DNA of 64,000 bases from Leucothrix arctica (GTDB taxonomy: Bacteria > Pseudomonadota > Gammaproteobacteria > Thiotrichales > Thiotrichaceae): the NCBI RefSeq assembly GCF_003172895.1, contig NZ_QGKL01000039.1:186001-250000 (forward strand). Reading direction: 5' to 3'. The notes below the pieces were generated by a model. The model worked only from the letters and a program-made list of their open reading frames with translations, made no database searches and was not told where the DNA came from. Both the position numbers and the translations under genes were made by a program. Of this stretch, positions 1 through 64,000 are shown one piece after another. Positions within the stretch are counted from its first letter, which is position 1; each line of letters starts with the position of its first letter.

Positions 1-172
1 CAATGCGTAAGTTGGCCGCTTGGCCATTCCAGATAGTGCCAGTGCTATTATCAATAACGATATTAGGTGCTGCCTTTTCTAAGTGCGGCTCTACGAAGGA
101 TACGGGTGTTAGTGCAAACGCTGTTACTAGAAACGTAACTAGGCCCAATAAAATTAGCTTAAACGTTTTCAT
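1..172 (-). CDS. gspN: Type II secretion protein GspN, N-terminal part (cut by window edge)
   Basis: Only the first 57 codons are present; the gene runs off the left edge. The start codon at 172-170 overlaps the gspM stop (ATGA), and GGAGG lies seven bases upstream. The product begins MKTFKLILLG and has one N-terminal membrane segment (about residues 4-22). It is followed by LTPVSFVEPHL and a GTIWNGQA stretch, which resembles the 'GT(L/I)WNG' region of the GspN family. GspN is an inner-membrane-anchored periplasmic accessory component of the type II secretion system. Position at the end of gspKLM supports the call. The C-terminal part cannot be judged here. Confidence 0.8.
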   Translation of the reverse strand, partial: MKTFKLILLGLVTFLVTAFALTPVSFVEPHLEKAAPNIVIDNSTGTIWNGQAANLRI

Positions 173-651
173 TTTGCCTCCAAAGTAATTGAGGCGTTGG
201 CGATACCAATGTCCTTAGTTGGTTTTAGCGAGAGTAATTTAACCGCTAAACCATGTTTGTTTTCGATGTCATACAAAAAGCGCATGATGTTGTCCGCTTC
301 TGCATCTCTCAAATTCAACTTCACTGTTGTACTGTTTGGTGCGCTCATCACCCCTAAGTTTGGTCTTAGTCGCCATGTTCGAAGGGCACTCTCAACTTTC
401 TGCTGAGGGTTTCCACGACTGACTTTAGGTGCGTTGCCACCGGTACGTTTTAGCAGTTTTATTTCACCACTAAGGCCACGCATTTGTTGCAGCATTTCGC
501 TACGGTCGGTGATCTGAGAGTCGAGTACCTTGCGTTTATTCATCGTTGGTTGAAGTAGTACCAACCAAAATAGCAGAATAGGGACAACGACAGCGGCGAT
601 ACTCACCAGTGTTTTTTCGCGCGAACTTAACATCATAAACCACTGTTTCAT
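169..651 (-). CDS. gspM: Type II secretion system protein GspM
   Basis: This 160-residue bitopic inner-membrane protein has a short cytoplasmic N-terminus (MKQWFMMLSSREK), one membrane segment at about residues 14-33, a coiled-coil-like stretch (about 37-68) and a small C-terminal periplasmic domain. That layout and length are typical of GspM, which binds GspL and stabilises the assembly platform. The SSREK sequence just before the membrane segment is characteristic of the family. The start overlaps the gspL stop by four bases and the end overlaps gspN by three, so translation is probably coupled. Sequence conservation in GspM is low, so part of the confidence comes from gene order. Confidence 0.88.
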   Translation of the reverse strand: MKQWFMMLSSREKTLVSIAAVVVPILLFWLVLLQPTMNKRKVLDSQITDRSEMLQQMRGLSGEIKLLKRTGGNAPKVSRGNPQQKVESALRTWRLRPNLGVMSAPNSTTVKLNLRDAEADNIMRFLYDIENKHGLAVKLLSLKPTKDIGIANASITLEAK

Positions 652-1853
652 TCTGCGGTTTCCTCAATAACTAGGGTAGATGCGACACTGTCGGCCGTTG
701 TTTTTGATGAGCGAATAGACACGCTAAGTTGCGCCTTTTCAGCTGTTTGTTTGAACTGGTCAAGCATGCCTAAGTTAGGTGCTTCGACTTTAAGCTCGAT
801 TTTGTTTTGTTTGAACGCTACTTCTTGGATTTCCATTTTAGGAAAGCGCTTTAACTGTGGTGCTAAGCGAGCAATGATAGGTAGAGGCGACTTATTTGCG
901 GAGTCTGGATTACCTTCTAACTGTCTGCGTAAACTTCTCATGGAAGATAGCTGTGCGTCTGCATCGGTCAAGCTGCCATTCGCAACGGCAGAGCGGTAGA
1001 CCTTAGTGATCTCACTTTCAATAGCGGTAAGCTTTTGCTCAGACTGATGGTTATGCCACATAAACATGCCTAACCACGTTGCCAGTAATAAACCCGCAAT
1101 AACCCCGACAGGCTTCCAAGGCGACCAGTTAATAGACTTAAGCGCACTCTCACCACGGTTGTAGTTATTGAGTAAACTCAGTGGAAGTGTTGGCTGCAAG
1201 TCTTTCAGTTGAATCAGTGATGGTGCGTTACCCGCACGTATTTCAATATCTTGGCCTTGAAGCAGGCGCGTCATTCGTAAACTATCGCCACTCACGTCGA
1301 TGACTTGTGGTGAGTGCTCTTCAAGTTGACTAGGTAAAACATAGTCCAGCACATCTAAGTCACACGCAAAGCCGCTAAACATGCCTTGACGTACTTGCGC
1401 TTCGTTTTCGGTGACCGCAACAGACCAGCCTTCGCTCGCGACAGGTAGGGCGAACATGGCGGGTAAAATATAGTGAACATTGATGTCATGTTCCTTAAGA
1501 AGGTCAATCCAAAAACCTAAACGTTCATGGTTGATGATCGCTGCTTTGACGGGTAAATCATCTGACTCACGCAGTGCGCTGAAGTGTAGTTTTTCAACAT
1601 CTTCAGCAAGGCTTTCTTCTAAGGCAAACGGCAGTGCTTGCAGCATTTGCTTTTTATTTTTACTAGGAATGATTGTTTCGGCAAGCGAGACTTCATTGTC
1701 CGGAATCAGCAGTACGACTTTCTGACCACGCTGTTTACTACGGACAGTAGCCCAGTCTGAACTAACAAAATTGTCTTCAGTAATTTTGTCCCCAATACTT
1801 GCAACAAGTGGGGGAGCGTCTGGCGATGTAAGTTTAATTATTAGCAGCTTCAT
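648..1853 (-). CDS. gspL: Type II secretion system protein GspL
   Basis: A 401-residue protein with a large cytoplasmic actin-like domain (residues 1 to about 245), one membrane segment (about 249-267) and a periplasmic ferredoxin-like region containing a coiled coil. GspL connects the secretion ATPase GspE to the inner-membrane platform and pairs with GspM. The motif LPFALEESLAEDVEKLHF (about residues 74-91) is the conserved 'PY/FxLEexLaeDvdxLHf' region of the family. The length matches family members (about 400). It lies 13 bases after gspK and overlaps gspM. Confidence 0.93.
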   Translation of the reverse strand: MKLLIIKLTSPDAPPLVASIGDKITEDNFVSSDWATVRSKQRGQKVVLLIPDNEVSLAETIIPSKNKKQMLQALPFALEESLAEDVEKLHFSALRESDDLPVKAAIINHERLGFWIDLLKEHDINVHYILPAMFALPVASEGWSVAVTENEAQVRQGMFSGFACDLDVLDYVLPSQLEEHSPQVIDVSGDSLRMTRLLQGQDIEIRAGNAPSLIQLKDLQPTLPLSLLNNYNRGESALKSINWSPWKPVGVIAGLLLATWLGMFMWHNHQSEQKLTAIESEITKVYRSAVANGSLTDADAQLSSMRSLRRQLEGNPDSANKSPLPIIARLAPQLKRFPKMEIQEVAFKQNKIELKVEAPNLGMLDQFKQTAEKAQLSVSIRSSKTTADSVASTLVIEETAE

Positions 1854-1866
1854 TTATCTTATTTAT

Positions 1867-2928
1867 CTACAACTGTTGATTACTGAAATCTCTAGAAATG
1901 ACGGTCACTTTAGCACCATCTCTATGCAGAATACTATTGATATAGAGCCGAGCGGCACCTATGTTGATCTCGCCTTGAAGAAGGAAGTATTGGCTAGTGA
2001 CAGAAAGTATCTGTTCAAAGACGGCTGGTGTCTCTTCGCCTTCTGCACCATCAGGGTCTTCTAAAGCAACTTGAACGACTGCTAGCTCCTTAAAGTCAGC
2101 TAGTGACGCAAAAGATGATTCATTACGTACTTCGAGAATATTTTCAGCTGCCTCTGCGGTAAAACCAATTGCTTGTAAGGTTGTTCCATCCGCGGTGTTT
2201 ACATTGACAAGGGTATACTCTGGCAATGTTGAAAAGTGTTGCTTAAGTAGTGCGTAATTGTCTTTATCAATATCTTTAAGTAAGTTGATCTCAGTCGGGC
2301 TAACCATCAGAGTATTCGCCGCATTATAGGCGGGATCTTCAATTTGGTAGTCTGACGACTCTGCACCGCCACTACTGACTGTTGAGTCACTATCTATCCA
2401 GTCTTTGGCAATATCTACAAAGCTTTCAGGTGAGTTTACTTCTTGGTCAGGGTCTATAACGAGTAGTAAGGCTTGGACATTCGCGCTAGCCAAATCGAAG
2501 TAAAACTTATCATCTAATAGTTGGTTTTGGGCTTCAGTCAGTGCTGGTGTTGTTTGGTCAGGGTCAATCGAGTCTGCAGCCGGGTCATAGGCCATGAGGT
2601 TGTTCAAGTTCAACTTCGCTTGCAGATCAGTTAACCGTCCCGATATTGTGCCGCCATCGATAGGAGTGTTAACTGGCGTTGACCATACATCATCGATGAG
2701 GTCATCTTTATCGGGAGAGTCCTCGTAGTCCCGTTTAAGCACGCTACGTGCATAATCCTCAATCCCGGTGGCGAAAGGGTAAGCGCGTTCTAAGTTACCA
2801 ATATTACTAGATAGACGCGTGCTCAGTTGCTGGCGAAACAGAATGTTCGTCACAATCGCCATTGCAATGCTCATAATAACCAGAGCAATAATTAACGCAG
2901 CACCTTGTTGTTTAGACTGAGATTTCAT
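1867..2928 (-). CDS. gspK: Type II secretion minor pseudopilin GspK
   Basis: This 353-residue protein starts with a type IV prepilin-like signal: QQGAALIIALVIMSIAMAIV at residues 7-26, with a G|A cleavage site typical of GspK. A large globular insert follows, containing a helix-hairpin-helix-like stretch (VNTADGTTLQAIGF). GspK is the oversized minor pseudopilin that caps the GspI-GspJ-GspK tip of the pseudopilus. The acidic, Asp-rich middle region (about residues 60-200) fits its calcium-binding alpha domain. It starts three bases after the slt stop codon and precedes gspL. The genes gspC-J are not in this window. Confidence 0.92.
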   Translation of the reverse strand: MKSQSKQQGAALIIALVIMSIAMAIVTNILFRQQLSTRLSSNIGNLERAYPFATGIEDYARSVLKRDYEDSPDKDDLIDDVWSTPVNTPIDGGTISGRLTDLQAKLNLNNLMAYDPAADSIDPDQTTPALTEAQNQLLDDKFYFDLASANVQALLLVIDPDQEVNSPESFVDIAKDWIDSDSTVSSGGAESSDYQIEDPAYNAANTLMVSPTEINLLKDIDKDNYALLKQHFSTLPEYTLVNVNTADGTTLQAIGFTAEAAENILEVRNESSFASLADFKELAVVQVALEDPDGAEGEETPAVFEQILSVTSQYFLLQGEINIGAARLYINSILHRDGAKVTVISRDFSNQQL

Positions 2929-2931
2929 TAT

Positions 2932-4836
2932 TTAGGGTGTGATAGGTTCTAGGCGCTTACTTAGACGTGTCACCATTGACTCAGAACGCTTCAATTTGTA
3001 TTCATAAATAGTCATATAACCGAGAACCGCTTGCACATAATTACGAGTTTCGTTGTATGGAATACTCTCAACCCAACGAGCGGCTTCCAAAGGATAATCA
3101 GGTCTCCAGCGAGGCATACGGTGTGGACCTGCATTGTATGACGCAGTCGCTAGCGCATAGTTGCCATTAAATCGCTTGAGCAATGTTTCTAAGTAAGCAG
3201 CACCTAATCTAATATTAGTCTGTGGATCGAATGTTTGCTTCTTAGATAAACGTTTAATACCTAGCCCACGAGACACTTGTTTAGCCGTACCTGGAATAAG
3301 CTGCATCAAACCCTGCGCTTTTGCATGGGATACAATGTTAGGGTCAAACGCACTTTCGCGTCGAGCGACACCATAAATCAATGCAGGCGATACGTTTTGC
3401 TCAACCGCAGCTTTACGTATCATGCTTTCATAGGGCATTGGGAAGCGTAGACCAACTTCGTTCCACGCTTTAGCACGTGATAACGTCAAAATCGCAGTGA
3501 AATGATGACCTCTATCTTGAGCAAGTTTAGCCGCTGCCATAAGCTGAGTTGGATTACGGTCTTTCAATGCGAAGAACCACTCTGCGCGGGCTTCTTTTTT
3601 CATATCTAACGCTAACAACTCAAATGCTCGTTGTATTCCAGGTTGTTTAAGTAACGCTGGAATATAATTTTCAATCTGTGGCGTTGGCTTTGCCAACATA
3701 CGATAAGGTTGGCCAAGCTTATCGGCGGCTAAAAAGCCATAAAACGATGCATTTTCTGTTAGTGACTGATAAAGCGGACGTGCTTCAGCTTGGCGATTAG
3801 TTGCTTCTAGCGCTCTAGCCTTCCAGTATTTCCAACTACTATCGTCTTGCTCTTCAGTAGACATAGCGTTGACGGCATCCAATAATGTTGTCCAGCTGCC
3901 TTGGCGTAGCGCGATTCTAGCCAGCCATTCATTAGCGTCTTGGTCGCGGAACTGTGCGGGAACAGAAGCAAGCGTCGTTAGCGCGTGTGGTTTGTGATCC
4001 TTAGCATCACTCACGCCAATGTAACGGTTTATTTCTGCCTGCTGTGCACTGTCAAAGTTGTATTTTCGAAGTGCTGCTTGTAAGTAAACTCTAGCCTCAT
4101 CAGTATCTTTTCTAGCGATACGTTTAATCGCATATTCAACAATATCACGAGTGTGAGCGCTGTCACGCTTCATCGCTGATTTTTTGAGAGAGTCACGAGG
4201 GTTGCTTCTAGCACCAATCCAAATGTTAGCTAATGCTCTGTCACTAGCATTTAACTTTTTAGACAGGCTTTTAGCTAGGCTTGTAGCGCCACGATTCATT
4301 GCAAGCTTAATGCGTTGCCAATAATCTTCGTAGCTAATTTGTTTGTTATCGACTAAGTGCTTAAATAAAGGGTCACATTGCTTAGGACGATCGCGGCCGG
4401 ACATCCACACTTTTTTTCCATCAGCCAGCGCGTTTTTCTTATCACCAAGCTCAATACGAGCGCGTAGTTGTAAACACTCTGCTTTTAGAGAGTCACCATC
4501 CTGATAAAGGGTAAATGTTTGCCCCCATTGCTGCTCTTCATTATATCGAGACATCAACGTCTCACTCATTTGCTTACTCAATGGTGAGTCTGAGTTTTCA
4601 CGCACAAACTGCTCTAACGTTTGAGTAGAGTACAGCGATGGGCGTTTACTAATGAGTTGATACTCAAGATACGGAAAAAGTTTGTACTCTCGTAGAGTAC
4701 TGATTTCAGCTGACTTTCCGGCTTTAATTTTGGCGGAAAGTGTTTTGAATGTTGCTCTATCGCTTTGCTCCCCAGCAAAAACAGATGAGCTAGCGGCAAA
4801 GAAAACGCCTAGCAAAGCAAGTCTAGAAACAAGCAT
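2932..4836 (-). CDS. slt: Soluble lytic murein transglycosylase (Slt70 family)
   Basis: A 634-residue periplasmic protein with a signal peptide (about 1-21, cut after VFA), a long alpha-helical superhelical U/L domain (about 30-450) and a C-terminal lysozyme-like SLT domain. The catalytic Glu is in ARRESAFDPN, followed by AKAQGLMQLIPGTA and the substrate-binding SYNAGPHR motif, as in E. coli Slt70. It cleaves the MurNAc-GlcNAc bond with formation of 1,6-anhydroMurNAc. It directly precedes gspK with a three-base gap, so it probably shares a transcript with gspKLMN. That is an unusual location for slt. Confidence 0.93.
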   Translation of the reverse strand: MLVSRLALLGVFFAASSSVFAGEQSDRATFKTLSAKIKAGKSAEISTLREYKLFPYLEYQLISKRPSLYSTQTLEQFVRENSDSPLSKQMSETLMSRYNEEQQWGQTFTLYQDGDSLKAECLQLRARIELGDKKNALADGKKVWMSGRDRPKQCDPLFKHLVDNKQISYEDYWQRIKLAMNRGATSLAKSLSKKLNASDRALANIWIGARSNPRDSLKKSAMKRDSAHTRDIVEYAIKRIARKDTDEARVYLQAALRKYNFDSAQQAEINRYIGVSDAKDHKPHALTTLASVPAQFRDQDANEWLARIALRQGSWTTLLDAVNAMSTEEQDDSSWKYWKARALEATNRQAEARPLYQSLTENASFYGFLAADKLGQPYRMLAKPTPQIENYIPALLKQPGIQRAFELLALDMKKEARAEWFFALKDRNPTQLMAAAKLAQDRGHHFTAILTLSRAKAWNEVGLRFPMPYESMIRKAAVEQNVSPALIYGVARRESAFDPNIVSHAKAQGLMQLIPGTAKQVSRGLGIKRLSKKQTFDPQTNIRLGAAYLETLLKRFNGNYALATASYNAGPHRMPRWRPDYPLEAARWVESIPYNETRNYVQAVLGYMTIYEYKLKRSESMVTRLSKRLEPITP

Positions 4837-4909
4837 TTAGCACCCTATTATTATAATAACTATAGGGCTATCATCGCATTAGTGCTAAAACTAGGCAACC
4901 TACGAACGA

Positions 4910-5809
4910 TTACAAATTATTCAGAGCATCTAAGTAACGTTGGTATCGGTTTGGCGATATTTCTTTGTCTTCAACCGCTTGTCTGATTGAGCACTGTGGT
5001 TCATGGTTATGAGTACAGTTACTAAAGCGACAGCTGTTTAAGTAAGGAATAAATTCACGGTAACCGTTAGCCAATTGAATAGCATCAAGATTATCAGGGA
5101 CATAGTCTCGCACCCCTGGAGAATCCATTAAATAGGCTTCGTCAGCAAGCTCATATAGGTTTGCAGTCGTGGTGGTGTGACGGCCTTCACCAGACGTTGA
5201 AATATTGGCAGTCACAATCTCTGCATCTGGCATTATTTGATTGGCGATAGATGACTTACCAACACCCGAGCGCCCCAATAAAATATTGGTTTTGCCACTC
5301 ATGGTCTTGTGAAGTTCATCAATACCTTCGCCGCTCATACCACTGACGTGTAATACTCGGTAGCCGATGTGCTCGTATTCTTTGAGCGCTTCCCAATCTT
5401 CTGGAGTGGCGTACTCTTCTGCTAAGTCAGTCTTATTGATCACAATAAGTGCTTCGGCATTTAGTCGTTCTGCGGCAATGATGTAGCGATCAACCAAGCT
5501 CCAGATAGGTTCTGGTAGCCATGAGCTAACGATGATCAACTGATCAACATTGGCTGCGATGGTTTTAGGTCTGCCTCGATAGGTAAGACGGGTGATGTCA
5601 TTTTTGCGCTTGTGGATTTTGTCGATACGAGCGGTGCCCGTTTCGTTACGTTGCCAGTCGACCCAGTCACCGCAAGCCGCGTTATCAAGCTTGCGCTTGG
5701 TTGTGCATCTCAGTGTGGTCTTGTCTGCACACTGTACTAATAATTCGGCACCAAACCGAGTGATAACTCGGCCGGTGCCTTTTGTTGCTACATGAGTCTC
5801 ATTGCTCAT
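4910..5809 (-). CDS. rsgA: Ribosome small-subunit maturation GTPase RsgA
   Basis: A 299-residue circularly permuted GTPase acting late in 30S subunit maturation. An N-terminal OB-fold (about 1-75) is followed by the permuted G motifs: G4 NKTDLAEE, then G1 GRSGVGKSS, then the TTTTANL switch region and G3 DSPGVRDY. The C-terminal zinc-binding motif CRFSNCTHNHEPQC has the expected C-x4-C-x-H-x5-C spacing. Length is typical, though shorter than the 350-residue E. coli protein because it lacks an N-terminal extension. The orn gene is close by, as in many gammaproteobacteria. Confidence 0.96.
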   Translation of the reverse strand: MSNETHVATKGTGRVITRFGAELLVQCADKTTLRCTTKRKLDNAACGDWVDWQRNETGTARIDKIHKRKNDITRLTYRGRPKTIAANVDQLIIVSSWLPEPIWSLVDRYIIAAERLNAEALIVINKTDLAEEYATPEDWEALKEYEHIGYRVLHVSGMSGEGIDELHKTMSGKTNILLGRSGVGKSSIANQIMPDAEIVTANISTSGEGRHTTTTANLYELADEAYLMDSPGVRDYVPDNLDAIQLANGYREFIPYLNSCRFSNCTHNHEPQCSIRQAVEDKEISPNRYQRYLDALNNL

Positions 5810-5857
5810 GTGTTTATATTTTTATGCATGGCGTTTTAAGCACATTATTGGGTAGCC

Positions 5858-6148
5858 TCAAGGCGTAGGGAACTTGTAGTACTGCTCATTTAAATAAGCC
5901 ACTACATCGTGAATGTCTGTATCAAACCAGTTTGTAGGCAAGTTTGTGTCGTCTAGTCTAACCTGTGCTTCTAGCGCTTTCAAATCCTTAACTTTTTTAT
6001 CTGGTGCTGTGTATTTCTCAACACCATGGCAAGCGGTGCCGCACATAGAGTCGTTGTATAGCTTCTCGCCATTTCTAGCATCGCCTGCGGCGATTACCGT
6101 TGAGCTTGCTAATACAAGAACGGTTGCTGCAATAATATTTTTGTACAT
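5858..6148 (-). CDS. Small periplasmic c-type cytochrome with atypical CxxxCH haem motif
   Basis: A 96-residue protein with a signal peptide (cut near VIAAG at 18-22) and a mature cytochrome c-like domain of about 75 residues. It contains C-G-T-A-C-H at about residues 36-41, which puts three residues between the cysteines instead of the usual two. I read the codons directly (TGC GGC ACC GCT TGC CAT). The C-terminal half (LKALEAQVRL, NWFDTDIHDV, VAYLNEQYYKF) has the amphipathic helices expected of a monohaem electron carrier. No Met ligand follows in an obvious position. SD-like AGGAG-type bases precede the start (GGGAGAT). It sits alone between rsgA and an M48 protease gene, and its redox partner is unknown. 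Confidence 0.75.
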   Translation of the reverse strand: MYKNIIAATVLVLASSTVIAAGDARNGEKLYNDSMCGTACHGVEKYTAPDKKVKDLKALEAQVRLDDTNLPTNWFDTDIHDVVAYLNEQYYKFPTP

Positions 6149-6206
6149 GTATATCTCCCAATAATGCTGACCACATGCCGATCAACACTATTGGTTGAAT
6201 TCAACG

Positions 6207-7445
6207 CTACTGCTTTCTTAAATGAGCAATTCGAATTGAGGCAGGTGGATGTGAATCGTAAAACGCTGAATACAGTGGATCAGGTGTCAATGTACCCGCG
6301 TTCTTTTTATATAGACCGACTAGGGCGTTAATGAGTTCCTCAGAACTTGATTCTTTTGCTGCAAAGGCGTCTGCTTCGAACTCATGTTTACGCGACCACC
6401 ATGCCATGCAAGGCCCAATAAAAAAAGTAAATACAGGACTAACGAGGATAAATAGCAGCAGAGCCATGTGTGTCGATTGAGATTCGACGCCAAGTGAGTG
6501 AAAAAACCACGGTTGTTTAATAAGGAAGGCTAACACTGCGAATCCGATAAGGGTCGTTAGCATAGAAACAATCATGCCTTTGAAAACATGCTTATGCTTG
6601 AAGTGGCCTAGCTCGTGAGCCAAAACAGCTTCTATTTGAGTAGGTGTTAATTGTTTTAACAAAGTGTCAAAAAACACGATACGTTTTGTCTTACCGAAAC
6701 CAGTAAAATAGGCGTTACCGTGACTAGAACGGCGTGAGCCATCCATCATAAATACACCGTCAGCATTGAATCCGCTGCGTTCTAATAGTGTGGTGATGCG
6801 ATCTAGTACTTCACCTTCTTCTAGCGCTGTAAATTTATTGAATAGAGGTGAAATAAACTTCGGATAAGCCCACATCATTAGTATGGAAAAGGCAGTAATA
6901 GCTACCCATGCGTAAATCCACCACAGGTCGCCAGCAGTATTCATTAACCATAAAATCAACATGATTAACGGTACGCCAATCACGAGTGATAACGCAGAGC
7001 CTTTAATCATGTCGATAAAGAAGATTTTAAGCGTCGACTTATTGAAGCCAAACTTCTCTTCAAGCACAAAGGTGCTGTAAAGCGAGGTTGGAATGTCGAT
7101 GATGCTAGATAGCAGCATAAAACTTAAAATAACCGCAGTACCCGTGATTAGCTCGCCATAACCTGAGTCAGCCCACAAGCTATCGACCCATTGTAAACCA
7201 CCGCCTAGTGTCCATATGAATAACAAGACTGTGCTGACGATTAACTGCTTACGACCAAAACTGCCTTTGGCTGCTGTGTAGTCAGCGGCTTTTTGGTGTT
7301 CTTCAAGCGTGATTGAGTCTGCAAACTCAGCGGGTACAGCAGGGCGGTTTTCCATGACATGTTTTTTCTGGCGAAGAGATAACCAGAGTTGAGTGCCGAT
7401 GGTAACAATTGCTGCTAAGATAAATATCAACGTAAAGGTGGGCAT
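6207..7445 (-). CDS. M48A-type integral membrane zinc metalloprotease (Ste24-like)
   Basis: A 412-residue polytopic membrane protein with several hydrophobic segments (about 1-20, 68-86, 100-120, 150-200, 290-345). It has the zinc-binding motif HELGHFKHKH (HExxH) and a downstream EFEADAFA, which supplies the third zinc ligand. Length and layout match the Ste24/CAAX-prenyl-protease branch of M48, not the shorter HtpX. Bacterial members are thought to act in membrane protein quality control; the substrate is unknown. The gene is divergent from orn across a 47-bp gap, so the promoters are close together. This is one of two M48 genes here; the other is bepA. Confidence 0.9.
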   Translation of the reverse strand: MPTFTLIFILAAIVTIGTQLWLSLRQKKHVMENRPAVPAEFADSITLEEHQKAADYTAAKGSFGRKQLIVSTVLLFIWTLGGGLQWVDSLWADSGYGELITGTAVILSFMLLSSIIDIPTSLYSTFVLEEKFGFNKSTLKIFFIDMIKGSALSLVIGVPLIMLILWLMNTAGDLWWIYAWVAITAFSILMMWAYPKFISPLFNKFTALEEGEVLDRITTLLERSGFNADGVFMMDGSRRSSHGNAYFTGFGKTKRIVFFDTLLKQLTPTQIEAVLAHELGHFKHKHVFKGMIVSMLTTLIGFAVLAFLIKQPWFFHSLGVESQSTHMALLLFILVSPVFTFFIGPCMAWWSRKHEFEADAFAAKESSSEELINALVGLYKKNAGTLTPDPLYSAFYDSHPPASIRIAHLRKQ

Positions 7446-7492
7446 TTGTTAAGATAAGTCCTGAATTCAAATTTAGAAGAAAAGTATAAACC

Positions 7493-8038
7493 ATGAATGT
7501 AGACAACAATAATTTAATCTGGATTGATCTTGAAATGACGGGCTTAGATACCGTTAACGATCAAATTATCGAAATTGCGACGGTCGTGACAGATAAAGAC
7601 CTTAATATTTTGGCGAAAGGACCAGTGATGGCCATTCATCAGCCAGATGAGATTATGGCAGGCATGGATAACTGGAACACCAAGCAGCATGGCAAGTCTG
7701 GTTTGACTGAGCGTGTCCGCGTGAGTGAATTCAGTGAGCGAGATGCAGAGATTGCAACCATCGAGTTTTTAAGTCAGTGGGTTGATAAGAGCAAGTCACC
7801 TATGTGCGGTAACAGTATTTGCCAAGATCGTCGTTTCATGGCGCGTTGCATGCCAGAGTTGGAAGGCTACTTTCATTACCGCAACTTAGATGTCAGTTCA
7901 CTTAAAGAGCTAGCCGTTCGTTGGAAGCCAGAAGTGACTAAAGGCTTTAAAAAGCAAGGCTCACATCTTGCGATGGATGATGTTATTGACTCTATTAATG
8001 AGTTGATTTATTACCGCAAAGAGATCATGTCTATCTAA
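7493..8038 (+). CDS. orn: Oligoribonuclease
   Basis: A 181-residue DEDDh 3'-5' exoribonuclease that degrades RNA dinucleotides (including pGpG from c-di-GMP breakdown) to mononucleotides. Catalytic motifs are visible: [10 protein letters not shown] (exo I, D and E), [11 protein letters not shown] (exo II) and GSHLAMDDV with the H and D of exo III. Length matches E. coli Orn (181). Its stop codon overlaps the start of the next gene by one base (TAATG), so the ABC-F gene is probably translationally coupled. Confidence 0.97.
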
Positions 8039-9912
8039 TGCTAGTTTTTTCGGATATTTCCCTTCGCCGCGGCGGACGGGAGCTGATTGGCGACAGTAGT
8101 TTTAGTATTCATCCTGGCCAAAAAGTGGGTTTGACGGGTGCTAATGGTACCGGTAAGTCATCGTTATTTGCGCTGATTCGTGGTGAATTGGGTTTAGATG
8201 GCGGGCAGTTTAATATGCCGCCAAACTGGGTCATGGCGCACGTTGCTCAGCATACGCCTGATAGCGATCAGTCTGCTTTGAGCTACGCTTTAGAAGGCGA
8301 TAGCGAGTTTACGTCTTTGCAAGAACAGATGAAAACGGCAGAAGGGGAACATTTAGCGACATTGATCGGTCAGTTAGACGCGATTGATGGATACACCACT
8401 GAGAGTCGTGCAGCCTCGTTACTTCAAGGTTTAGGGTTCAAAAACGAACAAATTCATAACCCCGTCAGTAGTTTCTCGGGTGGTTGGCGAATGCGTTTGA
8501 ACTTGGTTCAGGCGCTTATGTGTCGCTCAGACCTTCTGTTGCTGGATGAGCCAACCAATCATTTGGACTTGGATGCAGTGATTTGGCTGCAGCAATGGCT
8601 GATTCAATATCAGGGAACATTAATACTGATCTCGCATGACCGTGAGTTTTTGGATGCTGTGACGACCCATGTCTGTCACCTTGAACACCACAAGCTGACT
8701 CTATATACGGGTAACTACTCGGCGTTTGAAAAAGTACGTGCAGAGCGTTTAGCGCAGCAGCAAAGTACCTTTGAACGTCAGCAGCGTGAAGTGGCTCATA
8801 TACGTAAGTATGTAGACCGTTTCCGCGCACAAGCAACTAAAGCACGTCAGGCTCAAAGTCGTTTAAAAGCACTTGATCGAATGGAGTTGGTTGCTCAGGC
8901 GCACATTGACTCACCGTTTAAGTTTGGTTTTTTTGAGCCTCGTAAACTGCCCGACCGCTTATTGAATATTACTGAAGCATCGATTGGTTACGGCGACACG
9001 CCTATCGTGACTAAGGTTGATTTTGAGTTAATGCCGGGACAACGCATTGGTTTAATTGGCCCAAATGGTGCGGGTAAATCAACACTGATTAAGTGTCTAG
9101 CAGGTGAGTTACCTGTTCAGGCGGGTGAGTTATGGTGTGCGCAAGATTTGCATATTGGTTACTTTGCTCAGCATCAGGTTGAGCAGTTACACCTTGACCA
9201 AACACCGCTGGAGCATATGCGGATATTGGATAAAGAAGCGCGTGAGCAGGATTTGCGTAACTATTTAGGTGGCTTTGGTTTCCAAGGTGAGCGTGTCGAT
9301 GAGGCTGTTGCACCATTCTCTGGTGGAGAAAAAGCCCGACTGGTTCTGGCATTATTAGTCTATCAACGTCCAAATCTGTTACTTTTAGATGAGCCGACCA
9401 ATCATCTTGATTTAGATATGCGCCATGCTTTAAGTATGGCATTACAGGTATTTGAAGGTGCTATGGTCATCGTGTCGCATGACAGACATTTGCTAAAGTC
9501 AGTGACTGATGAGTATGTGATTGTCGAAGGTGGTTTTGCGAAAGAGTTTGACGGTGACTTGGATGATTATTCTAAGTGGTTGAGCAATCGTGAGAAGGAA
9601 CTAGCGGCAGTAGATAAGGTCGAAGATAAAACAGTTAGTCGTAAAGATCAGCGTAAACACGAAGCGGATATGCGTAAGCAGCTACAACCGTTGAAGCGAA
9701 TCGTTGATAAGCATGAGAAAGAGTTAGATAAGTTAATTGAGCAAAGCGCGGCGCTTGAAAAGCAACTTGCTGACCCCGATATATACTTAGATGAAAATAA
9801 AGAAGCACTTAAGTCACTCTTGTTGAAAAAACGAGATGTCGACGCCGGTGTAGAAAAAACGGAAGCAGCGTGGTTAGATGCTTCTGAAGAATACGAACAA
9901 GCAATGTGTTAA
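8038..9912 (+). CDS. yheS: ABC-F family ATPase, YheS type
   Basis: A 624-residue soluble protein with two ABC ATPase domains. Walker A motifs are GANGTGKSS (about 38-46) and GPNGAGKST, and the signatures are SGGWRMRL and SGGEKARL. Both LLLLDEPTNHLDLD Walker B stretches and the ABC-F linker between domains are present. The C-terminal ~90 residues are a charged coiled coil. The opening [17 protein letters not shown] and overall length place it with YheS, not Uup or EttA. ABC-F proteins bind the ribosomal E site and help resolve stalled translation. The gene follows orn with a one-base overlap. Confidence 0.93.
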   Translation: MLVFSDISLRRGGRELIGDSSFSIHPGQKVGLTGANGTGKSSLFALIRGELGLDGGQFNMPPNWVMAHVAQHTPDSDQSALSYALEGDSEFTSLQEQMKTAEGEHLATLIGQLDAIDGYTTESRAASLLQGLGFKNEQIHNPVSSFSGGWRMRLNLVQALMCRSDLLLLDEPTNHLDLDAVIWLQQWLIQYQGTLILISHDREFLDAVTTHVCHLEHHKLTLYTGNYSAFEKVRAERLAQQQSTFERQQREVAHIRKYVDRFRAQATKARQAQSRLKALDRMELVAQAHIDSPFKFGFFEPRKLPDRLLNITEASIGYGDTPIVTKVDFELMPGQRIGLIGPNGAGKSTLIKCLAGELPVQAGELWCAQDLHIGYFAQHQVEQLHLDQTPLEHMRILDKEAREQDLRNYLGGFGFQGERVDEAVAPFSGGEKARLVLALLVYQRPNLLLLDEPTNHLDLDMRHALSMALQVFEGAMVIVSHDRHLLKSVTDEYVIVEGGFAKEFDGDLDDYSKWLSNREKELAAVDKVEDKTVSRKDQRKHEADMRKQLQPLKRIVDKHEKELDKLIEQSAALEKQLADPDIYLDENKEALKSLLLKKRDVDAGVEKTEAAWLDASEEYEQAMC

Positions 9913-9998
9913 AGTATGTTCATCGAGAAATGTAAATTGCTTGTTATAATAAAGATACTTACATCACAAATTTTAAGTTTAATTTTAGGAGAAAGACT

Positions 9999-10709
9999 AT
10001 GAGTTTTATGGATGCTGGCACAGGGCAAATTGTTGCCAACGCTGCTGAAAGCGAACGCGCCGCGTTTATCAAACGCACGTATGTTCACCTTGCGGGTGCT
10101 ATTGCGGCTTACGCAATTGTTGTTAGCTTTTTTATCTCAACTGGTATTGCTAATGCCTTCATGGGTGTTTTAGCAGGTAGTTCATGGATGTGGCTGCTAG
10201 TTATGGGCGCTTACATGGGTATCTCAGTACTTGCTGATAACTGGGCTCGTTCTGGTGTATCACGTGAACGTCAATACATGGGCCTAGGTCTATACATTGT
10301 TGCTTTTGGTTTTATTTCTACAATCCCAATCGCTCGTGCTGTAATGATGGACGGTAACATCGTACTTCACGCTGCAGGTATCACAGCGGCATTAGTAGCG
10401 GGTTTAACATTCACTGCATTTTCAACAAACATTAACTTCTCATTCATGGGTCGTTTCCTAATGATTGGTGGTTTTGTTGCAATGGGTATCATTGTTGCAG
10501 GTATCATCTTTGGATTCTCACTAGGCCTTTGGTTCATGGGCGCGATGATTATCTTTGCTGCTGCTTCTGTACTTTACAGTACTTCAAACATCATTCATGA
10601 GTACCACACTGATCAGCACGTTGCTGCTTCTTTGTCTTTATTCTCAAGTGTTGGTTTGTTGTTCTGGTATGTGATTCAGTTCTTGATGGCTTTCACTAGC
10701 GGTGACTAG
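9999..10709 (+). CDS. Bax inhibitor-1/YccA family membrane protein
   Basis: A 236-residue protein with seven predicted membrane helices, Gly/Ala-rich, and a YSTSNIIHEYHTDQHVAAS segment near the sixth helix. Its acidic Asp/His residues are typical of the BI-1 (LFG/TMBIM) fold. Bacterial members are pH-sensitive calcium leak channels or, like YccA, modulators of the FtsH protease. The start is preceded by AGGAGAAAGACT, a strong ribosome-binding site. It is monocistronic: an 86-bp gap separates it from yheS and a terminator follows. Confidence 0.88.
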   Translation: MSFMDAGTGQIVANAAESERAAFIKRTYVHLAGAIAAYAIVVSFFISTGIANAFMGVLAGSSWMWLLVMGAYMGISVLADNWARSGVSRERQYMGLGLYIVAFGFISTIPIARAVMMDGNIVLHAAGITAALVAGLTFTAFSTNINFSFMGRFLMIGGFVAMGIIVAGIIFGFSLGLWFMGAMIIFAAASVLYSTSNIIHEYHTDQHVAASLSLFSSVGLLFWYVIQFLMAFTSGD

Positions 10710-10746
10710 TCTGTTGCTTAGATGTTTTAAGTAAAAGAACAGTAGT

Positions 10747-10776
10747 AAAAAAAGCCCCGCATTGCGGGGCTTTTTC
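10747..10776. terminator. Bidirectional rho-independent terminator
   Basis: The stem AAAGCCCCGC / GCGGGGCTTT has a 3-base loop (ATT), with an A-tract on the left and a T-tract on the right. It can therefore end both the BI-1 transcript (plus) and the glnK-amtB transcript (minus). Confidence 0.9.
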
Positions 10777-10835
10777 TTGTCTGACATATCTAAAGTTACT
10801 CAGCGCTAACTGCCTGAGCTTAAGATAGTTAACAC

Positions 10836-12137
10836 TTAAAGATCGTAACCACGCTCTTCGTGATCAACGATATCAAGACCTTGCGACTCTTCATCTTCCG
10901 TTACACGTACGCCGTTAGTCATCATGCCAACGAGTTTAAACAAGATGTAAGTAACGATAGCCGTATAAACGAAAGTAGCAACGATACCAATGACTTGAAC
11001 ACCTAGCTGCTGACTGATGCTTTCAATGCCATCAGCAAAGCCGTGTCCGCTGAATAAACCTAGCTCAGTTGAAGCGAAGATACCTGCTAGGAACGTTCCT
11101 AAGATACCGCCAACACCATGTACTGGGAATACATCCAGAGAGTCATCAATTTTGAACTTCTGTTTGATCAACAGTGTTGCGTTGAAGCAAACAATACCCG
11201 CTAACAGACCGATAACAAGTGCACCTGCAGGGCCTACGAAGCCAGATGCTGGAGTGATAGTACCTAGACCTGCAACCATACCGGTTACTGTTCCTAGTGC
11301 TGTTGGCTTGCCATATTTGACCCACTCATAACACATCCATGTCAATGCGCCTGTTGCCGCAGAGATATGTGTCACAAGCATTGCCATTGCAGCATCGCCG
11401 TTTGCAGCCAGTGCAGAGCCACCGTTAAAGCCGAACCAACCCACCCATAACATACCTGCGCCAGTGATGGTCATCGTCATGTTGTGAGGTGCTGTGTTAC
11501 CACGAATGAAGCTCTTACGAGGGCCAATCATGATCGCTGTTACAAGTGCCGCAACACCCGCGGTGATGTGTACAACTGTTCCACCTGCATAGTCAAGAAG
11601 ACCCATGTCTTGCAGCCAACCGCCGCCCCATACCCAATGAGTAATAGGTGCATAAACGAAGAATAACCAAAGTATGCTGAAGATCAGTACGCTTGAAAAT
11701 TTGATGCGCTCAGCAAATGCACCAATGATCAAAGCGGGTGTAATCACTGCGAATGTCATTTGAAATAGTGCGAATAGTGGCTCAGGAATATCGCCTGATA
11801 CAGAGCCTTTCGTGACACCGCTAAAGAATGCTTTAGATAGGTCGCCGATGAATGCGCCATCGCCACTGAAAGCCAGGCTGTAACCAGCAACCAGCCAAAA
11901 AATAGACGCGATTCCGGTAATTGCAAAACATTGCATCAGTATCGATAGAATATTTCGGCTCTTGACTAGTCCACCATAAAACAAGGCTAGACCGGGTAGC
12001 GTCATAAACAGAACAAGTGCTGTGGATGTTAAGATCCAAGCAGTATTTGCACCATTAATGAGTGGCTCAGCGTCAGTTGCGGACGCAGTTAATGGTAGCA
12101 GCGCTATTGATAGCGCCGCTAATGTGGCTTTTTTCAT
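10836..12137 (-). CDS. amtB: Ammonium transporter
   Basis: A 433-residue inner-membrane channel with a signal peptide (about 1-20, cut after ASA) and eleven membrane helices. Hallmarks are LFYGGLVKSRN, the HxTAG motif VVHITAGVAALV, WFGFNGGSALAANGDAA and the pore region FPVHGVGGILGT with the second pore His. It moves ammonium/ammonia across the inner membrane as a trimer gated by GlnK. The gene follows glnK by 33 bp, so it is the standard glnK-amtB nitrogen-scavenging operon. The C-terminal tail (VTEDEESQGLD) includes the conserved 'GLD...HGE' type end. Confidence 0.97.
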   Translation of the reverse strand: MKKATLAALSIALLPLTASATDAEPLINGANTAWILTSTALVLFMTLPGLALFYGGLVKSRNILSILMQCFAITGIASIFWLVAGYSLAFSGDGAFIGDLSKAFFSGVTKGSVSGDIPEPLFALFQMTFAVITPALIIGAFAERIKFSSVLIFSILWLFFVYAPITHWVWGGGWLQDMGLLDYAGGTVVHITAGVAALVTAIMIGPRKSFIRGNTAPHNMTMTITGAGMLWVGWFGFNGGSALAANGDAAMAMLVTHISAATGALTWMCYEWVKYGKPTALGTVTGMVAGLGTITPASGFVGPAGALVIGLLAGIVCFNATLLIKQKFKIDDSLDVFPVHGVGGILGTFLAGIFASTELGLFSGHGFADGIESISQQLGVQVIGIVATFVYTAIVTYILFKLVGMMTNGVRVTEDEESQGLDIVDHEERGYDL

Positions 12138-12170
12138 TACAATATTCCCCCTACAGAATAATGTTAAGTT

Positions 12171-12575
<405 letters not shown>

Positions 12576-12593
12576 TTAGCAGATTTTGATGGG

Positions 12594-14591
12594 CTATTGA
12601 GCCGATGCTTTTGTATTTAGGTATGTGACGGGCGCGCGTCGGTCTGTCGACAACGTTGGGGTAATGAGGCCGTCAATCTGCCATTCCTCAGGAATCTCTG
12701 AGGCAGTGATGAGAAGATAGAGATGTTCTGACGCTCGAGTCATTGCCATGTGGAGTAGGTGAGTGTGCTCTACTTTTAGACTGCGACGGTCGTGTGCGTT
12801 TGCATTTGGGCTGTTTTCTAAGTCCATCAACTCTTCTATGCCGGTGATGAAAACCACTCGGCTTTCTAGGCCAGTAGCGCTTTCCATGTCGCAGAGTTTG
12901 ATGCTCTCGTTATTTACGATCATGCTTCCAGTAAGAGCAGTTGCAGGAATGTTTATTTCCTGTTTTATCTCTTGTGCAAGTAAGCGAGAGACTTGTTTAC
13001 TCGCGCATAAAACCAAAATCTCTTGTGGTGGTATGCCTTTGTTGACGAGTTGATGGATCTCACTGAATAGGCGACGTTTTTGGTCTTTAATACTAGGGAA
13101 CTGCAGTAACTTAGGCTGCGTTTCAGTGTCTAATAATTCGAGTCTATTGGTTAAACAAAGCGGGTTGTTCAGCGTTTGCAGGCTGCGGTTAACACGAAAA
13201 CCATCGGCGACTTTGCATATTGCTTTATTGCAGCGGTAGGTTTTGTTGAGGTTAATTGTATTTCCTCTAAGCTCAATGCCTGTCTCGTGCCAGCTAAGTA
13301 CGCGGCCAGAGAAGTTATAAGCTGAGTCTGCGGCTAAAAAGAGTTGACTGTTGTTTGCCATGACTCGCTGTACTAGTTTGATCCACACCTGTGCAAAGTA
13401 GTGGGTTTCATCAATAAGTACATGTGTATAAGGCTCAAAAATTTTGCCATCATCCAACTCATTGATTAGCATGCCTGGCGCGTTAGACCATAAGTACCGT
13501 TTGCGATCTTTCAGGTGAGTATCTATGTCTATGCAAGTTTGCCAAATACGTTTACGTATCGGGTTAGCGAGCGCGTAACTACTATTCGATGATAGTGAGT
13601 CAATGTACTCAGACTCACTGGCTATAGCGTGGTTTTTGATGAAGTTAACTTCTCTTACTAAGCTATGACGATTTACTTCACCTCTAGGGAAATGTCGTTT
13701 GACCATTAAATCAAATAATTCAGTTTCTTGGTCATCATAAACAAACTGCCACGTTCCACCGAGGAGCTTTCGGCACCACTCCATAAAAGGGTGGCATTGG
13801 ATGTTGTTATTTTTCCCTGTCAGGGCAGTAATATTTTCTTTTAAAACATTACTCATGGCTTTGTTATGACTTAATATCAAGATGCGAGCATTTGGATTGA
13901 GTGAATGCAACAGGGCGGCACGTTTAACGAGTACGGTACTTTTGCCGCTACCAGCCACACCGAGTAATAGTTTAGTACTGTGGGTCGTCTCACTTTGAGC
14001 GCTATTATTAATTAAGCCTGCTTTTAGGCTTTTTTCTTGTTCAGGGTTGAGCGTTATCTGCTGACCATTTTGTGTGTTAAGGATGATTTCAGAGCAAAAG
14101 TGAGTATGGATAAAGTCTCGAACCTTGTCGGAACTGGCAATACCTAAGTAGCGATCAAGTACTTTCCCCAACGCATCAGTCAGTAGTACGTCACCTATCG
14201 CGAGTAGTCCTTGATCTTTTAAATGGATCGTTTGTTTAGACTCAAGTGTTTCAGGTAACAGTAAAATGATGGGTAGTAGGTGTTGCGCGTGATCTTGCAT
14301 TAATGAGGGTAGCAAGGCGTTGCGTTCTTGAGTTAACTCAAAGATGGCGGGTAAGTGGCGCAGGGTATGCTCTGTTATGTCAGCTTTGGCACTAATGCTA
14401 TTATCAGCTAGCGTCGCAATCAGTACTGACTGCTTGCCTTGGATCACCCAATACTTGAGCCCAGAGTCATCTGTATTAGCGTTGAGTTGTTGGTAAACTG
14501 TGACCGAATTAGGAAGTTGTGCAAGGCGGGTATGCAATTGAGGGCTAGGGTAGATGGCAGTTAGCGAACCTTCTGGTATGATCTGTGCCAT
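12594..14591 (-). CDS. Superfamily 1 (UvrD/Rep-like) helicase with unassigned N-terminal domain
   Basis: A 665-residue protein. The first ~180 residues match no domain I recognise. The ATPase core starts with LNPEQEKSL (Q motif) and Walker A GVAGSGKSTV (211-220), then ILILSHNKAM (motif Ia) and the Walker B variant LIDETHYF (about 395; UvrD has DExQ). LFLAADSAYNFSGR (motif III), NLNKTYRCN (motif IV), SATGLESRVVFITG (motif V) and HMAMTRASEHLYLLI (motif VI) follow. It should be an ATP-dependent nucleic-acid translocase. No nuclease domain is visible. It is a single gene between glnK and the divergent apaH. A defence role is possible but unsupported by neighbours. Confidence 0.85.
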   Translation of the reverse strand: MAQIIPEGSLTAIYPSPQLHTRLAQLPNSVTVYQQLNANTDDSGLKYWVIQGKQSVLIATLADNSISAKADITEHTLRHLPAIFELTQERNALLPSLMQDHAQHLLPIILLLPETLESKQTIHLKDQGLLAIGDVLLTDALGKVLDRYLGIASSDKVRDFIHTHFCSEIILNTQNGQQITLNPEQEKSLKAGLINNSAQSETTHSTKLLLGVAGSGKSTVLVKRAALLHSLNPNARILILSHNKAMSNVLKENITALTGKNNNIQCHPFMEWCRKLLGGTWQFVYDDQETELFDLMVKRHFPRGEVNRHSLVREVNFIKNHAIASESEYIDSLSSNSSYALANPIRKRIWQTCIDIDTHLKDRKRYLWSNAPGMLINELDDGKIFEPYTHVLIDETHYFAQVWIKLVQRVMANNSQLFLAADSAYNFSGRVLSWHETGIELRGNTINLNKTYRCNKAICKVADGFRVNRSLQTLNNPLCLTNRLELLDTETQPKLLQFPSIKDQKRRLFSEIHQLVNKGIPPQEILVLCASKQVSRLLAQEIKQEINIPATALTGSMIVNNESIKLCDMESATGLESRVVFITGIEELMDLENSPNANAHDRRSLKVEHTHLLHMAMTRASEHLYLLITASEIPEEWQIDGLITPTLSTDRRAPVTYLNTKASAQ

Positions 14592-14751
14592 AAAATAGTA
14601 TGCTCCTCAATGCTACAGTTTTAATATTTATGCTGACTCGGTCTAAAGTGACACGAGATTAAAATTTTACCATAAAGACTGCATTGGTATAATACCGTTG
14701 ATTTATTTTTACGAATGCGTCGTTTCTCTTATTTAAGGACATCATAATCTT

Positions 14752-15558
14752 ATGGCCGTGTATGCAATTGGTGATTTGCAAGGGTGCCATAAGGCGCTTC
14801 AGCGTTTATTACAAAAGGTAAACTTTTCTGCTGATAATGATCGTGTCTGGCTGGCGGGAGACTTGGTGAGTCGTGGACCCAAGTCGCTTGAAGTGCTGAG
14901 GTTTGTGAAGAGCCTAGGTGACTCTGCTGTGTGCGTCTTGGGTAATCATGATATTAGCTTGATTGCCGCGCATTATGGGGTAGCTAAACCACACTCGACA
15001 TTAAAGCCTATAATGAAAGCGCCTGATCGTGAAGAGTTGGTTGATTGGTTACGCAAAAAGCCGCTGCTTCATGTGGATGATGAGCTTGGCTTTTGTATGG
15101 CTCATGCGGGTGTTTTCCCTCATTGGAATTTAAATCAAGCTCAGCAGTTTGCTAGCGAGGTTGAAATACCATTACGTGGCGCGACGACTCAGCGTTGGTT
15201 GGAAAATGTTTATGGGGATGAGCCTTCTCAATGGAGTGACTCTTTGCAGTCTTATGACAGGCATCGTTTTATTTTAAATACCTTTACGCGGATGCGAGGT
15301 TGTAACCCGGACGGTTCGCTAAACCATTTGGTAAAAGGAACAGCTAATGACCTTCAAGCTAAGGGTTTGTATCCTTGGTTTCAACTGCCGACCAGAGTAT
15401 TGTTGTCTCAGCGTATAATTTTTGGACATTGGTCAGCATTGGGTTATCACAAGGATAGCCAGGTGGTTTCTTTGGATACGGGCTGTGTGTGGGGGCGAAA
15501 ACTCACTGCGGTTAGACTTGATGGTGATACAATTGAGCCTATTCAGGTTGCCTGTTAA
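14752..15558 (+). CDS. apaH: Symmetrical bis(5'-nucleosyl)-tetraphosphatase
   Basis: A 268-residue metallophosphatase hydrolysing Ap4A to two ADP. It also removes Np4 caps from mRNA in E. coli. Metal-binding motifs: GDLQGC (near residue 7), GDLVSRGP and GNHD, with later GH(W)SALGYH. Length matches the family (about 270-280). Here apaH is 10 kb away from apaG, whereas in E. coli they are adjacent. Downstream genes on the same strand start 80 bp later, so a shared transcript with the glycan genes is possible. Confidence 0.96.
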   Translation: MAVYAIGDLQGCHKALQRLLQKVNFSADNDRVWLAGDLVSRGPKSLEVLRFVKSLGDSAVCVLGNHDISLIAAHYGVAKPHSTLKPIMKAPDREELVDWLRKKPLLHVDDELGFCMAHAGVFPHWNLNQAQQFASEVEIPLRGATTQRWLENVYGDEPSQWSDSLQSYDRHRFILNTFTRMRGCNPDGSLNHLVKGTANDLQAKGLYPWFQLPTRVLLSQRIIFGHWSALGYHKDSQVVSLDTGCVWGRKLTAVRLDGDTIEPIQVAC

Positions 15559-15639
15559 GCAGGCTTGGATGTGAAGTAAACAGGAGTATTTGGTGTATTG
15601 ACATGGTTGCACAAAGGAAAGCCTTCAGAAGGGGTAGAA

Positions 15640-16242
15640 ATGGAGACCTTTAGCGAGTCAGAAGAGTCTGCTATGAATGAGCAAGAAACAGCAGGGAAAG
15701 CCGTTTTGGAAAGAAAAACAAATATAACAGTGATGCAATCAAACGGTACGCTTAAAGCCTATGTTCGCGGAACTGAGTATAATTTGCGCGTTATGAAGCC
15801 TTCACATGGCGTTGGGGTGATTGAGCTCAAGCGTTCACTTGATCGCAACCGTGAGATGATCGAGCAAAGCCTTGCGAAGATGATTGAGATTTATCGTGAG
15901 TTTAGGTTGAGTGAAGATCCATTAAAGTTTGAATCTGATGATGACTATCGTACTGCTACTAAAAATGCTTTGGTTGCCCGTGCAAATATAGATGTGTTAA
16001 TACCGTTGATTAATATGCGTGGTGGTGATGCGGAGTATGAAGGTAGTGGGGAAGGGTTACCGATAGAAGAGCATGTTGAAAAATTACGAAATATTGCTGA
16101 GGAGGTTATAGATGCGGAGCTGTATGTGTATGTGCCGCCAGAGCCTGTTGTTGAGGTAAATGATGGGATTTCTTGGCCGTCGTTTTTTGTGGTTGGATTG
16201 ATTGTGCTGTTGGTGGTTTTGTTTTTGAAGGTGTTTTTGTAA
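15640..16242 (+). CDS. Unknown protein, predicted tail-anchored membrane protein
   Basis: I do not recognise the family. The body is mostly cytosolic, acidic and predicted helical (LKRSLDRNREMIEQSLAKMI). It ends in one C-terminal hydrophobic segment (WPSFFVVGLIVLLVVLFL) with only a few residues after it, so it is likely C-tail-anchored in the inner membrane. I chose the ATG at 15640 because AAGGGG lies five bases upstream. A TTG start at 15598 would add 14 residues, and an ATG at 15676 would remove 12. The stop is immediately followed by the GTG of the GT4 glycosyltransferase gene, so the two are co-translated. A role in organising surface-glycan synthesis is inference from location. Confidence 0.7.
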   Translation: METFSESEESAMNEQETAGKAVLERKTNITVMQSNGTLKAYVRGTEYNLRVMKPSHGVGVIELKRSLDRNREMIEQSLAKMIEIYREFRLSEDPLKFESDDDYRTATKNALVARANIDVLIPLINMRGGDAEYEGSGEGLPIEEHVEKLRNIAEEVIDAELYVYVPPEPVVEVNDGISWPSFFVVGLIVLLVVLFLKVFL

Positions 16243-17298
16243 GTGCTTAATAAAAAAATTGTTTTAGCAATATTTACGCTACAAGGCAGCGGAGCTGAAC
16301 GGTTTGTTCTTACGCTAGCGAAAGCCTTCCTTGATCTTGGTTATGAGCCTCACATCATTATTTTTAAAAATGTGATTGAGCTCCCTGTCCCTGCAGGGGT
16401 CAAACTACACGTATTCCCATATCAAGCATTGCGAATATTGCCTAAAAAAATACGAAGACGGGTCGCATCGAAATTATTTGATCAGTTTGTTTTGAGGTTT
16501 ATAGGGCAGCCGAGTTTAATCCTTTCGAACTTATACCCAGTTGACTTTATTCTGAGTCAGAGTGCATTAGAAAACATACATTTTGTTATTCATAATACAA
16601 CTTCAAAAGAGTTGGGGTGTAATGACTCTGACACGAGTAGTATCGATAATACGTTGGCGATTTATGATAACAAGTCATGCGTCAGTGTTAGTGATGGCGT
16701 TGAGCAAGACTTACTGACAATAATGAAGGGTGATATCGAGTCTAGAGTCATTCATAACCCTGTTGATATTGATTTAGTTCGTGATACGGCCCTGGAATTT
16801 ACCCCTGAACAAGTCCCTTATATTCTCCATATTGGTAAATTCAAAGAAGCCAAACGGCATGATATTTTATTGCGTGCTTACGCGCATAGTCAGGTGGAAT
16901 ATCCTTTAGTTTTGATCGGTAAAGGACCGCTTGAAGAAGAAATAAGAGCGCTTTCTACTGAGCTTGGGATAGCGGAAAAAGTCTTGTTTCTAGGGTTTAA
17001 GAGTAACCCTTATCCATATATTAATAATGCAGAGTTAATGGTAGTTTCATCTGATTTTGAAGGCTTTAGTATCGCTATTTTGGAAGCGGTAGCACTCACT
17101 ACACCTATCGTTAGCACGGATTGTCCTTCAGGTCCAAATGAGCTATTGGAACAACATCAGCTTGTTTCTGTGGGTGACTATAAGGCGCTAGGAGAAAAAA
17201 TGGCTACTGCGATAGAGAATAAACAAGATTATATAATTGAACTAGACCAAGCGTATCTTCCTGTGGAAGTTGCGAAAAAATACTTGGCACTTATCTAA
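16243..17298 (+). CDS. Glycosyltransferase family 4 (GT-B fold)
   Basis: A 351-residue protein starting with GTG directly after the preceding stop codon. The N-terminal Rossmann domain begins IVLAIFTLQGSGAERFVLTLA, and the GSGAER loop is typical of GT4 acceptor domains. The C-terminal domain has the donor-binding signatures LHIGKFKEAKRHDILLRAY, LVLIGKGPLEEEI and the EX7E motif in EGFSIAILEA. It transfers a sugar from a nucleotide donor to a lipid-linked or LPS acceptor at the cytoplasmic face. Specificity cannot be read from sequence. It is followed by a pyruvyl transferase gene. Confidence 0.9.
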   Translation: MLNKKIVLAIFTLQGSGAERFVLTLAKAFLDLGYEPHIIIFKNVIELPVPAGVKLHVFPYQALRILPKKIRRRVASKLFDQFVLRFIGQPSLILSNLYPVDFILSQSALENIHFVIHNTTSKELGCNDSDTSSIDNTLAIYDNKSCVSVSDGVEQDLLTIMKGDIESRVIHNPVDIDLVRDTALEFTPEQVPYILHIGKFKEAKRHDILLRAYAHSQVEYPLVLIGKGPLEEEIRALSTELGIAEKVLFLGFKSNPYPYINNAELMVVSSDFEGFSIAILEAVALTTPIVSTDCPSGPNELLEQHQLVSVGDYKALGEKMATAIENKQDYIIELDQAYLPVEVAKKYLALI

Positions 17299-17319
17299 AA
17301 AAATAAATGGGGGAATAAA

Positions 17320-18291
17320 TTGATTACTTTATACGACACCGCTTGTGGGTCAAAAAACCTTGGTGATGAAATCATCATGGATGCGGTTAGCCTAGAGCTG
17401 GGGGAGATGTTTACTAATAAGCTGAAAATTCGTTTTCCAACTCATCACTCAATGAGTGGGTCAGCTAAGAAAGTCGCATGGAATAATGAATTAGGTTTTG
17501 TCGGGGGAACGAACCTACTTCGTAATTATTGGCGGAATCGTGCGAGAAAAAACCAATGGTCTCTTTCGTTACTAGACTCTTGGAGAATGACTCCTGCAAT
17601 ACTGATGGGGGTAGGTTGGAATGTCTATGCTGATGAGCCTGAATTCAAGGCTAAGTTATTTTATAGAAAAGCCCTCAGTAAGCATTGGTTACATTCTGTT
17701 AGAGACGCTTACACGTTAGAAAAGTTAAAACAGTGTGGTATCACTAATGTAATCAATACTGGCTGTCCTACTTTATGGAGACTATCGCCTGACGTCTTAT
17801 CAAAGATTCCTAAGACTCGAAGTACTGATGTTGTTTTTACATTGACAGATTATAGGCAAGATTCGTCGCTAGACTCAGTGATGATTGCTCAATTGCTTAG
17901 TGGCTATGAAAAAGTTTATTTCTGGCCTCAAGGCTCAGGAGATTTGGAATACTTTTCTGCTTTATGTAAAAGTAATCCTTCATTTGAAGCTGGGGTTACC
18001 TGTCTCGGTATGAATTTGCACTCCTTTGATACATTTATAAAGAACAATGCTACCGATTATATTGGCACTAGGCTTCATGCTGGGGTTAGGGCGCTACAAC
18101 ATAGTCGACGTTCGGTTATTATCAGTGTGGACAATCGCGCAGAGGAGATGGGTAGAGACTTTAATTTGCCAGTATTGAAGAGAGAAGAGGTTAATAGTTT
18201 GTTAGAGCATGCCGACAACGTTAACTGTAGTGCTGTTTCTCTACCTCATGAGGAAATTAGACGATGGAAAGAGCAGTTTGTTAATGCTTAA
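17320..18291 (+). CDS. Polysaccharide pyruvyl transferase family protein
   Basis: A 323-residue protein of the CsaB/WcaK/ExoV superfamily, which transfers pyruvate from PEP onto glycan hydroxyls as a ketal. Typical features are the opening LYDTACGSKNLGDEIIMDAV (G-x-x-N-x-GDE motif), GFVGGTNLL, the middle SVRDAYTLEKLKQCGI and the late IGTRLHAGVRALQ (H for catalysis). The start is a TTG preceded by GGGGGAA at good spacing. It lies 21 bp after the GT4 gene. The acceptor is unknown; some family members are only distantly related and may not be pyruvyl transferases. Confidence 0.87.
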   Translation: MITLYDTACGSKNLGDEIIMDAVSLELGEMFTNKLKIRFPTHHSMSGSAKKVAWNNELGFVGGTNLLRNYWRNRARKNQWSLSLLDSWRMTPAILMGVGWNVYADEPEFKAKLFYRKALSKHWLHSVRDAYTLEKLKQCGITNVINTGCPTLWRLSPDVLSKIPKTRSTDVVFTLTDYRQDSSLDSVMIAQLLSGYEKVYFWPQGSGDLEYFSALCKSNPSFEAGVTCLGMNLHSFDTFIKNNATDYIGTRLHAGVRALQHSRRSVIISVDNRAEEMGRDFNLPVLKREEVNSLLEHADNVNCSAVSLPHEEIRRWKEQFVNA

Positions 18292-18335
18292 GTTAAATCC
18301 ATTGGTTCTTGCGAATAATTTTTTAGGAGTATTCG

Positions 18336-19007
18336 ATGTCAGCTTATGAAGTGAGTATCCTCATGCTTACGCATGGTGCATTTAAATATACACATAAGAC
18401 ACTATCTACACTGCAAAAAACAAAAGATGTCAGCTATGAAACCGTTGTTGTTGATAACTTGTCGGGTAATATTTTAAAGCACTTTTTAATACGTTGGCAG
18501 GCGAAAGGTTGGCTTGATAAGTTATGCTTTCTTAACTATAACTCTCTTTTTGCCGAGGGGAATAACATTGCATCTAGGCTAGCAGATCAGAATTCAAAAT
18601 ATTATTTACTATTGAATAGTGATGTTGAAATTCATGATCCGCTTTGGTTACGAAAGCTGATTGATAAGCATGAGAAAGGAATGACATCTTATGGTTTGGT
18701 GAGAGATAACCCAATCACGCGAGTAGATGGCTATTGTTTGCTTATTGATAGTGATCTTTATAGAAAACATCAATTAAGTAGTGACTACCAGTGGTGGTGG
18801 TCAGTTACTAAGCTTCAGGCTGAAGTGCTAAATGATGGCCATACGGTTAAAGGTTTTGAAGAGCATGAGGACCAAGTGCATCATTTTGGTGGTAAAAGCG
18901 GCCAAGACTTCCGTAAAGCTAAGGGCCTTCAAACGGACCCTCAAGAGATTGTAGGCTGGTTTAATGGCAAGTCTGTTAAAGCACTCAATTCAATTGATGA
19001 TGCCTAG
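18336..19007 (+). CDS. Glycosyltransferase family 2-like protein
   Basis: A 223-residue GT-A fold enzyme. It begins VSILMLTHGAFKYTHKTLST, followed by YETVVVDNLSG (nucleotide binding), FAEGNNIASR and the metal-binding LLLNSDVEIHD, where S-D-V stands in for the DxD motif. It is shorter than many GT2 enzymes (often 250-330), so the acceptor side is minimal. RBS AGGAG lies upstream of the ATG. The 3' end overlaps by four bases with the oppositely oriented GT25 gene, so the two glycan operons converge here with no terminator between them. Confidence 0.85.
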   Translation: MSAYEVSILMLTHGAFKYTHKTLSTLQKTKDVSYETVVVDNLSGNILKHFLIRWQAKGWLDKLCFLNYNSLFAEGNNIASRLADQNSKYYLLLNSDVEIHDPLWLRKLIDKHEKGMTSYGLVRDNPITRVDGYCLLIDSDLYRKHQLSSDYQWWWSVTKLQAEVLNDGHTVKGFEEHEDQVHHFGGKSGQDFRKAKGLQTDPQEIVGWFNGKSVKALNSIDDA

Positions 19008-19819
19008 TCTGTGTCCGAATAAAACTCGTTTGAATTAGGATAAATGTATTGCCTTGTACTTTTGGCTATCACCGATAATTGCCTAAATGCCATACGTAGT
19101 TGTGAGTATATTCGTCGTCCTTTAAAGCGAATATAACTTAGTTTACTTTTATAAATTGGCTGAGGTTTTACTTCTGATGATATTGTTGAGTCTGGCTTGA
19201 AGCTATTATTGGTGACTGAGTAGTTGTCACATTGGTCTAGCTGAATAATAGCCGCTGGTTCGATTTGGTAAGCGTTTAGGTTGTAGCTACTAGATATAAA
19301 AGCGTCTGCGAGTGCTGGGCTACGTTTTCTAGACTCCTCTATGAGCTTTTTAGCGCCTGATGGCCAGAGAACATAACCTGCTGCCCCTGTCCGATCTTGG
19401 TAAAGCTCTCTAAGATTGATACCCGAAATAACTTCGGTAAAAGCTTTGCTTACTATTTTTTTGCGACTGCGAGTTTCTAGAGTAACTAAATCTAACGGTT
19501 TCTTTTTAATGTTAAATAGCGACACTAAGATTGCAGCTGTTTTTACAGATAGAAGAGCGTCATCTTCTAATACAAGCATTGGCTTGTTTTTTTTGACCAC
19601 TTCGTTCCAAGCCTTTAGGTGGCTTAAAAAACAAGCAACTTCAGCCTGTCTTAGAGGTCGCTCCCATCCTTGCGATTTTTTTTCATATTCGTCGTGACTT
19701 ATATCGTTGGTGGATACGGCTTTTAGTACGTCGAATGGAATCCCTAGCTTTCCCAGTTGCTGAGTTTGGAATTGTAATCTATCTTTAGAGCTTTCTAGGT
19801 TTATAAGTAAGGCTTTCAT
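19004..19819 (-). CDS. Glycosyltransferase family 25 (LPS biosynthesis type)
   Basis: A 271-residue protein. I start it at the ATG at 19819 because family members begin '(K)A.LINL..S.DR', seen here as MKALLINLESSKDRLQ. An upstream extension to 19954 would overlap the preceding gene. GT25 hallmarks: LGIPFDVLKAV, EVACFLSHLKAW, MLVLEDDALLS (EDD metal motif) and TGAAGYVLWPSGAKKLIE. GT25 enzymes add galactose or related sugars to LPS or lipooligosaccharide. It is the last gene of a three-gene minus-strand unit with 19824-20567 and 20571-21326. Confidence 0.87.
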   Translation of the reverse strand: MKALLINLESSKDRLQFQTQQLGKLGIPFDVLKAVSTNDISHDEYEKKSQGWERPLRQAEVACFLSHLKAWNEVVKKNKPMLVLEDDALLSVKTAAILVSLFNIKKKPLDLVTLETRSRKKIVSKAFTEVISGINLRELYQDRTGAAGYVLWPSGAKKLIEESRKRSPALADAFISSSYNLNAYQIEPAAIIQLDQCDNYSVTNNSFKPDSTISSEVKPQPIYKSKLSYIRFKGRRIYSQLRMAFRQLSVIAKSTRQYIYPNSNEFYSDTD

Positions 19820-19823
19820 TATT

Positions 19824-20567
19824 TTACCACCATGCTGTTTTTTGTCTAACATGTCGTGTTCTAAATCGCTTATAGACAGTCTCTTCACTTTGTAGACGTA
19901 GGAATATTTCTTGAAGTATAGCCCCTGATATTGTGTCATTTTCACAAATATCATCGAGTCGCCAGCGCATATTTCTTAAAGTGTCATCCGTGCCTACTGC
20001 TAATGCGGAAGTACCATCAAATAGTGCTATGCGCCCATTCTGGAGTGCTTCTTTACGCATTTCATCGTCAGTAAGAGATTCTGCATGTTGTAGATATCGC
20101 TCTGTTTCATTCAACTTTATAGTATTAACTAGTAAAGAGATCGAAAGTGATAAAGCACGCTCGTTTGCGTCACTTGAAAAGTCAGTAAACGTATCCGCTG
20201 CTGATACAAGCCATCGAGTATTTAAGTGTTTGATGAGAAAGTCTTTCTCTCTCTCCCAAAGTTCTTGGAAAGCTTTAAATTGAGAGGATGTTTTATATTC
20301 TCTTCGGATTAAAACTATGAGCTTGGCATGATAATAAAGAAGCTCTGATTGACCTGCGAACTCATTTAGTAAGTTAGCTAAATGTTCTTCTAAATTTTTT
20401 GATGAGCCATGGGTGTAGATGAGTTCATCCGCATTGACTATCTTCGACTTCAGTTCGTCATAATTTATAGTAGATGTATCCTGAGAAGCCTTTGATGCAC
20501 CTTTTCTTTTTCTATATTGATTGAATGATAGTAAGCGTTCAATCTTAGATTTTTTACGGACAGGCAT
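19824..20567 (-). CDS. Unknown soluble helical protein within glycosyltransferase operon
   Basis: I do not recognise this 247-residue protein. It has a basic N-terminus (MPVRKKSKIERLL), no signal peptide and no membrane segment, and looks mostly alpha-helical. The sequence is rich in Glu, Leu and Arg (LEEHLANLLNEFAGQSELLYYHAKLIVLIRR would fit tandem helical hairpins). Motifs for a glycosyltransferase (DxD, EX7E) are absent. It starts three bases after the upstream glycosyltransferase stop and ends four bases before the GT25 start, so it is co-expressed with both. A partner or scaffold role is inference. Confidence 0.75.
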   Translation of the reverse strand: MPVRKKSKIERLLSFNQYRKRKGASKASQDTSTINYDELKSKIVNADELIYTHGSSKNLEEHLANLLNEFAGQSELLYYHAKLIVLIRREYKTSSQFKAFQELWEREKDFLIKHLNTRWLVSAADTFTDFSSDANERALSLSISLLVNTIKLNETERYLQHAESLTDDEMRKEALQNGRIALFDGTSALAVGTDDTLRNMRWRLDDICENDTISGAILQEIFLRLQSEETVYKRFRTRHVRQKTAWW

Positions 20568-20570
20568 ATG

Positions 20571-21326
20571 TTATTCGCACCAATAGTTTTCAATCCAACG
20601 AGTCGGTCTGACATGCCGATACCACTTATGCGTAACACCTTTAACCGCTTCATCAGGCTCCGGGTGACCATGAAAGATAATTATCTTTGCTCCCTTAGGG
20701 ATAATCGCATCTTTAAAGTAATTCATCGGCCAAGGTTGCATGCAGTGATACTTGAAACTAGGGCACCATTTTTCAGGCCAAAACGTTAACAAGTCTTTTT
20801 TATTCACTTCAGCAGATAAGTAAGCCTGCTCATTACGGTGAGTTTTTTGCACAAGGTCAAAATCCTCCGTAAATTTATCCAAAATATCTTGGTGCGCGCC
20901 AACCCTAAATCGATAGACCGATGAGTTACCAATCATCTTACGTTTAAGTTTCACATCTTGAATAATCAAGAACTCAGCAGGGTGGTCAAATAACTCGTCT
21001 ATAGTGTCAACTATCACCACATCAAGGTCTAAGAAAAGTACATCACCCTCAAAACCACCTAAGCCATCTTGTAAGGTACTTAGCTTGTTCCAGCCTCGTT
21101 CAGGGATGTTGTCTGGCAGACCTAGAAACGGTAATGGCTTAATATCAATAGAAGGTAAGATGCCCTTATCACTATCAGTGAAGCAGGTTAGCTTGAACGG
21201 CAAACTCAAATTTTTCGAAATCATGCCATGCAGCTTATTTACATATTCCGCACCGTATTTATCACCCCATTTCATACAAATAATATTAACGGGTTGATCT
21301 GCATTAGCAGTGGCAATTTTAATCAT
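20571..21326 (-). CDS. Glycosyltransferase with DxD motif (GT-A, GT8-like)
   Basis: A 251-residue protein. The N-terminal VNIICMKWGDKYGAEYVNKL is a nucleotide-sugar-binding start seen in a widespread family of GT8-like enzymes found near capsule and LPS genes. It is followed by FKLTCFTDSDKG and VLFLDLDVVIVD, in which DLD is the metal-binding DxD. C-terminal IIIFHGHPEPDE supplies a His often found as a ligand. The gene starts the minus-strand glycan operon, only 24 bp after the lptG stop codon, so it may be read through from lptFG. Confidence 0.84.
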   Translation of the reverse strand: MIKIATANADQPVNIICMKWGDKYGAEYVNKLHGMISKNLSLPFKLTCFTDSDKGILPSIDIKPLPFLGLPDNIPERGWNKLSTLQDGLGGFEGDVLFLDLDVVIVDTIDELFDHPAEFLIIQDVKLKRKMIGNSSVYRFRVGAHQDILDKFTEDFDLVQKTHRNEQAYLSAEVNKKDLLTFWPEKWCPSFKYHCMQPWPMNYFKDAIIPKGAKIIIFHGHPEPDEAVKGVTHKWYRHVRPTRWIENYWCE

Positions 21327-21350
21327 GAGTGAGTCATATCCATTGAAGGT

Positions 21351-22415
21351 CTAGCGAATTCTTTGAAGTGTAATGATACTTATGCCAAGGAATATCAGTG
21401 CAGGCGAAAAGGCACTTAGCAGTGGCGTAACACCATAAACAGACCCTAGCTGATTAAGTACTTTATTGATTAAGAAAAATGCTATCCCCGCAATAATTCC
21501 TATAAACACACGTTGACCAGCACCACCGCCACGCTGCGAGCCAAACAAAAACGGCATGGCCAAAAATAGCATAACTAATGCAGAAAAGGGTGCTGAAAAC
21601 CGCTTCCAATAAGCAAGCTTAAGCTTATCAGTATTTAAGTTATTTGACTGCTGGTATTCAATCAATTCAGAAAGCTCCGAAATCGATAACTGTTCTGGCT
21701 GTACAGAAGCAATACTTATGAACTTTGGGTTTAGCAGATTCGCATCAACTTTTTTCTCAAGGAACTGAGTATCTACTCCAGCCTTAGAAAATGTTTGCTC
21801 AGTCGTTGCTGACATTTCCCAGCCTTGGTCACTACTAGTGATTGTCTCAACGTGTGTCTGTGACTCTAGCCCACTATAATCCGACTTAAGCGTGTAAATG
21901 GTGACGTCAGTTAATTTGTCTTCAGACCAGACTTGTCCAATATGAATAATGCGGTTTTGGTCCTTAATCCAAAGGCTTGCACCTTGGGTCATCACGATGT
22001 TTTTATTGCTAAGGGATGACTTAAAATTTCGACCTGCTAAGTCAGCTTTAGGAACAACATACTCACCCATTAAAAATACAAGACCCACAAGTATGACGCC
22101 CACTTTCAACACAGAAAAAATAATGTTGCCTACTGAAATCCCTGCCGCTCGCATGGCAATAAACTCGGAGTTTGCAGCCAGTGTACCAAGCCCAAGCAAA
22201 GTACCAATAAGCATAGATGTAGGAAATAACTCATAAAGACGGCTAGGTATAGAGTAGAGCAAGAAAATAAATGCTTGCAGGCTGTTATAGTTTTCGTTTA
22301 GGTCGCCAGACTCCCCAATAAAGTCAAAAAATACGACGAGTAATGTTAATGCAAACCAGGCCATTGCTAGGCCGACAAGGACTGACTTCCACAGGTAACG
22401 GTCAATAATATTCAT
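21351..22415 (-). CDS. lptG: LPS export ABC transporter permease LptG
   Basis: A 354-residue YjgP/YjgQ-family permease that, with LptF and LptB2, extracts LPS from the inner membrane and passes it to the LptC-LptA bridge. It has three N-terminal membrane helices, a periplasmic beta-jellyroll-like domain (about 135-260) and three C-terminal helices. I place the start at MNIIDRYLWK (22415), overlapping the lptF stop by four bases (ATGA). The 23-residue extension upstream lies inside lptF and is not needed. The conserved MRAAGIS coupling helix contacts LptB. Confidence 0.95.
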   Translation of the reverse strand: MNIIDRYLWKSVLVGLAMAWFALTLLVVFFDFIGESGDLNENYNSLQAFIFLLYSIPSRLYELFPTSMLIGTLLGLGTLAANSEFIAMRAAGISVGNIIFSVLKVGVILVGLVFLMGEYVVPKADLAGRNFKSSLSNKNIVMTQGASLWIKDQNRIIHIGQVWSEDKLTDVTIYTLKSDYSGLESQTHVETITSSDQGWEMSATTEQTFSKAGVDTQFLEKKVDANLLNPKFISIASVQPEQLSISELSELIEYQQSNNLNTDKLKLAYWKRFSAPFSALVMLFLAMPFLFGSQRGGGAGQRVFIGIIAGIAFFLINKVLNQLGSVYGVTPLLSAFSPALIFLGISIITLQRIR

Positions 22416-23479
22416 CGAAGCCCTCCGTAGCGTCGCCAGACCATCCAGAGCGAGAGCAGTATGAAGGGAATATGTACCCACCATAGCCCTAGCAATGTTG
22501 GTATCTTTCCATCTTCCAGCATCGACTTACCCGTAATTAGCAGATTTGCATAAACGGCATATAACAAAATTCCAATCGCCAATTTACCAAAACGGCCTTG
22601 TCGAGGTGTTGTATAACTTAGTGGGAAGGCTAGTAAAGCCATTATAGGCGCGGATAAAACCACCGCAAAACGCCAATGTAGCTCGGCTTGTCGAGCAGGG
22701 TCACTACTACCTATTAAAGCAAGTGTCGGCTCCGCGCTGAGTTTTTCACTCATATTAGTCATCAATGATGGTACCCGAATACCATGCTCACTAAAGGTAA
22801 ATAAGGTAAATGCACCAGTCGATTTTTCTTTATCATAACGACTGCCATTGTTGACTTGAAGGACACGTTCGCCGCTCTCTTGGTCGACAAAGAGTAGTGC
22901 GCTCTCTGCCATCATGACTTGGCTATTTTCTGGGTTTTCTGTTTGCATGAAGAAGTTCTGCATGACTACATTTTTCTCATCCAGTGTTTCTACAAATAGC
23001 GTAAATGTCTTATCACCCGAACGACTCTGCATGAACTCACCAACAGGAATACCGGATGATTCTGGCCGTTGTTTTATTTCAGTGGTGATTTCTTGTCTCG
23101 TTAACTCTAGCTGGGGAAGCGTGTACAAAACGAGTGCAGATAGAGCGATTGTTATGGGTAGGAGTAGCCAAAAAATGGCCTTAAAAAACAGTTCAGGACC
23201 TATGCCTGATGCGTGCATCGCTGAGATTTCATTGTCACGATACATGCCGCCAAATGCCAACATCATGCCAATAAGTAAGGCGATGGGAGCAAGTTGGATA
23301 GCGCCTTTCAATGAACCAATAAGTATTAGAGCGCCTAGCGCATCAAGAGGCAACTGTCCCGAGCTGACGCTACCAAGTAGTCGTGCAACCGTATTGCCGA
23401 CAATAATGAGTAAGAGTACTAGCAATGTGGCGACAAAGGCCTGCAGCATCTCCTTAATGAGGTAGCGATTTAAGATCAT
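22412..23479 (-). CDS. lptF: LPS export ABC transporter permease LptF
   Basis: A 355-residue partner of LptG with the same six-helix-plus-periplasmic-domain layout. It begins MILNRYLIKEMLQAF, has the coupling-helix motif EISAMHASGIGPELFF, and its C-terminal helices include FPLSYTTPRQGRFGKL, all typical of LptF. lptF and lptG are translationally coupled. The gene for the ATPase LptB is not in the window. Confidence 0.95.
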   Translation of the reverse strand: MILNRYLIKEMLQAFVATLLVLLLIIVGNTVARLLGSVSSGQLPLDALGALILIGSLKGAIQLAPIALLIGMMLAFGGMYRDNEISAMHASGIGPELFFKAIFWLLLPITIALSALVLYTLPQLELTRQEITTEIKQRPESSGIPVGEFMQSRSGDKTFTLFVETLDEKNVVMQNFFMQTENPENSQVMMAESALLFVDQESGERVLQVNNGSRYDKEKSTGAFTLFTFSEHGIRVPSLMTNMSEKLSAEPTLALIGSSDPARQAELHWRFAVVLSAPIMALLAFPLSYTTPRQGRFGKLAIGILLYAVYANLLITGKSMLEDGKIPTLLGLWWVHIPFILLSLWMVWRRYGGLR

Positions 23480-23494
23480 TTAATTATTATTTGC

Positions 23495-24400
23495 TCAGGC
23501 GTTATAGATGTCGCGACCGTCTACCTGACAGCCTTTATAGCGCTTATGTGTCCAAAGGTATTGTTCAGGGTAAGCTCTAATCTGCTGCTCAATTACCTGA
23601 TTAATACGGAGTGTATCATTATTGATATTATCACTTGGGAAATTATCAAGAGCATGCTGTATGTGTAATGTATAACCTTCGTGTTCGCCACTCTCACGCG
23701 TGCAGTAGATTGGTATCACGAGTGCATTTGAAAGTTTAGCGAGTCTAGAAGTAGCTGGGTTTGTTGGCGCATCAGTACCAAAGAATGGCACCATAATATG
23801 GCCTTTACCCCTGAAGTTTTGATCAGGTGCGTACCACACGGCTTTACCTTGTTTGAGCTGGCGTACCATGTCACGAATATGATCTTTAGCAATTGTTTTG
23901 CCAAAACGTGACTCACGTCGGTTGATACTGATGTGGTTTAGCAGTGGGTTTTGGTGTGGGCGAAACACGAAACAAGACTCTAAGCGATCAGCAATAATGC
24001 TACCGCTGACTTCGAGGCTCGTAAAGTGAGTACTTAAAAATATAATAGGGCGTTCTGACGCGATAGCTGCGTCGAGGTTTTCAACACCGATTATGCGTGA
24101 ACGCTTTAATAGTGATTCAGATGAACCCCACCAGCTAAATGAAGCATCCATTAACCCTTTGCCGAGTGAGATAAAGTGCTCTTTGCAAAGCACTGCTCTC
24201 TCTTCTGGGCTTTTCTCTGGAAAAGCTATTTCCAGATTTCGAATACAGATGTCCCTACGTGATTTGACCAGTGAATGTAGCAACTTGCCGATGCTTTCAC
24301 CAATCGCCATTTGCCAACGCCAAGGGAACTGACTAATGGCCCACATAAAGAAGATGCCAATCCAGCTTAACCAATACTTAGGGTGTAAAAATTGAGTCAT
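23495..24400 (-). CDS. Lysophospholipid acyltransferase family protein (LpxL/HtrB-like)
   Basis: A 301-residue membrane-anchored acyltransferase. One N-terminal hydrophobic segment is followed by NLEIAFPEKSPEER and the catalytic HxxxxE motif HFTSLE. FRPHQNPLLN, the Arg/Gly-rich MVRQLKQGKAVWYAPDQNF and VPFFGTDA (acyl-acceptor site) come next. It should transfer an acyl chain onto Kdo2-lipid IVA (secondary acylation of lipid A). Whether it is LpxL- or LpxM-like in chain choice cannot be decided by eye. Its position just before lptFG on the same strand supports a lipid A role. Confidence 0.9.
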   Translation of the reverse strand: MTQFLHPKYWLSWIGIFFMWAISQFPWRWQMAIGESIGKLLHSLVKSRRDICIRNLEIAFPEKSPEERAVLCKEHFISLGKGLMDASFSWWGSSESLLKRSRIIGVENLDAAIASERPIIFLSTHFTSLEVSGSIIADRLESCFVFRPHQNPLLNHISINRRESRFGKTIAKDHIRDMVRQLKQGKAVWYAPDQNFRGKGHIMVPFFGTDAPTNPATSRLAKLSNALVIPIYCTRESGEHEGYTLHIQHALDNFPSDNINNDTLRINQVIEQQIRAYPEQYLWTHKRYKGCQVDGRDIYNA

Positions 24401-24475
24401 ATAGAGATACTAAAGTCAGTAATCTCAAGCATACACTGTGAGCATAATGAACTCTATATTAAACCGTACACTCGG

Positions 24476-25168
24476 TTATAGGCCGTTGTCCTTCATCAGG
24501 CTGTAGTCAGCCATTATTCGTTTGACGTAATTACGAGTCTCACGAAATGGCGGAATGCCTCCGTATTGATCAACCCTTCCAGGCCCAGCATTGTAAGCTG
24601 CTAACGCAAATTTCTTGTTGCCGTTAAAACGCTTAAGCATCCAAGATAAATACTTTACACCACCATGGATGTTTTGTTCAGGATTCCAAGGGTCTTTTAC
24701 TTTCAAGTGTGCAGCGGTTCCTGGCATGAGTTGCATCAATCCCATCGCGCCAACACGAGACTTTGCTTTCTCGTTGAAGCATGACTCTTGTTTCACTACA
24801 GAATGAATCAACGCTTCTTCAACGCCATATTTGGCAGCATAAGTACGTATAATTTGCCGGTAATGACGCTGCTGCTTCTTTATGAATGCTTTGTTTCCAC
24901 ATTGGAAAACGTTTGCCGCAGAGCTAGCCGCTTTTGTTGCTTTTGCGGGTTTAGCTGTAGATTTTTTGAGTGAAACTGGCCTTACCTTTTTTGGTGTTTT
25001 GTAGGTTTTAACTAGGCGAAAGTTTTTATCATTAAGTCGCTTATCAGTAAGAATTCTCTCACCATTGGCGCCATGATAGGCGTATACGTCAGCCAGCGCA
25101 GTTTGTACGCTCGCAGCCGTAATGATCAGTCCCGTCAGGACGGATAATACAGGTAAATTAAACTTCAT
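24476..25168 (-). CDS. Periplasmic lytic transglycosylase (SLT domain)
   Basis: A 230-residue protein with a signal peptide (about 1-26, cut after ALA). A DUF4124-like N-terminal module is suggested by DVYAYHGANGERILTDKR. A Lys/Ala-rich linker (about 60-88) leads to a C-terminal SLT domain with catalytic Glu in VKQESCFNEKAKS, then GAMGLMQLMPGTA and AAYNAGPGRVDQYGG. It cleaves peptidoglycan glycan strands. It is a stand-alone gene, the second lytic transglycosylase in the window, and differs from slt at 2932-4836 in lacking the helical ring domain. Confidence 0.92.
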   Translation of the reverse strand: MKFNLPVLSVLTGLIITAASVQTALADVYAYHGANGERILTDKRLNDKNFRLVKTYKTPKKVRPVSLKKSTAKPAKATKAASSAANVFQCGNKAFIKKQQRHYRQIIRTYAAKYGVEEALIHSVVKQESCFNEKAKSRVGAMGLMQLMPGTAAHLKVKDPWNPEQNIHGGVKYLSWMLKRFNGNKKFALAAYNAGPGRVDQYGGIPPFRETRNYVKRIMADYSLMKDNGL

Positions 25169-25262
25169 CAGTCAGTGACACGCTCGCTCAACCATGAAAT
25201 AGAGTCAATCGGGGCCTATTTCGCGCTGAAAACGAACTTCCTTTATAAGTTTTTATTATTCA

Positions 25263-25293
25263 TTGAACACGGGGGTTCATGACCGTTTATAGA
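25263..25293 (+). promoter_or_regulatory. Possible promoter for the candidate RNA
   Basis: TTGAAC (25263-25268) and TATAGA (25288-25293) are separated by 19 bases (18 if the -10 is read as TTATAG). They match the sigma-70 consensus at four of six and four of six positions. They would start transcription near 25300, just ahead of the closing helix of the RNA. The -35 lies in a small hairpin (TGAAC/GTTCA). This is a weak call based on spacing and position. Confidence 0.35.
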
Positions 25294-25513
25294 AACAGCT
25301 TATGGACTTAGAGGGGGATTGACTAGTACCAATGGACGGGTGGTCTATCTTTGAAACAGTACCGTTACTCCTTGTGTCGGTGGAGTATTAACGTATGCAA
25401 ACCTAGTATGGGGTCATTGCCATTGCAACCCAGTGGCTCGAAAGCTTGTGGTTACTCATAAGGATTTGATGACCACAACCCCCTAGGGCTATCTTTACGA
25501 TAGCTCTTTTTTT
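25294..25513 (+). ncRNA. Candidate structured non-coding RNA, ~200 nt, with own terminator
   Basis: The 340 bp between the transglycosylase and apaG hold no plausible protein gene but hold dense secondary structure and a plus-strand terminator. I see a long-range closing helix: GGGGG (25313-25317) with CCCCC (25479-25483), continued by TTG (25319-25321) with CAA (25476-25478) around a bulged A. Inside are three strong hairpins. The first pairs ACTCC/GGAGT (25367-25371/25382-25386), extended by CGTT/AACG. The second pairs GCCATT/AGTGGC (25419-25424/25432-25437). The third pairs GTGGTTA/TGACCAC (25448-25454/25470-25476) with loop TAAGGATT. The terminator at 25486-25513 follows directly. I do not recognise it as tmRNA, RNase P, SRP RNA or a known riboswitch. 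6S RNA is possible by size, but its central-bubble layout is not evident. Confidence 0.6.
25486..25513 (+). terminator. Rho-independent terminator of the candidate RNA
   Basis: The stem GGGCTATC / GATAGCTC (one G-U pair, 5-base loop TTTAC) is followed by seven T. The T-tract exists only on the plus strand, so the terminator does not belong to the minus-strand apaG gene, whose stop codon it touches. No plus-strand ORF ends before it. Confidence 0.85.
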
Positions 25514-25895
25514 AGTGCAATATACCAGGAATGGCGAGGGTAAATGGCGCGATAATAGCGTCAAATGTATACCCATCATCTGCAATCATCTGGTAACTTC
25601 CCTGCATCGACCCAACTTGCGTTTCTATCATTGTGCCGCTGGTGTAGCTAAATGACTCGCCTTCTTTAAGGTGAGGTTGTTCGCCAATTACGCCTTTCCC
25701 CTTCACTTCTTGAATGCGACTTTCAGCATCTGTGATGACCCAGTGGCGAGATAATAGCTTTGCCGCTTCGCTACCGTGATTTTCTACCGTTATTGTGTAC
25801 GCAAAAACAAACCTATTATTGTCTTCATCAGACTCAGAGGGTAAATATTCAGTTTTTACGTGAACACGGATGTCGTATTGTTTTATTTCATTCAT
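25512..25895 (-). CDS. apaG: ApaG domain protein
   Basis: A 127-residue single-domain protein with a fibronectin-III-like beta-sandwich fold. It shows the family features RFVFAYTITVENHGSEAAKLLSRHW, GKGVIGEQPHLKEGESFSYTSG and MQGSYQMIADDG. It is linked genetically to Co2+/Mg2+ homeostasis, but its biochemical role is poorly known. Length matches E. coli ApaG (125). The start has no clear Shine-Dalgarno sequence and lies 24 bp from the divergent trmO start. Here it is separated from apaH (14752). Confidence 0.94.
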   Translation of the reverse strand: MNEIKQYDIRVHVKTEYLPSESDEDNNRFVFAYTITVENHGSEAAKLLSRHWVITDAESRIQEVKGKGVIGEQPHLKEGESFSYTSGTMIETQVGSMQGSYQMIADDGYTFDAIIAPFTLAIPGILH

Positions 25896-25902
25896 GGGAG
25901 TG

Positions 25903-25912
25903 AAGTATAATA
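25903..25912. promoter_or_regulatory. Shared near-symmetrical -10 element between apaG and trmO
   Basis: The 24-bp gap contains GTATAATAC (25905-25913). On the plus strand this gives a perfect TATAAT (25906-25911) nine bases before the trmO ATG. On the minus strand it reads GTATTATAC, giving TATTAT or TATACT 8-11 bases before the apaG ATG. Both mRNAs would be leaderless or nearly so. This agrees with the lack of a ribosome-binding site on either side. No convincing -35 was found in either direction. Confidence 0.5.
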
Positions 25913-25919
25913 CGTTTCA

Positions 25920-26639
25920 ATGAATAATTTTACTCTTTCAGCCATCGGCTATATATCTTCTTGTTTCAAGGAGAAATTCACCATTCCTCGACAACCTCGC
26001 TTGTTGCCATCTACGGTTGCAGAGTTGGTATTAGAAGAGCCTTACTCTGCGCCAGAAATTGTCCGAGGGCTGGAGGGTTTCTCTCATATATGGATTATAT
26101 TTGCATTTCATGCCGTGCCTGTAGGGCAGTGGAAACCAACAGTTAGGCCACCTCGGCTGGGTGGCAACAAGCGAGTAGGAGTTTTTGCTACTCGCTCAAC
26201 GCACCGTCCGAATCCTGTCGGTTTATCTGTTGTGGACCTGTTAGATATTCAAATTGATGGGGGTAAAGTTAAGTTGATCTTAGGTGGTTGTGACTTTTTA
26301 GACGGCACTCCTGTACTTGATATCAAACCTTACCTTCCCTATGTTGACTCCATTCCTGAGGCACAAGGCGGGTTTGCACCTGACTTGCCTGAGAAGTCAT
26401 TGACAGTTACCTTTAGCGAATCTTCAGAAAAACAGTGTACATTGGCTTCCGAACGCTTTTCTAAAGACGTAAAAGTACTGATTTCAGAATTACTTGCACT
26501 TGATCCCCGTCCTGCTTACCGGGTAGGTGAATTTGGTGAGCGCATTTACGCGACTCATTTATATGATTTTAATTTGCGTTGGCGCTACCTTGAACAAGGT
26601 GTCGTTGAGGTTGTTGACTTAGATGTTAAGGAAGATTAA
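25920..26639 (+). CDS. trmO: tRNA (N6-threonylcarbamoyladenosine37-N6)-methyltransferase TrmO
   Basis: A 239-residue protein of the TsaA/YaeB/VirR family, which N6-methylates t6A37 in tRNA(Thr) using SAM. Conserved pieces are IGYISSCFKEKFTIPRQP, FSHIWIIFAFHAV, the signature RSTHRPNPVGLS and GTPVLDIKPYLPY. The C-terminal domain ends with RPAYR and the YDFNLRWRY stretch. Length matches E. coli TrmO (235). The last 17 bases overlap the start of the dacB gene. Confidence 0.95.
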   Translation: MNNFTLSAIGYISSCFKEKFTIPRQPRLLPSTVAELVLEEPYSAPEIVRGLEGFSHIWIIFAFHAVPVGQWKPTVRPPRLGGNKRVGVFATRSTHRPNPVGLSVVDLLDIQIDGGKVKLILGGCDFLDGTPVLDIKPYLPYVDSIPEAQGGFAPDLPEKSLTVTFSESSEKQCTLASERFSKDVKVLISELLALDPRPAYRVGEFGERIYATHLYDFNLRWRYLEQGVVEVVDLDVKED

Positions 26640-28128
26640 ACCAGTGATTACTGTTGTCCGACCATTATTACTGCTGTCACTAGTGTTTCCCTCATTGGCG
26701 GTTAGTGACACTCTGCCGAAGAGTGAGCCTAGTCCTGCGCTCGTCCATCAAACTGTTCAAGAGCAAACAATTAGGCAACTACCAGCACCTGTACTGGATA
26801 TCCTTAAAAAGAATAACGTTCCGGGCGAAAACCTCAGTGTTTATATTCGAGATCTAAACGCAGAAAAACCGATGTTGAGTCATAATATCGATGCTTCAAG
26901 AGCACCGGCCTCTACCATCAAGTTAGTCACAACTTATGCAGCGCTTAAGCAGTTAGGCCCTAATTATTCTTGGAAGACAGAGGCTTGGACTCGCGGCGAG
27001 ATCAAAAACGGTGTTTTACAAGGTGACTTAATTCTTAAGGGGCATGGCGACCCATTTTTAGTTTATGAGCGCTTCTGGAAGTTTGCTCATGAGTTACGTG
27101 ATCAAGGTTTGACAGCGATTACGGGTGATATCATTATTGACAGTAGTTATTACAACATACCTGCACACAAGCGAAGCGCGTTTGATGGTCAAGGGTTTAG
27201 AGTGTACAACGCTGGCGCTTCGCCACTGATGTTTAATTTTCAAGCGTCACGTATACGGCTCGCGGCCCCTGATAATGAGGAAGCAACCAAAGCTGATGTT
27301 GCTCACTTTCCCCCTTCTAAAGGTTTGAAAGTAGATAACCAAGTGCGGTTGGTCGCCGGTCGTTGTAAGCGACAACACAGTCGGCCAAAGTTAAGTTGGA
27401 AAACTGATGGCTCGTTGCTGGTTAAAGGTACATTTTCAAGAGATTGTCCTGCACGGTTCTTAATGCGTTTAGTCTCAGAGCCTGATCAGCATGTGTTTGA
27501 TGCGTTTACACAGTTTTGGCAGGAGTTGGGTGGCGTGTTCAGCGGTCGATTAAAAGTTGGCAAGATAACCGATGGAGACGAACTTTTTTATAGTTATGCG
27601 TCACCAACTCTTGGAGACCAAATCCGTTTGATCAACAAGTGGAGTAATAATGTCATGACTCGCCAGTTGTTTTTAACAACCGGTGTGAATTATTTTGAGG
27701 CGCCTGCTACTGAGCAAAAGTCACGAGATGCTATAAAAGCCATTATTGAACAGCAGGGTGTCAATACTGACGGCATGATTGTTGACACGGGCTCCGGCCT
27801 GTCTAGAAAGACGAGAATTACTGCCCGACAAATGGCACAATTACTGGAACTGGCTTATCGTGATGCCTTCATGCCAGAGTTTTTATCATCTCTATCCGTG
27901 CCTGGTTTGGATGGAACGTTAGCGTCACGGTTTAAAAATGAAGATTTGAAAGGCAGAAGTCACTTAAAAACGGGTACGTTAAATAATGTGACTGCACTAT
28001 CTGGTTATATGTTGAATCGGAAGGGACGACGGTTGGTCGTTGTTATTCAACATAATGGTAGAAAAGCATCCTCTTCAGCGGGCGCTAAAGTACAAGATGA
28101 AATACTTCGCTGGGCCTTTGAGCAGTAG
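26623..28128 (+). CDS. dacB: D-alanyl-D-alanine carboxypeptidase/endopeptidase (PBP4 type)
   Basis: A 501-residue class C penicillin-binding protein with a signal peptide (about 1-28). Active-site motifs: SxxK as S97-TIK-100 in APASTIKL, SxN in KWSNNVMTRQL and KTG in SHLKTGTLNNV. The large insert between SxxK and SxN (about 170 residues) is characteristic of PBP4. It trims pentapeptide and cleaves cross-links in the periplasm. The start ATG is inside the end of trmO; a better start with a strong SD is not obvious. It is followed 26 bp later by tamA. Confidence 0.94.
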   Translation: MLRKIKPVITVVRPLLLLSLVFPSLAVSDTLPKSEPSPALVHQTVQEQTIRQLPAPVLDILKKNNVPGENLSVYIRDLNAEKPMLSHNIDASRAPASTIKLVTTYAALKQLGPNYSWKTEAWTRGEIKNGVLQGDLILKGHGDPFLVYERFWKFAHELRDQGLTAITGDIIIDSSYYNIPAHKRSAFDGQGFRVYNAGASPLMFNFQASRIRLAAPDNEEATKADVAHFPPSKGLKVDNQVRLVAGRCKRQHSRPKLSWKTDGSLLVKGTFSRDCPARFLMRLVSEPDQHVFDAFTQFWQELGGVFSGRLKVGKITDGDELFYSYASPTLGDQIRLINKWSNNVMTRQLFLTTGVNYFEAPATEQKSRDAIKAIIEQQGVNTDGMIVDTGSGLSRKTRITARQMAQLLELAYRDAFMPEFLSSLSVPGLDGTLASRFKNEDLKGRSHLKTGTLNNVTALSGYMLNRKGRRLVVVIQHNGRKASSSAGAKVQDEILRWAFEQ

Positions 28129-28154
28129 TGAAAATGAATTTACGGGGAAACTGA

Positions 28155-29909
28155 ATGATTGCGCTAAAACAGAGACGATTAATCTCATTGGTAGGAGCTG
28201 TGGCTCTGTGCTTATTTGGACCTGTACAGGCTGCTGAAGATGAGCCGTTAGCTAAGCTAGCGATTACTGGTTTATCCGCTGAGTTAAAGGCAGGGCTTGA
28301 AAAGCATCTGCCCGTAAATCAACCAGCCTGTAAAGCATCTAAAGCTGAGGTGAGTGATTACTTTCTGTCGCTAAAATCTGGCTTTCGTAAAGGTGCTCGT
28401 GCGCTAGGCTACTACGATGCTGAGTTTACGTCTGGCGGTAAAGAGGTCAATGGTTGCTGGGAAATCACATTAAGTGTTGTACCCGGTGAGCCTGTCAGAG
28501 TCATTAGTCAATTTATTGAAGTTAAAGGAGCGGGTCTTAATGAGCCACTCTTTAGAAAGGCGCTCGCAGAGCCGCCTTACAAGCAGAATGATATTCTTAA
28601 TCATCAACTCTACGACGACTACAAAACACTACTCACGGAATCCGCTGAAACACTGGGTTACCTAGATGCCGTTTTTGAGCAAAAGGCAGTCACCGTAGAT
28701 CCGCTTGCCTATCAAGCCAGTGTTAATTTAGTGCTAAACACTGGCCCTAGATACACCTTTGGTGAGGTTGTGATCGAGCAAAATATCTTAAATGATGATC
28801 TTATTACTCGATATATAAAAATAAAACCCGGTACCCCTTTCAGTACTGAAAGCGTCATAGACCAGCAGCAAATTTTCCAGCGTAGTGGTTACTATTCAAA
28901 AGTTAATGTTGATGTAAATGTTAAAAATGCTAAGAACCTGCAAATACCGGTCTATATCAAACTAACGCCGGCTAAGCGTAACAAGTATAAATACACCGCA
29001 GGTTATGGAAGCGATACGGGGGCTCGTGTTAAAGCTGAGCTTCTACGTCGTTGGACTGGGCCAAAAGGGCGACAAGTAGATGCCTCTGCTCAGGTAGCGG
29101 AAACGTTATCGTCCATTAACTTGGAGCTCACTGAGCCTAGAGAGAATCCAGACTATGATTCTTTAAAGTATCTAACGGGTTTAACGTATGATACGTCTAA
29201 TGATGTAGAAAGTACTGCGTTTAATTTCGGTAGCACTTATAAACGAAAAGTGACTGACGACTGGGTACAAGAGTTGTATGTCAACGTACTGTTTGACCGT
29301 ACGCAAGATGATGGTGATGAGCCTGATGATTCCATTTTAACCTTGGCTGGCGGACGCCTGTCTAAGACTAAAACGAATAATGAAAAATCAGCGACAACAG
29401 GTTGGAATGTAAACCTTCAGTTACAAGGTGCGCTAGATGGTGTGCTAAGTGATCAAAGTCTTGGGCAGTTTAAAGGCAGCGGTAAATATATATTCCCAGT
29501 CGGAAAGGGGCGTTTAGTTAACCGCATGGAAGTGGGTTATACGTCAGCTGGCGACTTGGAAGATCTACCGAAAAGTCTTCGTTTCTTTGCCGGTGGTGCG
29601 AACAGTGTACGTGGTTACGACTTTGAAGATATAGGTACAACCAATAGTTCAGGCTCTGTGATCGGTGGTAAGCACTTGCTCACGGCTTCTGTTGAGTATG
29701 AGTACCCTATCAAAGACGAGTGGAGTATCGCGGGTTTTGTCGATACGGGCGACGCATTTAACAACTGGGATGACCGAGACATGAAGTATGGTATCGGCTT
29801 TGGTGGACGTTATCGCTCGCCTATCGGACCTGTACGTTTAGACGTCGGCTTTCCTGAGGGCCACTCCGGTGATGCAACGTTTTACTTAAGTGTTGGGCCT
29901 GACTTGTGA
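28155..29909 (+). CDS. tamA: Outer-membrane autotransporter assembly factor TamA
   Basis: A 584-residue Omp85-family protein. A signal peptide (cut after VQA, about 26) is followed by three POTRA domains (about 30-270), then a 16-strand beta-barrel. The barrel includes the lid-lock motif RFFAGGANSVRGYDFEDIG and the terminal segment SPIGPVRLDVGFPEG, ending in FYLSVGPDL. TamA works with TamB in envelope biogenesis, in autotransporter insertion and lipid transport. The GGGGAAACTGA before the ATG is a good RBS. The stop overlaps the tamB GTG start by four bases. Confidence 0.95.
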   Translation: MIALKQRRLISLVGAVALCLFGPVQAAEDEPLAKLAITGLSAELKAGLEKHLPVNQPACKASKAEVSDYFLSLKSGFRKGARALGYYDAEFTSGGKEVNGCWEITLSVVPGEPVRVISQFIEVKGAGLNEPLFRKALAEPPYKQNDILNHQLYDDYKTLLTESAETLGYLDAVFEQKAVTVDPLAYQASVNLVLNTGPRYTFGEVVIEQNILNDDLITRYIKIKPGTPFSTESVIDQQQIFQRSGYYSKVNVDVNVKNAKNLQIPVYIKLTPAKRNKYKYTAGYGSDTGARVKAELLRRWTGPKGRQVDASAQVAETLSSINLELTEPRENPDYDSLKYLTGLTYDTSNDVESTAFNFGSTYKRKVTDDWVQELYVNVLFDRTQDDGDEPDDSILTLAGGRLSKTKTNNEKSATTGWNVNLQLQGALDGVLSDQSLGQFKGSGKYIFPVGKGRLVNRMEVGYTSAGDLEDLPKSLRFFAGGANSVRGYDFEDIGTTNSSGSVIGGKHLLTASVEYEYPIKDEWSIAGFVDTGDAFNNWDDRDMKYGIGFGGRYRSPIGPVRLDVGFPEGHSGDATFYLSVGPDL

Positions 29910-32900
29910 GTGCTAAGCGATCTATTAGCGATTATATTTTTTCGCCATTAGTATGGATTCAAATCATCATACTTTTTGTGTTGATGACATTGCTGGCGTT
30001 GGTGTTGACGCCACTCGGTCCACTGATTGGTGCATGGGCAGGTAATACTTTTGTTAAAGAATTAAAAATTGAAGGAGTCAGCGGGAGCTTACTTACCGGT
30101 ATTAATGTCGACAAGGTTAACTATGACGATGGTCAAGTACTGACTAGTCTTAAGGGGATCGACATTGATTTTGGCGGGCCTGACTTCTCCAATAGTTTGG
30201 TCAATGTCGATAGCTTGAATATCTCCAGCTTTGACATAGTGCTGTCAAAGTCAGAGACGTCTAGAGCGAGAGGAGAGCCAGTAAATATTGGTGACTTTGG
30301 TATAGCGCCTATTAATTTGAATGTTCTTAAAGGTAGTCTTGGTCAATTTAATGTCATTGAAGAAGGTCAGAACTTATTTGGTTTAACTGGCCTCAAGTTA
30401 GATAATACAAAGATCATTGATAATAAGATTTTGCTTGATGGTGTCACAGCTAACATGGCTATGCAGCCTACACCGATAAGTATCGCAATTAACTCGGCAT
30501 CATTGGATATGCTTGAGCCTCATGCATTAGATTTAAAGGCTAATATGGCTTGGTTGCACCCTGATATAGGGGATGTGAAAGCGGATATTACCGGTACAGG
30601 GTTGTTGCAGGCGTATGAGTTAACGGTTGACGGAGATATCGATAACTCTGAGCTAGGTAAGCAGGTAATAAGCGCTGAAGCATCGGGTAACTTTGACTTT
30701 ATTGACTTCAAAAAACTAAGCCTGACGGGTGACAGTGGCAATGTTCAAGCGATTGGTGAGTTAGCATGGGTGCCTGCCTTATCAACAGATTTGGCGATTA
30801 ATGCGAAGAGCCTAAATGCCGCGCAATTTGTGCCTGAGTGGCCAACAGATATCACGAGTAAGCTGCAATTAAAGGTTGGTACTACTGAAGGAAAGACTCG
30901 CATAGGCTTAGATATTGAGGACTTGAACGGCACAGTAAGAGGGTATCCGTTGACGGCCACGGGCGAAGTCTCAATGCTCAATGAAGAGTTGTTATTTGAC
31001 AAGCTAGAGATTAAGTCGGCAAAGAATATTATTAAGGTTAATGGTCGTGGTACCGAGCCGTTTGACTTAAGTTGGGATGTTTATGCACCTGACTTATCGA
31101 GTTTAGCCGCTGGCGTTAAAGGGCGTGTTTCAGCTAAGGGTACGTTAACTGGAAACATGAAGCAGCCTATTATAAACGGGACGCTTGATACGACGCGTCT
31201 ATCGTTTCAAGGCAGTAGTTTAGATAGCGGAAAGCTAGACATTAAAACCAGTAATGGTGACTTACAAATAGATGGAAAGCTACAAGGCTTAACGGTCAAT
31301 AATGAGCGTATTCGAAATGCGACATTATCGGGTCGCGGTAATATTGAATCACACAAAATTGATCTTTTAGCTAATCATAGCCAAGCAAAAGTAACGGCTT
31401 CACTTGATGGTGGTTGGGACGGAACGGCTTGGCAGGGTTTGCTCACTAAAGCAACGGTTGATAATAGTGCAGCAGGTAAGTGGGCACTGCAAAAACCAAC
31501 TAACATTAAGCTATCCGCGGCAGGTATTGCTACTGATGAGTTATGTATGGCGTCGAGCAGTGGCTCCGCTTGTACAAACATAGATTACAACGATCAAGAT
31601 GGCTTTAGTACATCTGGTAAGTTAGCAAACACACCATTGGATATTCTGAATCCTGTACTTCCACAAGGGCTAGCGCTAAAAGGGCTGGTTGGTGGTGAGT
31701 ATAGCATCACTATAAACCCAGACTTGAAAGGACAGGCCAACCTTAACTTTTCAGCAGGTACGGTTAACCTCACTAAAGATGGAAAGCTCGAACGCTTTGC
31801 TTATCGCTCGGGCTCATTGGTTGCGGATATTAATGGTAATGATATCAAGGCGAGTACCTCACTCAAATTAGCGGATAAAGGTGCTATTGATGCAAGCGCA
31901 GATATTAAACTGTCACCGAGTGACGGGAAGCATGTAATAGATGCTAAAGGTGAGTTTACTGAGATTCCACTAGGATTAGCGCAGGCCTTTTTACCGGCTG
32001 AAATTAGCGCTACTGGTCAAGCAAGTGGTGCGTTCAACGTCAACCAAAATGGATCAGCTAGAACAGGAACGCTAGTATTATCAAGCCCTGATGTCCAACT
32101 TGTCTATAAGGATAGTACCGCCGGAAATCAGCGTTATAACTTTGATGAAGTAAAGCTCAATGCCAAATTAGACAATGACTTAATTAACGCTGATGCAGCG
32201 TTAAGTCTCAAAGGTGGCGGTAAGTTGAATGCGGTTGCTACTGTTGATCTTTCTCAGTCAGACATCATTAAAGGGATTACAGCACAAGGTAAGGTAGAGG
32301 CAATGCCGTTGGCGTTAGCACGCCCTTATTTACCCAAAGAGGTTGATGTTGACGGCCTTATAAGTGGTGATTACCGCCTAACACAAAGTGCTAATGGGCC
32401 AGTGGGTCAGGTAGACCTAAGCGCAACCGATGGCAGCTTCACTTACAAAGCGGAAGGTGTTGACGCTCAACGTTACCGTTACACCAAAGTCCAACTGAAA
32501 GCGTCTCTGCAAGATGAAAAGATATTGGCTGATGCGGGTATCGAGTTGCAAGGTGGTGCGGTGCTAACTAGCAAAGCTACTGTTGACCTTTCTCAGAAAG
32601 ACATTCTGAAAAGTATTACGGCTGAGGGGCAAATCAAGTCGATGCCTTTAGCATTAGCTCGCCCGTATTTACCTAAAGATATCGATGTTGATGGTGTGAT
32701 TAGTGGTGACTATCGACTGACGCAAAATGCTAATGGGCCAGTGGGTCAGGTAGACCTTGAGGCAAATGATGGGTCGTTTTCTTATAAAGCCGAAGGCGTA
32801 GAGCGCCAACGTTATCGCTATACCAAGGTACAACTCAAAGCCACAATGCAAGATGAAAAAATCTTGGCTAATGCAGGTCTCGAGTTACAAGGTGGTGCGG

Positions 32901-35227
32901 TTTTAACGAGCAATGCGAGTGTTGACCTTAAATCGTTAAGTGGCGGCGGTAAGCCAATATTTTCAGCAGAAGGTAAAGTAAACGCTATTCCATTGGATAT
33001 GGCACAGGCCTTTTTACCAAAAGGACTGATTGTTAAAGGTAACGTCAACGGTACTTACCAACTGCAACAGCAGACACAGTTGCAAGGTAATGTGGCATTT
33101 GAATTTGACCAAGGTTCTGTCAGTTACGACGATGGTGTCACTGGTGCGCAGTTGTATCGCTTTAGTTCTGCCAAGGTTATTGCCGATATCCAAGGTGATA
33201 ACGTGACTACCGACTTAAACTTAGCACTTCAAGACGGTGGAACATTTAGCACAAAGGGTCGTTTGAACCTTGCGAAACCAAATAACTTGTATGACTTCGA
33301 GGGTGATGGTCAGTTAAAAGCATTCCCACTGGCGCTAGTGCAACCTTACTTACCTTCTACGATAAAAGTAAAAGGCGTCGCTGAAGGTAGTTACCAACTG
33401 ACACAAAGAGGCGGACAGCAAGGTAGAATCAACCTAAAACTTCCAACAGGTAGTGTGTCTATTCTTGATGAAAAGGGTGAAGCGCAGACTATTTCGTATG
33501 AGTTAGCTGAGCTGAATGCGACGGTCAATGGCAAAAATATTGTAGCGGATACACGTATTACCCTAGAGCAGGGTGGTGTGATTGACGGTAAAGGTACGGT
33601 AGTACTCGGCGCTAATGCCAATGCGCATCGTATTGATGTTGAAGGGCAACTGATCTCTGTTCCACTATCTATCGCTAAGCCTTATTTACCAGAGGACTTT
33701 GGCCTTCCTGGTAAAATAAATGGTACTTACCGTTTAAGTCAGCGTAATGGGCAGCAGTCGGGTAATGTGAAATTAAGTCTGCCTAATAGCTACTTTACCG
33801 TTGCCACAGCTTCTGGCGAGAAGCGTTCATTTCCTTACCAAGACGGCATATTAAATGTCACCTTAAACAACAAGCAGATTGATGTTGATAGCAGCTTAGA
33901 CTTTCAAGGTAGAGGAACGCTGAAGTCACGTGCTCAAGTAGTATTACGCGATAATGGCTCGCCAACGATTAATGGTGTTTTTGAAGTCAACATTCCGAAT
34001 ATTTACTGGGCACAAAGTTATGTGCCGTACAGTCGTGGTTTACGTGGTCAGGTAGTCGGTAAGGTGAGTGTGAGTGGTGTCATTGATAAGCCAAGAGTGA
34101 CCGGTCAGATTGCATTAACAGACGGATACTTACGACTACCACAGGTAGGTACTGAGTTAACGGATGTGAATGTCCGTATTCAGGCTGATCAGTCAAACCA
34201 AGCACGCATTGTCGGTACGATGAATTCGGGTGGTGGAATACTGACAGCGACGGGTAGTTTGTCGTTACAAGATATAAAAAGTTGGTCGGCACAAATGAGC
34301 TTGACAGGTAGTAACATTAAGTTTGTTGATACCAATGAAGCTGAAGCATTCATGACGCCTAACTTAGAAATTACTGCGAACGCTAGTGCGATTGTGATCA
34401 ATGGAACGGTCGATATTCCTAAGGCGTCCATTAACTTAAAAAATGTGCCAGAGCTGAGTATCGATGAGTCTGAAGATGTTATTGTTATTGGTGAGACAGC
34501 GAAGGGTGAAGATATTAAAGCGGTACGTTTGCAACCCAATATATTGGTTCGCTTAGGTAACGAGGTTTTCTTTAAAGGTTTTGGTTTTAGTACGCAGCTT
34601 ACTGGTGGTATTCGTGTCACCAATAGTCGAAATACTATTGTGACAAATGGAACGATGCAGATTGTTAATGGGCGTTATCAGGCCTATGGGCAGGATCTAA
34701 AAATCGCTAATGGTCGTTTAGTATTTAATGGACCACCTAAGAATATCGGTGTGGACGTAAAAGCGGTTCGTGAGATTACAGATGGTGAGGTAGGTATACA
34801 GTTGTCAGGTACGCTGCAAAAGCTGAAGTCTACAATCGTTTCTGATCCCGTACTGGATGATACCGATGCCTTGAGTTACCTGCTTACAGGAAATAGCTTA
34901 AGCTCCGCTACAGGGCGTGAAACTGCGCTGCTAATGCAAGCGGTAAGAGGTTTGGGTATTGATGGTAGTGATGGTTTGGTGCAAAAGATTGGTAAGTCGC
35001 TGGGTCTTGATGACTTGAGTATCGTGACACGAGATGACTTTAGAGATAGTGAGTTGCAGCTAGGAAAAAGGTTAGGGCCTAAGTTGTACGTGAAGTATTT
35101 AGTAGGAATCTTCGACTCTGCTCACCGTATTGCGGTTGATTACAAGATTAATAAATACCTTAATCTTGAAGTGCAAGCGGGTGAAGAGCAGAGTATCGAC
35201 TTGATCTATGAATATGAACGAAACTAA
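29906..35227 (+). CDS. tamB: Translocation and assembly module protein TamB
   Basis: A 1773-residue AsmA-like protein, longer than E. coli TamB (1259). A single N-terminal membrane anchor (about 16-42) is followed by a very long beta-rich periplasmic body and the conserved C-terminal DUF490 domain (about 1400-1773). The latter includes the LPQVGTELTDVNVRI, VTNGTMQIVNGRYQAYGQ and DALSYLLTGNSL stretches. The protein spans the periplasm as a lipid-conducting hydrophobic groove docking on TamA. Extra length comes from about six ~113-residue repeats (see separate entry). The start is GTG within the GTGA overlap with tamA. The 3' end overlaps the convergent rhodanese gene by four bases. Confidence 0.95.
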   Translation: MSAKRSISDYIFSPLVWIQIIILFVLMTLLALVLTPLGPLIGAWAGNTFVKELKIEGVSGSLLTGINVDKVNYDDGQVLTSLKGIDIDFGGPDFSNSLVNVDSLNISSFDIVLSKSETSRARGEPVNIGDFGIAPINLNVLKGSLGQFNVIEEGQNLFGLTGLKLDNTKIIDNKILLDGVTANMAMQPTPISIAINSASLDMLEPHALDLKANMAWLHPDIGDVKADITGTGLLQAYELTVDGDIDNSELGKQVISAEASGNFDFIDFKKLSLTGDSGNVQAIGELAWVPALSTDLAINAKSLNAAQFVPEWPTDITSKLQLKVGTTEGKTRIGLDIEDLNGTVRGYPLTATGEVSMLNEELLFDKLEIKSAKNIIKVNGRGTEPFDLSWDVYAPDLSSLAAGVKGRVSAKGTLTGNMKQPIINGTLDTTRLSFQGSSLDSGKLDIKTSNGDLQIDGKLQGLTVNNERIRNATLSGRGNIESHKIDLLANHSQAKVTASLDGGWDGTAWQGLLTKATVDNSAAGKWALQKPTNIKLSAAGIATDELCMASSSGSACTNIDYNDQDGFSTSGKLANTPLDILNPVLPQGLALKGLVGGEYSITINPDLKGQANLNFSAGTVNLTKDGKLERFAYRSGSLVADINGNDIKASTSLKLADKGAIDASADIKLSPSDGKHVIDAKGEFTEIPLGLAQAFLPAEISATGQASGAFNVNQNGSARTGTLVLSSPDVQLVYKDSTAGNQRYNFDEVKLNAKLDNDLINADAALSLKGGGKLNAVATVDLSQSDIIKGITAQGKVEAMPLALARPYLPKEVDVDGLISGDYRLTQSANGPVGQVDLSATDGSFTYKAEGVDAQRYRYTKVQLKASLQDEKILADAGIELQGGAVLTSKATVDLSQKDILKSITAEGQIKSMPLALARPYLPKDIDVDGVISGDYRLTQNANGPVGQVDLEANDGSFSYKAEGVERQRYRYTKVQLKATMQDEKILANAGLELQGGAVLTSNASVDLKSLSGGGKPIFSAEGKVNAIPLDMAQAFLPKGLIVKGNVNGTYQLQQQTQLQGNVAFEFDQGSVSYDDGVTGAQLYRFSSAKVIADIQGDNVTTDLNLALQDGGTFSTKGRLNLAKPNNLYDFEGDGQLKAFPLALVQPYLPSTIKVKGVAEGSYQLTQRGGQQGRINLKLPTGSVSILDEKGEAQTISYELAELNATVNGKNIVADTRITLEQGGVIDGKGTVVLGANANAHRIDVEGQLISVPLSIAKPYLPEDFGLPGKINGTYRLSQRNGQQSGNVKLSLPNSYFTVATASGEKRSFPYQDGILNVTLNNKQIDVDSSLDFQGRGTLKSRAQVVLRDNGSPTINGVFEVNIPNIYWAQSYVPYSRGLRGQVVGKVSVSGVIDKPRVTGQIALTDGYLRLPQVGTELTDVNVRIQADQSNQARIVGTMNSGGGILTATGSLSLQDIKSWSAQMSLTGSNIKFVDTNEAEAFMTPNLEITANASAIVINGTVDIPKASINLKNVPELSIDESEDVIVIGETAKGEDIKAVRLQPNILVRLGNEVFFKGFGFSTQLTGGIRVTNSRNTIVTNGTMQIVNGRYQAYGQDLKIANGRLVFNGPPKNIGVDVKAVREITDGEVGIQLSGTLQKLKSTIVSDPVLDDTDALSYLLTGNSLSSATGRETALLMQAVRGLGIDGSDGLVQKIGKSLGLDDLSIVTRDDFRDSELQLGKRLGPKLYVKYLVGIFDSAHRIAVDYKINKYLNLEVQAGEEQSIDLIYEYERN
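31960..33970 (+). repeat. Six ~113-codon tandem repeats inside tamB
   Basis: The units begin with a PL..A..(F/Y)LP motif at about 31960, 32299, 32638, 32983, 33319 and 33657 (spacing 336-345 bases, always in frame). Each continues with a G.Y.LTQ segment, a G.V.L..DGS segment, a (Q)RYR-type segment and a GG-rich strand. Units 2 and 3 are closest, sharing MPLALARPYLPK, GDYRLTQ, NGPVGQVDL and LQGGAVLTS. A 30-base perfect match (32389-32418 and 32728-32757) is embedded in otherwise diverged DNA. Confidence 0.85.
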
Positions 35228-35547
35228 GGGCGAATAACCGCTCCACCTGAGTGGTGCCAAGCAATGATGCCACCTTTTACATTGATCGCTGTGATGCCTG
35301 CGTGTTCTTCTAAAAACATGCAGGCTTGTGCAGATCGCATGCCACTACGGCAATAAATGATATTGGTCACATCATTTGAAAACTCATCAAGGTGAGCAGG
35401 TACAGTATCTAGTGGCATAAATTCACCATTTTCAATAATGCCTTGATCCCACTCTGCTTGAGTACGGACATCAATTAGGCGGATTTTTTCACCGCTAGCA
35501 ATGCGAGTTTGAAGTTCCGCGACGTCTATTTCTTCGATCATTGGCAT
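35224..35547 (-). CDS. Rhodanese-like domain protein
   Basis: A single rhodanese domain of 107 residues from the chosen start at MPMIEEIDVAEL (35547), where AAAGG lies ten bases upstream. A longer form from 35595 would add 16 residues without homology features. The domain contains RLIDVRTQAEWDQG, the active-site loop YCRSGMRSAQA with catalytic Cys, and INVKGGIIAWHHSGG. It probably carries persulfide sulfur in the cytoplasm; no signal peptide is seen. Proximity to sox genes (1.7 kb away) is suggestive only. It overlaps tamB tail to tail. Confidence 0.9.
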   Translation of the reverse strand: MPMIEEIDVAELQTRIASGEKIRLIDVRTQAEWDQGIIENGEFMPLDTVPAHLDEFSNDVTNIIYCRSGMRSAQACMFLEEHAGITAINVKGGIIAWHHSGGAVIRP

Positions 35548-35701
35548 GTGACTGTTACCTTTTGAGTGGAGCGTTGGATAGTAAACTCGCCCCATAAATC
35601 CGTCAAGCGGCGGTAAACCACGACCTTTACCAAAAATTAATGGGGTGTTTGGGTGAATAAGTATTACGGTATCTTTATGAAAGAAAGTGAGGCCTGTGTT
35701 T

Positions 35702-37090
35702 GTGAAGATTAAAACCTTGTTATTAAGTGCTGCATTGGGGCTTTTGCCTATCGTTCATGCCGAGCTTAATTTAGAAATACCAGAAACGATATTATCATCG
35801 CCTAGTATGGCACCTGCTTCCTCAGCTTCCGTCAATTTTAGTAGTGCAGGACTGCGACGCTTACGTGCGCTGCGTAACCGTGGAAGAGTGGTTGAAGACC
35901 CTGAACTTAATGCTTGGATCAGAGGCCTCGGCGTACGCTTACTCGCGCAAACGGAATATAAAGGGCGTCCATTTTACTTCGCGATTGTACGTGATGAGCA
36001 AGTGAATGCTTATGCCACTCAAGGTGGTTTAATTGTAATTAACTCAGGACTTATCTTACGTTCTAGTTCCGAAAGTGAGTTGGCTGGCGTTATGGCACAT
36101 GAGATTGCTCATGTCACTCAGCAGCATATCGAGCGAATGATTGCGCGTTCAAAAGGGAATGCCTACAGCAATACCGCTGCGGTGGTCGCTGGGTTATTAG
36201 TAGGGTCACAAAATCCCGAAGCAGGACAGGCAATCGTTTCTTCAGCTTTAGCGATTGATGCACATAACAGTTTAAAGTTTAGTCGTTCTGCGGAAACTGA
36301 GGCTGACCGCGAAGGTTTACGTATTCTTGTTAATGCAAAGTTTAACCCGAAAGGCATGGCTGACTTTTTAGGTAAGTTAGACGACGGCGTGGATTCTAAT
36401 TATGCAGATATTGGGCAATATTTAACGAGTCATCCGTTATCCGCTCAGCGTGTCAGTGATGTGAGCCAGCGAGCGGCACGTTATGGAGTGTTCCGTGGAA
36501 AAAGTAATCCTAGTTATGATTACATGAGGCAAAAGTTGCGGGTACTGACTCGAAGCCCTGCGGCTCTGGATAACACACCGCCTTATGCGACACGTTATGC
36601 AAAAGCTTATCAGCTTTATCAGCAAGGTAATTCAGCAGCGACGGTTCAACAGTTAAAGTCGGGTACTCAACAGTTTTCAGAGGCCATGCTACTTGCACGT
36701 GCCTATCTTCAACTTAACCAACATCAGCAAGTGGTTCAGCTACTGCAGCCTTTATTGACACGTTATCCTGCCGAGGGAAGCCTAATTATGCCAATGGCTG
36801 AGGCGTTGGTCGGGTTGAAGCAATACGAAAGAGCATGGCAGCTGATGTCTAGAGTGAGGTTGGTTGAGCAAACAAGCTTAGACTTTCTCGCGCTAAGGCA
36901 AGAGGTAGCAAGATTGTCTGGACGATTGGGACAAGCTTATCTGTCCGTTGCTGAGCGTAATATTCGTATCGCTGAATATAAGCACGCATTAACTCAGTTA
37001 AACCTAGCTTCACGCACGCCAAAGCTGACTCCACTAGAAGGGCAACGTATCCAGCAGGCAATTTATCGAGCGAAGCGCTTTAAAAAGTGA
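35702..37090 (+). CDS. bepA: M48 metalloprotease/TPR protein BepA-like
   Basis: A ~462-residue periplasmic protein with a signal peptide (MKIKTLLLSAAL.., cut after VHA). It has an M48 protease domain with HEIAHVTQQH (HExxH) and AETEADREGLRIL for the third zinc ligand. A C-terminal TPR domain (about 300-460) follows. BepA helps LptD assembly and degrades stalled outer-membrane proteins. I chose the GTG at 35702, with GAGG nine bases upstream; GTG at 35687 would add five residues. Length is close to E. coli BepA (487). It fits the neighbouring envelope-assembly genes tamAB and dacB. Confidence 0.92.
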   Translation: MKIKTLLLSAALGLLPIVHAELNLEIPETILSSPSMAPASSASVNFSSAGLRRLRALRNRGRVVEDPELNAWIRGLGVRLLAQTEYKGRPFYFAIVRDEQVNAYATQGGLIVINSGLILRSSSESELAGVMAHEIAHVTQQHIERMIARSKGNAYSNTAAVVAGLLVGSQNPEAGQAIVSSALAIDAHNSLKFSRSAETEADREGLRILVNAKFNPKGMADFLGKLDDGVDSNYADIGQYLTSHPLSAQRVSDVSQRAARYGVFRGKSNPSYDYMRQKLRVLTRSPAALDNTPPYATRYAKAYQLYQQGNSAATVQQLKSGTQQFSEAMLLARAYLQLNQHQQVVQLLQPLLTRYPAEGSLIMPMAEALVGLKQYERAWQLMSRVRLVEQTSLDFLALRQEVARLSGRLGQAYLSVAERNIRIAEYKHALTQLNLASRTPKLTPLEGQRIQQAIYRAKRFKK

Positions 37091-37261
37091 TATCCCTATC
37101 GAGAAAAAACATATTATTTTGCTGTTTATAAGTCCAACCCGTTCCTGATAGCTTTGCCTCCAAATGCCTAATCCGTTACTCTTAGTGGGTTAAGGTGAGG
37201 TCTTTTCGCAGTCTATGCATTGCGTCCATACCTTAGATAAAAGTTTTGGAGGAACCAAACT

Positions 37262-37621
37262 ATGCAAAATTTATATCGCGCATTGTCTGTCGCCGCTTTA
37301 TTTGGCGCGCTGATGGCCCCGATGGGTCTAGCGACAGCTGATGAGGCTCAAGTGATTAAAGAAGGTAAGGCAATTGCTTTCAATAAGACAAAGGGTAACT
37401 GCATCGCTTGCCACATGATGGATGGTGGTGACATGCCTGGAAATATAGGCCCTCCATTAATCGCAATGAAGGCGCGCTTCCCCGACTTAGCTAAACTCCG
37501 TGAACAAATTTCAGACGCCCGTGGAATGAACCCAAATACCATTATGCCTCCATTTGGCACGCACGGTATTTTGACAGAAGCTGAGTTAGACAAGCTTGTT
37601 GTCTATATCCAAAGTTTGTAA
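37262..37621 (+). CDS. soxX: Sulfur-oxidation cytochrome c SoxX
   Basis: A 119-residue periplasmic monohaem cytochrome. The signal peptide is cut near LATA|DEA (about 26). The haem motif is CIACH (Cys47, Cys50, His51), and the distal ligand Met95 lies in NTIMPPFG, a typical SoxX ending. With SoxA it forms the enzyme that couples thiosulfate oxidatively to the SoxY cysteine. GGAGG seven bases before the ATG is a strong RBS. It is the first gene of soxXYZA; the 171-bp upstream region should hold the promoter, though I found no clear -35/-10. Confidence 0.95.
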   Translation: MQNLYRALSVAALFGALMAPMGLATADEAQVIKEGKAIAFNKTKGNCIACHMMDGGDMPGNIGPPLIAMKARFPDLAKLREQISDARGMNPNTIMPPFGTHGILTEAELDKLVVYIQSL

Positions 37622-37646
37622 GTATTGAATTTAAAGGACAATACGA

Positions 37647-38114
37647 ATGTTAAAACGTAGAATATTTTTGAAAAACACATTGGTTGCCAGTGCAACGGGT
37701 GCAGTATTGAGTTCAGGTTTGATGACGTCAGCGAGTGCTAAAGAAGAAGCGCCGGCGATGAACCCATTTGAAGCAGATAACCTAAAAGATGCATTGAAAG
37801 CGGCAGGCATCACCGACTATGAAATAAGTGATGATGTCGTTGTTCATGCGCCCAGCATTGCTGAAAATGGTGCGGTAGTAACTATCAAAGTGGAAGCGAA
37901 ATTAGACAATGTGTCAGAAATGGCTGTTTTGATTGAGCAGAACCCAACACCTTACGCTGCTAATTTCTTTATTGGTGAGGGTGCTACGCCATTTGTAACG
38001 AGTCGTTTCAAAATGGGTAAGACAAGTGACGTTTATGGTGTGGTCAAAGTAGGAGATAAGTACTACGCGAATAAGCAATTTGTCAAAGTAACAAAGGGCG
38101 GCTGCGGCGGTTAA
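37647..38114 (+). CDS. soxY: Thiosulfate-oxidation carrier protein SoxY
   Basis: A 155-residue carrier on which sulfur intermediates are bound. The N-terminus is a Tat signal (KRRIFLKNTL, then a hydrophobic stretch, cut after ASA). The protein ends in the swinging-arm motif GGCGG, whose Cys153 is the attachment site for sulfane and sulfonate groups. The Ig-like core is of normal length. It forms a heterodimer with SoxZ, encoded 10 bp downstream, and is exported with it as a complex because SoxZ has no signal. Confidence 0.97.
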   Translation: MLKRRIFLKNTLVASATGAVLSSGLMTSASAKEEAPAMNPFEADNLKDALKAAGITDYEISDDVVVHAPSIAENGAVVTIKVEAKLDNVSEMAVLIEQNPTPYAANFFIGEGATPFVTSRFKMGKTSDVYGVVKVGDKYYANKQFVKVTKGGCGG

Positions 38115-38124
38115 GGGGATAATT

Positions 38125-38442
38125 ATGGCTAAGCAAGAATATAGAACACGTCTAAGAGCTAAAGAAAAGGATGGGATTGTCAATGTGAAAGCACTTGTCG
38201 CTCATCCAATGATTACAGGTTTAACGAAAGATGCAGATGGAAAGATCATTCCTGCGCACTTTATAAATGAAGTCATTGTGACCGCTAACGATAAAGTAGT
38301 GATGAAGGCACTTTGGGGCGCAGCAGTCTCGAAAGACCCTTATATTTCATTCGACTATGCAGGTAAGTCAGGTGATGTTGTTAAGTTTTCATGGACTGAC
38401 AATCAAGAGAATACAGGTAGCGCCGATATAACGGTGAAGTAA
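38125..38442 (+). CDS. soxZ: Thiosulfate-oxidation carrier subunit SoxZ
   Basis: A 105-residue protein without a signal peptide. It has family features VKALVAHPMITGL, PAHFINEVIV and DYAGKSGDVVKFSWTDN. It is the structural partner of SoxY. AAGGGGATAATT precedes the ATG. It is tightly packed between soxY and soxA. Confidence 0.97.
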   Translation: MAKQEYRTRLRAKEKDGIVNVKALVAHPMITGLTKDADGKIIPAHFINEVIVTANDKVVMKALWGAAVSKDPYISFDYAGKSGDVVKFSWTDNQENTGSADITVK

Positions 38443-38474
38443 GCTGTAAATAAAATGTATTCAGGAGGTTTTCT

Positions 38475-39320
38475 ATGAAAAACAATATGATGACGGTGGT
38501 ATTAGCCTCGGCTTTTTCCATGTTAGCGGTCGCAAGTACAGTGGTGTTTGCAGGGCCAGCAGAAGATCAGGCATCTTTTCAGAAGTACTTTAAAGATCGT
38601 TTTAAAGAGACTGAGTTCGGTGACTTTCAGAACGGTGTGTATTCTATTCATGAAGATTCTCGTCAGCAATGGGAAGATATTGAAGAGTTTCCACCGTATG
38701 AGTTAGCGATTGAGCGCGGCGAAGAGATGTGGGACGAGGCATTTAAAAACGGCAAAACGTATGCTGATTGTCTTGGGAAAGAAGTGTCAAAAATTCGTGC
38801 ACGTTACCCGCACTATGATGAAAAGAATAAGACGGTAGTGACACTGGAAGGCGATATTAATAAGTGCCGTGTAGATAACGACGAGAAGAAGCTAGGCTGG
38901 AAGAAAGGCGCTATTGCTGACTTGTCTGCGTATATTGCTTTTGAAGGCCGTGACGAGCCTGTTAACGTCAAGCGACCAGAGTCTGAGGGTGAGCTTGAGT
39001 GGTATAACAAAGGTAAGCAGTTCTTTTACGCAAAGCGTGGTCAGTTAAATATGGCCTGTGCGGATTGCCATGTTTATTACTCTGGTCGTCGCGTTCGCTC
39101 TGAGACGTTGAGTCCAGCATTGGGTCATACGACGCATTGGCCGGTGTATCGCTCAAAGTGGGGAAGCATGGGAACATTGCACCGTCGTTATGCTGGGTGT
39201 AATAACAACATTCGTGCAAAAGCTTTTGATGCGCAAAGTGATGAGTATAAGGCTTTGGAGTATTTTCAAACCTTTATGTCAAATGGCTTAGCATTTAATG
39301 GGCCGGGTGCTCGTAAGTAA
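38475..39320 (+). CDS. soxA: L-cysteine S-thiosulfotransferase subunit SoxA (monohaem type)
   Basis: A 281-residue periplasmic cytochrome with a signal peptide (cut after VFA, about 26). Only one CxxCH is present, CADCH at 195-199, with the axial persulfide-forming Cys242 in RRYAGCNNNIRA. Cys99 and Cys131 replace the N-terminal haem site and probably form the conserved disulfide. This makes it a monohaem SoxA, as in type II SoxAX. It forms the thiosulfate-SoxY ligation enzyme with SoxX. AGGAGG precedes the start. It is the last gene of the cluster, followed by a terminator; no soxB, soxCD or soxK is in the window. Confidence 0.96.
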   Translation: MKNNMMTVVLASAFSMLAVASTVVFAGPAEDQASFQKYFKDRFKETEFGDFQNGVYSIHEDSRQQWEDIEEFPPYELAIERGEEMWDEAFKNGKTYADCLGKEVSKIRARYPHYDEKNKTVVTLEGDINKCRVDNDEKKLGWKKGAIADLSAYIAFEGRDEPVNVKRPESEGELEWYNKGKQFFYAKRGQLNMACADCHVYYSGRRVRSETLSPALGHTTHWPVYRSKWGSMGTLHRRYAGCNNNIRAKAFDAQSDEYKALEYFQTFMSNGLAFNGPGARK

Positions 39321-39342
39321 GCATTGATATAGTGACAGGCAC

Positions 39343-39372
39343 AAAAAAGCCCAGTTCTACTGGGCTTTTTTT
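39343..39372. terminator. Bidirectional terminator after soxA
   Basis: The stem GCCCAG / CTGGGC (39349-39354/39360-39365) has an A-tract before and a T-tract after. It can end the sox transcript and the convergent small gene at 39371-39610. Confidence 0.9.
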
Positions 39373-39610
39373 ATGAATCGCTTTTGAAAAAATAATTAAA
39401 ATTTATTGAAAATCCACTCGTTTCATCTTCATTGACGAAATTGATGAACTTCGTAAATATACCCTCAAGACTTTGCTTTATCGATTCGTCATCTTCAGCG
39501 ATCTTAAAGTCCATGTATAAACCCTGACTGTAATATCCATCACTTAATCCATAAGCAGTGTTAGTCAGTGCCACAACTGATACGAACAATATTGCCCTAA
39601 AATATTGCAT
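39371..39610 (-). CDS. Small secreted protein of unknown function
   Basis: A 79-residue product starting at MQYFRAILFV, preceded by AGGGGG at good spacing; an ATG 15 bases upstream has no such site. A signal peptide (cut near AYG, about 21) leaves a mature chain of about 58 residues. The chain is acidic in the middle (AEDDESIKQ) and ends in an alternating hydrophobic SGFSINFNYFF strand, reminiscent of the last strand of an outer-membrane barrel. It is too short to be a barrel alone. I do not recognise the family; it could be a remnant of a longer gene. It is convergent with soxA and shares its terminator. Confidence 0.55.
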   Translation of the reverse strand: MQYFRAILFVSVVALTNTAYGLSDGYYSQGLYMDFKIAEDDESIKQSLEGIFTKFINFVNEDETSGFSINFNYFFKSDS

Positions 39611-39761
39611 ACAGCCCCCTGTCATTTGTAGTTATCTTAGCCCTAGCTTAAAAATTCCACATTACTTCTAAACAAGGAAACTTTATAACACGAGGGCTTA
39701 TTGTCGTGTCAATAAAAAAATCCATAAGGGTATGTTTTTAATGAATAAATGATTGTTTTTA

Positions 39762-40538
39762 TTACAGAATAAGGTTTCTGAACTCCGCAACGGCAGGCGC
39801 GTGGTCTGAAGGTCTTTCCCACGTACGTGGTTCTTTGTCGACATAACTTGCGGTGCATTGTTCGGCCAATAAAGTACTCGTTAAAACAAGATCGATTCTT
39901 AAGCCTTTGTTGTTGTCGAAACCACCACTACGATAATCCCACCAACTCCAAAGCTCATCTTCTTGTTCGAACATGCGGAATGAATCTACAAACCCAAGGT
40001 CGCAGAGTTTCTTCAGTGCGGTACGTTCTTCGGTAGAGCAGAGGATTTTTTCGTGCCACGACTTAGGGTTGTGAACATCACGATCTGTTGGTGCGATATT
40101 GAAATCCCCAAGAATAATGAATTTCTTATTCTCCTTAACTTGCTCGGCAACCCACGCAGTCACTTTTTCCAACCAGTCTAACTTGTACGCAAATTTCTCA
40201 GACCCAACCTCTGAGCCATTCACGACATAGAGGTTAAGTATTTGCACATCGCCAATTTTAGCAGCGGTAATGCGGCGCTGAGGGTCTTCAAGGCCCGGTA
40301 AGTCAAACAGCACATTTTCAGCTTTTACTTTGCTGAGCACGGCCACACCGTTATATGTTTTCTGGCCGTTGTAAACGACTTCATAACCAGCAGCCCGTAT
40401 TTCAGCTTCTGGAAACACATCATCCGTTACTTTGGTTTCTTGCAGCGCCAAAATATCGGGTTGAGCGGTCTCTAGCCACGAGAGTACATGTGGCAACCTG
40501 ACACGAAGTGAGTTTACGTTCCAAGATGCGATTTTCAT
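39762..40538 (-). CDS. xthA: Exodeoxyribonuclease III
   Basis: A 258-residue AP endonuclease/3'-phosphatase of the exonuclease-endonuclease-phosphatase fold. Catalytic motifs are KIASWNVNSLR (Asn), LALQETKV (Glu metal ligand), ILGDFNIAPTDRDVHN and the terminal SDHAPAVAEF with catalytic Asp-His. It acts in base-excision repair. The length is near E. coli XthA (268). It overlaps the prlC stop by four bases and is co-transcribed with it. Confidence 0.95.
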   Translation of the reverse strand: MKIASWNVNSLRVRLPHVLSWLETAQPDILALQETKVTDDVFPEAEIRAAGYEVVYNGQKTYNGVAVLSKVKAENVLFDLPGLEDPQRRITAAKIGDVQILNLYVVNGSEVGSEKFAYKLDWLEKVTAWVAEQVKENKKFIILGDFNIAPTDRDVHNPKSWHEKILCSTEERTALKKLCDLGFVDSFRMFEQEDELWSWWDYRSGGFDNNKGLRIDLVLTSTLLAEQCTASYVDKEPRTWERPSDHAPAVAEFRNLIL

Positions 40539-42577
40539 GCAGCATCCTCTGTCAAGCCACTGTGACGCAGTAGCGCATCAACGTTTGGCTCTCTGCCTCT
40601 AAACGCTTTGAATGACTCCATAGCAGGACGTGAACCGCCTTGCTCTAGTACTTGCTCTAAGAAGTCCTTACCGACCTGCTTAGTGAATAAACCTTCTTCT
40701 TCAAAACGTGCAAATGCATCAGCAGACAATACTTCAGCCCACTTGTAGCTGTAATAGCCCGCAGCATAACCACCTGCAAAAATATGACTAAACCCATTCT
40801 GGAAGCGGTTAAAGTCTGGAGCAGGGATAACGCCAACTTGCTGACGCGTTTCATTCAAAATAGTTTGAATGTCATCTGCTGAGCTGATGTTACTCATGTG
40901 GATACGCAGATCAAATAATGAGAACTCAAGCTGTCTAACCATGCCCATCGCAGACTGGAAATGTTGCGCTGCCTTTATTTTATCGAATAACTCATCAGGG
41001 ATTTTTGCGCCTGTTTCGTAGTGAGCGGCAAATAAGTCTAGCCCTTCACGTGTCCAGCACCAGTTTTCCATGAACTGACTTGGAAGCTCTACAGCATCCC
41101 ACTCAACGCCACTGATACCTGAAATATCTAGGTATTCAACTTTTGTGAGCATGTGGTGTAGGCCGTGACCAAACTCATGGAACAAGGTAATCACTTCGTC
41201 GTGAGTAAATAGCGCAGGCTTGTCACCTGTTGGAGAAGAAGAGTTGCACGTCATAAAGGCAACGGGTACTTGTACCTCTGTTTCACCTTTGAATCGCGTT
41301 GCGCAATCAGCCATCCATGCACCACCACGCTTGTGTTGACGGGCGTAAAGGTCGAAGTAGAACTGTGCAACTAGCTCCCCTTGTTGGTTCTTAATGTCAT
41401 AGAATCGAACGTCTTTATTCCAGACATCAACGTCAGTATTTTGCGTGATCGTAAGGTCGTAAAGTGATTCTGTTAGCTTAAACAAACCAGCAATTACCTT
41501 GTCCGCAGGGAAGTAAGGCTTGATGTCTTCACTGTTGAAATCAAATAGTTTTAACTTTAGTTTGTCACTAGCGAAACCAACATCCCATGCTTGTAAGTCA
41601 GTAAGGCCTAATTCATTAGCAGCAAATTCTTGTAGCTCGCTGTATTCTTTTTTTGCATGAGCGTGTGACTTTTCTGCAAGCTCTTCTAGGAAGGTAATGA
41701 CGTGAGCAGGGGAGTCAGCCATTTTCACATCAACGGAGAAGTCTGCGTAGTTTTCAAAGCCTAAAAGCTGTGCTTGTTCTTGACGTAGGTTTAAAATTTC
41801 AACCATCTTCTGACCGTTGTCAAAAGAGGTGTCATCCGCTTGGTCAGATGCACGTGTAGTAAATGCGCGGTATACAGTTTCGCGTAGTTTACGATCAGTC
41901 GCATAAGTCATGATGGCATGGAAAGACGGAAATTCTAATGTAATCAGCCAGCCTGTTAACTCACGTTGTTTTGCACTTTGCGCGGCTGAGTCCAGTGCGC
42001 TTTGTGGTAAGCCATCTAACTCATTAACGTCAGTGATTAACTTTGTCCATGCGGTAGTCGCATCCAGTACATTGTCTGAAAAGCTCGACGTTAAGCTAGA
42101 CAGCGATTGGTTGATTTCTTTATAGCGTGTTTGTTTCTCTTCATTTAAGTCGATACCTGAGCGTTTGAAACCTTTTAATGTGTCATCCAAGCTTTTGCGT
42201 TGAGCATCATCCAGCCCTAGCTCATCTTGTCTTTGTTGAATCGATAAAATAGCATCGAAGTAGGCTTTATTTTGTCCTCTCTCCGAGCTGAACTCACTTA
42301 GTTTTGGTAGGCATGCATTGTAAGCTTCGCGAAGCTCGTCAGTGTTAACCACACCATTCATGTGGCTTACTGGTGACCACATGCGGCTCAAGCGATTCTC
42401 AGCAACTTCTAAAGGGTGTATGAAGTTGTCCCAAGTAGGGTTTTCTACGTTCTTTAGAAGGTCGTCTAAGAGGTTTCTGTTTTCTTCCAAACATTGGTCA
42501 AGTGCAGGGATAACATCACTTGGTTTGATTTTGCTAAATGCTGGAAGGGTATTGGTATCTAAGAGGTAGTTTTTCAT
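40535..42577 (-). CDS. prlC: Oligopeptidase A (M3 family)
   Basis: A 680-residue cytoplasmic zinc oligopeptidase degrading peptides, including cleaved signal peptides. The zinc motif HEFGHGLHHML is followed by the typical GVEWDAVELPSQFMENWCW region that supplies the third ligand Glu. Length matches E. coli PrlC (680). There is a 135-bp gap, including a terminator, from the upstream lipoprotein gene on the same strand, so prlC has its own promoter. Confidence 0.95.
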   Translation of the reverse strand: MKNYLLDTNTLPAFSKIKPSDVIPALDQCLEENRNLLDDLLKNVENPTWDNFIHPLEVAENRLSRMWSPVSHMNGVVNTDELREAYNACLPKLSEFSSERGQNKAYFDAILSIQQRQDELGLDDAQRKSLDDTLKGFKRSGIDLNEEKQTRYKEINQSLSSLTSSFSDNVLDATTAWTKLITDVNELDGLPQSALDSAAQSAKQRELTGWLITLEFPSFHAIMTYATDRKLRETVYRAFTTRASDQADDTSFDNGQKMVEILNLRQEQAQLLGFENYADFSVDVKMADSPAHVITFLEELAEKSHAHAKKEYSELQEFAANELGLTDLQAWDVGFASDKLKLKLFDFNSEDIKPYFPADKVIAGLFKLTESLYDLTITQNTDVDVWNKDVRFYDIKNQQGELVAQFYFDLYARQHKRGGAWMADCATRFKGETEVQVPVAFMTCNSSSPTGDKPALFTHDEVITLFHEFGHGLHHMLTKVEYLDISGISGVEWDAVELPSQFMENWCWTREGLDLFAAHYETGAKIPDELFDKIKAAQHFQSAMGMVRQLEFSLFDLRIHMSNISSADDIQTILNETRQQVGVIPAPDFNRFQNGFSHIFAGGYAAGYYSYKWAEVLSADAFARFEEEGLFTKQVGKDFLEQVLEQGGSRPAMESFKAFRGREPNVDALLRHSGLTEDAA

Positions 42578-42655
42578 CTGTGATCGTCTCTACAGTTATT
42601 ATGCTTTTATCATAATGTTTTTTTACGAGTATGTGCAGAAAACAGATCATAGAAA

Positions 42656-42690
42656 ATGAAAAAGGCCCTTAGGATGAGCTAAGGGCCTTG
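42656..42690 (-). terminator. Terminator of the Ig-repeat lipoprotein gene
   Basis: The perfect 11-bp stem AAGGCCCTTAG / CTAAGGGCCTT has a 6-base loop. On the minus strand it is followed by a T-run, in the gap between the lipoprotein gene and prlC. Confidence 0.88.
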
Positions 42691-42712
42691 GGTGTAAACG
42701 TGTTACTAGGGT

Positions 42713-44725
42713 TTAGTTAGTGACTCCGTTGAGTTGGATGTCGTTGTATTCACAGTCTCGCGTTCCGTATGGACTTATCTGATTAGGTGGACTGCCTTCA
42801 CCAGTAATATCAGCATTTAGTACGTGAAGTTTTTGTTCTATCTTAGACTTATATTCAGTACCGTTCACTGTGACTGTTGCTGTTATTGAAACACTTTCCC
42901 ATAGAGCGTAATTTTGAAGGTAGCTGATTGCAACCGTTGCTTGCCCTGAGTCATCTGTGGCGCTATTACCCGAAATAGTTGTTGAGTTTGTTGGCTCTAG
43001 CGTCCCGCTGTTATTGTAATCCTCGCCGTCATCTAGCCAACCATCTTTATCTATGTCTTCAACGTGTGCTGAGCAATCATAGAAAGGATCGTTATATAAC
43101 CATTGACCAGCTTCCTCATTGTAGCCAAGAGAGCCTTTGTAGTATCCAATAGACGTTACTGTAAAGTCTATTTGTTTGTTGGCTACAGGGTTACCCGCAT
43201 TATCAGTCACAATGACGCCAAATGTCTTTTCGTAGAATGGAGAATTATCTACAAGCAGTTCATCAAAACCAAATGCTATTCTGACCGCTTCACCACCTAC
43301 AGTAAGTTTTGTTACATCTTCTTCTACAAAAGTCTCACCTGACATAGCTTCTTCAGCTGTCTTTGCAACACCTTCAATGTGTGAGGTAATTACTACGCCA
43401 TCTAGCGCACTAGTAGCGTTACCCGCGGTATAAACAACACTCGCTTTACCCGCTGAGTTAGTTGTCGCTTTCGAGCTGCTTAGTTTGCCGTCAACGGTGT
43501 CTTCCAAGTTAAATACAACCACTTGGTTTTTAACAGGGTTATCATTTATGTCGTTAACCTGAGCTAAAATAGAGCTTGTGCCCAATGCTGCAATGATTGA
43601 TGGGTCGGCTTGGATGTTGAGATATTTCGGTGTTGTAGAGACGAACTCTAACGGCAAGCTTGTAGACAGGGAAGTAGTATTGTCTGAGGCCGTAATGACG
43701 GTACCACCAGCTGTTGACGAAAGAATATCAAAAGTAGCATTACCATTTGCATCTGTTGTGACTTGCTCAACCGATGAGCCATTAGAAAAAATTTGGCCAC
43801 GTGTTGCGCTTAGGTAAATTTCTTTATTGGCTTGCGCTACACCATTTGCCGTCCAAGCAAGTGTGATCGCTTGTGTTGTATCAACCGCAATTTCATCTAC
43901 CGTAGTATCTAGGTTGAAAGCATTTGGAGATACAGTAATTGTTTTACTGTTGGTTGCGCCAAGAGCTGATATTTCAATATCGTATTCGCCACCAGAGGTA
44001 GGTTGAATGTCAAACTGTGCTTCACCCTGCGCGTCTGTTAGTAAGGTTGTTGTAATTAACGATGATGTAATCTCAACCGATTGCTGAGATAAACCTTCAC
44101 CGGCTGCATCTTTTAATTTGACTGTATAGGTTGTCGGAGTATTCATTGAAATACTACTAGCGCCATCGATTTCGACGGTTGTGCCTACGATCTCAATGCT
44201 GAGCGTTTCAGTGATGCCGCCAGAGCTTACTGTTACAAGTACTGTCTGGTTTCTCGGTTCTTCAGGCACTAGCTCCCAAGTGGTTAAAGTGCCGTCTGAA
44301 CTGACCTCACCCTCAAATAGTGTAGCGCCTGCGCTTACTGATGGAGAGAAGGTCACATCACTCAATGCAATATTGTCACTGTCCTTTGCCATCATATAAA
44401 TGATAGCAGGGTCTGAAGAGCCATCTGAAATAGCGGAATCGCTGTTTAGTGAGGTAGTGCTTGCATAAACCAGTAATTTCGCAACTGCAGTCGTTTCAGT
44501 CTCGGCTTCAGTTTCATCAGTCGTTGTGTCTACTTCGGCAGAAGTATCGGTCGTGTCTGTTGTATCAGTACTAGTGTCACTGGTATCTGTTGTTGTATTC
44601 GAGCCAAAGCCAACATTAGTTGAGCTGCTACTGCTATCGTCAGAGGAACTGCCACCACAGGCGGCAAGTGCTAGCGAAATTGCCAATGGCAACGCTAGTT
44701 TTATAGTTTTTTGGGTGAGTGACAT
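42713..44725 (-). CDS. Lipoprotein with tandem bacterial Ig-like domains
   Basis: A 670-residue lipoprotein. The signal ends in lipobox LAAC with Cys23, followed by a Ser/Thr/Asp/Glu-rich low-complexity linker (about 25-80) that would lift it off the membrane. Then come about five Ig-like domains of the BIG1/invasin type, recognised by recurring 'TDA.G.A.F.I' and 'D..GNPV.N..V.F' strands (for example DINDNPVKNQVVVF, DNAGNPVANKQIDF). A DxDxDG calcium-loop-like stretch (DIDKDGWLDDGED) lies near residue 590. The function is probably structural or adhesive at the surface. It is monocistronic. Confidence 0.85.
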   Translation of the reverse strand: MSLTQKTIKLALPLAISLALAACGGSSSDDSSSSSTNVGFGSNTTTDTSDTSTDTTDTTDTSAEVDTTTDETEAETETTAVAKLLVYASTTSLNSDSAISDGSSDPAIIYMMAKDSDNIALSDVTFSPSVSAGATLFEGEVSSDGTLTTWELVPEEPRNQTVLVTVSSGGITETLSIEIVGTTVEIDGASSISMNTPTTYTVKLKDAAGEGLSQQSVEITSSLITTTLLTDAQGEAQFDIQPTSGGEYDIEISALGATNSKTITVSPNAFNLDTTVDEIAVDTTQAITLAWTANGVAQANKEIYLSATRGQIFSNGSSVEQVTTDANGNATFDILSSTAGGTVITASDNTTSLSTSLPLEFVSTTPKYLNIQADPSIIAALGTSSILAQVNDINDNPVKNQVVVFNLEDTVDGKLSSSKATTNSAGKASVVYTAGNATSALDGVVITSHIEGVAKTAEEAMSGETFVEEDVTKLTVGGEAVRIAFGFDELLVDNSPFYEKTFGVIVTDNAGNPVANKQIDFTVTSIGYYKGSLGYNEEAGQWLYNDPFYDCSAHVEDIDKDGWLDDGEDYNNSGTLEPTNSTTISGNSATDDSGQATVAISYLQNYALWESVSITATVTVNGTEYKSKIEQKLHVLNADITGEGSPPNQISPYGTRDCEYNDIQLNGVTN

Positions 44726-44857
44726 TTCTTTAGCCCTTATCTTTATTATTGTTTCTGGGGGAGATTTATTTTGAATAAAGGTATCACTATCAGCAGCTGA
44801 GAGGGTAGTTGCTCAAGATAAATGGTTGGCTTGCCGATTAGAGGGTGCTTTTTGTAG

Positions 44858-44886
44858 ACAAAAAAAGAGCCGCTATAAAGCGGCTT
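44858..44886 (-). terminator. Terminator of tsaE-amiC
   Basis: The stem AGCCGCT / AGCGGCT (44868-44874/44879-44885) has a 4-base loop. On the minus strand it is followed by an eight-base T-run just beyond the amidase stop codon. Confidence 0.88.
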
Positions 44887-44917
44887 AAATCACATCGAAA
44901 CTTTCAGGTTTAAATTT

Positions 44918-46171
44918 TTAAGAATGTGGCTGATGATTCATACCAGAATCTGCATAGCGAGGGTCACGCTCATCAAGCGCTACCTTGTAGCTACGAATAC
45001 CACGATAAACTGCTTCTGCGATTTGATTTTGGTACTTCGCAGTTTTTAGTTTTCGTTCTTCTTCAGGGTTAGAAATAAAGGCCGTTTCAACCAACATGGA
45101 TGGGATGTCAGGAGAGCGTAGTACGCCGAAATTGGCACTTTCTACACCTTTTCTAGCTAAACGGTTAACCGTACCGAGCTCAGATAAAACCTGCTCTGCC
45201 AGTTCAACACTGTCATCGATTGCCGCTGATTGCGTTAAGTCCAATAACACTTTAGATAACACTTTGTTATTAGAGTGTACTTCTGCACCTGCTAAGCGAA
45301 TATCAATTTCATTTTCGTTTCTTGCCAACCAACGCGCCATCTCACTTGATGCGCCTTTCTCTGACAACACATACACCGATGAGCCATTCACGTTTTTATT
45401 CGTGTTTGCATCAGCATGAACCGAGATAAACAAGTCAGCATTCTTCGCCTGAGCAAGATCAATACGCTGACGAAGTGTCAGGTACTTATCCTTAGGGCGG
45501 GTCAAAAATGCTTCCATACCTTTGGTTCTGTCGATACGTGTTTTAAGGCGCCGGCTAATTTTAAGCACGACATCCTTTTCATAAGTACCGTGCTTACCAA
45601 CAGCACCTGAGTCGTGTCCACCATGACCAGGGTCAATGGCTACAACAAAATTACGACGCTTGCGTGCTTTTGTCTTTTTGGCAACAACAGGTTTTTTTGC
45701 AGCGGCTTTTTTGATCGGAGCAGCAGCGACAACAGCATTCTTATCGTCGAGCACTACTTCAAGTCTATACTTGCCATTTACCTTTGTTAGCTTAGTCTGC
45801 GCCTTAGTTTTGTTAGCCATGTCGAGTACAATTCGCAAGTCGTTATTATTACGAGTTGCATAACGTAGACGGCTGACAAGTGTCTTCGGACGTTCAGGGT
45901 TTAGCTTTAAATTTCCGTTAGTTTGTGCGCTGTGAATATCTAGCACAATACGGTCAGGAGAGCTTAGCGTAAATAATTTATGTTCAACTGAACGATCCAG
46001 TTCAATTACAACATGTTGCTTATTGCGACCACTGTGAATTGCCAGTGATGTAATAAGTGCATTGTTATCTTTAGCGATTATTTTAGGGGCATAGGAAACT
46101 GCGCCAAGCGCACCTATTGATTGCGCCAGCTTTAGGACAAACTTCCTTCTTTGCTGATTTTTTAAATCCAT
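44918..46171 (-). CDS. amiC: N-acetylmuramoyl-L-alanine amidase (AmiB/AmiC type)
   Basis: A 417-residue periplasmic amidase that cleaves septal peptidoglycan during daughter-cell separation. The N-terminus is a Tat-type signal (QRRKFVLKLAQ). An AMIN targeting domain (about 40-135), a basic Ala/Lys linker (about 145-172) and an Amidase_3 domain follow. Zinc-site motifs are VAIDPGHGGHDSGAVG, VHADAN and VETAFISNPEEE. It has no C-terminal LysM, so it is nearer AmiC than E. coli AmiB in layout. It follows tsaE, matching the yjeE-amiB order of gammaproteobacteria. Confidence 0.93.
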   Translation of the reverse strand: MDLKNQQRRKFVLKLAQSIGALGAVSYAPKIIAKDNNALITSLAIHSGRNKQHVVIELDRSVEHKLFTLSSPDRIVLDIHSAQTNGNLKLNPERPKTLVSRLRYATRNNNDLRIVLDMANKTKAQTKLTKVNGKYRLEVVLDDKNAVVAAAPIKKAAAKKPVVAKKTKARKRRNFVVAIDPGHGGHDSGAVGKHGTYEKDVVLKISRRLKTRIDRTKGMEAFLTRPKDKYLTLRQRIDLAQAKNADLFISVHADANTNKNVNGSSVYVLSEKGASSEMARWLARNENEIDIRLAGAEVHSNNKVLSKVLLDLTQSAAIDDSVELAEQVLSELGTVNRLARKGVESANFGVLRSPDIPSMLVETAFISNPEEERKLKTAKYQNQIAEAVYRGIRSYKVALDERDPRYADSGMNHQPHS

Positions 46172-46267
46172 TTTGGAACGCTCTATTTTTTATTACCAGT
46201 CAAACTCCGTATAAGATAAACGGATTAGGTGGTTAATATCAAGTAGATTTTATGAAAAGTTGTTAAC

Positions 46268-46735
46268 TTATTGTTTTTGATTGTTAAGTTGGTTTTTAAT
46301 TGTGATGCTTCGACCCTGATCAGCATAATTAATATGCACCTCTAAGTCGGCAGTGGGGATAAAGTTAGCAGCCTTGTCTGGCCACTCTAACAAGCAGAGT
46401 GCGTCGGGACGGAAATAGTCTCGTACGCCAAGGTACTCAAGCTCTTCCGGGTCGGCCAAACGATAAAGGTCGAAGTGGTAAATATGTCGCTCTGCAACCT
46501 CATAAGGTTCAACAAGTGTATAAGTAGGACTTTTAACCGTTCCTTCAAAACCTAATGAGCGTAACAGCCCACGTACTAAGGTTGTTTTACCAGCACCTAA
46601 ATCACCATAGAGTTTCACCACGCCACCAACGGGTAGGTATCTGGCTATTTGTCCGCCAAGCGCCATCATCTCTTTTTCGTTTTGAACAGATAGTGTGCAG
46701 GGTGGTTGAATGTCTTGTTGTGTGCTGTTGTTCAT
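46268..46735 (-). CDS. tsaE: tRNA threonylcarbamoyladenosine biosynthesis ATPase TsaE
   Basis: A 155-residue P-loop ATPase needed, with TsaB and TsaD, to make t6A37 in tRNA. Walker A is LYGDLGAGKTTLVRGLL, the conserved SPTYTLVEPYE follows, then HIYHFDLYRLADPEELEYLG and LLEWPDKA. Length is typical (about 153 in E. coli). trmO at 25920 acts on the same modified base. The gene is divergent from queG. Confidence 0.96.
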   Translation of the reverse strand: MNNSTQQDIQPPCTLSVQNEKEMMALGGQIARYLPVGGVVKLYGDLGAGKTTLVRGLLRSLGFEGTVKSPTYTLVEPYEVAERHIYHFDLYRLADPEELEYLGVRDYFRPDALCLLEWPDKAANFIPTADLEVHINYADQGRSITIKNQLNNQKQ

Positions 46736-46798
46736 AGCTTGGTATCTGAGTAATGATGCTTCATACTAACGCGAATTCGTATTTTGTTCGAGATGGGT

Positions 46799-47878
46799 AT
46801 GGCCAATTTGATGTCGCAATCTGAGCGAGACACGCTGCTTCATCAGCTAGAAGAGTGGGGGCAATCGCTCGGTTTTCAACAAGTTGGTATCAGTAATACT
46901 AACCTTGGAGAAGCAGAAGCTCAGTTGCATGACTGGTTAGATAAAGGTCATCACGGAGATATGGGGTGGATGGCTTCTCATGGTTTAAAACGAAGTCGAC
47001 CCGAATTACTAGAAACTGGCACTCGAAGCATCATCAGCGTGCGCATGGATTACCTACCGCCTGAGAACACAGATCCAGAAATGGTACTAAACCACCCCGA
47101 ACTAGGTTACATCTCTAGATATGCTTTGGGGCGTGACTACCACAAGGTGATGCGAGCACGACTAAAAAAACTGGCTCATAAAATGCAGGAGGCAGTCGGT
47201 GACTTCGGTTTTCGTGTATTTGTTGATAGTGCACCCGTATTGGAAAAACCTATCGCCGTAAAAGCAGGGTTAGGCTGGGTTGGTAAGCACAGTAATATTT
47301 TAAATCGTGAAGCAGGTTCGTGGTTTTTTCTGGGTGAAATTTATACTGACTTGGTGTTGCCAGAGAGCGAGCCTCAAACCGATCATTGTGGCAGTTGCAC
47401 TGCATGTATTGATGTTTGTCCAACGCAAGCCATCATTGCACCTTATGTGGTTGATGCACGCAGATGTATTTCTTATTTAACCATTGAGTTAGACGGGGCA
47501 ATACCTGTCGAGTTTAGAGAAGCGATGGGGAACAGAATTTATGGGTGTGATGATTGTCAGTTGATTTGCCCTTGGAATCGCTTTGCTCAAGAGACGCATG
47601 AAACTGACTATCAGGTTAGACATGATTTGGACCACGAACATTTATTGACGCTATTCGCTTGGACTGAACAGGATTTTCTGGATAAGATGCAAGGCTCTGC
47701 CGTTCGTCGGATTGGTTTTAAACGATGGCAGAGAAATATCGCTGTAGCATTGGGGAATGCGCCACCGAACGACAACATTATTAATGTGCTCATTGCAGCA
47801 CGTCCCTCATCTGACGATATCGTAAAAGAACATATCGACTGGGCAATAGAGCAACAACAAAAGAAATACGCGAACTAA
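46799..47878 (+). CDS. queG: Epoxyqueuosine reductase
   Basis: A ~359-residue cobalamin- and 4Fe-4S-dependent enzyme that reduces epoxyqueuosine to queuosine in tRNA. The two cluster motifs are HCGSCTACIDVCPT and CDDCQLICPWN. N-terminal ELGFQ-type sequence (WGQSLGFQQVGISN) and PPENTDPEMVLNHPE are family features. The start is uncertain: ATG at 46799 is preceded by a GAGATGGGT stretch, while in-frame alternatives lie at 46793 and 46811. queG beside tsaE-amiB is a common gammaproteobacterial arrangement. Confidence 0.93.
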   Translation: MANLMSQSERDTLLHQLEEWGQSLGFQQVGISNTNLGEAEAQLHDWLDKGHHGDMGWMASHGLKRSRPELLETGTRSIISVRMDYLPPENTDPEMVLNHPELGYISRYALGRDYHKVMRARLKKLAHKMQEAVGDFGFRVFVDSAPVLEKPIAVKAGLGWVGKHSNILNREAGSWFFLGEIYTDLVLPESEPQTDHCGSCTACIDVCPTQAIIAPYVVDARRCISYLTIELDGAIPVEFREAMGNRIYGCDDCQLICPWNRFAQETHETDYQVRHDLDHEHLLTLFAWTEQDFLDKMQGSAVRRIGFKRWQRNIAVALGNAPPNDNIINVLIAARPSSDDIVKEHIDWAIEQQQKKYAN

Positions 47879-47995
47879 TTAGTACAGAGATACTACTGAA
47901 TTACCTCAACTTACTAGTAGTAACTCTTGTTATTAGCTAGTCTGCTGTGCGTGTTAAAGGGTTATAAAAATCCGTATTAAGGAGATAAACACAAG

Positions 47996-49252
47996 ATGTT
48001 ACGATGTTTGTTGCTGCTAATAATTAGCAGTCTAATGATCACTCCATGTTTGGCTGAGTCAGATACTTCAAGTATCTATGAGGAAGTTGAGTCATCGGTT
48101 TATCAAATTCGAGTTATCAACAACGAAACGGGCAAGAAGGTTGCCATCGGTTCGGGGTTTGTTGTTGAAAAAGACAGTATTCTAGCGACGAATTATCATG
48201 TTGTGAGTGAGTACGTAAATGCACCAGACGTGTTTAGTTTGGAGTACCTTTCTACCAGCGGCGATAGTGGTCCGTTGGCGTTACTGGACTTAGACGTTAT
48301 TCATGACCTCGCGGTGTTGAGAAGTCTAAAGCCAATGGGCGCACCGTTAAAAATTGCACCCGTTCCAGAAAAAGGCGCGGTTTTGTACTCATTAGGTAAC
48401 CCGCTTGACCTTGGCTTTTCGATTGTCACGGGGACCAATAATGGCATTATGACTCAAGATCAAGACGGTAATATCTTGTTCTCTGGTAGTCTAAATCCTG
48501 GTATGAGTGGTGGGCCTACCTTAGATGAGTCAGGTAATATCATTGGTATTAATGTGGCTACTCAGGGTAATTCACTCGGTTTTTTAGTGCCTGCTAATTA
48601 CCTGTCTGTGATCTTGGAGCGTTTAGCTAAGAGCAACTTTGTACCGGTTAAGGATCGCTTTGCACGGATAGCCGAGCAACTTATCGAAAAATCACAACGA
48701 ACGCTTGATCGCTTTTCTGGAAATGATTGGGGAAGTACTCGCATTGGTAAGCTGATCGTACCGGCAGAGCTTGATAAATCCATGCGTTGCTGGGATGTCA
48801 GCCGCACACCTAAGAAAGATGACTTGTTTAGACACTTTTTGACGGAGTGCAGCAACCAAGAAAATACCTACCTTTCTAAAAACCTAGCGTTAGGTGCAAT
48901 CAACTACGAATATATTTGGATGGATAGCGAGAAGCTCCACCCATTACGTTTTTTCACTCAGTATGAAAAAATGAATAGTAGCTTCATTGATATTGATGTC
49001 AGCAAGTCGGATGTGACTAACTTTGCTTGTCACACGAGCTTTTTAGAGGTGGCTGGACAAAACTTTAAAACGACCGTTTGCCGTCGTGATTACCTTCGCT
49101 ATAAAGGCCTAAGCGATATGCTGTTTAGCCTTGCGCTAGTGGGTCATGAGAGACAGGGTGGCTTGTTTAATTTGGATGTCACGGGTACTAATGCCAGTGC
49201 CGCATTTGGTTTGTTTAAGAAGATGGTGGAGACGTTCAAATGGCAAAGCTAA
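47996..49252 (+). CDS. Secreted trypsin-like serine protease (S1C type) with unknown C-terminal domain
   Basis: A 418-residue exported protein with a signal peptide (cut after CLA, about 20). The protease domain (about 25-215) has a full triad: His68 in ATNYHVV, Asp104 in DVIHDLAVL and Ser171 in NPGMSGGPT, as in HtrA-like enzymes. No PDZ domain follows. Instead there is a ~200-residue C-terminal region with paired cysteines (MRCWDVSR, LTECSNQ, FACHTSF, TTVCRRDY) that I cannot assign. AAGGAG precedes the start. The 3' end overlaps the FHA gene by 13 bases, so the two proteins are probably one unit. Confidence 0.85.
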   Translation: MLRCLLLLIISSLMITPCLAESDTSSIYEEVESSVYQIRVINNETGKKVAIGSGFVVEKDSILATNYHVVSEYVNAPDVFSLEYLSTSGDSGPLALLDLDVIHDLAVLRSLKPMGAPLKIAPVPEKGAVLYSLGNPLDLGFSIVTGTNNGIMTQDQDGNILFSGSLNPGMSGGPTLDESGNIIGINVATQGNSLGFLVPANYLSVILERLAKSNFVPVKDRFARIAEQLIEKSQRTLDRFSGNDWGSTRIGKLIVPAELDKSMRCWDVSRTPKKDDLFRHFLTECSNQENTYLSKNLALGAINYEYIWMDSEKLHPLRFFTQYEKMNSSFIDIDVSKSDVTNFACHTSFLEVAGQNFKTTVCRRDYLRYKGLSDMLFSLALVGHERQGGLFNLDVTGTNASAAFGLFKKMVETFKWQS

Positions 49253-50214
49253 TCCTTGAAACCATCCATAAAGGCAAGCGCGACTTTCATAAGCTAGATA
49301 GTTTTCCGGCGACAATTGGTCGTGCACTGGATAACACAGTCATTGTTTCAGATATCACCGTGTCACCTCATCACCTTCGCATTGATGAAACTGACTCTGG
49401 ATATGAGGTTTCTAACCTTGCATCAGAGAATGGCACAACGATCGATATGGTTAAAATGACCAGCGACACTGCTGGTTTAAATATCCCATCACGTTTAATG
49501 CTCGGTGATTTGAAAGTCAACATCATGTCACCGGATACTGAGTTAGCACCGACTCGGATAAAGGACGTTAAAGTTGGCTTTTTCTCTTTCTTAAAAAACC
49601 CATTCTGGGCATTTGTGTTCGTAGCGTTGAGCTTCAGTCTTATTTTACTGGGCAAGTTTATTAGGACGCCCGTTGCCGAAGATCCTTTAGTGCACGTAAG
49701 CAAAGTTTTATCTGCGTTGTTATTGATATTCTTAATCGCGTTAGTGATTACGTGTGTGAGTCGATTATCGACCCATCGTTGGGCTTTAGTGCCAGCGATC
49801 AGTATCGCTGCACTGTTTATGCTAATGCCTCAGGTGTTTGAACATGCGGGTAACTTTTTAGACTACTACCTAACGTCATCACTACCGTCATCAATCTTTG
49901 AGAACGTTAGAAATTTCTTGTTAGTACCGGCTCTATTGCTTCTTTATTTGGTACGAGTGCACCATGTGAAATTTGTGTCAGCGTTAGGTATTGCAGTGCT
50001 AGCAACGATGCCAATTAGTGCATTTTTCTTGGCTGACTTGGTTGATGGTATGTCTAATAAACAAGGCTTCTCAGCGATGCCTTCTTACAATAAGTCACTT
50101 AGTGCTGTTGATATACGCGCCAAAAAGACCATGACTATTGATAGTTTTATTGATCAAGCGAGTAAAGATTTAGATCAAAAAATGACTCAAAGCATTAACG
50201 ACTCATTGAAATAG
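49240..50214 (+). CDS. FHA-domain integral membrane protein
   Basis: A 324-residue protein. An N-terminal cytoplasmic FHA domain (about 5-98) carries the phosphothreonine-binding residues: G27-R28 in ATIGRAL, S42 and H45 in VSPHHLRI, N64-G65 in SENGTTI. About five membrane helices follow (near 121-140, 154-174, 181-197, 224-240, 246-266), then a ~55-residue tail. It should read Thr phosphorylation in the cytoplasm and be linked through the membrane to the secreted protease encoded just upstream. No Ser/Thr kinase gene is in the window. A terminator follows. Confidence 0.85.
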   Translation: MAKLILETIHKGKRDFHKLDSFPATIGRALDNTVIVSDITVSPHHLRIDETDSGYEVSNLASENGTTIDMVKMTSDTAGLNIPSRLMLGDLKVNIMSPDTELAPTRIKDVKVGFFSFLKNPFWAFVFVALSFSLILLGKFIRTPVAEDPLVHVSKVLSALLLIFLIALVITCVSRLSTHRWALVPAISIAALFMLMPQVFEHAGNFLDYYLTSSLPSSIFENVRNFLLVPALLLLYLVRVHHVKFVSALGIAVLATMPISAFFLADLVDGMSNKQGFSAMPSYNKSLSAVDIRAKKTMTIDSFIDQASKDLDQKMTQSINDSLK

Positions 50215-50304
50215 TTTAGTGCTAGTTCGACAGCGTTATAGTGGTGTCGAGTAAGTACTGGGCCGCTTCAAGAAGACGTTGCAAAGTTAATGGCTACTTC
50301 AGTT

Positions 50305-50335
50305 ATAAAAAAGGGACTCTTAGGTCCCTTTTTTA
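50305..50335. terminator. Bidirectional terminator between FHA gene and amidotransferase
   Basis: The stem AAAAAAGGGAC / GTCCCTTTTTT with a 6-base loop lies between two convergent genes. A- and T-tracts on both sides make it functional in both directions. Confidence 0.9.
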
Positions 50336-50346
50336 TTGTCTGTCAT

Positions 50347-52119
50347 TTAGATATTGTGGGTTTGTAACCAGTGCTCTAGGAGCGTTAGGTGCCAGATTTT
50401 ACTTCCCTGAATACGCGTTAGGTATTTGTCAGGCTTAGCCAGTAATTTGTCTACATAGCTGCGCTGGTACAAACCACGTTCGCGGCACTTCTGAGAGTTT
50501 AATGTATCTTGCATAAACTCCAAAAATTCACCACGCACAAACTTCAGAGCAGGGACGGGGAAGTAGCCTTTAGGGCGATCAATCACGCTGTCTGGAACCA
50601 TGCCGCGAGAAATCTTCTTCAGCGCATACTTGCCACCATCACGAAGTTTAAGCTCTGGAGGCATCTTAGCTGCTAGTTCAACCAGTTCGTGGTCTAGGAA
50701 CGGAACACGTGCTTCTAAGCCCCAAGCCATCGTCATATTATCGACACGCTTTACTGGGTCATCAACGATCAGTGTTGTTGTATCTGCACGTAGTACTTGG
50801 TCAATGTAAGTATCGGCATGAGGCGCTTCCAATAACCCTTTCATTAACTCAGAGGTGAAGTCTTTGCTGATGTACTCAGGCGTTAGCAACTCAATCATTT
50901 CATCGTGGTCACGATCGAAATAATAAGGTCTAAAACGCTCAAGTGCCGAGCCTTTTGCCTCATTCATTTGCGGATACCAGAAGTAACCACCAAACACTTC
51001 GTCAGCACCTTGACCTGACTGCACCACTTTTACGTGATCAGATACTTGTTCTGACAATAAGTAGAAGCCAATCGCATCTTGACCAAACATTGGCTCAGCC
51101 ATATTGGCAATCGCTTCAGGAAGTCGCGTTAGCGTCTGCTCATTGGGAATGTGGAATTTGTGATGGTTCGTTTTAAAACGCTCAACGACCGCATCAGAAA
51201 ACTCATATTCACTCCCTTTTTCTTCGGGTTGGTCGTCAAAACCGATAGTGAAAGTACGTATGTCTTCGATACCAATTTCATCTAGCAGTCCGACAAGCAA
51301 GCTAGAGTCAAGGCCGCCGGAAAGCAGCACACCGACAGGTACATCTGAGATATTATTACGACGCTTTACTGCGACGCGCAGTGCTTCGTGAATACGTTCA
51401 ATCCACTCTTCTTCCGTAGCAGGCTCAGCAGGGCGGGTAGCATCTAGTTCCCAATAACGCTCAAGCGTTTGCTCACCTTTTTCGTTGATGGTGAGTGTGT
51501 GAGCGGGTTCTAGTTTACGGACACCGTTTAAAATTGTACGCGGTGCTGGTACTACGGCATGCAATGAAAACAGATTGTGTAAGGCAGCAGGGTCAAAACT
51601 AGTATCAATATCAGGCGTCGCTAAAAGCGCTGGCATGCTTGATGCGAAACGAAGACCTTGTTTATCTAGGGCATAGTAGAAAGGTTTGATACCCATACGG
51701 TCGCGCGCCATGAATAATGTCTTTTTCTTTAAGTCCCAGATGGCAAAAGCGAACATGCCCATAAAGCGTTTAACGCAGTCTTTACCCCATTGAGCGTAAG
51801 CTTTAAGGATGACTTCAGTGTCGCCAGTAGAAAAGAAAGTATGTCCTAGCGCTTTAAGTTGCTCACGAAGCTCTGGGTGATTATAAATTGTTCCATTAAA
51901 GACCAAGGAAAAACCTAGCTGTGGGTCAATCATTGGTTGATTGCCTCTTTCGCTAAGGTCCAAAATCGCAAGGCGACGATGACCAAATGCAATGGGGCCA
52001 TCTGAGTAGCTTCCTGAGTTATCAGGGCCGCGCTTCTCGAGATTATCCATCATCGCATGAATGCTACTTAGCTGAGGCTGGCCGCCGTCAAGTCGATATT
52101 CGCCACAAATTCCACACAT
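50347..52119 (-). CDS. N-acetylglutaminylglutamine amidotransferase-type asparagine synthase homologue
   Basis: A 590-residue two-domain enzyme. The class II glutaminase domain begins with Cys2 (MCGICGEYRLDGG), and the synthetase domain has the PPi loop VLLSGGLDSSLLVG. The CGE(L/Y)R(L/F)DGG opening is one difference from AsnB. The stretches LHAVVPAPRTILNGVRKL and EPMFGQDAIGFYLLSEQV also resemble the amidotransferase that makes the osmolyte N-acetylglutaminylglutamine amide. That pathway normally needs an adjacent GNAT/ligase gene (ngg), which is absent here. Plain asparagine synthase is the alternative. It is monocistronic, with over 300 bp upstream. Confidence 0.75.
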   Translation of the reverse strand: MCGICGEYRLDGGQPQLSSIHAMMDNLEKRGPDNSGSYSDGPIAFGHRRLAILDLSERGNQPMIDPQLGFSLVFNGTIYNHPELREQLKALGHTFFSTGDTEVILKAYAQWGKDCVKRFMGMFAFAIWDLKKKTLFMARDRMGIKPFYYALDKQGLRFASSMPALLATPDIDTSFDPAALHNLFSLHAVVPAPRTILNGVRKLEPAHTLTINEKGEQTLERYWELDATRPAEPATEEEWIERIHEALRVAVKRRNNISDVPVGVLLSGGLDSSLLVGLLDEIGIEDIRTFTIGFDDQPEEKGSEYEFSDAVVERFKTNHHKFHIPNEQTLTRLPEAIANMAEPMFGQDAIGFYLLSEQVSDHVKVVQSGQGADEVFGGYFWYPQMNEAKGSALERFRPYYFDRDHDEMIELLTPEYISKDFTSELMKGLLEAPHADTYIDQVLRADTTTLIVDDPVKRVDNMTMAWGLEARVPFLDHELVELAAKMPPELKLRDGGKYALKKISRGMVPDSVIDRPKGYFPVPALKFVRGEFLEFMQDTLNSQKCRERGLYQRSYVDKLLAKPDKYLTRIQGSKIWHLTLLEHWLQTHNI

Positions 52120-52273
52120 ACTGAATACACTTAATTTAATTAATTAGACCCATCATTATGTCAGATAAAAAGATATTGAGTGGTGGAATAGCATGATCCC
52201 TAGGGTTAGCCATAAGTTGCTTAAATAGATGTCATAAATAACATATTAATCAATGACTTGTATTTTATTTAAC
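52120..52273. other. First half of gene-free region upstream of the 111-residue exported protein
   Basis: Together with the following promoter and leader, this makes 309 bp without a gene. It is AT-rich and must hold the promoter of the minus-strand amidotransferase gene. I could not single out a convincing -35/-10 pair in it and see no ORF or strong hairpin. Confidence 0.5.
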
Positions 52274-52303
52274 TTGCGCTAAGCATTTTAGCTGTCTTAT
52301 AAT
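52274..52303 (+). promoter_or_regulatory. Sigma-70-type promoter for the 52429 gene
   Basis: TTGCGC (52274-52279) and a perfect TATAAT (52298-52303) are separated by 18 bases. Transcription would start near 52310, giving an untranslated leader of about 120 nt before the ATG at 52429. Confidence 0.65.
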
Positions 52304-52371
52304 CATTGTAATGGTGTGATTTTGTATAAAATCTCATCTAACCCAAGTGCCCAAATGGATTGAGCGCTTAC

Positions 52372-52409
52372 TGCGTATAGATACGCACCACTTATGATTT
52401 GAATAAGTG
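52372..52409 (+). promoter_or_regulatory. Two tandem perfect hairpins in the mRNA leader
   Basis: TGCGTAT / ATACGCA (52372-52378/52381-52387) is a perfect 7-bp inverted repeat with a 2-base centre. CACTTAT / ATAAGTG (52389-52395/52403-52409) is a perfect 7-bp stem with a 7-base loop. They are one base apart and end eight bases before the AAGG ribosome-binding site. No T-tract follows, so they are not a terminator. The first could also be a dimeric-regulator operator. Confidence 0.6.
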
Positions 52410-52428
52410 AACAAAAAAGGACTACGTT

Positions 52429-52764
52429 ATGAAAGTACTTAGAGTATTGAAAGTCACTGGAACGGTCATGATTGCTGTTATCGCTTTGTATGTGACGAGT
52501 TTTACTTATGCCGTCTCATCCACTTCATCGAGTAAAATTAAAGATTTTCAGTTGGTACACTTTGACGGTGGTGAAGTGAGGCGTTCTCATGTTTCCATCG
52601 CTGTACGTCGCGGTTACCCTGGTGTAGTGCCGAAGATCACTAAACGTGCATCTGCAATGTACCCTAATTGCTACGATGTTAAATTCATCTTTAAGAATGA
52701 GCTACGACGTTTAACATTCAACTGCGGAAGCAGTAGTCAGCAGCTGACTATGTTGACACGTTAG
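52429..52764 (+). CDS. Small exported protein of unknown function
   Basis: A 111-residue protein with an N-terminal signal peptide or anchor (about 8-28, possible cut after TYA). The mature basic chain has two cysteines (NCYDV and NCGSS) that could form a disulfide. Strands around VHFDGGEVRRSHVSIAV and KFIFKNELRRLTFN suggest a small beta fold. I do not recognise the family. AAAAAAGGACTACGTT gives a good RBS, and a promoter, leader hairpins and terminator flank it, so it is a genuine single-gene unit. Confidence 0.75.
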   Translation: MKVLRVLKVTGTVMIAVIALYVTSFTYAVSSTSSSKIKDFQLVHFDGGEVRRSHVSIAVRRGYPGVVPKITKRASAMYPNCYDVKFIFKNELRRLTFNCGSSSQQLTMLTR

Positions 52765-52781
52765 AAAGAGCGCATGATTCG

Positions 52782-52820
52782 AAAGCCCGGTAAGTACTTA
52801 GGTATTTATCGGGCTTTTTT
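52782..52820 (+). terminator. Rho-independent terminator of the 52429 gene
   Basis: The stem AAAGCCCGGTAA / TTATCGGGCTTT (one G-U pair) has a loop of 12 bases and is followed by T-residues on the plus strand. Confidence 0.87.
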
Positions 52821-53141
52821 ATGCGTGAAATAACGTCCCCTGAATAAAAAAGCATCATATACTCACTCTACGTTAAGCTTATTATGAATAGCGATTTCGA
52901 TCCTAAGTGGTTGAATTATAAAGTTCGTATTCATTGAAAATAAAAAAATAATACAAGATTGATAAACACTAAAAAATAGTGATGTCATTTATAAGCTAAC
53001 TATAAAGGGGATACTTCAAGCGTCGATCAGGGGTGATTTTTGACGCCAAGAAGTTCAATATAAAAGAGTCGTTTCTAGTATGTAATTATCACGGATTGGT
53101 AATCGTTAATGCTATTGCGGTGACAAGAAAAAATTATAATT
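52821..53141. other. Gene-free AT-rich region before the sensor kinase
   Basis: About 320 bp with no credible ORF. It contains one notable hairpin: GCGTCGATCA (53020-53029), GGGG loop, then TGATT and GACGC (53034-53046, three-base bulge). There is also a small CACTA/TAGTG stem near 52970. A TATAAT sits at 53135-53140, two bases before the kinase ATG, with no well-spaced -35. The region probably carries kinase regulation, but nothing more specific can be said. Confidence 0.5.
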
Positions 53142-54632
53142 ATGGAACACGTAAATACAGTCGCTTCCGCTTCATTTTTTTCATATAGAAATTTAGGTAT
53201 TAACTCTCTACGCGTACGACAAATGTTGAGTATGTTGGTGCTGGTAGCATTAGGAGTCTCACTATTAGGTGGTGGGTACTTGAGCATGCATAGCTCTCGT
53301 TTGATGAGCGACATGATGTTAAAGCAGCAAGGCGTAGCGTCTCAGTTGCTGGTCAACATACCTGCGTTTAGTGATGAGGCGATTATTACCGATCAGGATC
53401 GTAGCGAGTTGTTGCAGATTCTAAGTCAGCATAAATTTAGCGAAGGCTTTACTGATGACGGTATTAAAAATGAATATTACGCCTATCTTGAAAATCCTGA
53501 AACAGGTGTAGTCCGTTGGCAAAGTAAGTTTCCTTTTGAAGCAAAGGCTGACAGTAATAATGTGGCTTCGAAGCAGTTAATTAAGCCGTTTCATATCGCT
53601 GACGACCTTTCAGATAGACCCGTTTTAAAAGAACGCACACTCACTGCCTATAACGACCAGACTAAGCCGATACTCAACTTTATGGTTTATTCTCAGCACA
53701 TGCGTGTGCAGGGGCAGGACCCTGTTCGACTAGTTATTGCCAAATCTGCGATTGATTTTACAAATGATTGGGATCACGTCCAGAAAAATATCATTGCTCT
53801 GTTTTTCTCAACCTTGGCGTTGGTGCTTATCTCTCAGCTGATTAGTAACTACTTCATCATTACACCGATTCGTGACTTTGAAGCGGAAGTGAAGAAAATT
53901 GAATCGGGCGCTCAAAAAGCGATTGAAAAAGCGTACCCCATTGAGTTGATGGAAGTTAAGAGTGCGATTAATACACTGATTAATGTCGAAAAGGGTCAGA
54001 AAAAACGTTATCGCGAATCCCTAGATAACTTGGCTCATAGCTTGAAAACACCATTAGCGGGCTTGCTTGCGAATGCGCAAACCAACTATGAAATGAAGTC
54101 AGATGACCATAATGACCTAGTGAATGAAATTAATCACATGTGCGACATCGTGGCTTACCAGTTAAAGCGTGCTGCGGTTAGAGCGCCAAACGCAATGGTA
54201 GAGCAACAGCAGTTACGACCAATTTTGTACCGTTTAAAAGGCTCTCTTGAGAAGGTTTATCACCAGAAGACGTTTGATATTAATATCAATGTCGATGAGC
54301 TAGATAAGGTCCGCCTAGAGAGTGATGACCTGATCGAGCTGTTTGGTAACTTGATGAATAACTCTTGCCGATTTTGTGATCGTGTGGTCGAGGTCAGCGC
54401 AAAAAGTGAAACGAACTTCCTTGTGGTTGATATTGATGACGATGGTATGGGCTTTGGTGTAGACAGTCCCTCAGAATTGTTAAAGCGTGGAATGCGTGAC
54501 GACAGTAAAACAGAAGGGCAGGGAATCGGTTTGGCGATCAGTAATGAGATCGTAGAAGCGGCAGGTGGACGTATTGAGCTGAAAGTGTCGCCCCAGATAG
54601 GTGCACGTGTACGCTTGTATTTACCACACTAA
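53142..54632 (+). CDS. Orphan PhoQ-like sensor histidine kinase
   Basis: A 496-residue inner-membrane kinase. The first membrane helix is at about 29-46, a periplasmic sensor domain follows (about 50-214), and the second helix is at about 216-240. A HAMP-like linker, then a DHp domain with phospho-acceptor His299 in NLAHSLKTPLAG, and an HATPase_c domain complete it. N-box NLMNNSCRF, G1 DIDDDGMGF and G2 GQGIGLAIS are visible. The HSLKTPLA H-box and NSLRVR start resemble PhoQ. No response regulator gene is adjacent; a 113-bp gap and sodB follow. No SD is seen before the ATG, so the true start could differ slightly. Confidence 0.9.
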   Translation: MEHVNTVASASFFSYRNLGINSLRVRQMLSMLVLVALGVSLLGGGYLSMHSSRLMSDMMLKQQGVASQLLVNIPAFSDEAIITDQDRSELLQILSQHKFSEGFTDDGIKNEYYAYLENPETGVVRWQSKFPFEAKADSNNVASKQLIKPFHIADDLSDRPVLKERTLTAYNDQTKPILNFMVYSQHMRVQGQDPVRLVIAKSAIDFTNDWDHVQKNIIALFFSTLALVLISQLISNYFIITPIRDFEAEVKKIESGAQKAIEKAYPIELMEVKSAINTLINVEKGQKKRYRESLDNLAHSLKTPLAGLLANAQTNYEMKSDDHNDLVNEINHMCDIVAYQLKRAAVRAPNAMVEQQQLRPILYRLKGSLEKVYHQKTFDININVDELDKVRLESDDLIELFGNLMNNSCRFCDRVVEVSAKSETNFLVVDIDDDGMGFGVDSPSELLKRGMRDDSKTEGQGIGLAISNEIVEAAGGRIELKVSPQIGARVRLYLPH

Positions 54633-54751
54633 GATTAAATAGCGGTACATTCGATTAATACTATTATAAAATGTTGGTTCTATTGCGTTGTTGTTGGGTC
54701 TTGATTACTCTACTCCAACACGAAATTTAATAACATTAGGAGCAACTAGCC

Positions 54752-55339
54752 ATGGCACATACTTTGCCTGAATTACCGTACGCGAAGGACGCGCTTGAGC
54801 CACATATCTCTGCTGAGACATTTGAGTACCACCACGATAAGCACCACGCTGCTTACGTAACAAACTTGAACAATCTAGTTGTTGGTACTGAGTTTGAAGA
54901 TAAGTCATTGGAAGAGATCGTTGCATCTGCTCCAGCTGGCGGCATCTTCAACAATGCAGCTCAAGTTTGGAACCACACGTTCTACTTCAACTGCATGGGT
55001 CCTGATGCTGGTGGCGAGCCTACTGGTGCTCTAGCTGACGCTATCGCTGCTAAGTTTGGTTCATTCGCTGAATTCAAAGAGAAGTTCTCAACGTCTGCTG
55101 TCACTAACTTCGGTTCTGGTTGGACTTGGTTAGTTAAGAACGCTGACGGCGAACTTGAAATCGTAAACACTGCAAACGCAGGTTGCCCACTAACTGTAGA
55201 AGGCCTAACGCCAATCCTAACGATTGATGTTTGGGAGCATGCTTATTACGTAGACAAGCGTAATGCTCGTCCTGCATACGTTGCATCTTTCTGGGAAGTG
55301 ATCAACTGGAATTTCGTAGCAGGTAACTTCGCTGCGTAA
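54752..55339 (+). CDS. sodB: Superoxide dismutase, Fe type
   Basis: A 195-residue cytoplasmic Fe-SOD. Metal ligands: His27 in FEYHHDKHH, His75 in VWNHTFYF, and Asp/His in ILTIDVWEHAYYVD. FNNAAQVWNHTFYFNC (Gln71 environment) and length match Fe-SOD, not Mn-SOD. TTAGGAGCAACTAGCC upstream provides the RBS. It is monocistronic with its own terminator. Confidence 0.96.
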   Translation: MAHTLPELPYAKDALEPHISAETFEYHHDKHHAAYVTNLNNLVVGTEFEDKSLEEIVASAPAGGIFNNAAQVWNHTFYFNCMGPDAGGEPTGALADAIAAKFGSFAEFKEKFSTSAVTNFGSGWTWLVKNADGELEIVNTANAGCPLTVEGLTPILTIDVWEHAYYVDKRNARPAYVASFWEVINWNFVAGNFAA

Positions 55340-55388
55340 TTTATTGATTTGACCAGATAAAATTTATCTGGCAGTATCAATAGCTTGC

Positions 55389-55422
55389 TAAAAAAGGGTG
55401 ACTTTCAGTCACCCTTTTTTAT
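55389..55422 (+). terminator. Rho-independent terminator after sodB
   Basis: The perfect stem AAAAAAGGGTGACT / AGTCACCCTTTTTT with a 3-base loop (TTC) and a T-tract is the strongest terminator in the window. Confidence 0.92.
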
Positions 55423-55502
55423 TTTGTTGCGTTAAATCCATTTAATCGTTTAGAAATTTGTAAATGAACGCTTTGGAGTGGAACACCAGTTAGGAGCCTT
55501 TG

Positions 55503-56675
55503 ATGGACTCAATCATGACAACGTATGGTCGTTTGCCCGTTACTTTTAGACGAGGCGAGGGGTCATATTTGTATGATACTGAGGGAAAAAAGTATCTTGA
55601 TGCGCTTTGCGGAATTGCCGTAACAAGCCTCGGACACGCTCACCCAAAAGTTGCAGAAGCAATTTCAAAACAGGCCAGTACGCTGGTTCATACTTCAAAC
55701 CTTTATCATATTGAAAACCAAACTAAACTCGCTGATAAGCTTTGTCAGTTGTCTGGTATGAGTAATGTGTTTTTTGCAAATTCAGGGGCTGAAGCCAATG
55801 AAGCAGCAATTAAACTAGCGCGTTTATATGGTACGAATAAAGGGGTAGAAAACCCGCACATTGTTGTGATGAAAGGCAGCTTTCATGGCCGTACAATGGC
55901 GACACTATCTGCTACAGGTAATAAAAAAGTTCAAGAAGGCTTTGGTGCGTTATTGCCAGGCTTTACACGTGTACCTTATAACGACTTAGATGCGGTTAGA
56001 CGCGTTGCTAAAAAGAATGAAGATATTGTCGCCATTCTTGTCGAACCTGTTCAAGGTGAAGGTGGCGTAATTATTCCAGAAGATGGCTACCTAAAAACAC
56101 TGCGCGAAATCTGCGATAAGTGGGGTTGGTTGTTGATGGTTGATGAAGTACAAACGGGTATGTGCCGTACCGGTGAATGGTTTGGCTTCCAGCACAGTGG
56201 CATACAGCCAGATGTGATGACCTTGGCTAAGGCTTTAGGCAATGGTGTACCCATTGGGGCATGTCTTGCAGCAGAGTCTGTAAATGACGTATTAAGGCCG
56301 GGTACGCACGGTTCAACTTTTGGTGGTAACCCGCTTTCAACTAGCGCAGCGTTGGCTGTCGTTGAGACAATGGCAGCCGCTGATTCGAAAACTAATGCAT
56401 CCGAAATGGGTGAGTATTTACATACCGAGCTAGCTACTGCGCTTGCAGAGGTTGACGGTGTGAAACTAATTCGTTCTAAAGGTTTAATGCTAGGCATTGT
56501 ACTTGAGAAAGATTGTGGCGAGTTGGTTGCTCAAGCTCTGGAAGCAGGGCTTTTGATTAATGTGACGGCTGGAAACGTGGTGCGCTTATTGCCGCCATTG
56601 ACCTTGAGTCAGCAAGAGGCTGACGAAATTATCCTCACATTGAAAACGCTGATCACAGCATTTCTTCAACAGTAA
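55503..56675 (+). CDS. argD: Acetylornithine aminotransferase
   Basis: A 390-residue PLP-dependent class III aminotransferase converting N-acetylglutamate semialdehyde to N-acetylornithine (and probably succinyl-DAP semialdehyde in lysine synthesis). The PLP lysine is in DVMTLAKALGNGVPIGA, with family motifs VFFANSGAEANEAAIKLAR, FHGRTMATLSATG and VDEVQTGMCRTG. I start at ATG 55503, six bases after TAGGAG, in preference to the TTG directly before it. argF follows in the same operon. Confidence 0.95.
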   Translation: MDSIMTTYGRLPVTFRRGEGSYLYDTEGKKYLDALCGIAVTSLGHAHPKVAEAISKQASTLVHTSNLYHIENQTKLADKLCQLSGMSNVFFANSGAEANEAAIKLARLYGTNKGVENPHIVVMKGSFHGRTMATLSATGNKKVQEGFGALLPGFTRVPYNDLDAVRRVAKKNEDIVAILVEPVQGEGGVIIPEDGYLKTLREICDKWGWLLMVDEVQTGMCRTGEWFGFQHSGIQPDVMTLAKALGNGVPIGACLAAESVNDVLRPGTHGSTFGGNPLSTSAALAVVETMAAADSKTNASEMGEYLHTELATALAEVDGVKLIRSKGLMLGIVLEKDCGELVAQALEAGLLINVTAGNVVRLLPPLTLSQQEADEIILTLKTLITAFLQQ

Positions 56676-56694
56676 TTACTAGAAATATATCATT

Positions 56695-57618
56695 ATGTCC
56701 CAAGTAAGACATTTTTTGACTCTTATGGATTTTTCTCCAGCTGAGTTAACAGTATTGATCGATCGTGCCATTCAAATGAAACAAGAATGGAAGAGCGGTA
56801 ATCTCACTCAACCGCTAAAGCAGCGCACCTTAGCGATGATTTTTGAAAAGTCATCGACACGTACTCGTGTTTCTTTTGAAACCGGTATCACGCAGTTAGG
56901 TGGACATGGTTTGTTCTTGTCGTCTCGTGACACTCAGTTGGGTCGTGGCGAGCCAGTTGAAGATAGCGCACGCGTTATTTCTCGCATGGTTGATATGGTG
57001 ATGATCCGTACGTTTGATCATGCCATGGTGAAGGAATTTGCTGAAAATTCAAAAGTACCTGTTATCAATGCATTGACTGATGACTACCATCCTTGTCAGT
57101 TGTTGGCCGATGTGATGACGTATGTTGAGTACCGTGGCAGCATCGCAGGTAAGACGGTTACATGGGTCGGCGATGGTAATAATATGTGTCACTCGTGGAT
57201 GAATGCGGCGCGTCAGTTTGGTTTTAAATTGAATATTGCATGTCCTGAAGGTTATGACCCAAGCCCTGAGTTAATGGCTGAAGTAGGTGATCATGCTGAA
57301 ATCATTCGTGATGTGAAAGAGGCGTGCACTGACTCTGACCTTGTTTCTACTGATGTTTGGGCGAGTATGGGTCAAGAAGAAGAGCAAGCGCTACGTATGG
57401 CTGCGTTTAAAGACTATCAAGTCAATGCTGAAGTCATGTCTTGCGCTAAAAGTGATGCATTATTTATGCATTGTTTGCCAGCTCACCGTGAAGAAGAAGT
57501 GACAACAGAAGTGCTGGAAGGTCCTCAGAGCGTGGTATGGGATGAAGCTGAAAATCGTTTACATGCACAAAAAGCACTAATGGAAACATTGGCGGTCAAT
57601 GCGGGTCTGATTAATTAG
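56695..57618 (+). CDS. argF: Ornithine carbamoyltransferase
   Basis: A 307-residue enzyme forming citrulline from ornithine and carbamoyl phosphate. Carbamoyl-phosphate site: [12 protein letters not shown]. Ornithine site: [11 protein letters not shown] and the SMG loop WASMGQEEE. The catalytic Cys is in [12 protein letters not shown]. It begins 19 bp after argD, and together they form an arginine-biosynthesis pair. Confidence 0.97.
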
Positions 57619-57681
57619 CTGGTCGAATGACTACCTGCTTATGAACCCCTTGCTACGACTAATAAATGGAAGCTGTATCTG

Positions 57682-59280
57682 ATGTCAGATGTACTAATTG
57701 AAAAAGAAGCGAAGAAAAGACGTACCTTCGCAATAATCTCACACCCCGATGCGGGTAAGACTACAATGACAGAGAAGTTGCTGTTATTTGGTGGCGCTAT
57801 TCAGTTAGCTGGCTCGGTAAAGGGACGTAAAGCAGCGCGTCATGCGACATCTGACTGGATGACGATGGAGAAGGAACGTGGTATCTCGGTGACGTCATCA
57901 GTGATGCAGTTCCCGTATAACGACCATATTGTTAACCTACTTGATACACCGGGTCATGAAGACTTCTCGGAAGATACTTATCGTACGCTGACCGCTGTTG
58001 ACTCTGCGTTAATGGTTATCGATGTCGCGAAGGGTGTTGAGGAGAGAACGATTAAACTGATGGAAGTTTGTCGTTTACGTGATACGCCAATCATGACTTT
58101 TATCAACAAGTTAGACCGTGAGGGTCGTGACCCTATCGAGCTAATGGATGAAGTCGAGACTGTCTTGAAAATCCGTTGTGCGCCAATTACATGGCCTATC
58201 GGAATGGGTAAACGACTGAAGGGTGTTTACCATTTGTACAATGACAGCATCCATCTTTTTGATGCTCAGCATGCCGGAAAAGTACTTGAGGGTGAGATTA
58301 TTAATGGCTTAGATAATCCTCGTTTAGATGAGTTATTAGGTGACCAGATTGAGGAGCTTCGTGAAGAGATTGAGCTGGTTCAAGGAGCGAGTAACGAGTT
58401 TGATAAAGAAGCGTATTTACGGGGTGAGTTAACGCCGGTGTTCTTTGGTTCTGCGGTGAATAACTTCGGTATCGCTGAGCTGTTGAATGACTTTGTAAAG
58501 TTTGCGCCTGGCCCTCTGCCACGTGCGACAACGACGCGTGAAGTCGGCGCGGATGAGAAAAAATTCACTGGTTTCGTATTCAAGATTCAAGCAAATATGG
58601 ATCCTCAGCATCGTGACCGTATCGCATTTATGCGTATTTGTTCGGGTGTGTTTAAGAAAGGTATGAAGCTGCGTCAGGTTCGTACCGGAAAAGATATTAA
58701 AATCCCGGATGCTTTGACCTTTATGGCTTCTGAGCGTGGTCATGTTGATGATGCGTTCCCAGGGGATATTATTGGTGTGCATAACCACGGTAGCATTCGA
58801 ATTGGTGACACGTTCACACAAGGTGAAGAGCTTTATTTTACAGGTATTCCAAACTTTGCACCTGAGCTATTCCGTCGTGCGCAGTTGCGTGACCCACTAA
58901 AAATGAAGCAGCTGCAAAAAGGTCTGAGTCAGCTTTGTGAAGAGGGCGCAACTCAGTTATTTAAGCCTATGGTTAATAATGATTTGGTATTGGGTGCGGT
59001 TGGTATTCTACAGTTTGAAGTAGTCGCGCAGCGTCTGAAGGATGAGTACAACGTTGACTGTAGTTTTGAAACGGTCAATGTACAGACGGCTCGTTGGATT
59101 GCTTGTGATGATGAGAAGATGATGACTCAATTCAAGACTAAGGCTATTGCTAACCTTTCGTATGACCATGCGGGAGAGTTGGTTTATATTGCGCCTTCAC
59201 GTGTCAATTTGCAGATGGCGATTGAGCGTTGGCCTGATATTAAATTCCAAAGTACGCGCGAGCACGGTATTTACGAGTAA
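57682..59280 (+). CDS. prfC: Peptide chain release factor 3
   Basis: A 532-residue translational GTPase that recycles RF1/RF2 from terminating ribosomes. G1 [16 protein letters not shown], the switch region [12 protein letters not shown]3 [14 protein letters not shown] and G4 [11 protein letters not shown] are all present. The C-terminal domains are of normal length (E. coli 529). It has its own RBS-poor leader 63 bp after argF and ends at a terminator. Confidence 0.97.
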
Positions 59281-59305
59281 GTTATATTGCTTGGAATTGA
59301 GATAC

Positions 59306-59343
59306 CAAAAAGGCGCTTAGTGTTAAACTAAGCGCCTTTTTTT
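59306..59343. terminator. Bidirectional terminator after prfC
   Basis: The perfect 14-bp stem AAAAAGGCGCTTAG / CTAAGCGCCTTTTT with a 7-base loop separates prfC from the convergent lipoprotein gene. Confidence 0.92.
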
Positions 59344-59362
59344 ATGAGCTAAGTAGTTATCT

Positions 59363-59806
59363 TTATAGACAAACCGCTAGCATATTACTGTTATAGGTTT
59401 TAGCAAAAGCACGAATCGCTATACGATATTTCATATGGTTTTCACCGTAGATCACATCGCCTAAACCATCAATGGTGTTTAGTTTGCAGCGTTGACTGGC
59501 TTGTTGCTCCGAGGTCAGTCCCGGTACTTTTAATCCACCACGACCACTATAATACCCAAGTACATTGGGGGTGCCATTTCTTATGGCTTGCTGTGCTTCA
59601 GTGTTCGGATTTCTATTTTCAAGTGCCTGCAACAGCTCAGCAAACTGTTGATCTTTGCTCTCTGTGTTGCTGAGCGCTTTGGGCTGTAAACTGCCCGCTG
59701 GATCCGGAGCGCTTCTCTTGATTGGCTTTGATGTATCAGGCCCAGCGTTGCAGCCCTGAATCAATAAAGCACTGAGTAACAAGCCAATAGTTAAAGACAG
59801 TTTCAT
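59363..59806 (-). CDS. Small lipoprotein overlapping the metalloprotease gene
   Basis: A 147-residue protein with a lipoprotein signal ending in LIQGC (Cys19). An extended Pro/Ser/Lys-rich linker follows, then a C-terminal region with two cysteines (QRCKLNTIDG and the penultimate residue of the chain). I do not recognise the family. Its start overlaps the metalloprotease stop by four bases (ATGA), so the two are translationally coupled. Asp at position +2 is absent (N follows Cys), so outer-membrane location is likely. A role as partner or inhibitor of the protease is inference. Confidence 0.78.
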   Translation of the reverse strand: MKLSLTIGLLLSALLIQGCNAGPDTSKPIKRSAPDPAGSLQPKALSNTESKDQQFAELLQALENRNPNTEAQQAIRNGTPNVLGYYSGRGGLKVPGLTSEQQASQRCKLNTIDGLGDVIYGENHMKYRIAIRAFAKTYNSNMLAVCL

Positions 59807-62238
59807 GACTTAATTCCTTTGTAAGTTCTTCTTGTGAAGGCTAAGAAAACTAAGCCTAACATAGAGAATATTCCAAAAGAACCTCCGCCAGAGCTACTAG
59901 CTACCGCGTTTTCAGAAGATACAACGGATGTGTTAGCTACAGGGTTAGCCGCAATTTGGTCATCATCGACTATTGTGCCTTCGCCGACTAGTACATCTTC
60001 ACCTGAAATAAACTGAGCATTACTTGGTTTGTTAATGGTTAAAAGAAGTATCTGGTCACTTTCACTTAAAGTGTCTCCTGCAACAGCGGCATGTATGATT
60101 GCTGATCGGTCTCCTTTAATAATAATGGCTTGACCTCTTTGAATGACAGCGTTGGTTGCTTCATCAGTAATCGTATAATCGATTGCCATTGTTTCAGTAG
60201 CATCTGATGAAAGAGATAGTATGAAGCTAATGTTTTGAGCACCATTATCACCTTCATTTATAGTAGGTGAATTGACACTTAGTACAGGGCTACCACCTAA
60301 TACACTTACTTTTCCTTGAGACAAGGCAAAGAAGATATTGTTTCTACAGGCAACCTGTAACTTGGCGTTATCAAGTGTAAATATATCATTCGGGATAGTG
60401 ACAGATTGATTGCCATCGTTGACTGTGTTCTCAAGAAGCGCAATCTGATTGCCTGAGTCTTCAAGTAAATTAATGTCTACTACACTGCAATTGATAGGCG
60501 CAGCGTCCGTAGCAGCAATATCCCAGCTTACTTGTATCGTCTGGTTAGCTGATAATGAAGTTTCATCTGTTTGGCTAGTAACGGCAAAGTTTTCACCCGT
60601 ATTGACCACACTGATACTCATCGTATCTTGATTGGTCGCACCGTTATTATCTCTCGCTAATAGTACAAAGTTTAAGCTTCGTGTAGTAGTAGGTAAAAGC
60701 TCTCCGATCGTCGTTTGGTTATCTATTTGGTCACTTAAACGTGGAAAGAAGCGTGTTGCTTCAGTTGTTGGTGGCCACATTCGGAATAAAGGATTGTTTC
60801 CTAGGTCGTTATAAAGTCCGCCAACGTCACCGGTATCTATTTGTTCCCATGAGTGGCTAACAATATCGCCGTCACTATCGCTACTGCTGCCAGCTAGTGC
60901 AAAAGGTGTTCCTGCTGGAATGGTATGATTATTACCCGCATCGACAGTTGGTGAGTTATTAGTCGTAACAGTGGTTGTTCCACAGCTTGAGCCACTACCT
61001 TCGCGAGTAAAGGTCTTGATTTCATTGATACTGACTGAGTGAAAGAATGCATCACTATTAGACTGTAAATTATCAGAGCCACAAATACCTGCATAACCCA
61101 TGATGCTGTTACCGCTACCTGGTTCTACAGCGGTATCGCTTTCTCGGTTGCCTCCGCTACAGTTAAGTTGGAAACCATTAAATGTATGTGATGCCCCGAT
61201 TTGATGACCAATTTCATGGGCAACATAGTCCACGTTAAATGCATCATTACGTGGTGAGTTTGAGCCTGTTACACCGCCTGCTTTAAATGTACCGCATGCT
61301 GAATTAAGAAAGGCTAAGCCACCGGTGTTCCCCGAACCAAATACATGGCCAATATCATAATTGTTAACGCCAATAATCGCGTTGGTATTAACAACATTTT
61401 CATCAACCATCGCGGTTGCATCTTCATTACTGTACGGGTCGCTATTGGGAGATGTATAGATGATGTCGTTATTGTTACCCACGACTTCTAGTAAAATACC
61501 TAGGTCTCGCTCAAAAATTTGATTTACCCTGCTAATGGTCGTGTTGATCCCTGCCATTGCATTTTCTTTTGTTCCCCCATATATCTGCGTGTACTCACCC
61601 GTTGCTGCAATCGCGATGCGATAAGTAATCAAAGGATCAGCCACTGTTCCAATAGATCTTTCTATTGCTTCAGCCGAAGAAAAAGAAGGTTTGAAGGCTG
61701 CCGAAAAAGGGGATTCAAACTCTGATGAATGATCATGCAGTTCGCAGCTAAAAGTAGTGTCGCTGTTTCCTGAGCTGTTTCGATGGCTCAAGGCAGTATA
61801 GGTACTATTATCATTGTTGCTATCAGGGTCGATAAAAATTCTATCGCCATCCGCTGTTTGGATGAATCCATGAAAGCCATTAGGACCTATATCAATACTT
61901 CCAGTTACATTTGGATTGTTAGGGTCATACACTCGCCACGTTTTGATTTGTGGAAATTTAGCCGCAAGCTCAGGTGCCATGATGCTGCTAGGTTCAGCAC
62001 GAAGCATCAAAGAACTGCCGTCGGGCATAGGGAACTCTAAAAGTGTGTTACTTGATTCTGAAAGTTGTAGCGCAAGACTTTCATAGTTCAGTGTTAACTT
62101 TCGAGAAGTATGTATAGAGTCGACTGTTATTTGGTTGCTTCTAGATTGATAGTCAGGGGAAATATCAGTCCAAAGTGACTCTCCGGCGATCAGAGTCTGC
62201 GAAACAAACAAGCAGGGTAGCAAGAGTATTTTACGCAT
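59803..62238 (-). CDS. Secreted reprolysin-like zinc metalloprotease with GlyGly-CTERM tail
   Basis: An 811-residue exported protease. I start at MRKILLLPCLFV (62238), where a signal peptide (cut near LIAG) begins; the longer frame upstream has no homology features. A propeptide-like region (about 20-190) is followed by the metzincin domain with HEIGHQIGASH and Met-turn SIMGYAG. Then come a PKD/Ig-like module (VDAGNNHTIPAGTPF), a second beta module and a Calx-beta-like domain (INEGDNGAQNISF). The C-terminus SSGGGSFGIFSMLG plus a hydrophobic helix and RR is a GlyGly-CTERM-type signal. It is the paralogue of the next gene. Confidence 0.88.
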   Translation of the reverse strand: MRKILLLPCLFVSQTLIAGESLWTDISPDYQSRSNQITVDSIHTSRKLTLNYESLALQLSESSNTLLEFPMPDGSSLMLRAEPSSIMAPELAAKFPQIKTWRVYDPNNPNVTGSIDIGPNGFHGFIQTADGDRIFIDPDSNNDNSTYTALSHRNSSGNSDTTFSCELHDHSSEFESPFSAAFKPSFSSAEAIERSIGTVADPLITYRIAIAATGEYTQIYGGTKENAMAGINTTISRVNQIFERDLGILLEVVGNNNDIIYTSPNSDPYSNEDATAMVDENVVNTNAIIGVNNYDIGHVFGSGNTGGLAFLNSACGTFKAGGVTGSNSPRNDAFNVDYVAHEIGHQIGASHTFNGFQLNCSGGNRESDTAVEPGSGNSIMGYAGICGSDNLQSNSDAFFHSVSINEIKTFTREGSGSSCGTTTVTTNNSPTVDAGNNHTIPAGTPFALAGSSSDSDGDIVSHSWEQIDTGDVGGLYNDLGNNPLFRMWPPTTEATRFFPRLSDQIDNQTTIGELLPTTTRSLNFVLLARDNNGATNQDTMSISVVNTGENFAVTSQTDETSLSANQTIQVSWDIAATDAAPINCSVVDINLLEDSGNQIALLENTVNDGNQSVTIPNDIFTLDNAKLQVACRNNIFFALSQGKVSVLGGSPVLSVNSPTINEGDNGAQNISFILSLSSDATETMAIDYTITDEATNAVIQRGQAIIIKGDRSAIIHAAVAGDTLSESDQILLLTINKPSNAQFISGEDVLVGEGTIVDDDQIAANPVANTSVVSSENAVASSSGGGSFGIFSMLGLVFLAFTRRTYKGIKS

Positions 62239-62338
62239 AAGTAATGTGCTTATTTTAATTTTTATCGGGGGTTTCTTATTCTTAAATAACACCCTATCAC
62301 ACGTAAACTGAACCAAAACTAAATAAAGAATGAACGGT

Positions 62339-64000
62339 TTATTTTGTAAAGTATTGTTTCCTAAGTAAAAACAATAACAATGTCGTAAAAGCAAACAAAG
62401 GAGGTGTGCTCCCGCCGCCACTAGCAGACGAAGGGTTGTTGGTAGTAGCTGTATTTGTGCTTCGTGTATTTATCTCGACCAATGAGGCATCTGAGTTTAG
62501 TGAAAATGCACTGGCGGATAGGCTGAAAAAAACATTATCGCTACAGCTGAGTTTGAAGCGACCAGATGAGCTATTTGGGATTTCACTGGGGATGTAAACG
62601 CTAGCTACGCCATTATTGGGGATTGAATCTGCTATTAAATAATCAAAATTCCCACCGTTATCTGTCGATAAATTTAGGTCTACGGTCGCACAATTAATGG
62701 GTGAATCTTGGGTGTTGGCTGACTCCCAGTAAATAGTCGATTGTGCACCTGTCGCATAAGCTTCTGCGTGATTTTCTAAGGTAAACGTTTTACCCGTATT
62801 GACGATATTTAGCTGGACTTGATCCATACTTGGTGAATTATAGCTGTCATATACAGATACTTGGAAATTCAGCTTTCGGTCGGTTGAAGGTAATGTTTCA
62901 CCTGCTAAAGCAGTTCCTCCCAATAGCGTTGTTAGTGCTGGAAAGCTGCGGCTTGCTTTGGCGGTTGCAGGTAGTACCCGAAATAGTGGATTGTCACCTG
63001 TATCAAGGTCAATGGATGAGCTGCTTCCCGCATCTAATTGATCCCAACTATAGAGTAGTGAGTCATCGTCAATATCACTAGCGGTTGCCGTCAATTCAAA
63101 GGGTGTATTGGCAGGAATTGAATGACTAGTGCCAGCGAAAACAACGGGTGCTAGGTTGTCGTGACTGACATGGACACCACAGGCATTAGCAGCACCGGTA
63201 GTAATGTTTTGTCTAATCTGTTGAATGTTACCACTGTGAAACATGGAATCAGCAAAGGCTTGTACATCGTCAGTGCCACAACCACCCGCATAAGACATGA
63301 TGGTTGAGCCGCTGCCTGGTTCAAAAGCAGTACTCGCAGTACGTGCGCCCGATGTGCAAATACCTTGGTCTGCGTTGAATGTGTGAGTTGCACCTAATTG
63401 GTGGCCAAGCTCATGAGCGACAAAGTCGATATTAAAAAACTCACCATAAGGTCGGCTAATACCCGATGCGCCTTTTGCTTTACTTGACTCGTTACATAGG
63501 CTGCTTATGTAAGCTAAACCGCCGCCTGAAGTGCCGAATACATGGCCAATATCATAGTTGTCACTTCCGATGACTTGGTCGATATTGATTTGGTTTTCGT
63601 TGAGAAGGTCTTCAATTTGGTAGTTTGTGTAAGGGTCAGTTGAGGTATTAGTGTAAATAAGTAAGTCATTATTTTCGACTAACTTAAATCTAACGCCGAG
63701 ACTGTGCTCATACACATTATTCACGCGACTCAGTGACGTTACAATTGCGCTTAATGCATCTTCAACAGTACCGCCTTGAGCTTGCGTGTATTCAGCGGTT
63801 GCTGCCACCGCTATCTTGTACTCGACTATACCACCTGAACTACTCCGAGCAGCGATGAATGAACGTGCTTGAATGGGTGAAAAGCTGGCGTGGTCGTGAG
63901 CTTCAGGGGTGCTGCATTGATAAGGCTGGTCATTAAATAAGTCTGCTTTTGCATAACTAACATACTGACCTAGATTACCTTGTTCTTCTGGGTCGACAAG
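62339..64000 (-). CDS. Second reprolysin-like metalloprotease with GlyGly-CTERM tail (5' end outside window)
   Basis: The frame is open to the right edge (554 codons seen), so the N-terminus is missing. It aligns along its length with the neighbouring protease: VEYKIAVAATAEYTQ, HELGHQLGATHTF (HExxHxxGxxH), SIMSYAGGCG Met-turn, the PKD-like HSIPANTPFELTATASD and the following beta module. It lacks the Calx-beta domain of its paralogue. It ends with SASGGGSTPPLF, a hydrophobic helix and RKQ, again a GlyGly-CTERM-type tail. A 100-bp gap separates the two genes; tandem duplication is the likely origin. Confidence 0.87.
   Translation of the reverse strand, partial: LVDPEEQGNLGQYVSYAKADLFNDQPYQCSTPEAHDHASFSPIQARSFIAARSSSGGIVEYKIAVAATAEYTQAQGGTVEDALSAIVTSLSRVNNVYEHSLGVRFKLVENNDLLIYTNTSTDPYTNYQIEDLLNENQINIDQVIGSDNYDIGHVFGTSGGGLAYISSLCNESSKAKGASGISRPYGEFFNIDFVAHELGHQLGATHTFNADQGICTSGARTASTAFEPGSGSTIMSYAGGCGTDDVQAFADSMFHSGNIQQIRQNITTGAANACGVHVSHDNLAPVVFAGTSHSIPANTPFELTATASDIDDDSLLYSWDQLDAGSSSSIDLDTGDNPLFRVLPATAKASRSFPALTTLLGGTALAGETLPSTDRKLNFQVSVYDSYNSPSMDQVQLNIVNTGKTFTLENHAEAYATGAQSTIYWESANTQDSPINCATVDLNLSTDNGGNFDYLIADSIPNNGVASVYIPSEIPNSSSGRFKLSCSDNVFFSLSASAFSLNSDASLVEINTRSTNTATTNNPSSASGGGSTPPLFAFTTLLLFLLRKQYFTK

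What the first reader, a model, noticed from the sequence alone, without database searches (positions are those of the whole stretch)
25294..25513. Candidate uncharacterised ~200-nt structured RNA with its own terminator
Between a lytic transglycosylase gene and apaG lies a plus-strand terminator with no gene to terminate. Upstream of it I can fold a 5'-3' closing helix (GGGGG/CCCCC plus TTG/CAA) around three well-formed hairpins. One displays TAAGGATT in its loop, resembling a CsrA-type AAGGA site. It does not show the hallmarks of tmRNA, RNase P, SRP RNA or a riboswitch I know. It may be a new sRNA or a divergent 6S RNA.
Basis: partly seen in the sequence, partly recalled or inferred. Interest (0 to 1): 0.68.

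Follow-up and report, generated by a model that had tools for sequence, protein, structure and literature searches.

The report
New small RNA with CsrA-type hairpin
Next to the apaG gene, Leucothrix and its relatives carry a previously undescribed gene for a roughly 100-base RNA, built around one hairpin shaped like the docking site of the global regulator protein CsrA, so it probably binds CsrA and tunes its activity.

Summary
A plus-strand terminator without a gene is real, and a conserved structured RNA precedes it, but only in the 3' half: about 25416-25513 (fold z -4.6). The 5' half (25294-25415) folds no better than shuffles (z +0.9), and the GGGGG/CCCCC closing helix is not conserved in other Leucothrix.

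The conserved part is one hairpin (25447-25477) plus terminator. I found the hairpin in 36 of 63 genomes of the family, in 7 of 8 genera, mostly in the same slot beside apaG. Its outer stem has compensatory changes. Its upper part is near-invariant UCAY-ANGGAN(N)-KUGA. N is A, G, C or U, and the closing pair drifts among U.U, U.G and C-G. That is the CsrA/RsmE recognition hairpin (CANGGANG). Canonical csrA is in nearly all these genomes.

Rfam gives no match, and 6S RNA lies elsewhere in the genome. CsrB and RsmZ models give no hit above cut-off. The RNA has one conserved GGA site and no GacA box, so it is not a classical multi-site sponge.

Best reading: a new family-restricted sRNA that binds CsrA through a single high-affinity site. 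Transcription, CsrA binding and targets are inferred, not shown.

The parts
25416..25513 (+). predicted small RNA, about 98 nt (5' end inferred)
   Evidence: fold z -4.60, three clean hairpins; 3' end set by the terminator; conserved slot in relatives
25447..25477 (+). conserved hairpin: outer stem UGUGGUUA/UGACCACA, bulged C, UCA/UGA, loop U-AAGGAU-U (CsrA-type)
   Evidence: found in 36 of 63 family genomes; covariation
25460..25465 (+). AAGGAU hexaloop, candidate CsrA contact site (ANGGAN)
   Evidence: across 36 sequences N is A 18, G 10, C 5, U 3
25419..25437 (+). 5' hairpin GCCAUUG-CAACC-CAGUGGC; its sequence varies between species
   Evidence: MFE fold; comparable but different hairpins at this place in other genomes
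25485..25513 (+). intrinsic terminator, stem 25485-25507 and T run; overlaps the apaG stop codon
   Evidence: terminators follow the hairpin in most relatives
25404..25409 (+). possible -10 box TAGTAT
   Evidence: position analogous to TANTNT/TACACT boxes in relatives; inference only, no good -35
25361..25370 (+). ACCGTTACTC, conserved upstream motif, candidate regulator site
   Evidence: aligned in other Leucothrix and recurring 93-142 nt upstream of the hairpin in g1 and g8

Best explanation
A small non-coding RNA of about 100 nt, transcribed on the + strand from an independent gene between slt and apaG and ended by its own terminator. Its conserved function resides in one hairpin that presents ANGGAN in a 6-7 nt loop on a UCAY/KUGA stem, which is bound by one face of a CsrA dimer. 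The most likely effect is that the RNA ties up or recruits CsrA, with low capacity (one site per RNA), while a lineage-variable 5' domain (a C-rich loop in two genera) may base-pair with mRNAs, in the manner of McaS or RgsA. Shown here: sequence, structure, covariation, conservation and loss pattern. Inferred: transcription, CsrA binding, and the regulatory outcome.
For: Model R1, built from genera g1, g3, g5 and g8, also finds the hairpin in genomes left out of it, beside slt or apaG (G002, G008, G069; G009 with filters off). Compensatory changes: 12 cells with both sides changed against 3.1 in shuffles, 0/500; 18 against 4.0; the independent g2/g4/g6 set gives 11 against 4.3. The loop keeps A-N-GGA with N free, and C at the 5' closing position always faces G (9 of 9), matching the high-affinity CANGGANG hexaloops cited in PMC4894983 and SELEX RUACARGGAUGU (PMC7652899). 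csrA is found in 53 of 63 family genomes, and in 43 of 46 good ones. The window genome's CsrA reads [52 protein letters not shown], with L4, R6 and R44 intact. The RNA stays intact when its neighbours change or orientation flips (G052, G042, G043), so it is not a UTR of apaG or slt.
Against: Only one GGA site is conserved; RgsA and an RsmY mutant with a single GGA did not titrate RsmA-type proteins (PMC2375449). In 16 of 36 sequences the loop-closing pair is U.U, not C-G. The bulged C and the invariant UCA/UGA are not known CsrA requirements, so another protein may be the ligand. csrA presence does not discriminate genomes with the RNA from genomes without it. Invariance of ANGGA is partly built into the patterns used to collect the g2/g6 members. 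No transcript data exist here.
Confidence: 0.66

Rival explanations
1. A base-pairing sRNA whose conserved hairpin is bound by a protein other than CsrA, or serves stability and termination; the ANGGA loop resemblance is incidental.
For: The bulged C and the UCA/UGA stem are as invariant as GGA in the R1 set, more than CsrA needs; in genus g3 the hairpin itself is followed by a T-rich tail.
Against: The free N inside A-N-GGA and the U.U/U.G/C-G closing pair fit the CsrA rules closely; in most genera a separate terminator exists.
Confidence: 0.2
2. A classical CsrA sponge of the CsrB/RsmY/RsmZ kind, extending further upstream with several GGA sites.
For: In G000 the DNA between 25294 and 25415 holds several further GGA triplets.
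Against: Those sites are not conserved in other Leucothrix; only one ANGGA is conserved; no Rfam RsmZ or CsrB hit above cut-off (the weak RsmZ hits inspected show at most two ANGGA); no GacA box; the upstream part is unstructured.
Confidence: 0.06
3. An SD-mimic or anti-SD pairing loop: AAGGA in the loop pairs with 16S rRNA or pyrimidine-rich mRNAs, or acts as the ribosome site of a tiny ORF (AAGGATTTGATG).
For: AAGGA followed by ATG is present in the window.
Against: The second loop base is C or U in 8 of 36, breaking SD pairing; the ATG is ATA in g5 and the frames give unrelated peptides.
Confidence: 0.04
4. Merely a DNA-level element: an apaG terminator or slt promoter region with no separate RNA.
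For: The upstream block 25318-25370 is conserved in Leucothrix and may belong to slt control.
Against: Stem covariation, a strand-specific terminator, and persistence in changed contexts and orientation.
Confidence: 0.04

Closest known systems
RgsA sRNA (Pseudomonas)
   Same: ~120-nt sRNA with a single ANGGA motif and a conserved upstream regulating sequence (PMC2375449)
   Different: no Rfam similarity found here; in RgsA the motif lies in an unpaired region, here in the loop of a covarying hairpin; different genomic slot
McaS sRNA (E. coli)
   Same: small base-pairing-size RNA that binds CsrA through GGA motifs
   Different: McaS has four GGA motifs and binds two CsrA (PMC10729762); no Rfam family matched the window RNA
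CsrB/CsrC, RsmX/RsmY/RsmZ sponges
   Same: ANGGA presented in hairpin loops
   Different: many sites per RNA and GacA/UvrY control; here one conserved site and no GacA box
flaA mRNA leader hairpins (Campylobacter)
   Same: CANGGANG-like hexaloop hairpin for CsrA, supported by compensatory changes (PMC4894983)
   Different: part of an mRNA leader, with two adjacent hairpins

Membership tests
CsrB/RsmZ-type CsrA sponge RNAs | match to the family covariance model | tested here: not met
   cmscan of the window, no hit; RF00166 and RF00018 over 63 genomes, none above cut-off
CsrB/RsmZ-type CsrA sponge RNAs | multiple GGA hairpins | tested here: not met
   one conserved ANGGA per RNA
CsrB/RsmZ-type CsrA sponge RNAs | GacA/UvrY palindrome upstream | tested here: not met
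   window matches at chance level and none upstream of the RNA; 3 of 36 relatives at up to 3 mismatches
CsrA binding site | ANGGA in a 6-7 nt hairpin loop with a short closing stem | tested here: met
   in 16 of 36 the loop closes with U.U
CsrA binding site | physical binding by CsrA | not testable with these tools
   canonical csrA is present, binding not assayed
RgsA (Pseudomonas) | sequence or Rfam similarity | tested here: inconclusive
   no Rfam family matched at E up to 5; it was not checked that RgsA itself is in Rfam
RgsA (Pseudomonas) | dependence on RpoS/GacA | not testable with these tools
   needs expression data
6S RNA | match to RF00013 | tested here: not met
   no hit here; the genome's 6S is at C35:18799-18977
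tmRNA, RNase P, SRP RNA, riboswitches | match to an Rfam model | tested here: not met
   no Rfam or ARAGORN match

The most novel reading that the evidence does not exclude
An obligately single-site CsrA-binding sRNA family in which one CsrA face holds the sRNA while the other stays free, so that CsrA is guided or blocked at specific mRNAs rather than titrated; it would be the main RNA partner of CsrA in a family where no classical sponge is detectable with the two Rfam models tried.
Probability: 0.2. Interest if true: 0.75.

Novelty: new member of a known kind. Interest (0 to 1): 0.52.

Why it matters
It adds an undescribed, phylogenetically well-supported sRNA gene to Leucothrix and its relatives (Thiotrichaceae), where I found no paper in the held library tying Leucothrix to CsrA or reporting a Thiothrix small RNA. 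If it binds CsrA through one site, it tests whether a single high-affinity hairpin suffices for CsrA control in nature, which work on RgsA and RsmY suggested it does not.

Tried and rejected
Rfam at gathering and relaxed thresholds gave no hit. The 29-nt BLAST match in G034 has no CsrA-type hairpin and looks like chance. Class-wide scans with R1 and R2 gave no convincing member outside the family; the hits in G115 and G300 lack ANGGA, and a second hit in G020 also lacks GGA. Weak RsmZ-model hits in four genomes look like strong terminators with at most two ANGGA. Some genome contigs pattern hits outside the family (L054, L056, L063, L066, L067) show no comparable outer stem and terminator and look like chance. 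Paper searches for CsrA+apaG and Thiothrix small RNA found nothing relevant, and Leucothrix+CsrA returned no paper.

Full report
Setting. The window lies in G000:C33 of a genome in the same genus as G003. G003's contig (280,292 bases) has the same length as the named Leucothrix pacifica record NZ_QGKM01000005, which carries the same hairpin. The finding sits between slt (24476-25168, -) and apaG (25512-25895, -), with trmO after it.

Checking the observation. The terminator is real. Folding of the whole claimed region is unremarkable (z -1.55). Split in two, the 5' part 25294-25415 is no more stable than shuffles (z +0.94), and the 3' part 25416-25513 is strongly structured (z -4.60). The alignment of five Leucothrix genomes shows no counterpart of the GGGGG strand, although the CCCCC after the hairpin recurs in three of the five. 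The closing helix is therefore rejected. No Rfam family matches at either threshold, and the genome's 6S RNA is elsewhere.

What is conserved. A direct BLAST match in G004 and the apaG slot in other genomes revealed a hairpin, TGTGGTT-A-C-TCA-TAAGGATT-TGA-TGACCACA in the window. A pattern search found it in 18 of 63 family genomes (one of these, G005, on inspection a chance match), with few reversed-pattern controls. A covariance model, R1, built from 14 distinct hairpins of four genera, found 20 genomes at E <= 0.05. These included genomes not in the model, beside slt or apaG (G002, G008, G069). A broader model, R2, found 29. Reading the slot directly added members below the model threshold, giving 36 genomes in 7 of 8 genera. 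Of the 36, 30 lie within 600 nt of apaG and 24 within 900 nt of slt. G052 has neither in the fetched DNA, and in G042 and G043 the orientation relative to apaG and slt is reversed, so the RNA is an independent gene. Class-wide searches of 369 genomes found no convincing member outside the family.

Structure evidence. In the R1 set, 98.7% of cells pair and 12 cells change on both sides, against 3.1 in shuffles. In the combined set the figures are 18 against 4.0 (this alignment was fitted to the model, so it leans towards it). In the independent g2/g4/g6 set they are 11 against 4.3, with a looser lower stem (84.8% paired). The upper part is nearly invariant: UCA/UGA, then Y and K, then A-N-GGA-N. 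N is A 18, G 10, C 5, U 3. The loop is 6 or 7 nt, closed by U.U (16), U.G (11) or C-G (9); C is never opposite U. Caveat: part of the set was collected with patterns containing ANGGA, so invariance of GGA is overstated. In the slot, G071 has a degenerate hairpin without GGA (L107) and G061 an altered one (L110).

Interpretation. CsrA/RsmE recognises CANGGANG in apical hexaloops (PMC4894983), and SELEX gave RUACARGGAUGU, mostly in six-base loops (PMC7652899). The hairpin here obeys the same rule, including the free base before GGA. A canonical CsrA is encoded in the genome, with the RNA-contact residues I know from the CsrA literature intact (L4, R6, R44; sequence), and csrA is found in 53 of 63 family genomes. 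I therefore infer CsrA binding. It is not a classical sponge: one conserved site, no GacA box, no RsmZ or CsrB match above cut-off. Single-GGA RNAs such as RgsA failed to titrate RsmA-type proteins (PMC2375449). A low-capacity decoy, or a base-pairing sRNA with CsrA as partner (as for McaS, PMC10729762), remains possible. In genera g3 and g5 the adjacent 5' hairpin carries a CCCCC(C) loop in every member, a plausible seed against G-rich ribosome sites, but this part is not conserved across genera.

Promoter. In genus g2 a TTGAWW-N16-TACACT promoter lies upstream of the hairpin in several genomes, with the -10 box about 40-50 nt before it. In the window only a TAGTAT box (25404-25409) is seen and the consensus scan finds no promoter, so an activator may be needed. 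The ACCGTTACTC motif at 25361-25370, shared with genus g8, is a candidate site. This is inference.

Loss. Several g2 genomes (G067, G007, G074, G075, G076) have a short apaG slot without the hairpin and no model match elsewhere, as do the g5 genomes G010 and G016, which suggests secondary loss or divergence beyond the model.

Noticed in passing
window 25221-25280: Between slt and the RNA, AACTTCCTTTATAAGTTTTTATTATT followed by a short inverted repeat is conserved in Leucothrix, with changing stem sequence; it may be an slt 5' UTR or promoter element on the - strand.
   Followed up: partly
window 25318-25370: A block conserved at DNA level in five Leucothrix genomes (GACCAGTACC, GACGRATGG, CTGTCT..GAAT, ACCGTT); a (G)ATGAATGG relative stays with slt in genus g5 even where the RNA is absent or reversed, suggesting slt control or a divergent promoter.
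   Followed up: partly
L037 / L038 / L039 / L040 / L088: In genus g3 the 5' hairpin carries a conserved CCCCCCAU loop, and in some of these genomes the CsrA-type hairpin is followed directly by a T-rich tail instead of a second terminator hairpin.
   Followed up: partly
L090, L091, L092, L095, L097: Several g2 genomes have a short slt-apaG gap and no hairpin; apparent loss of the RNA in one group.
   Followed up: partly
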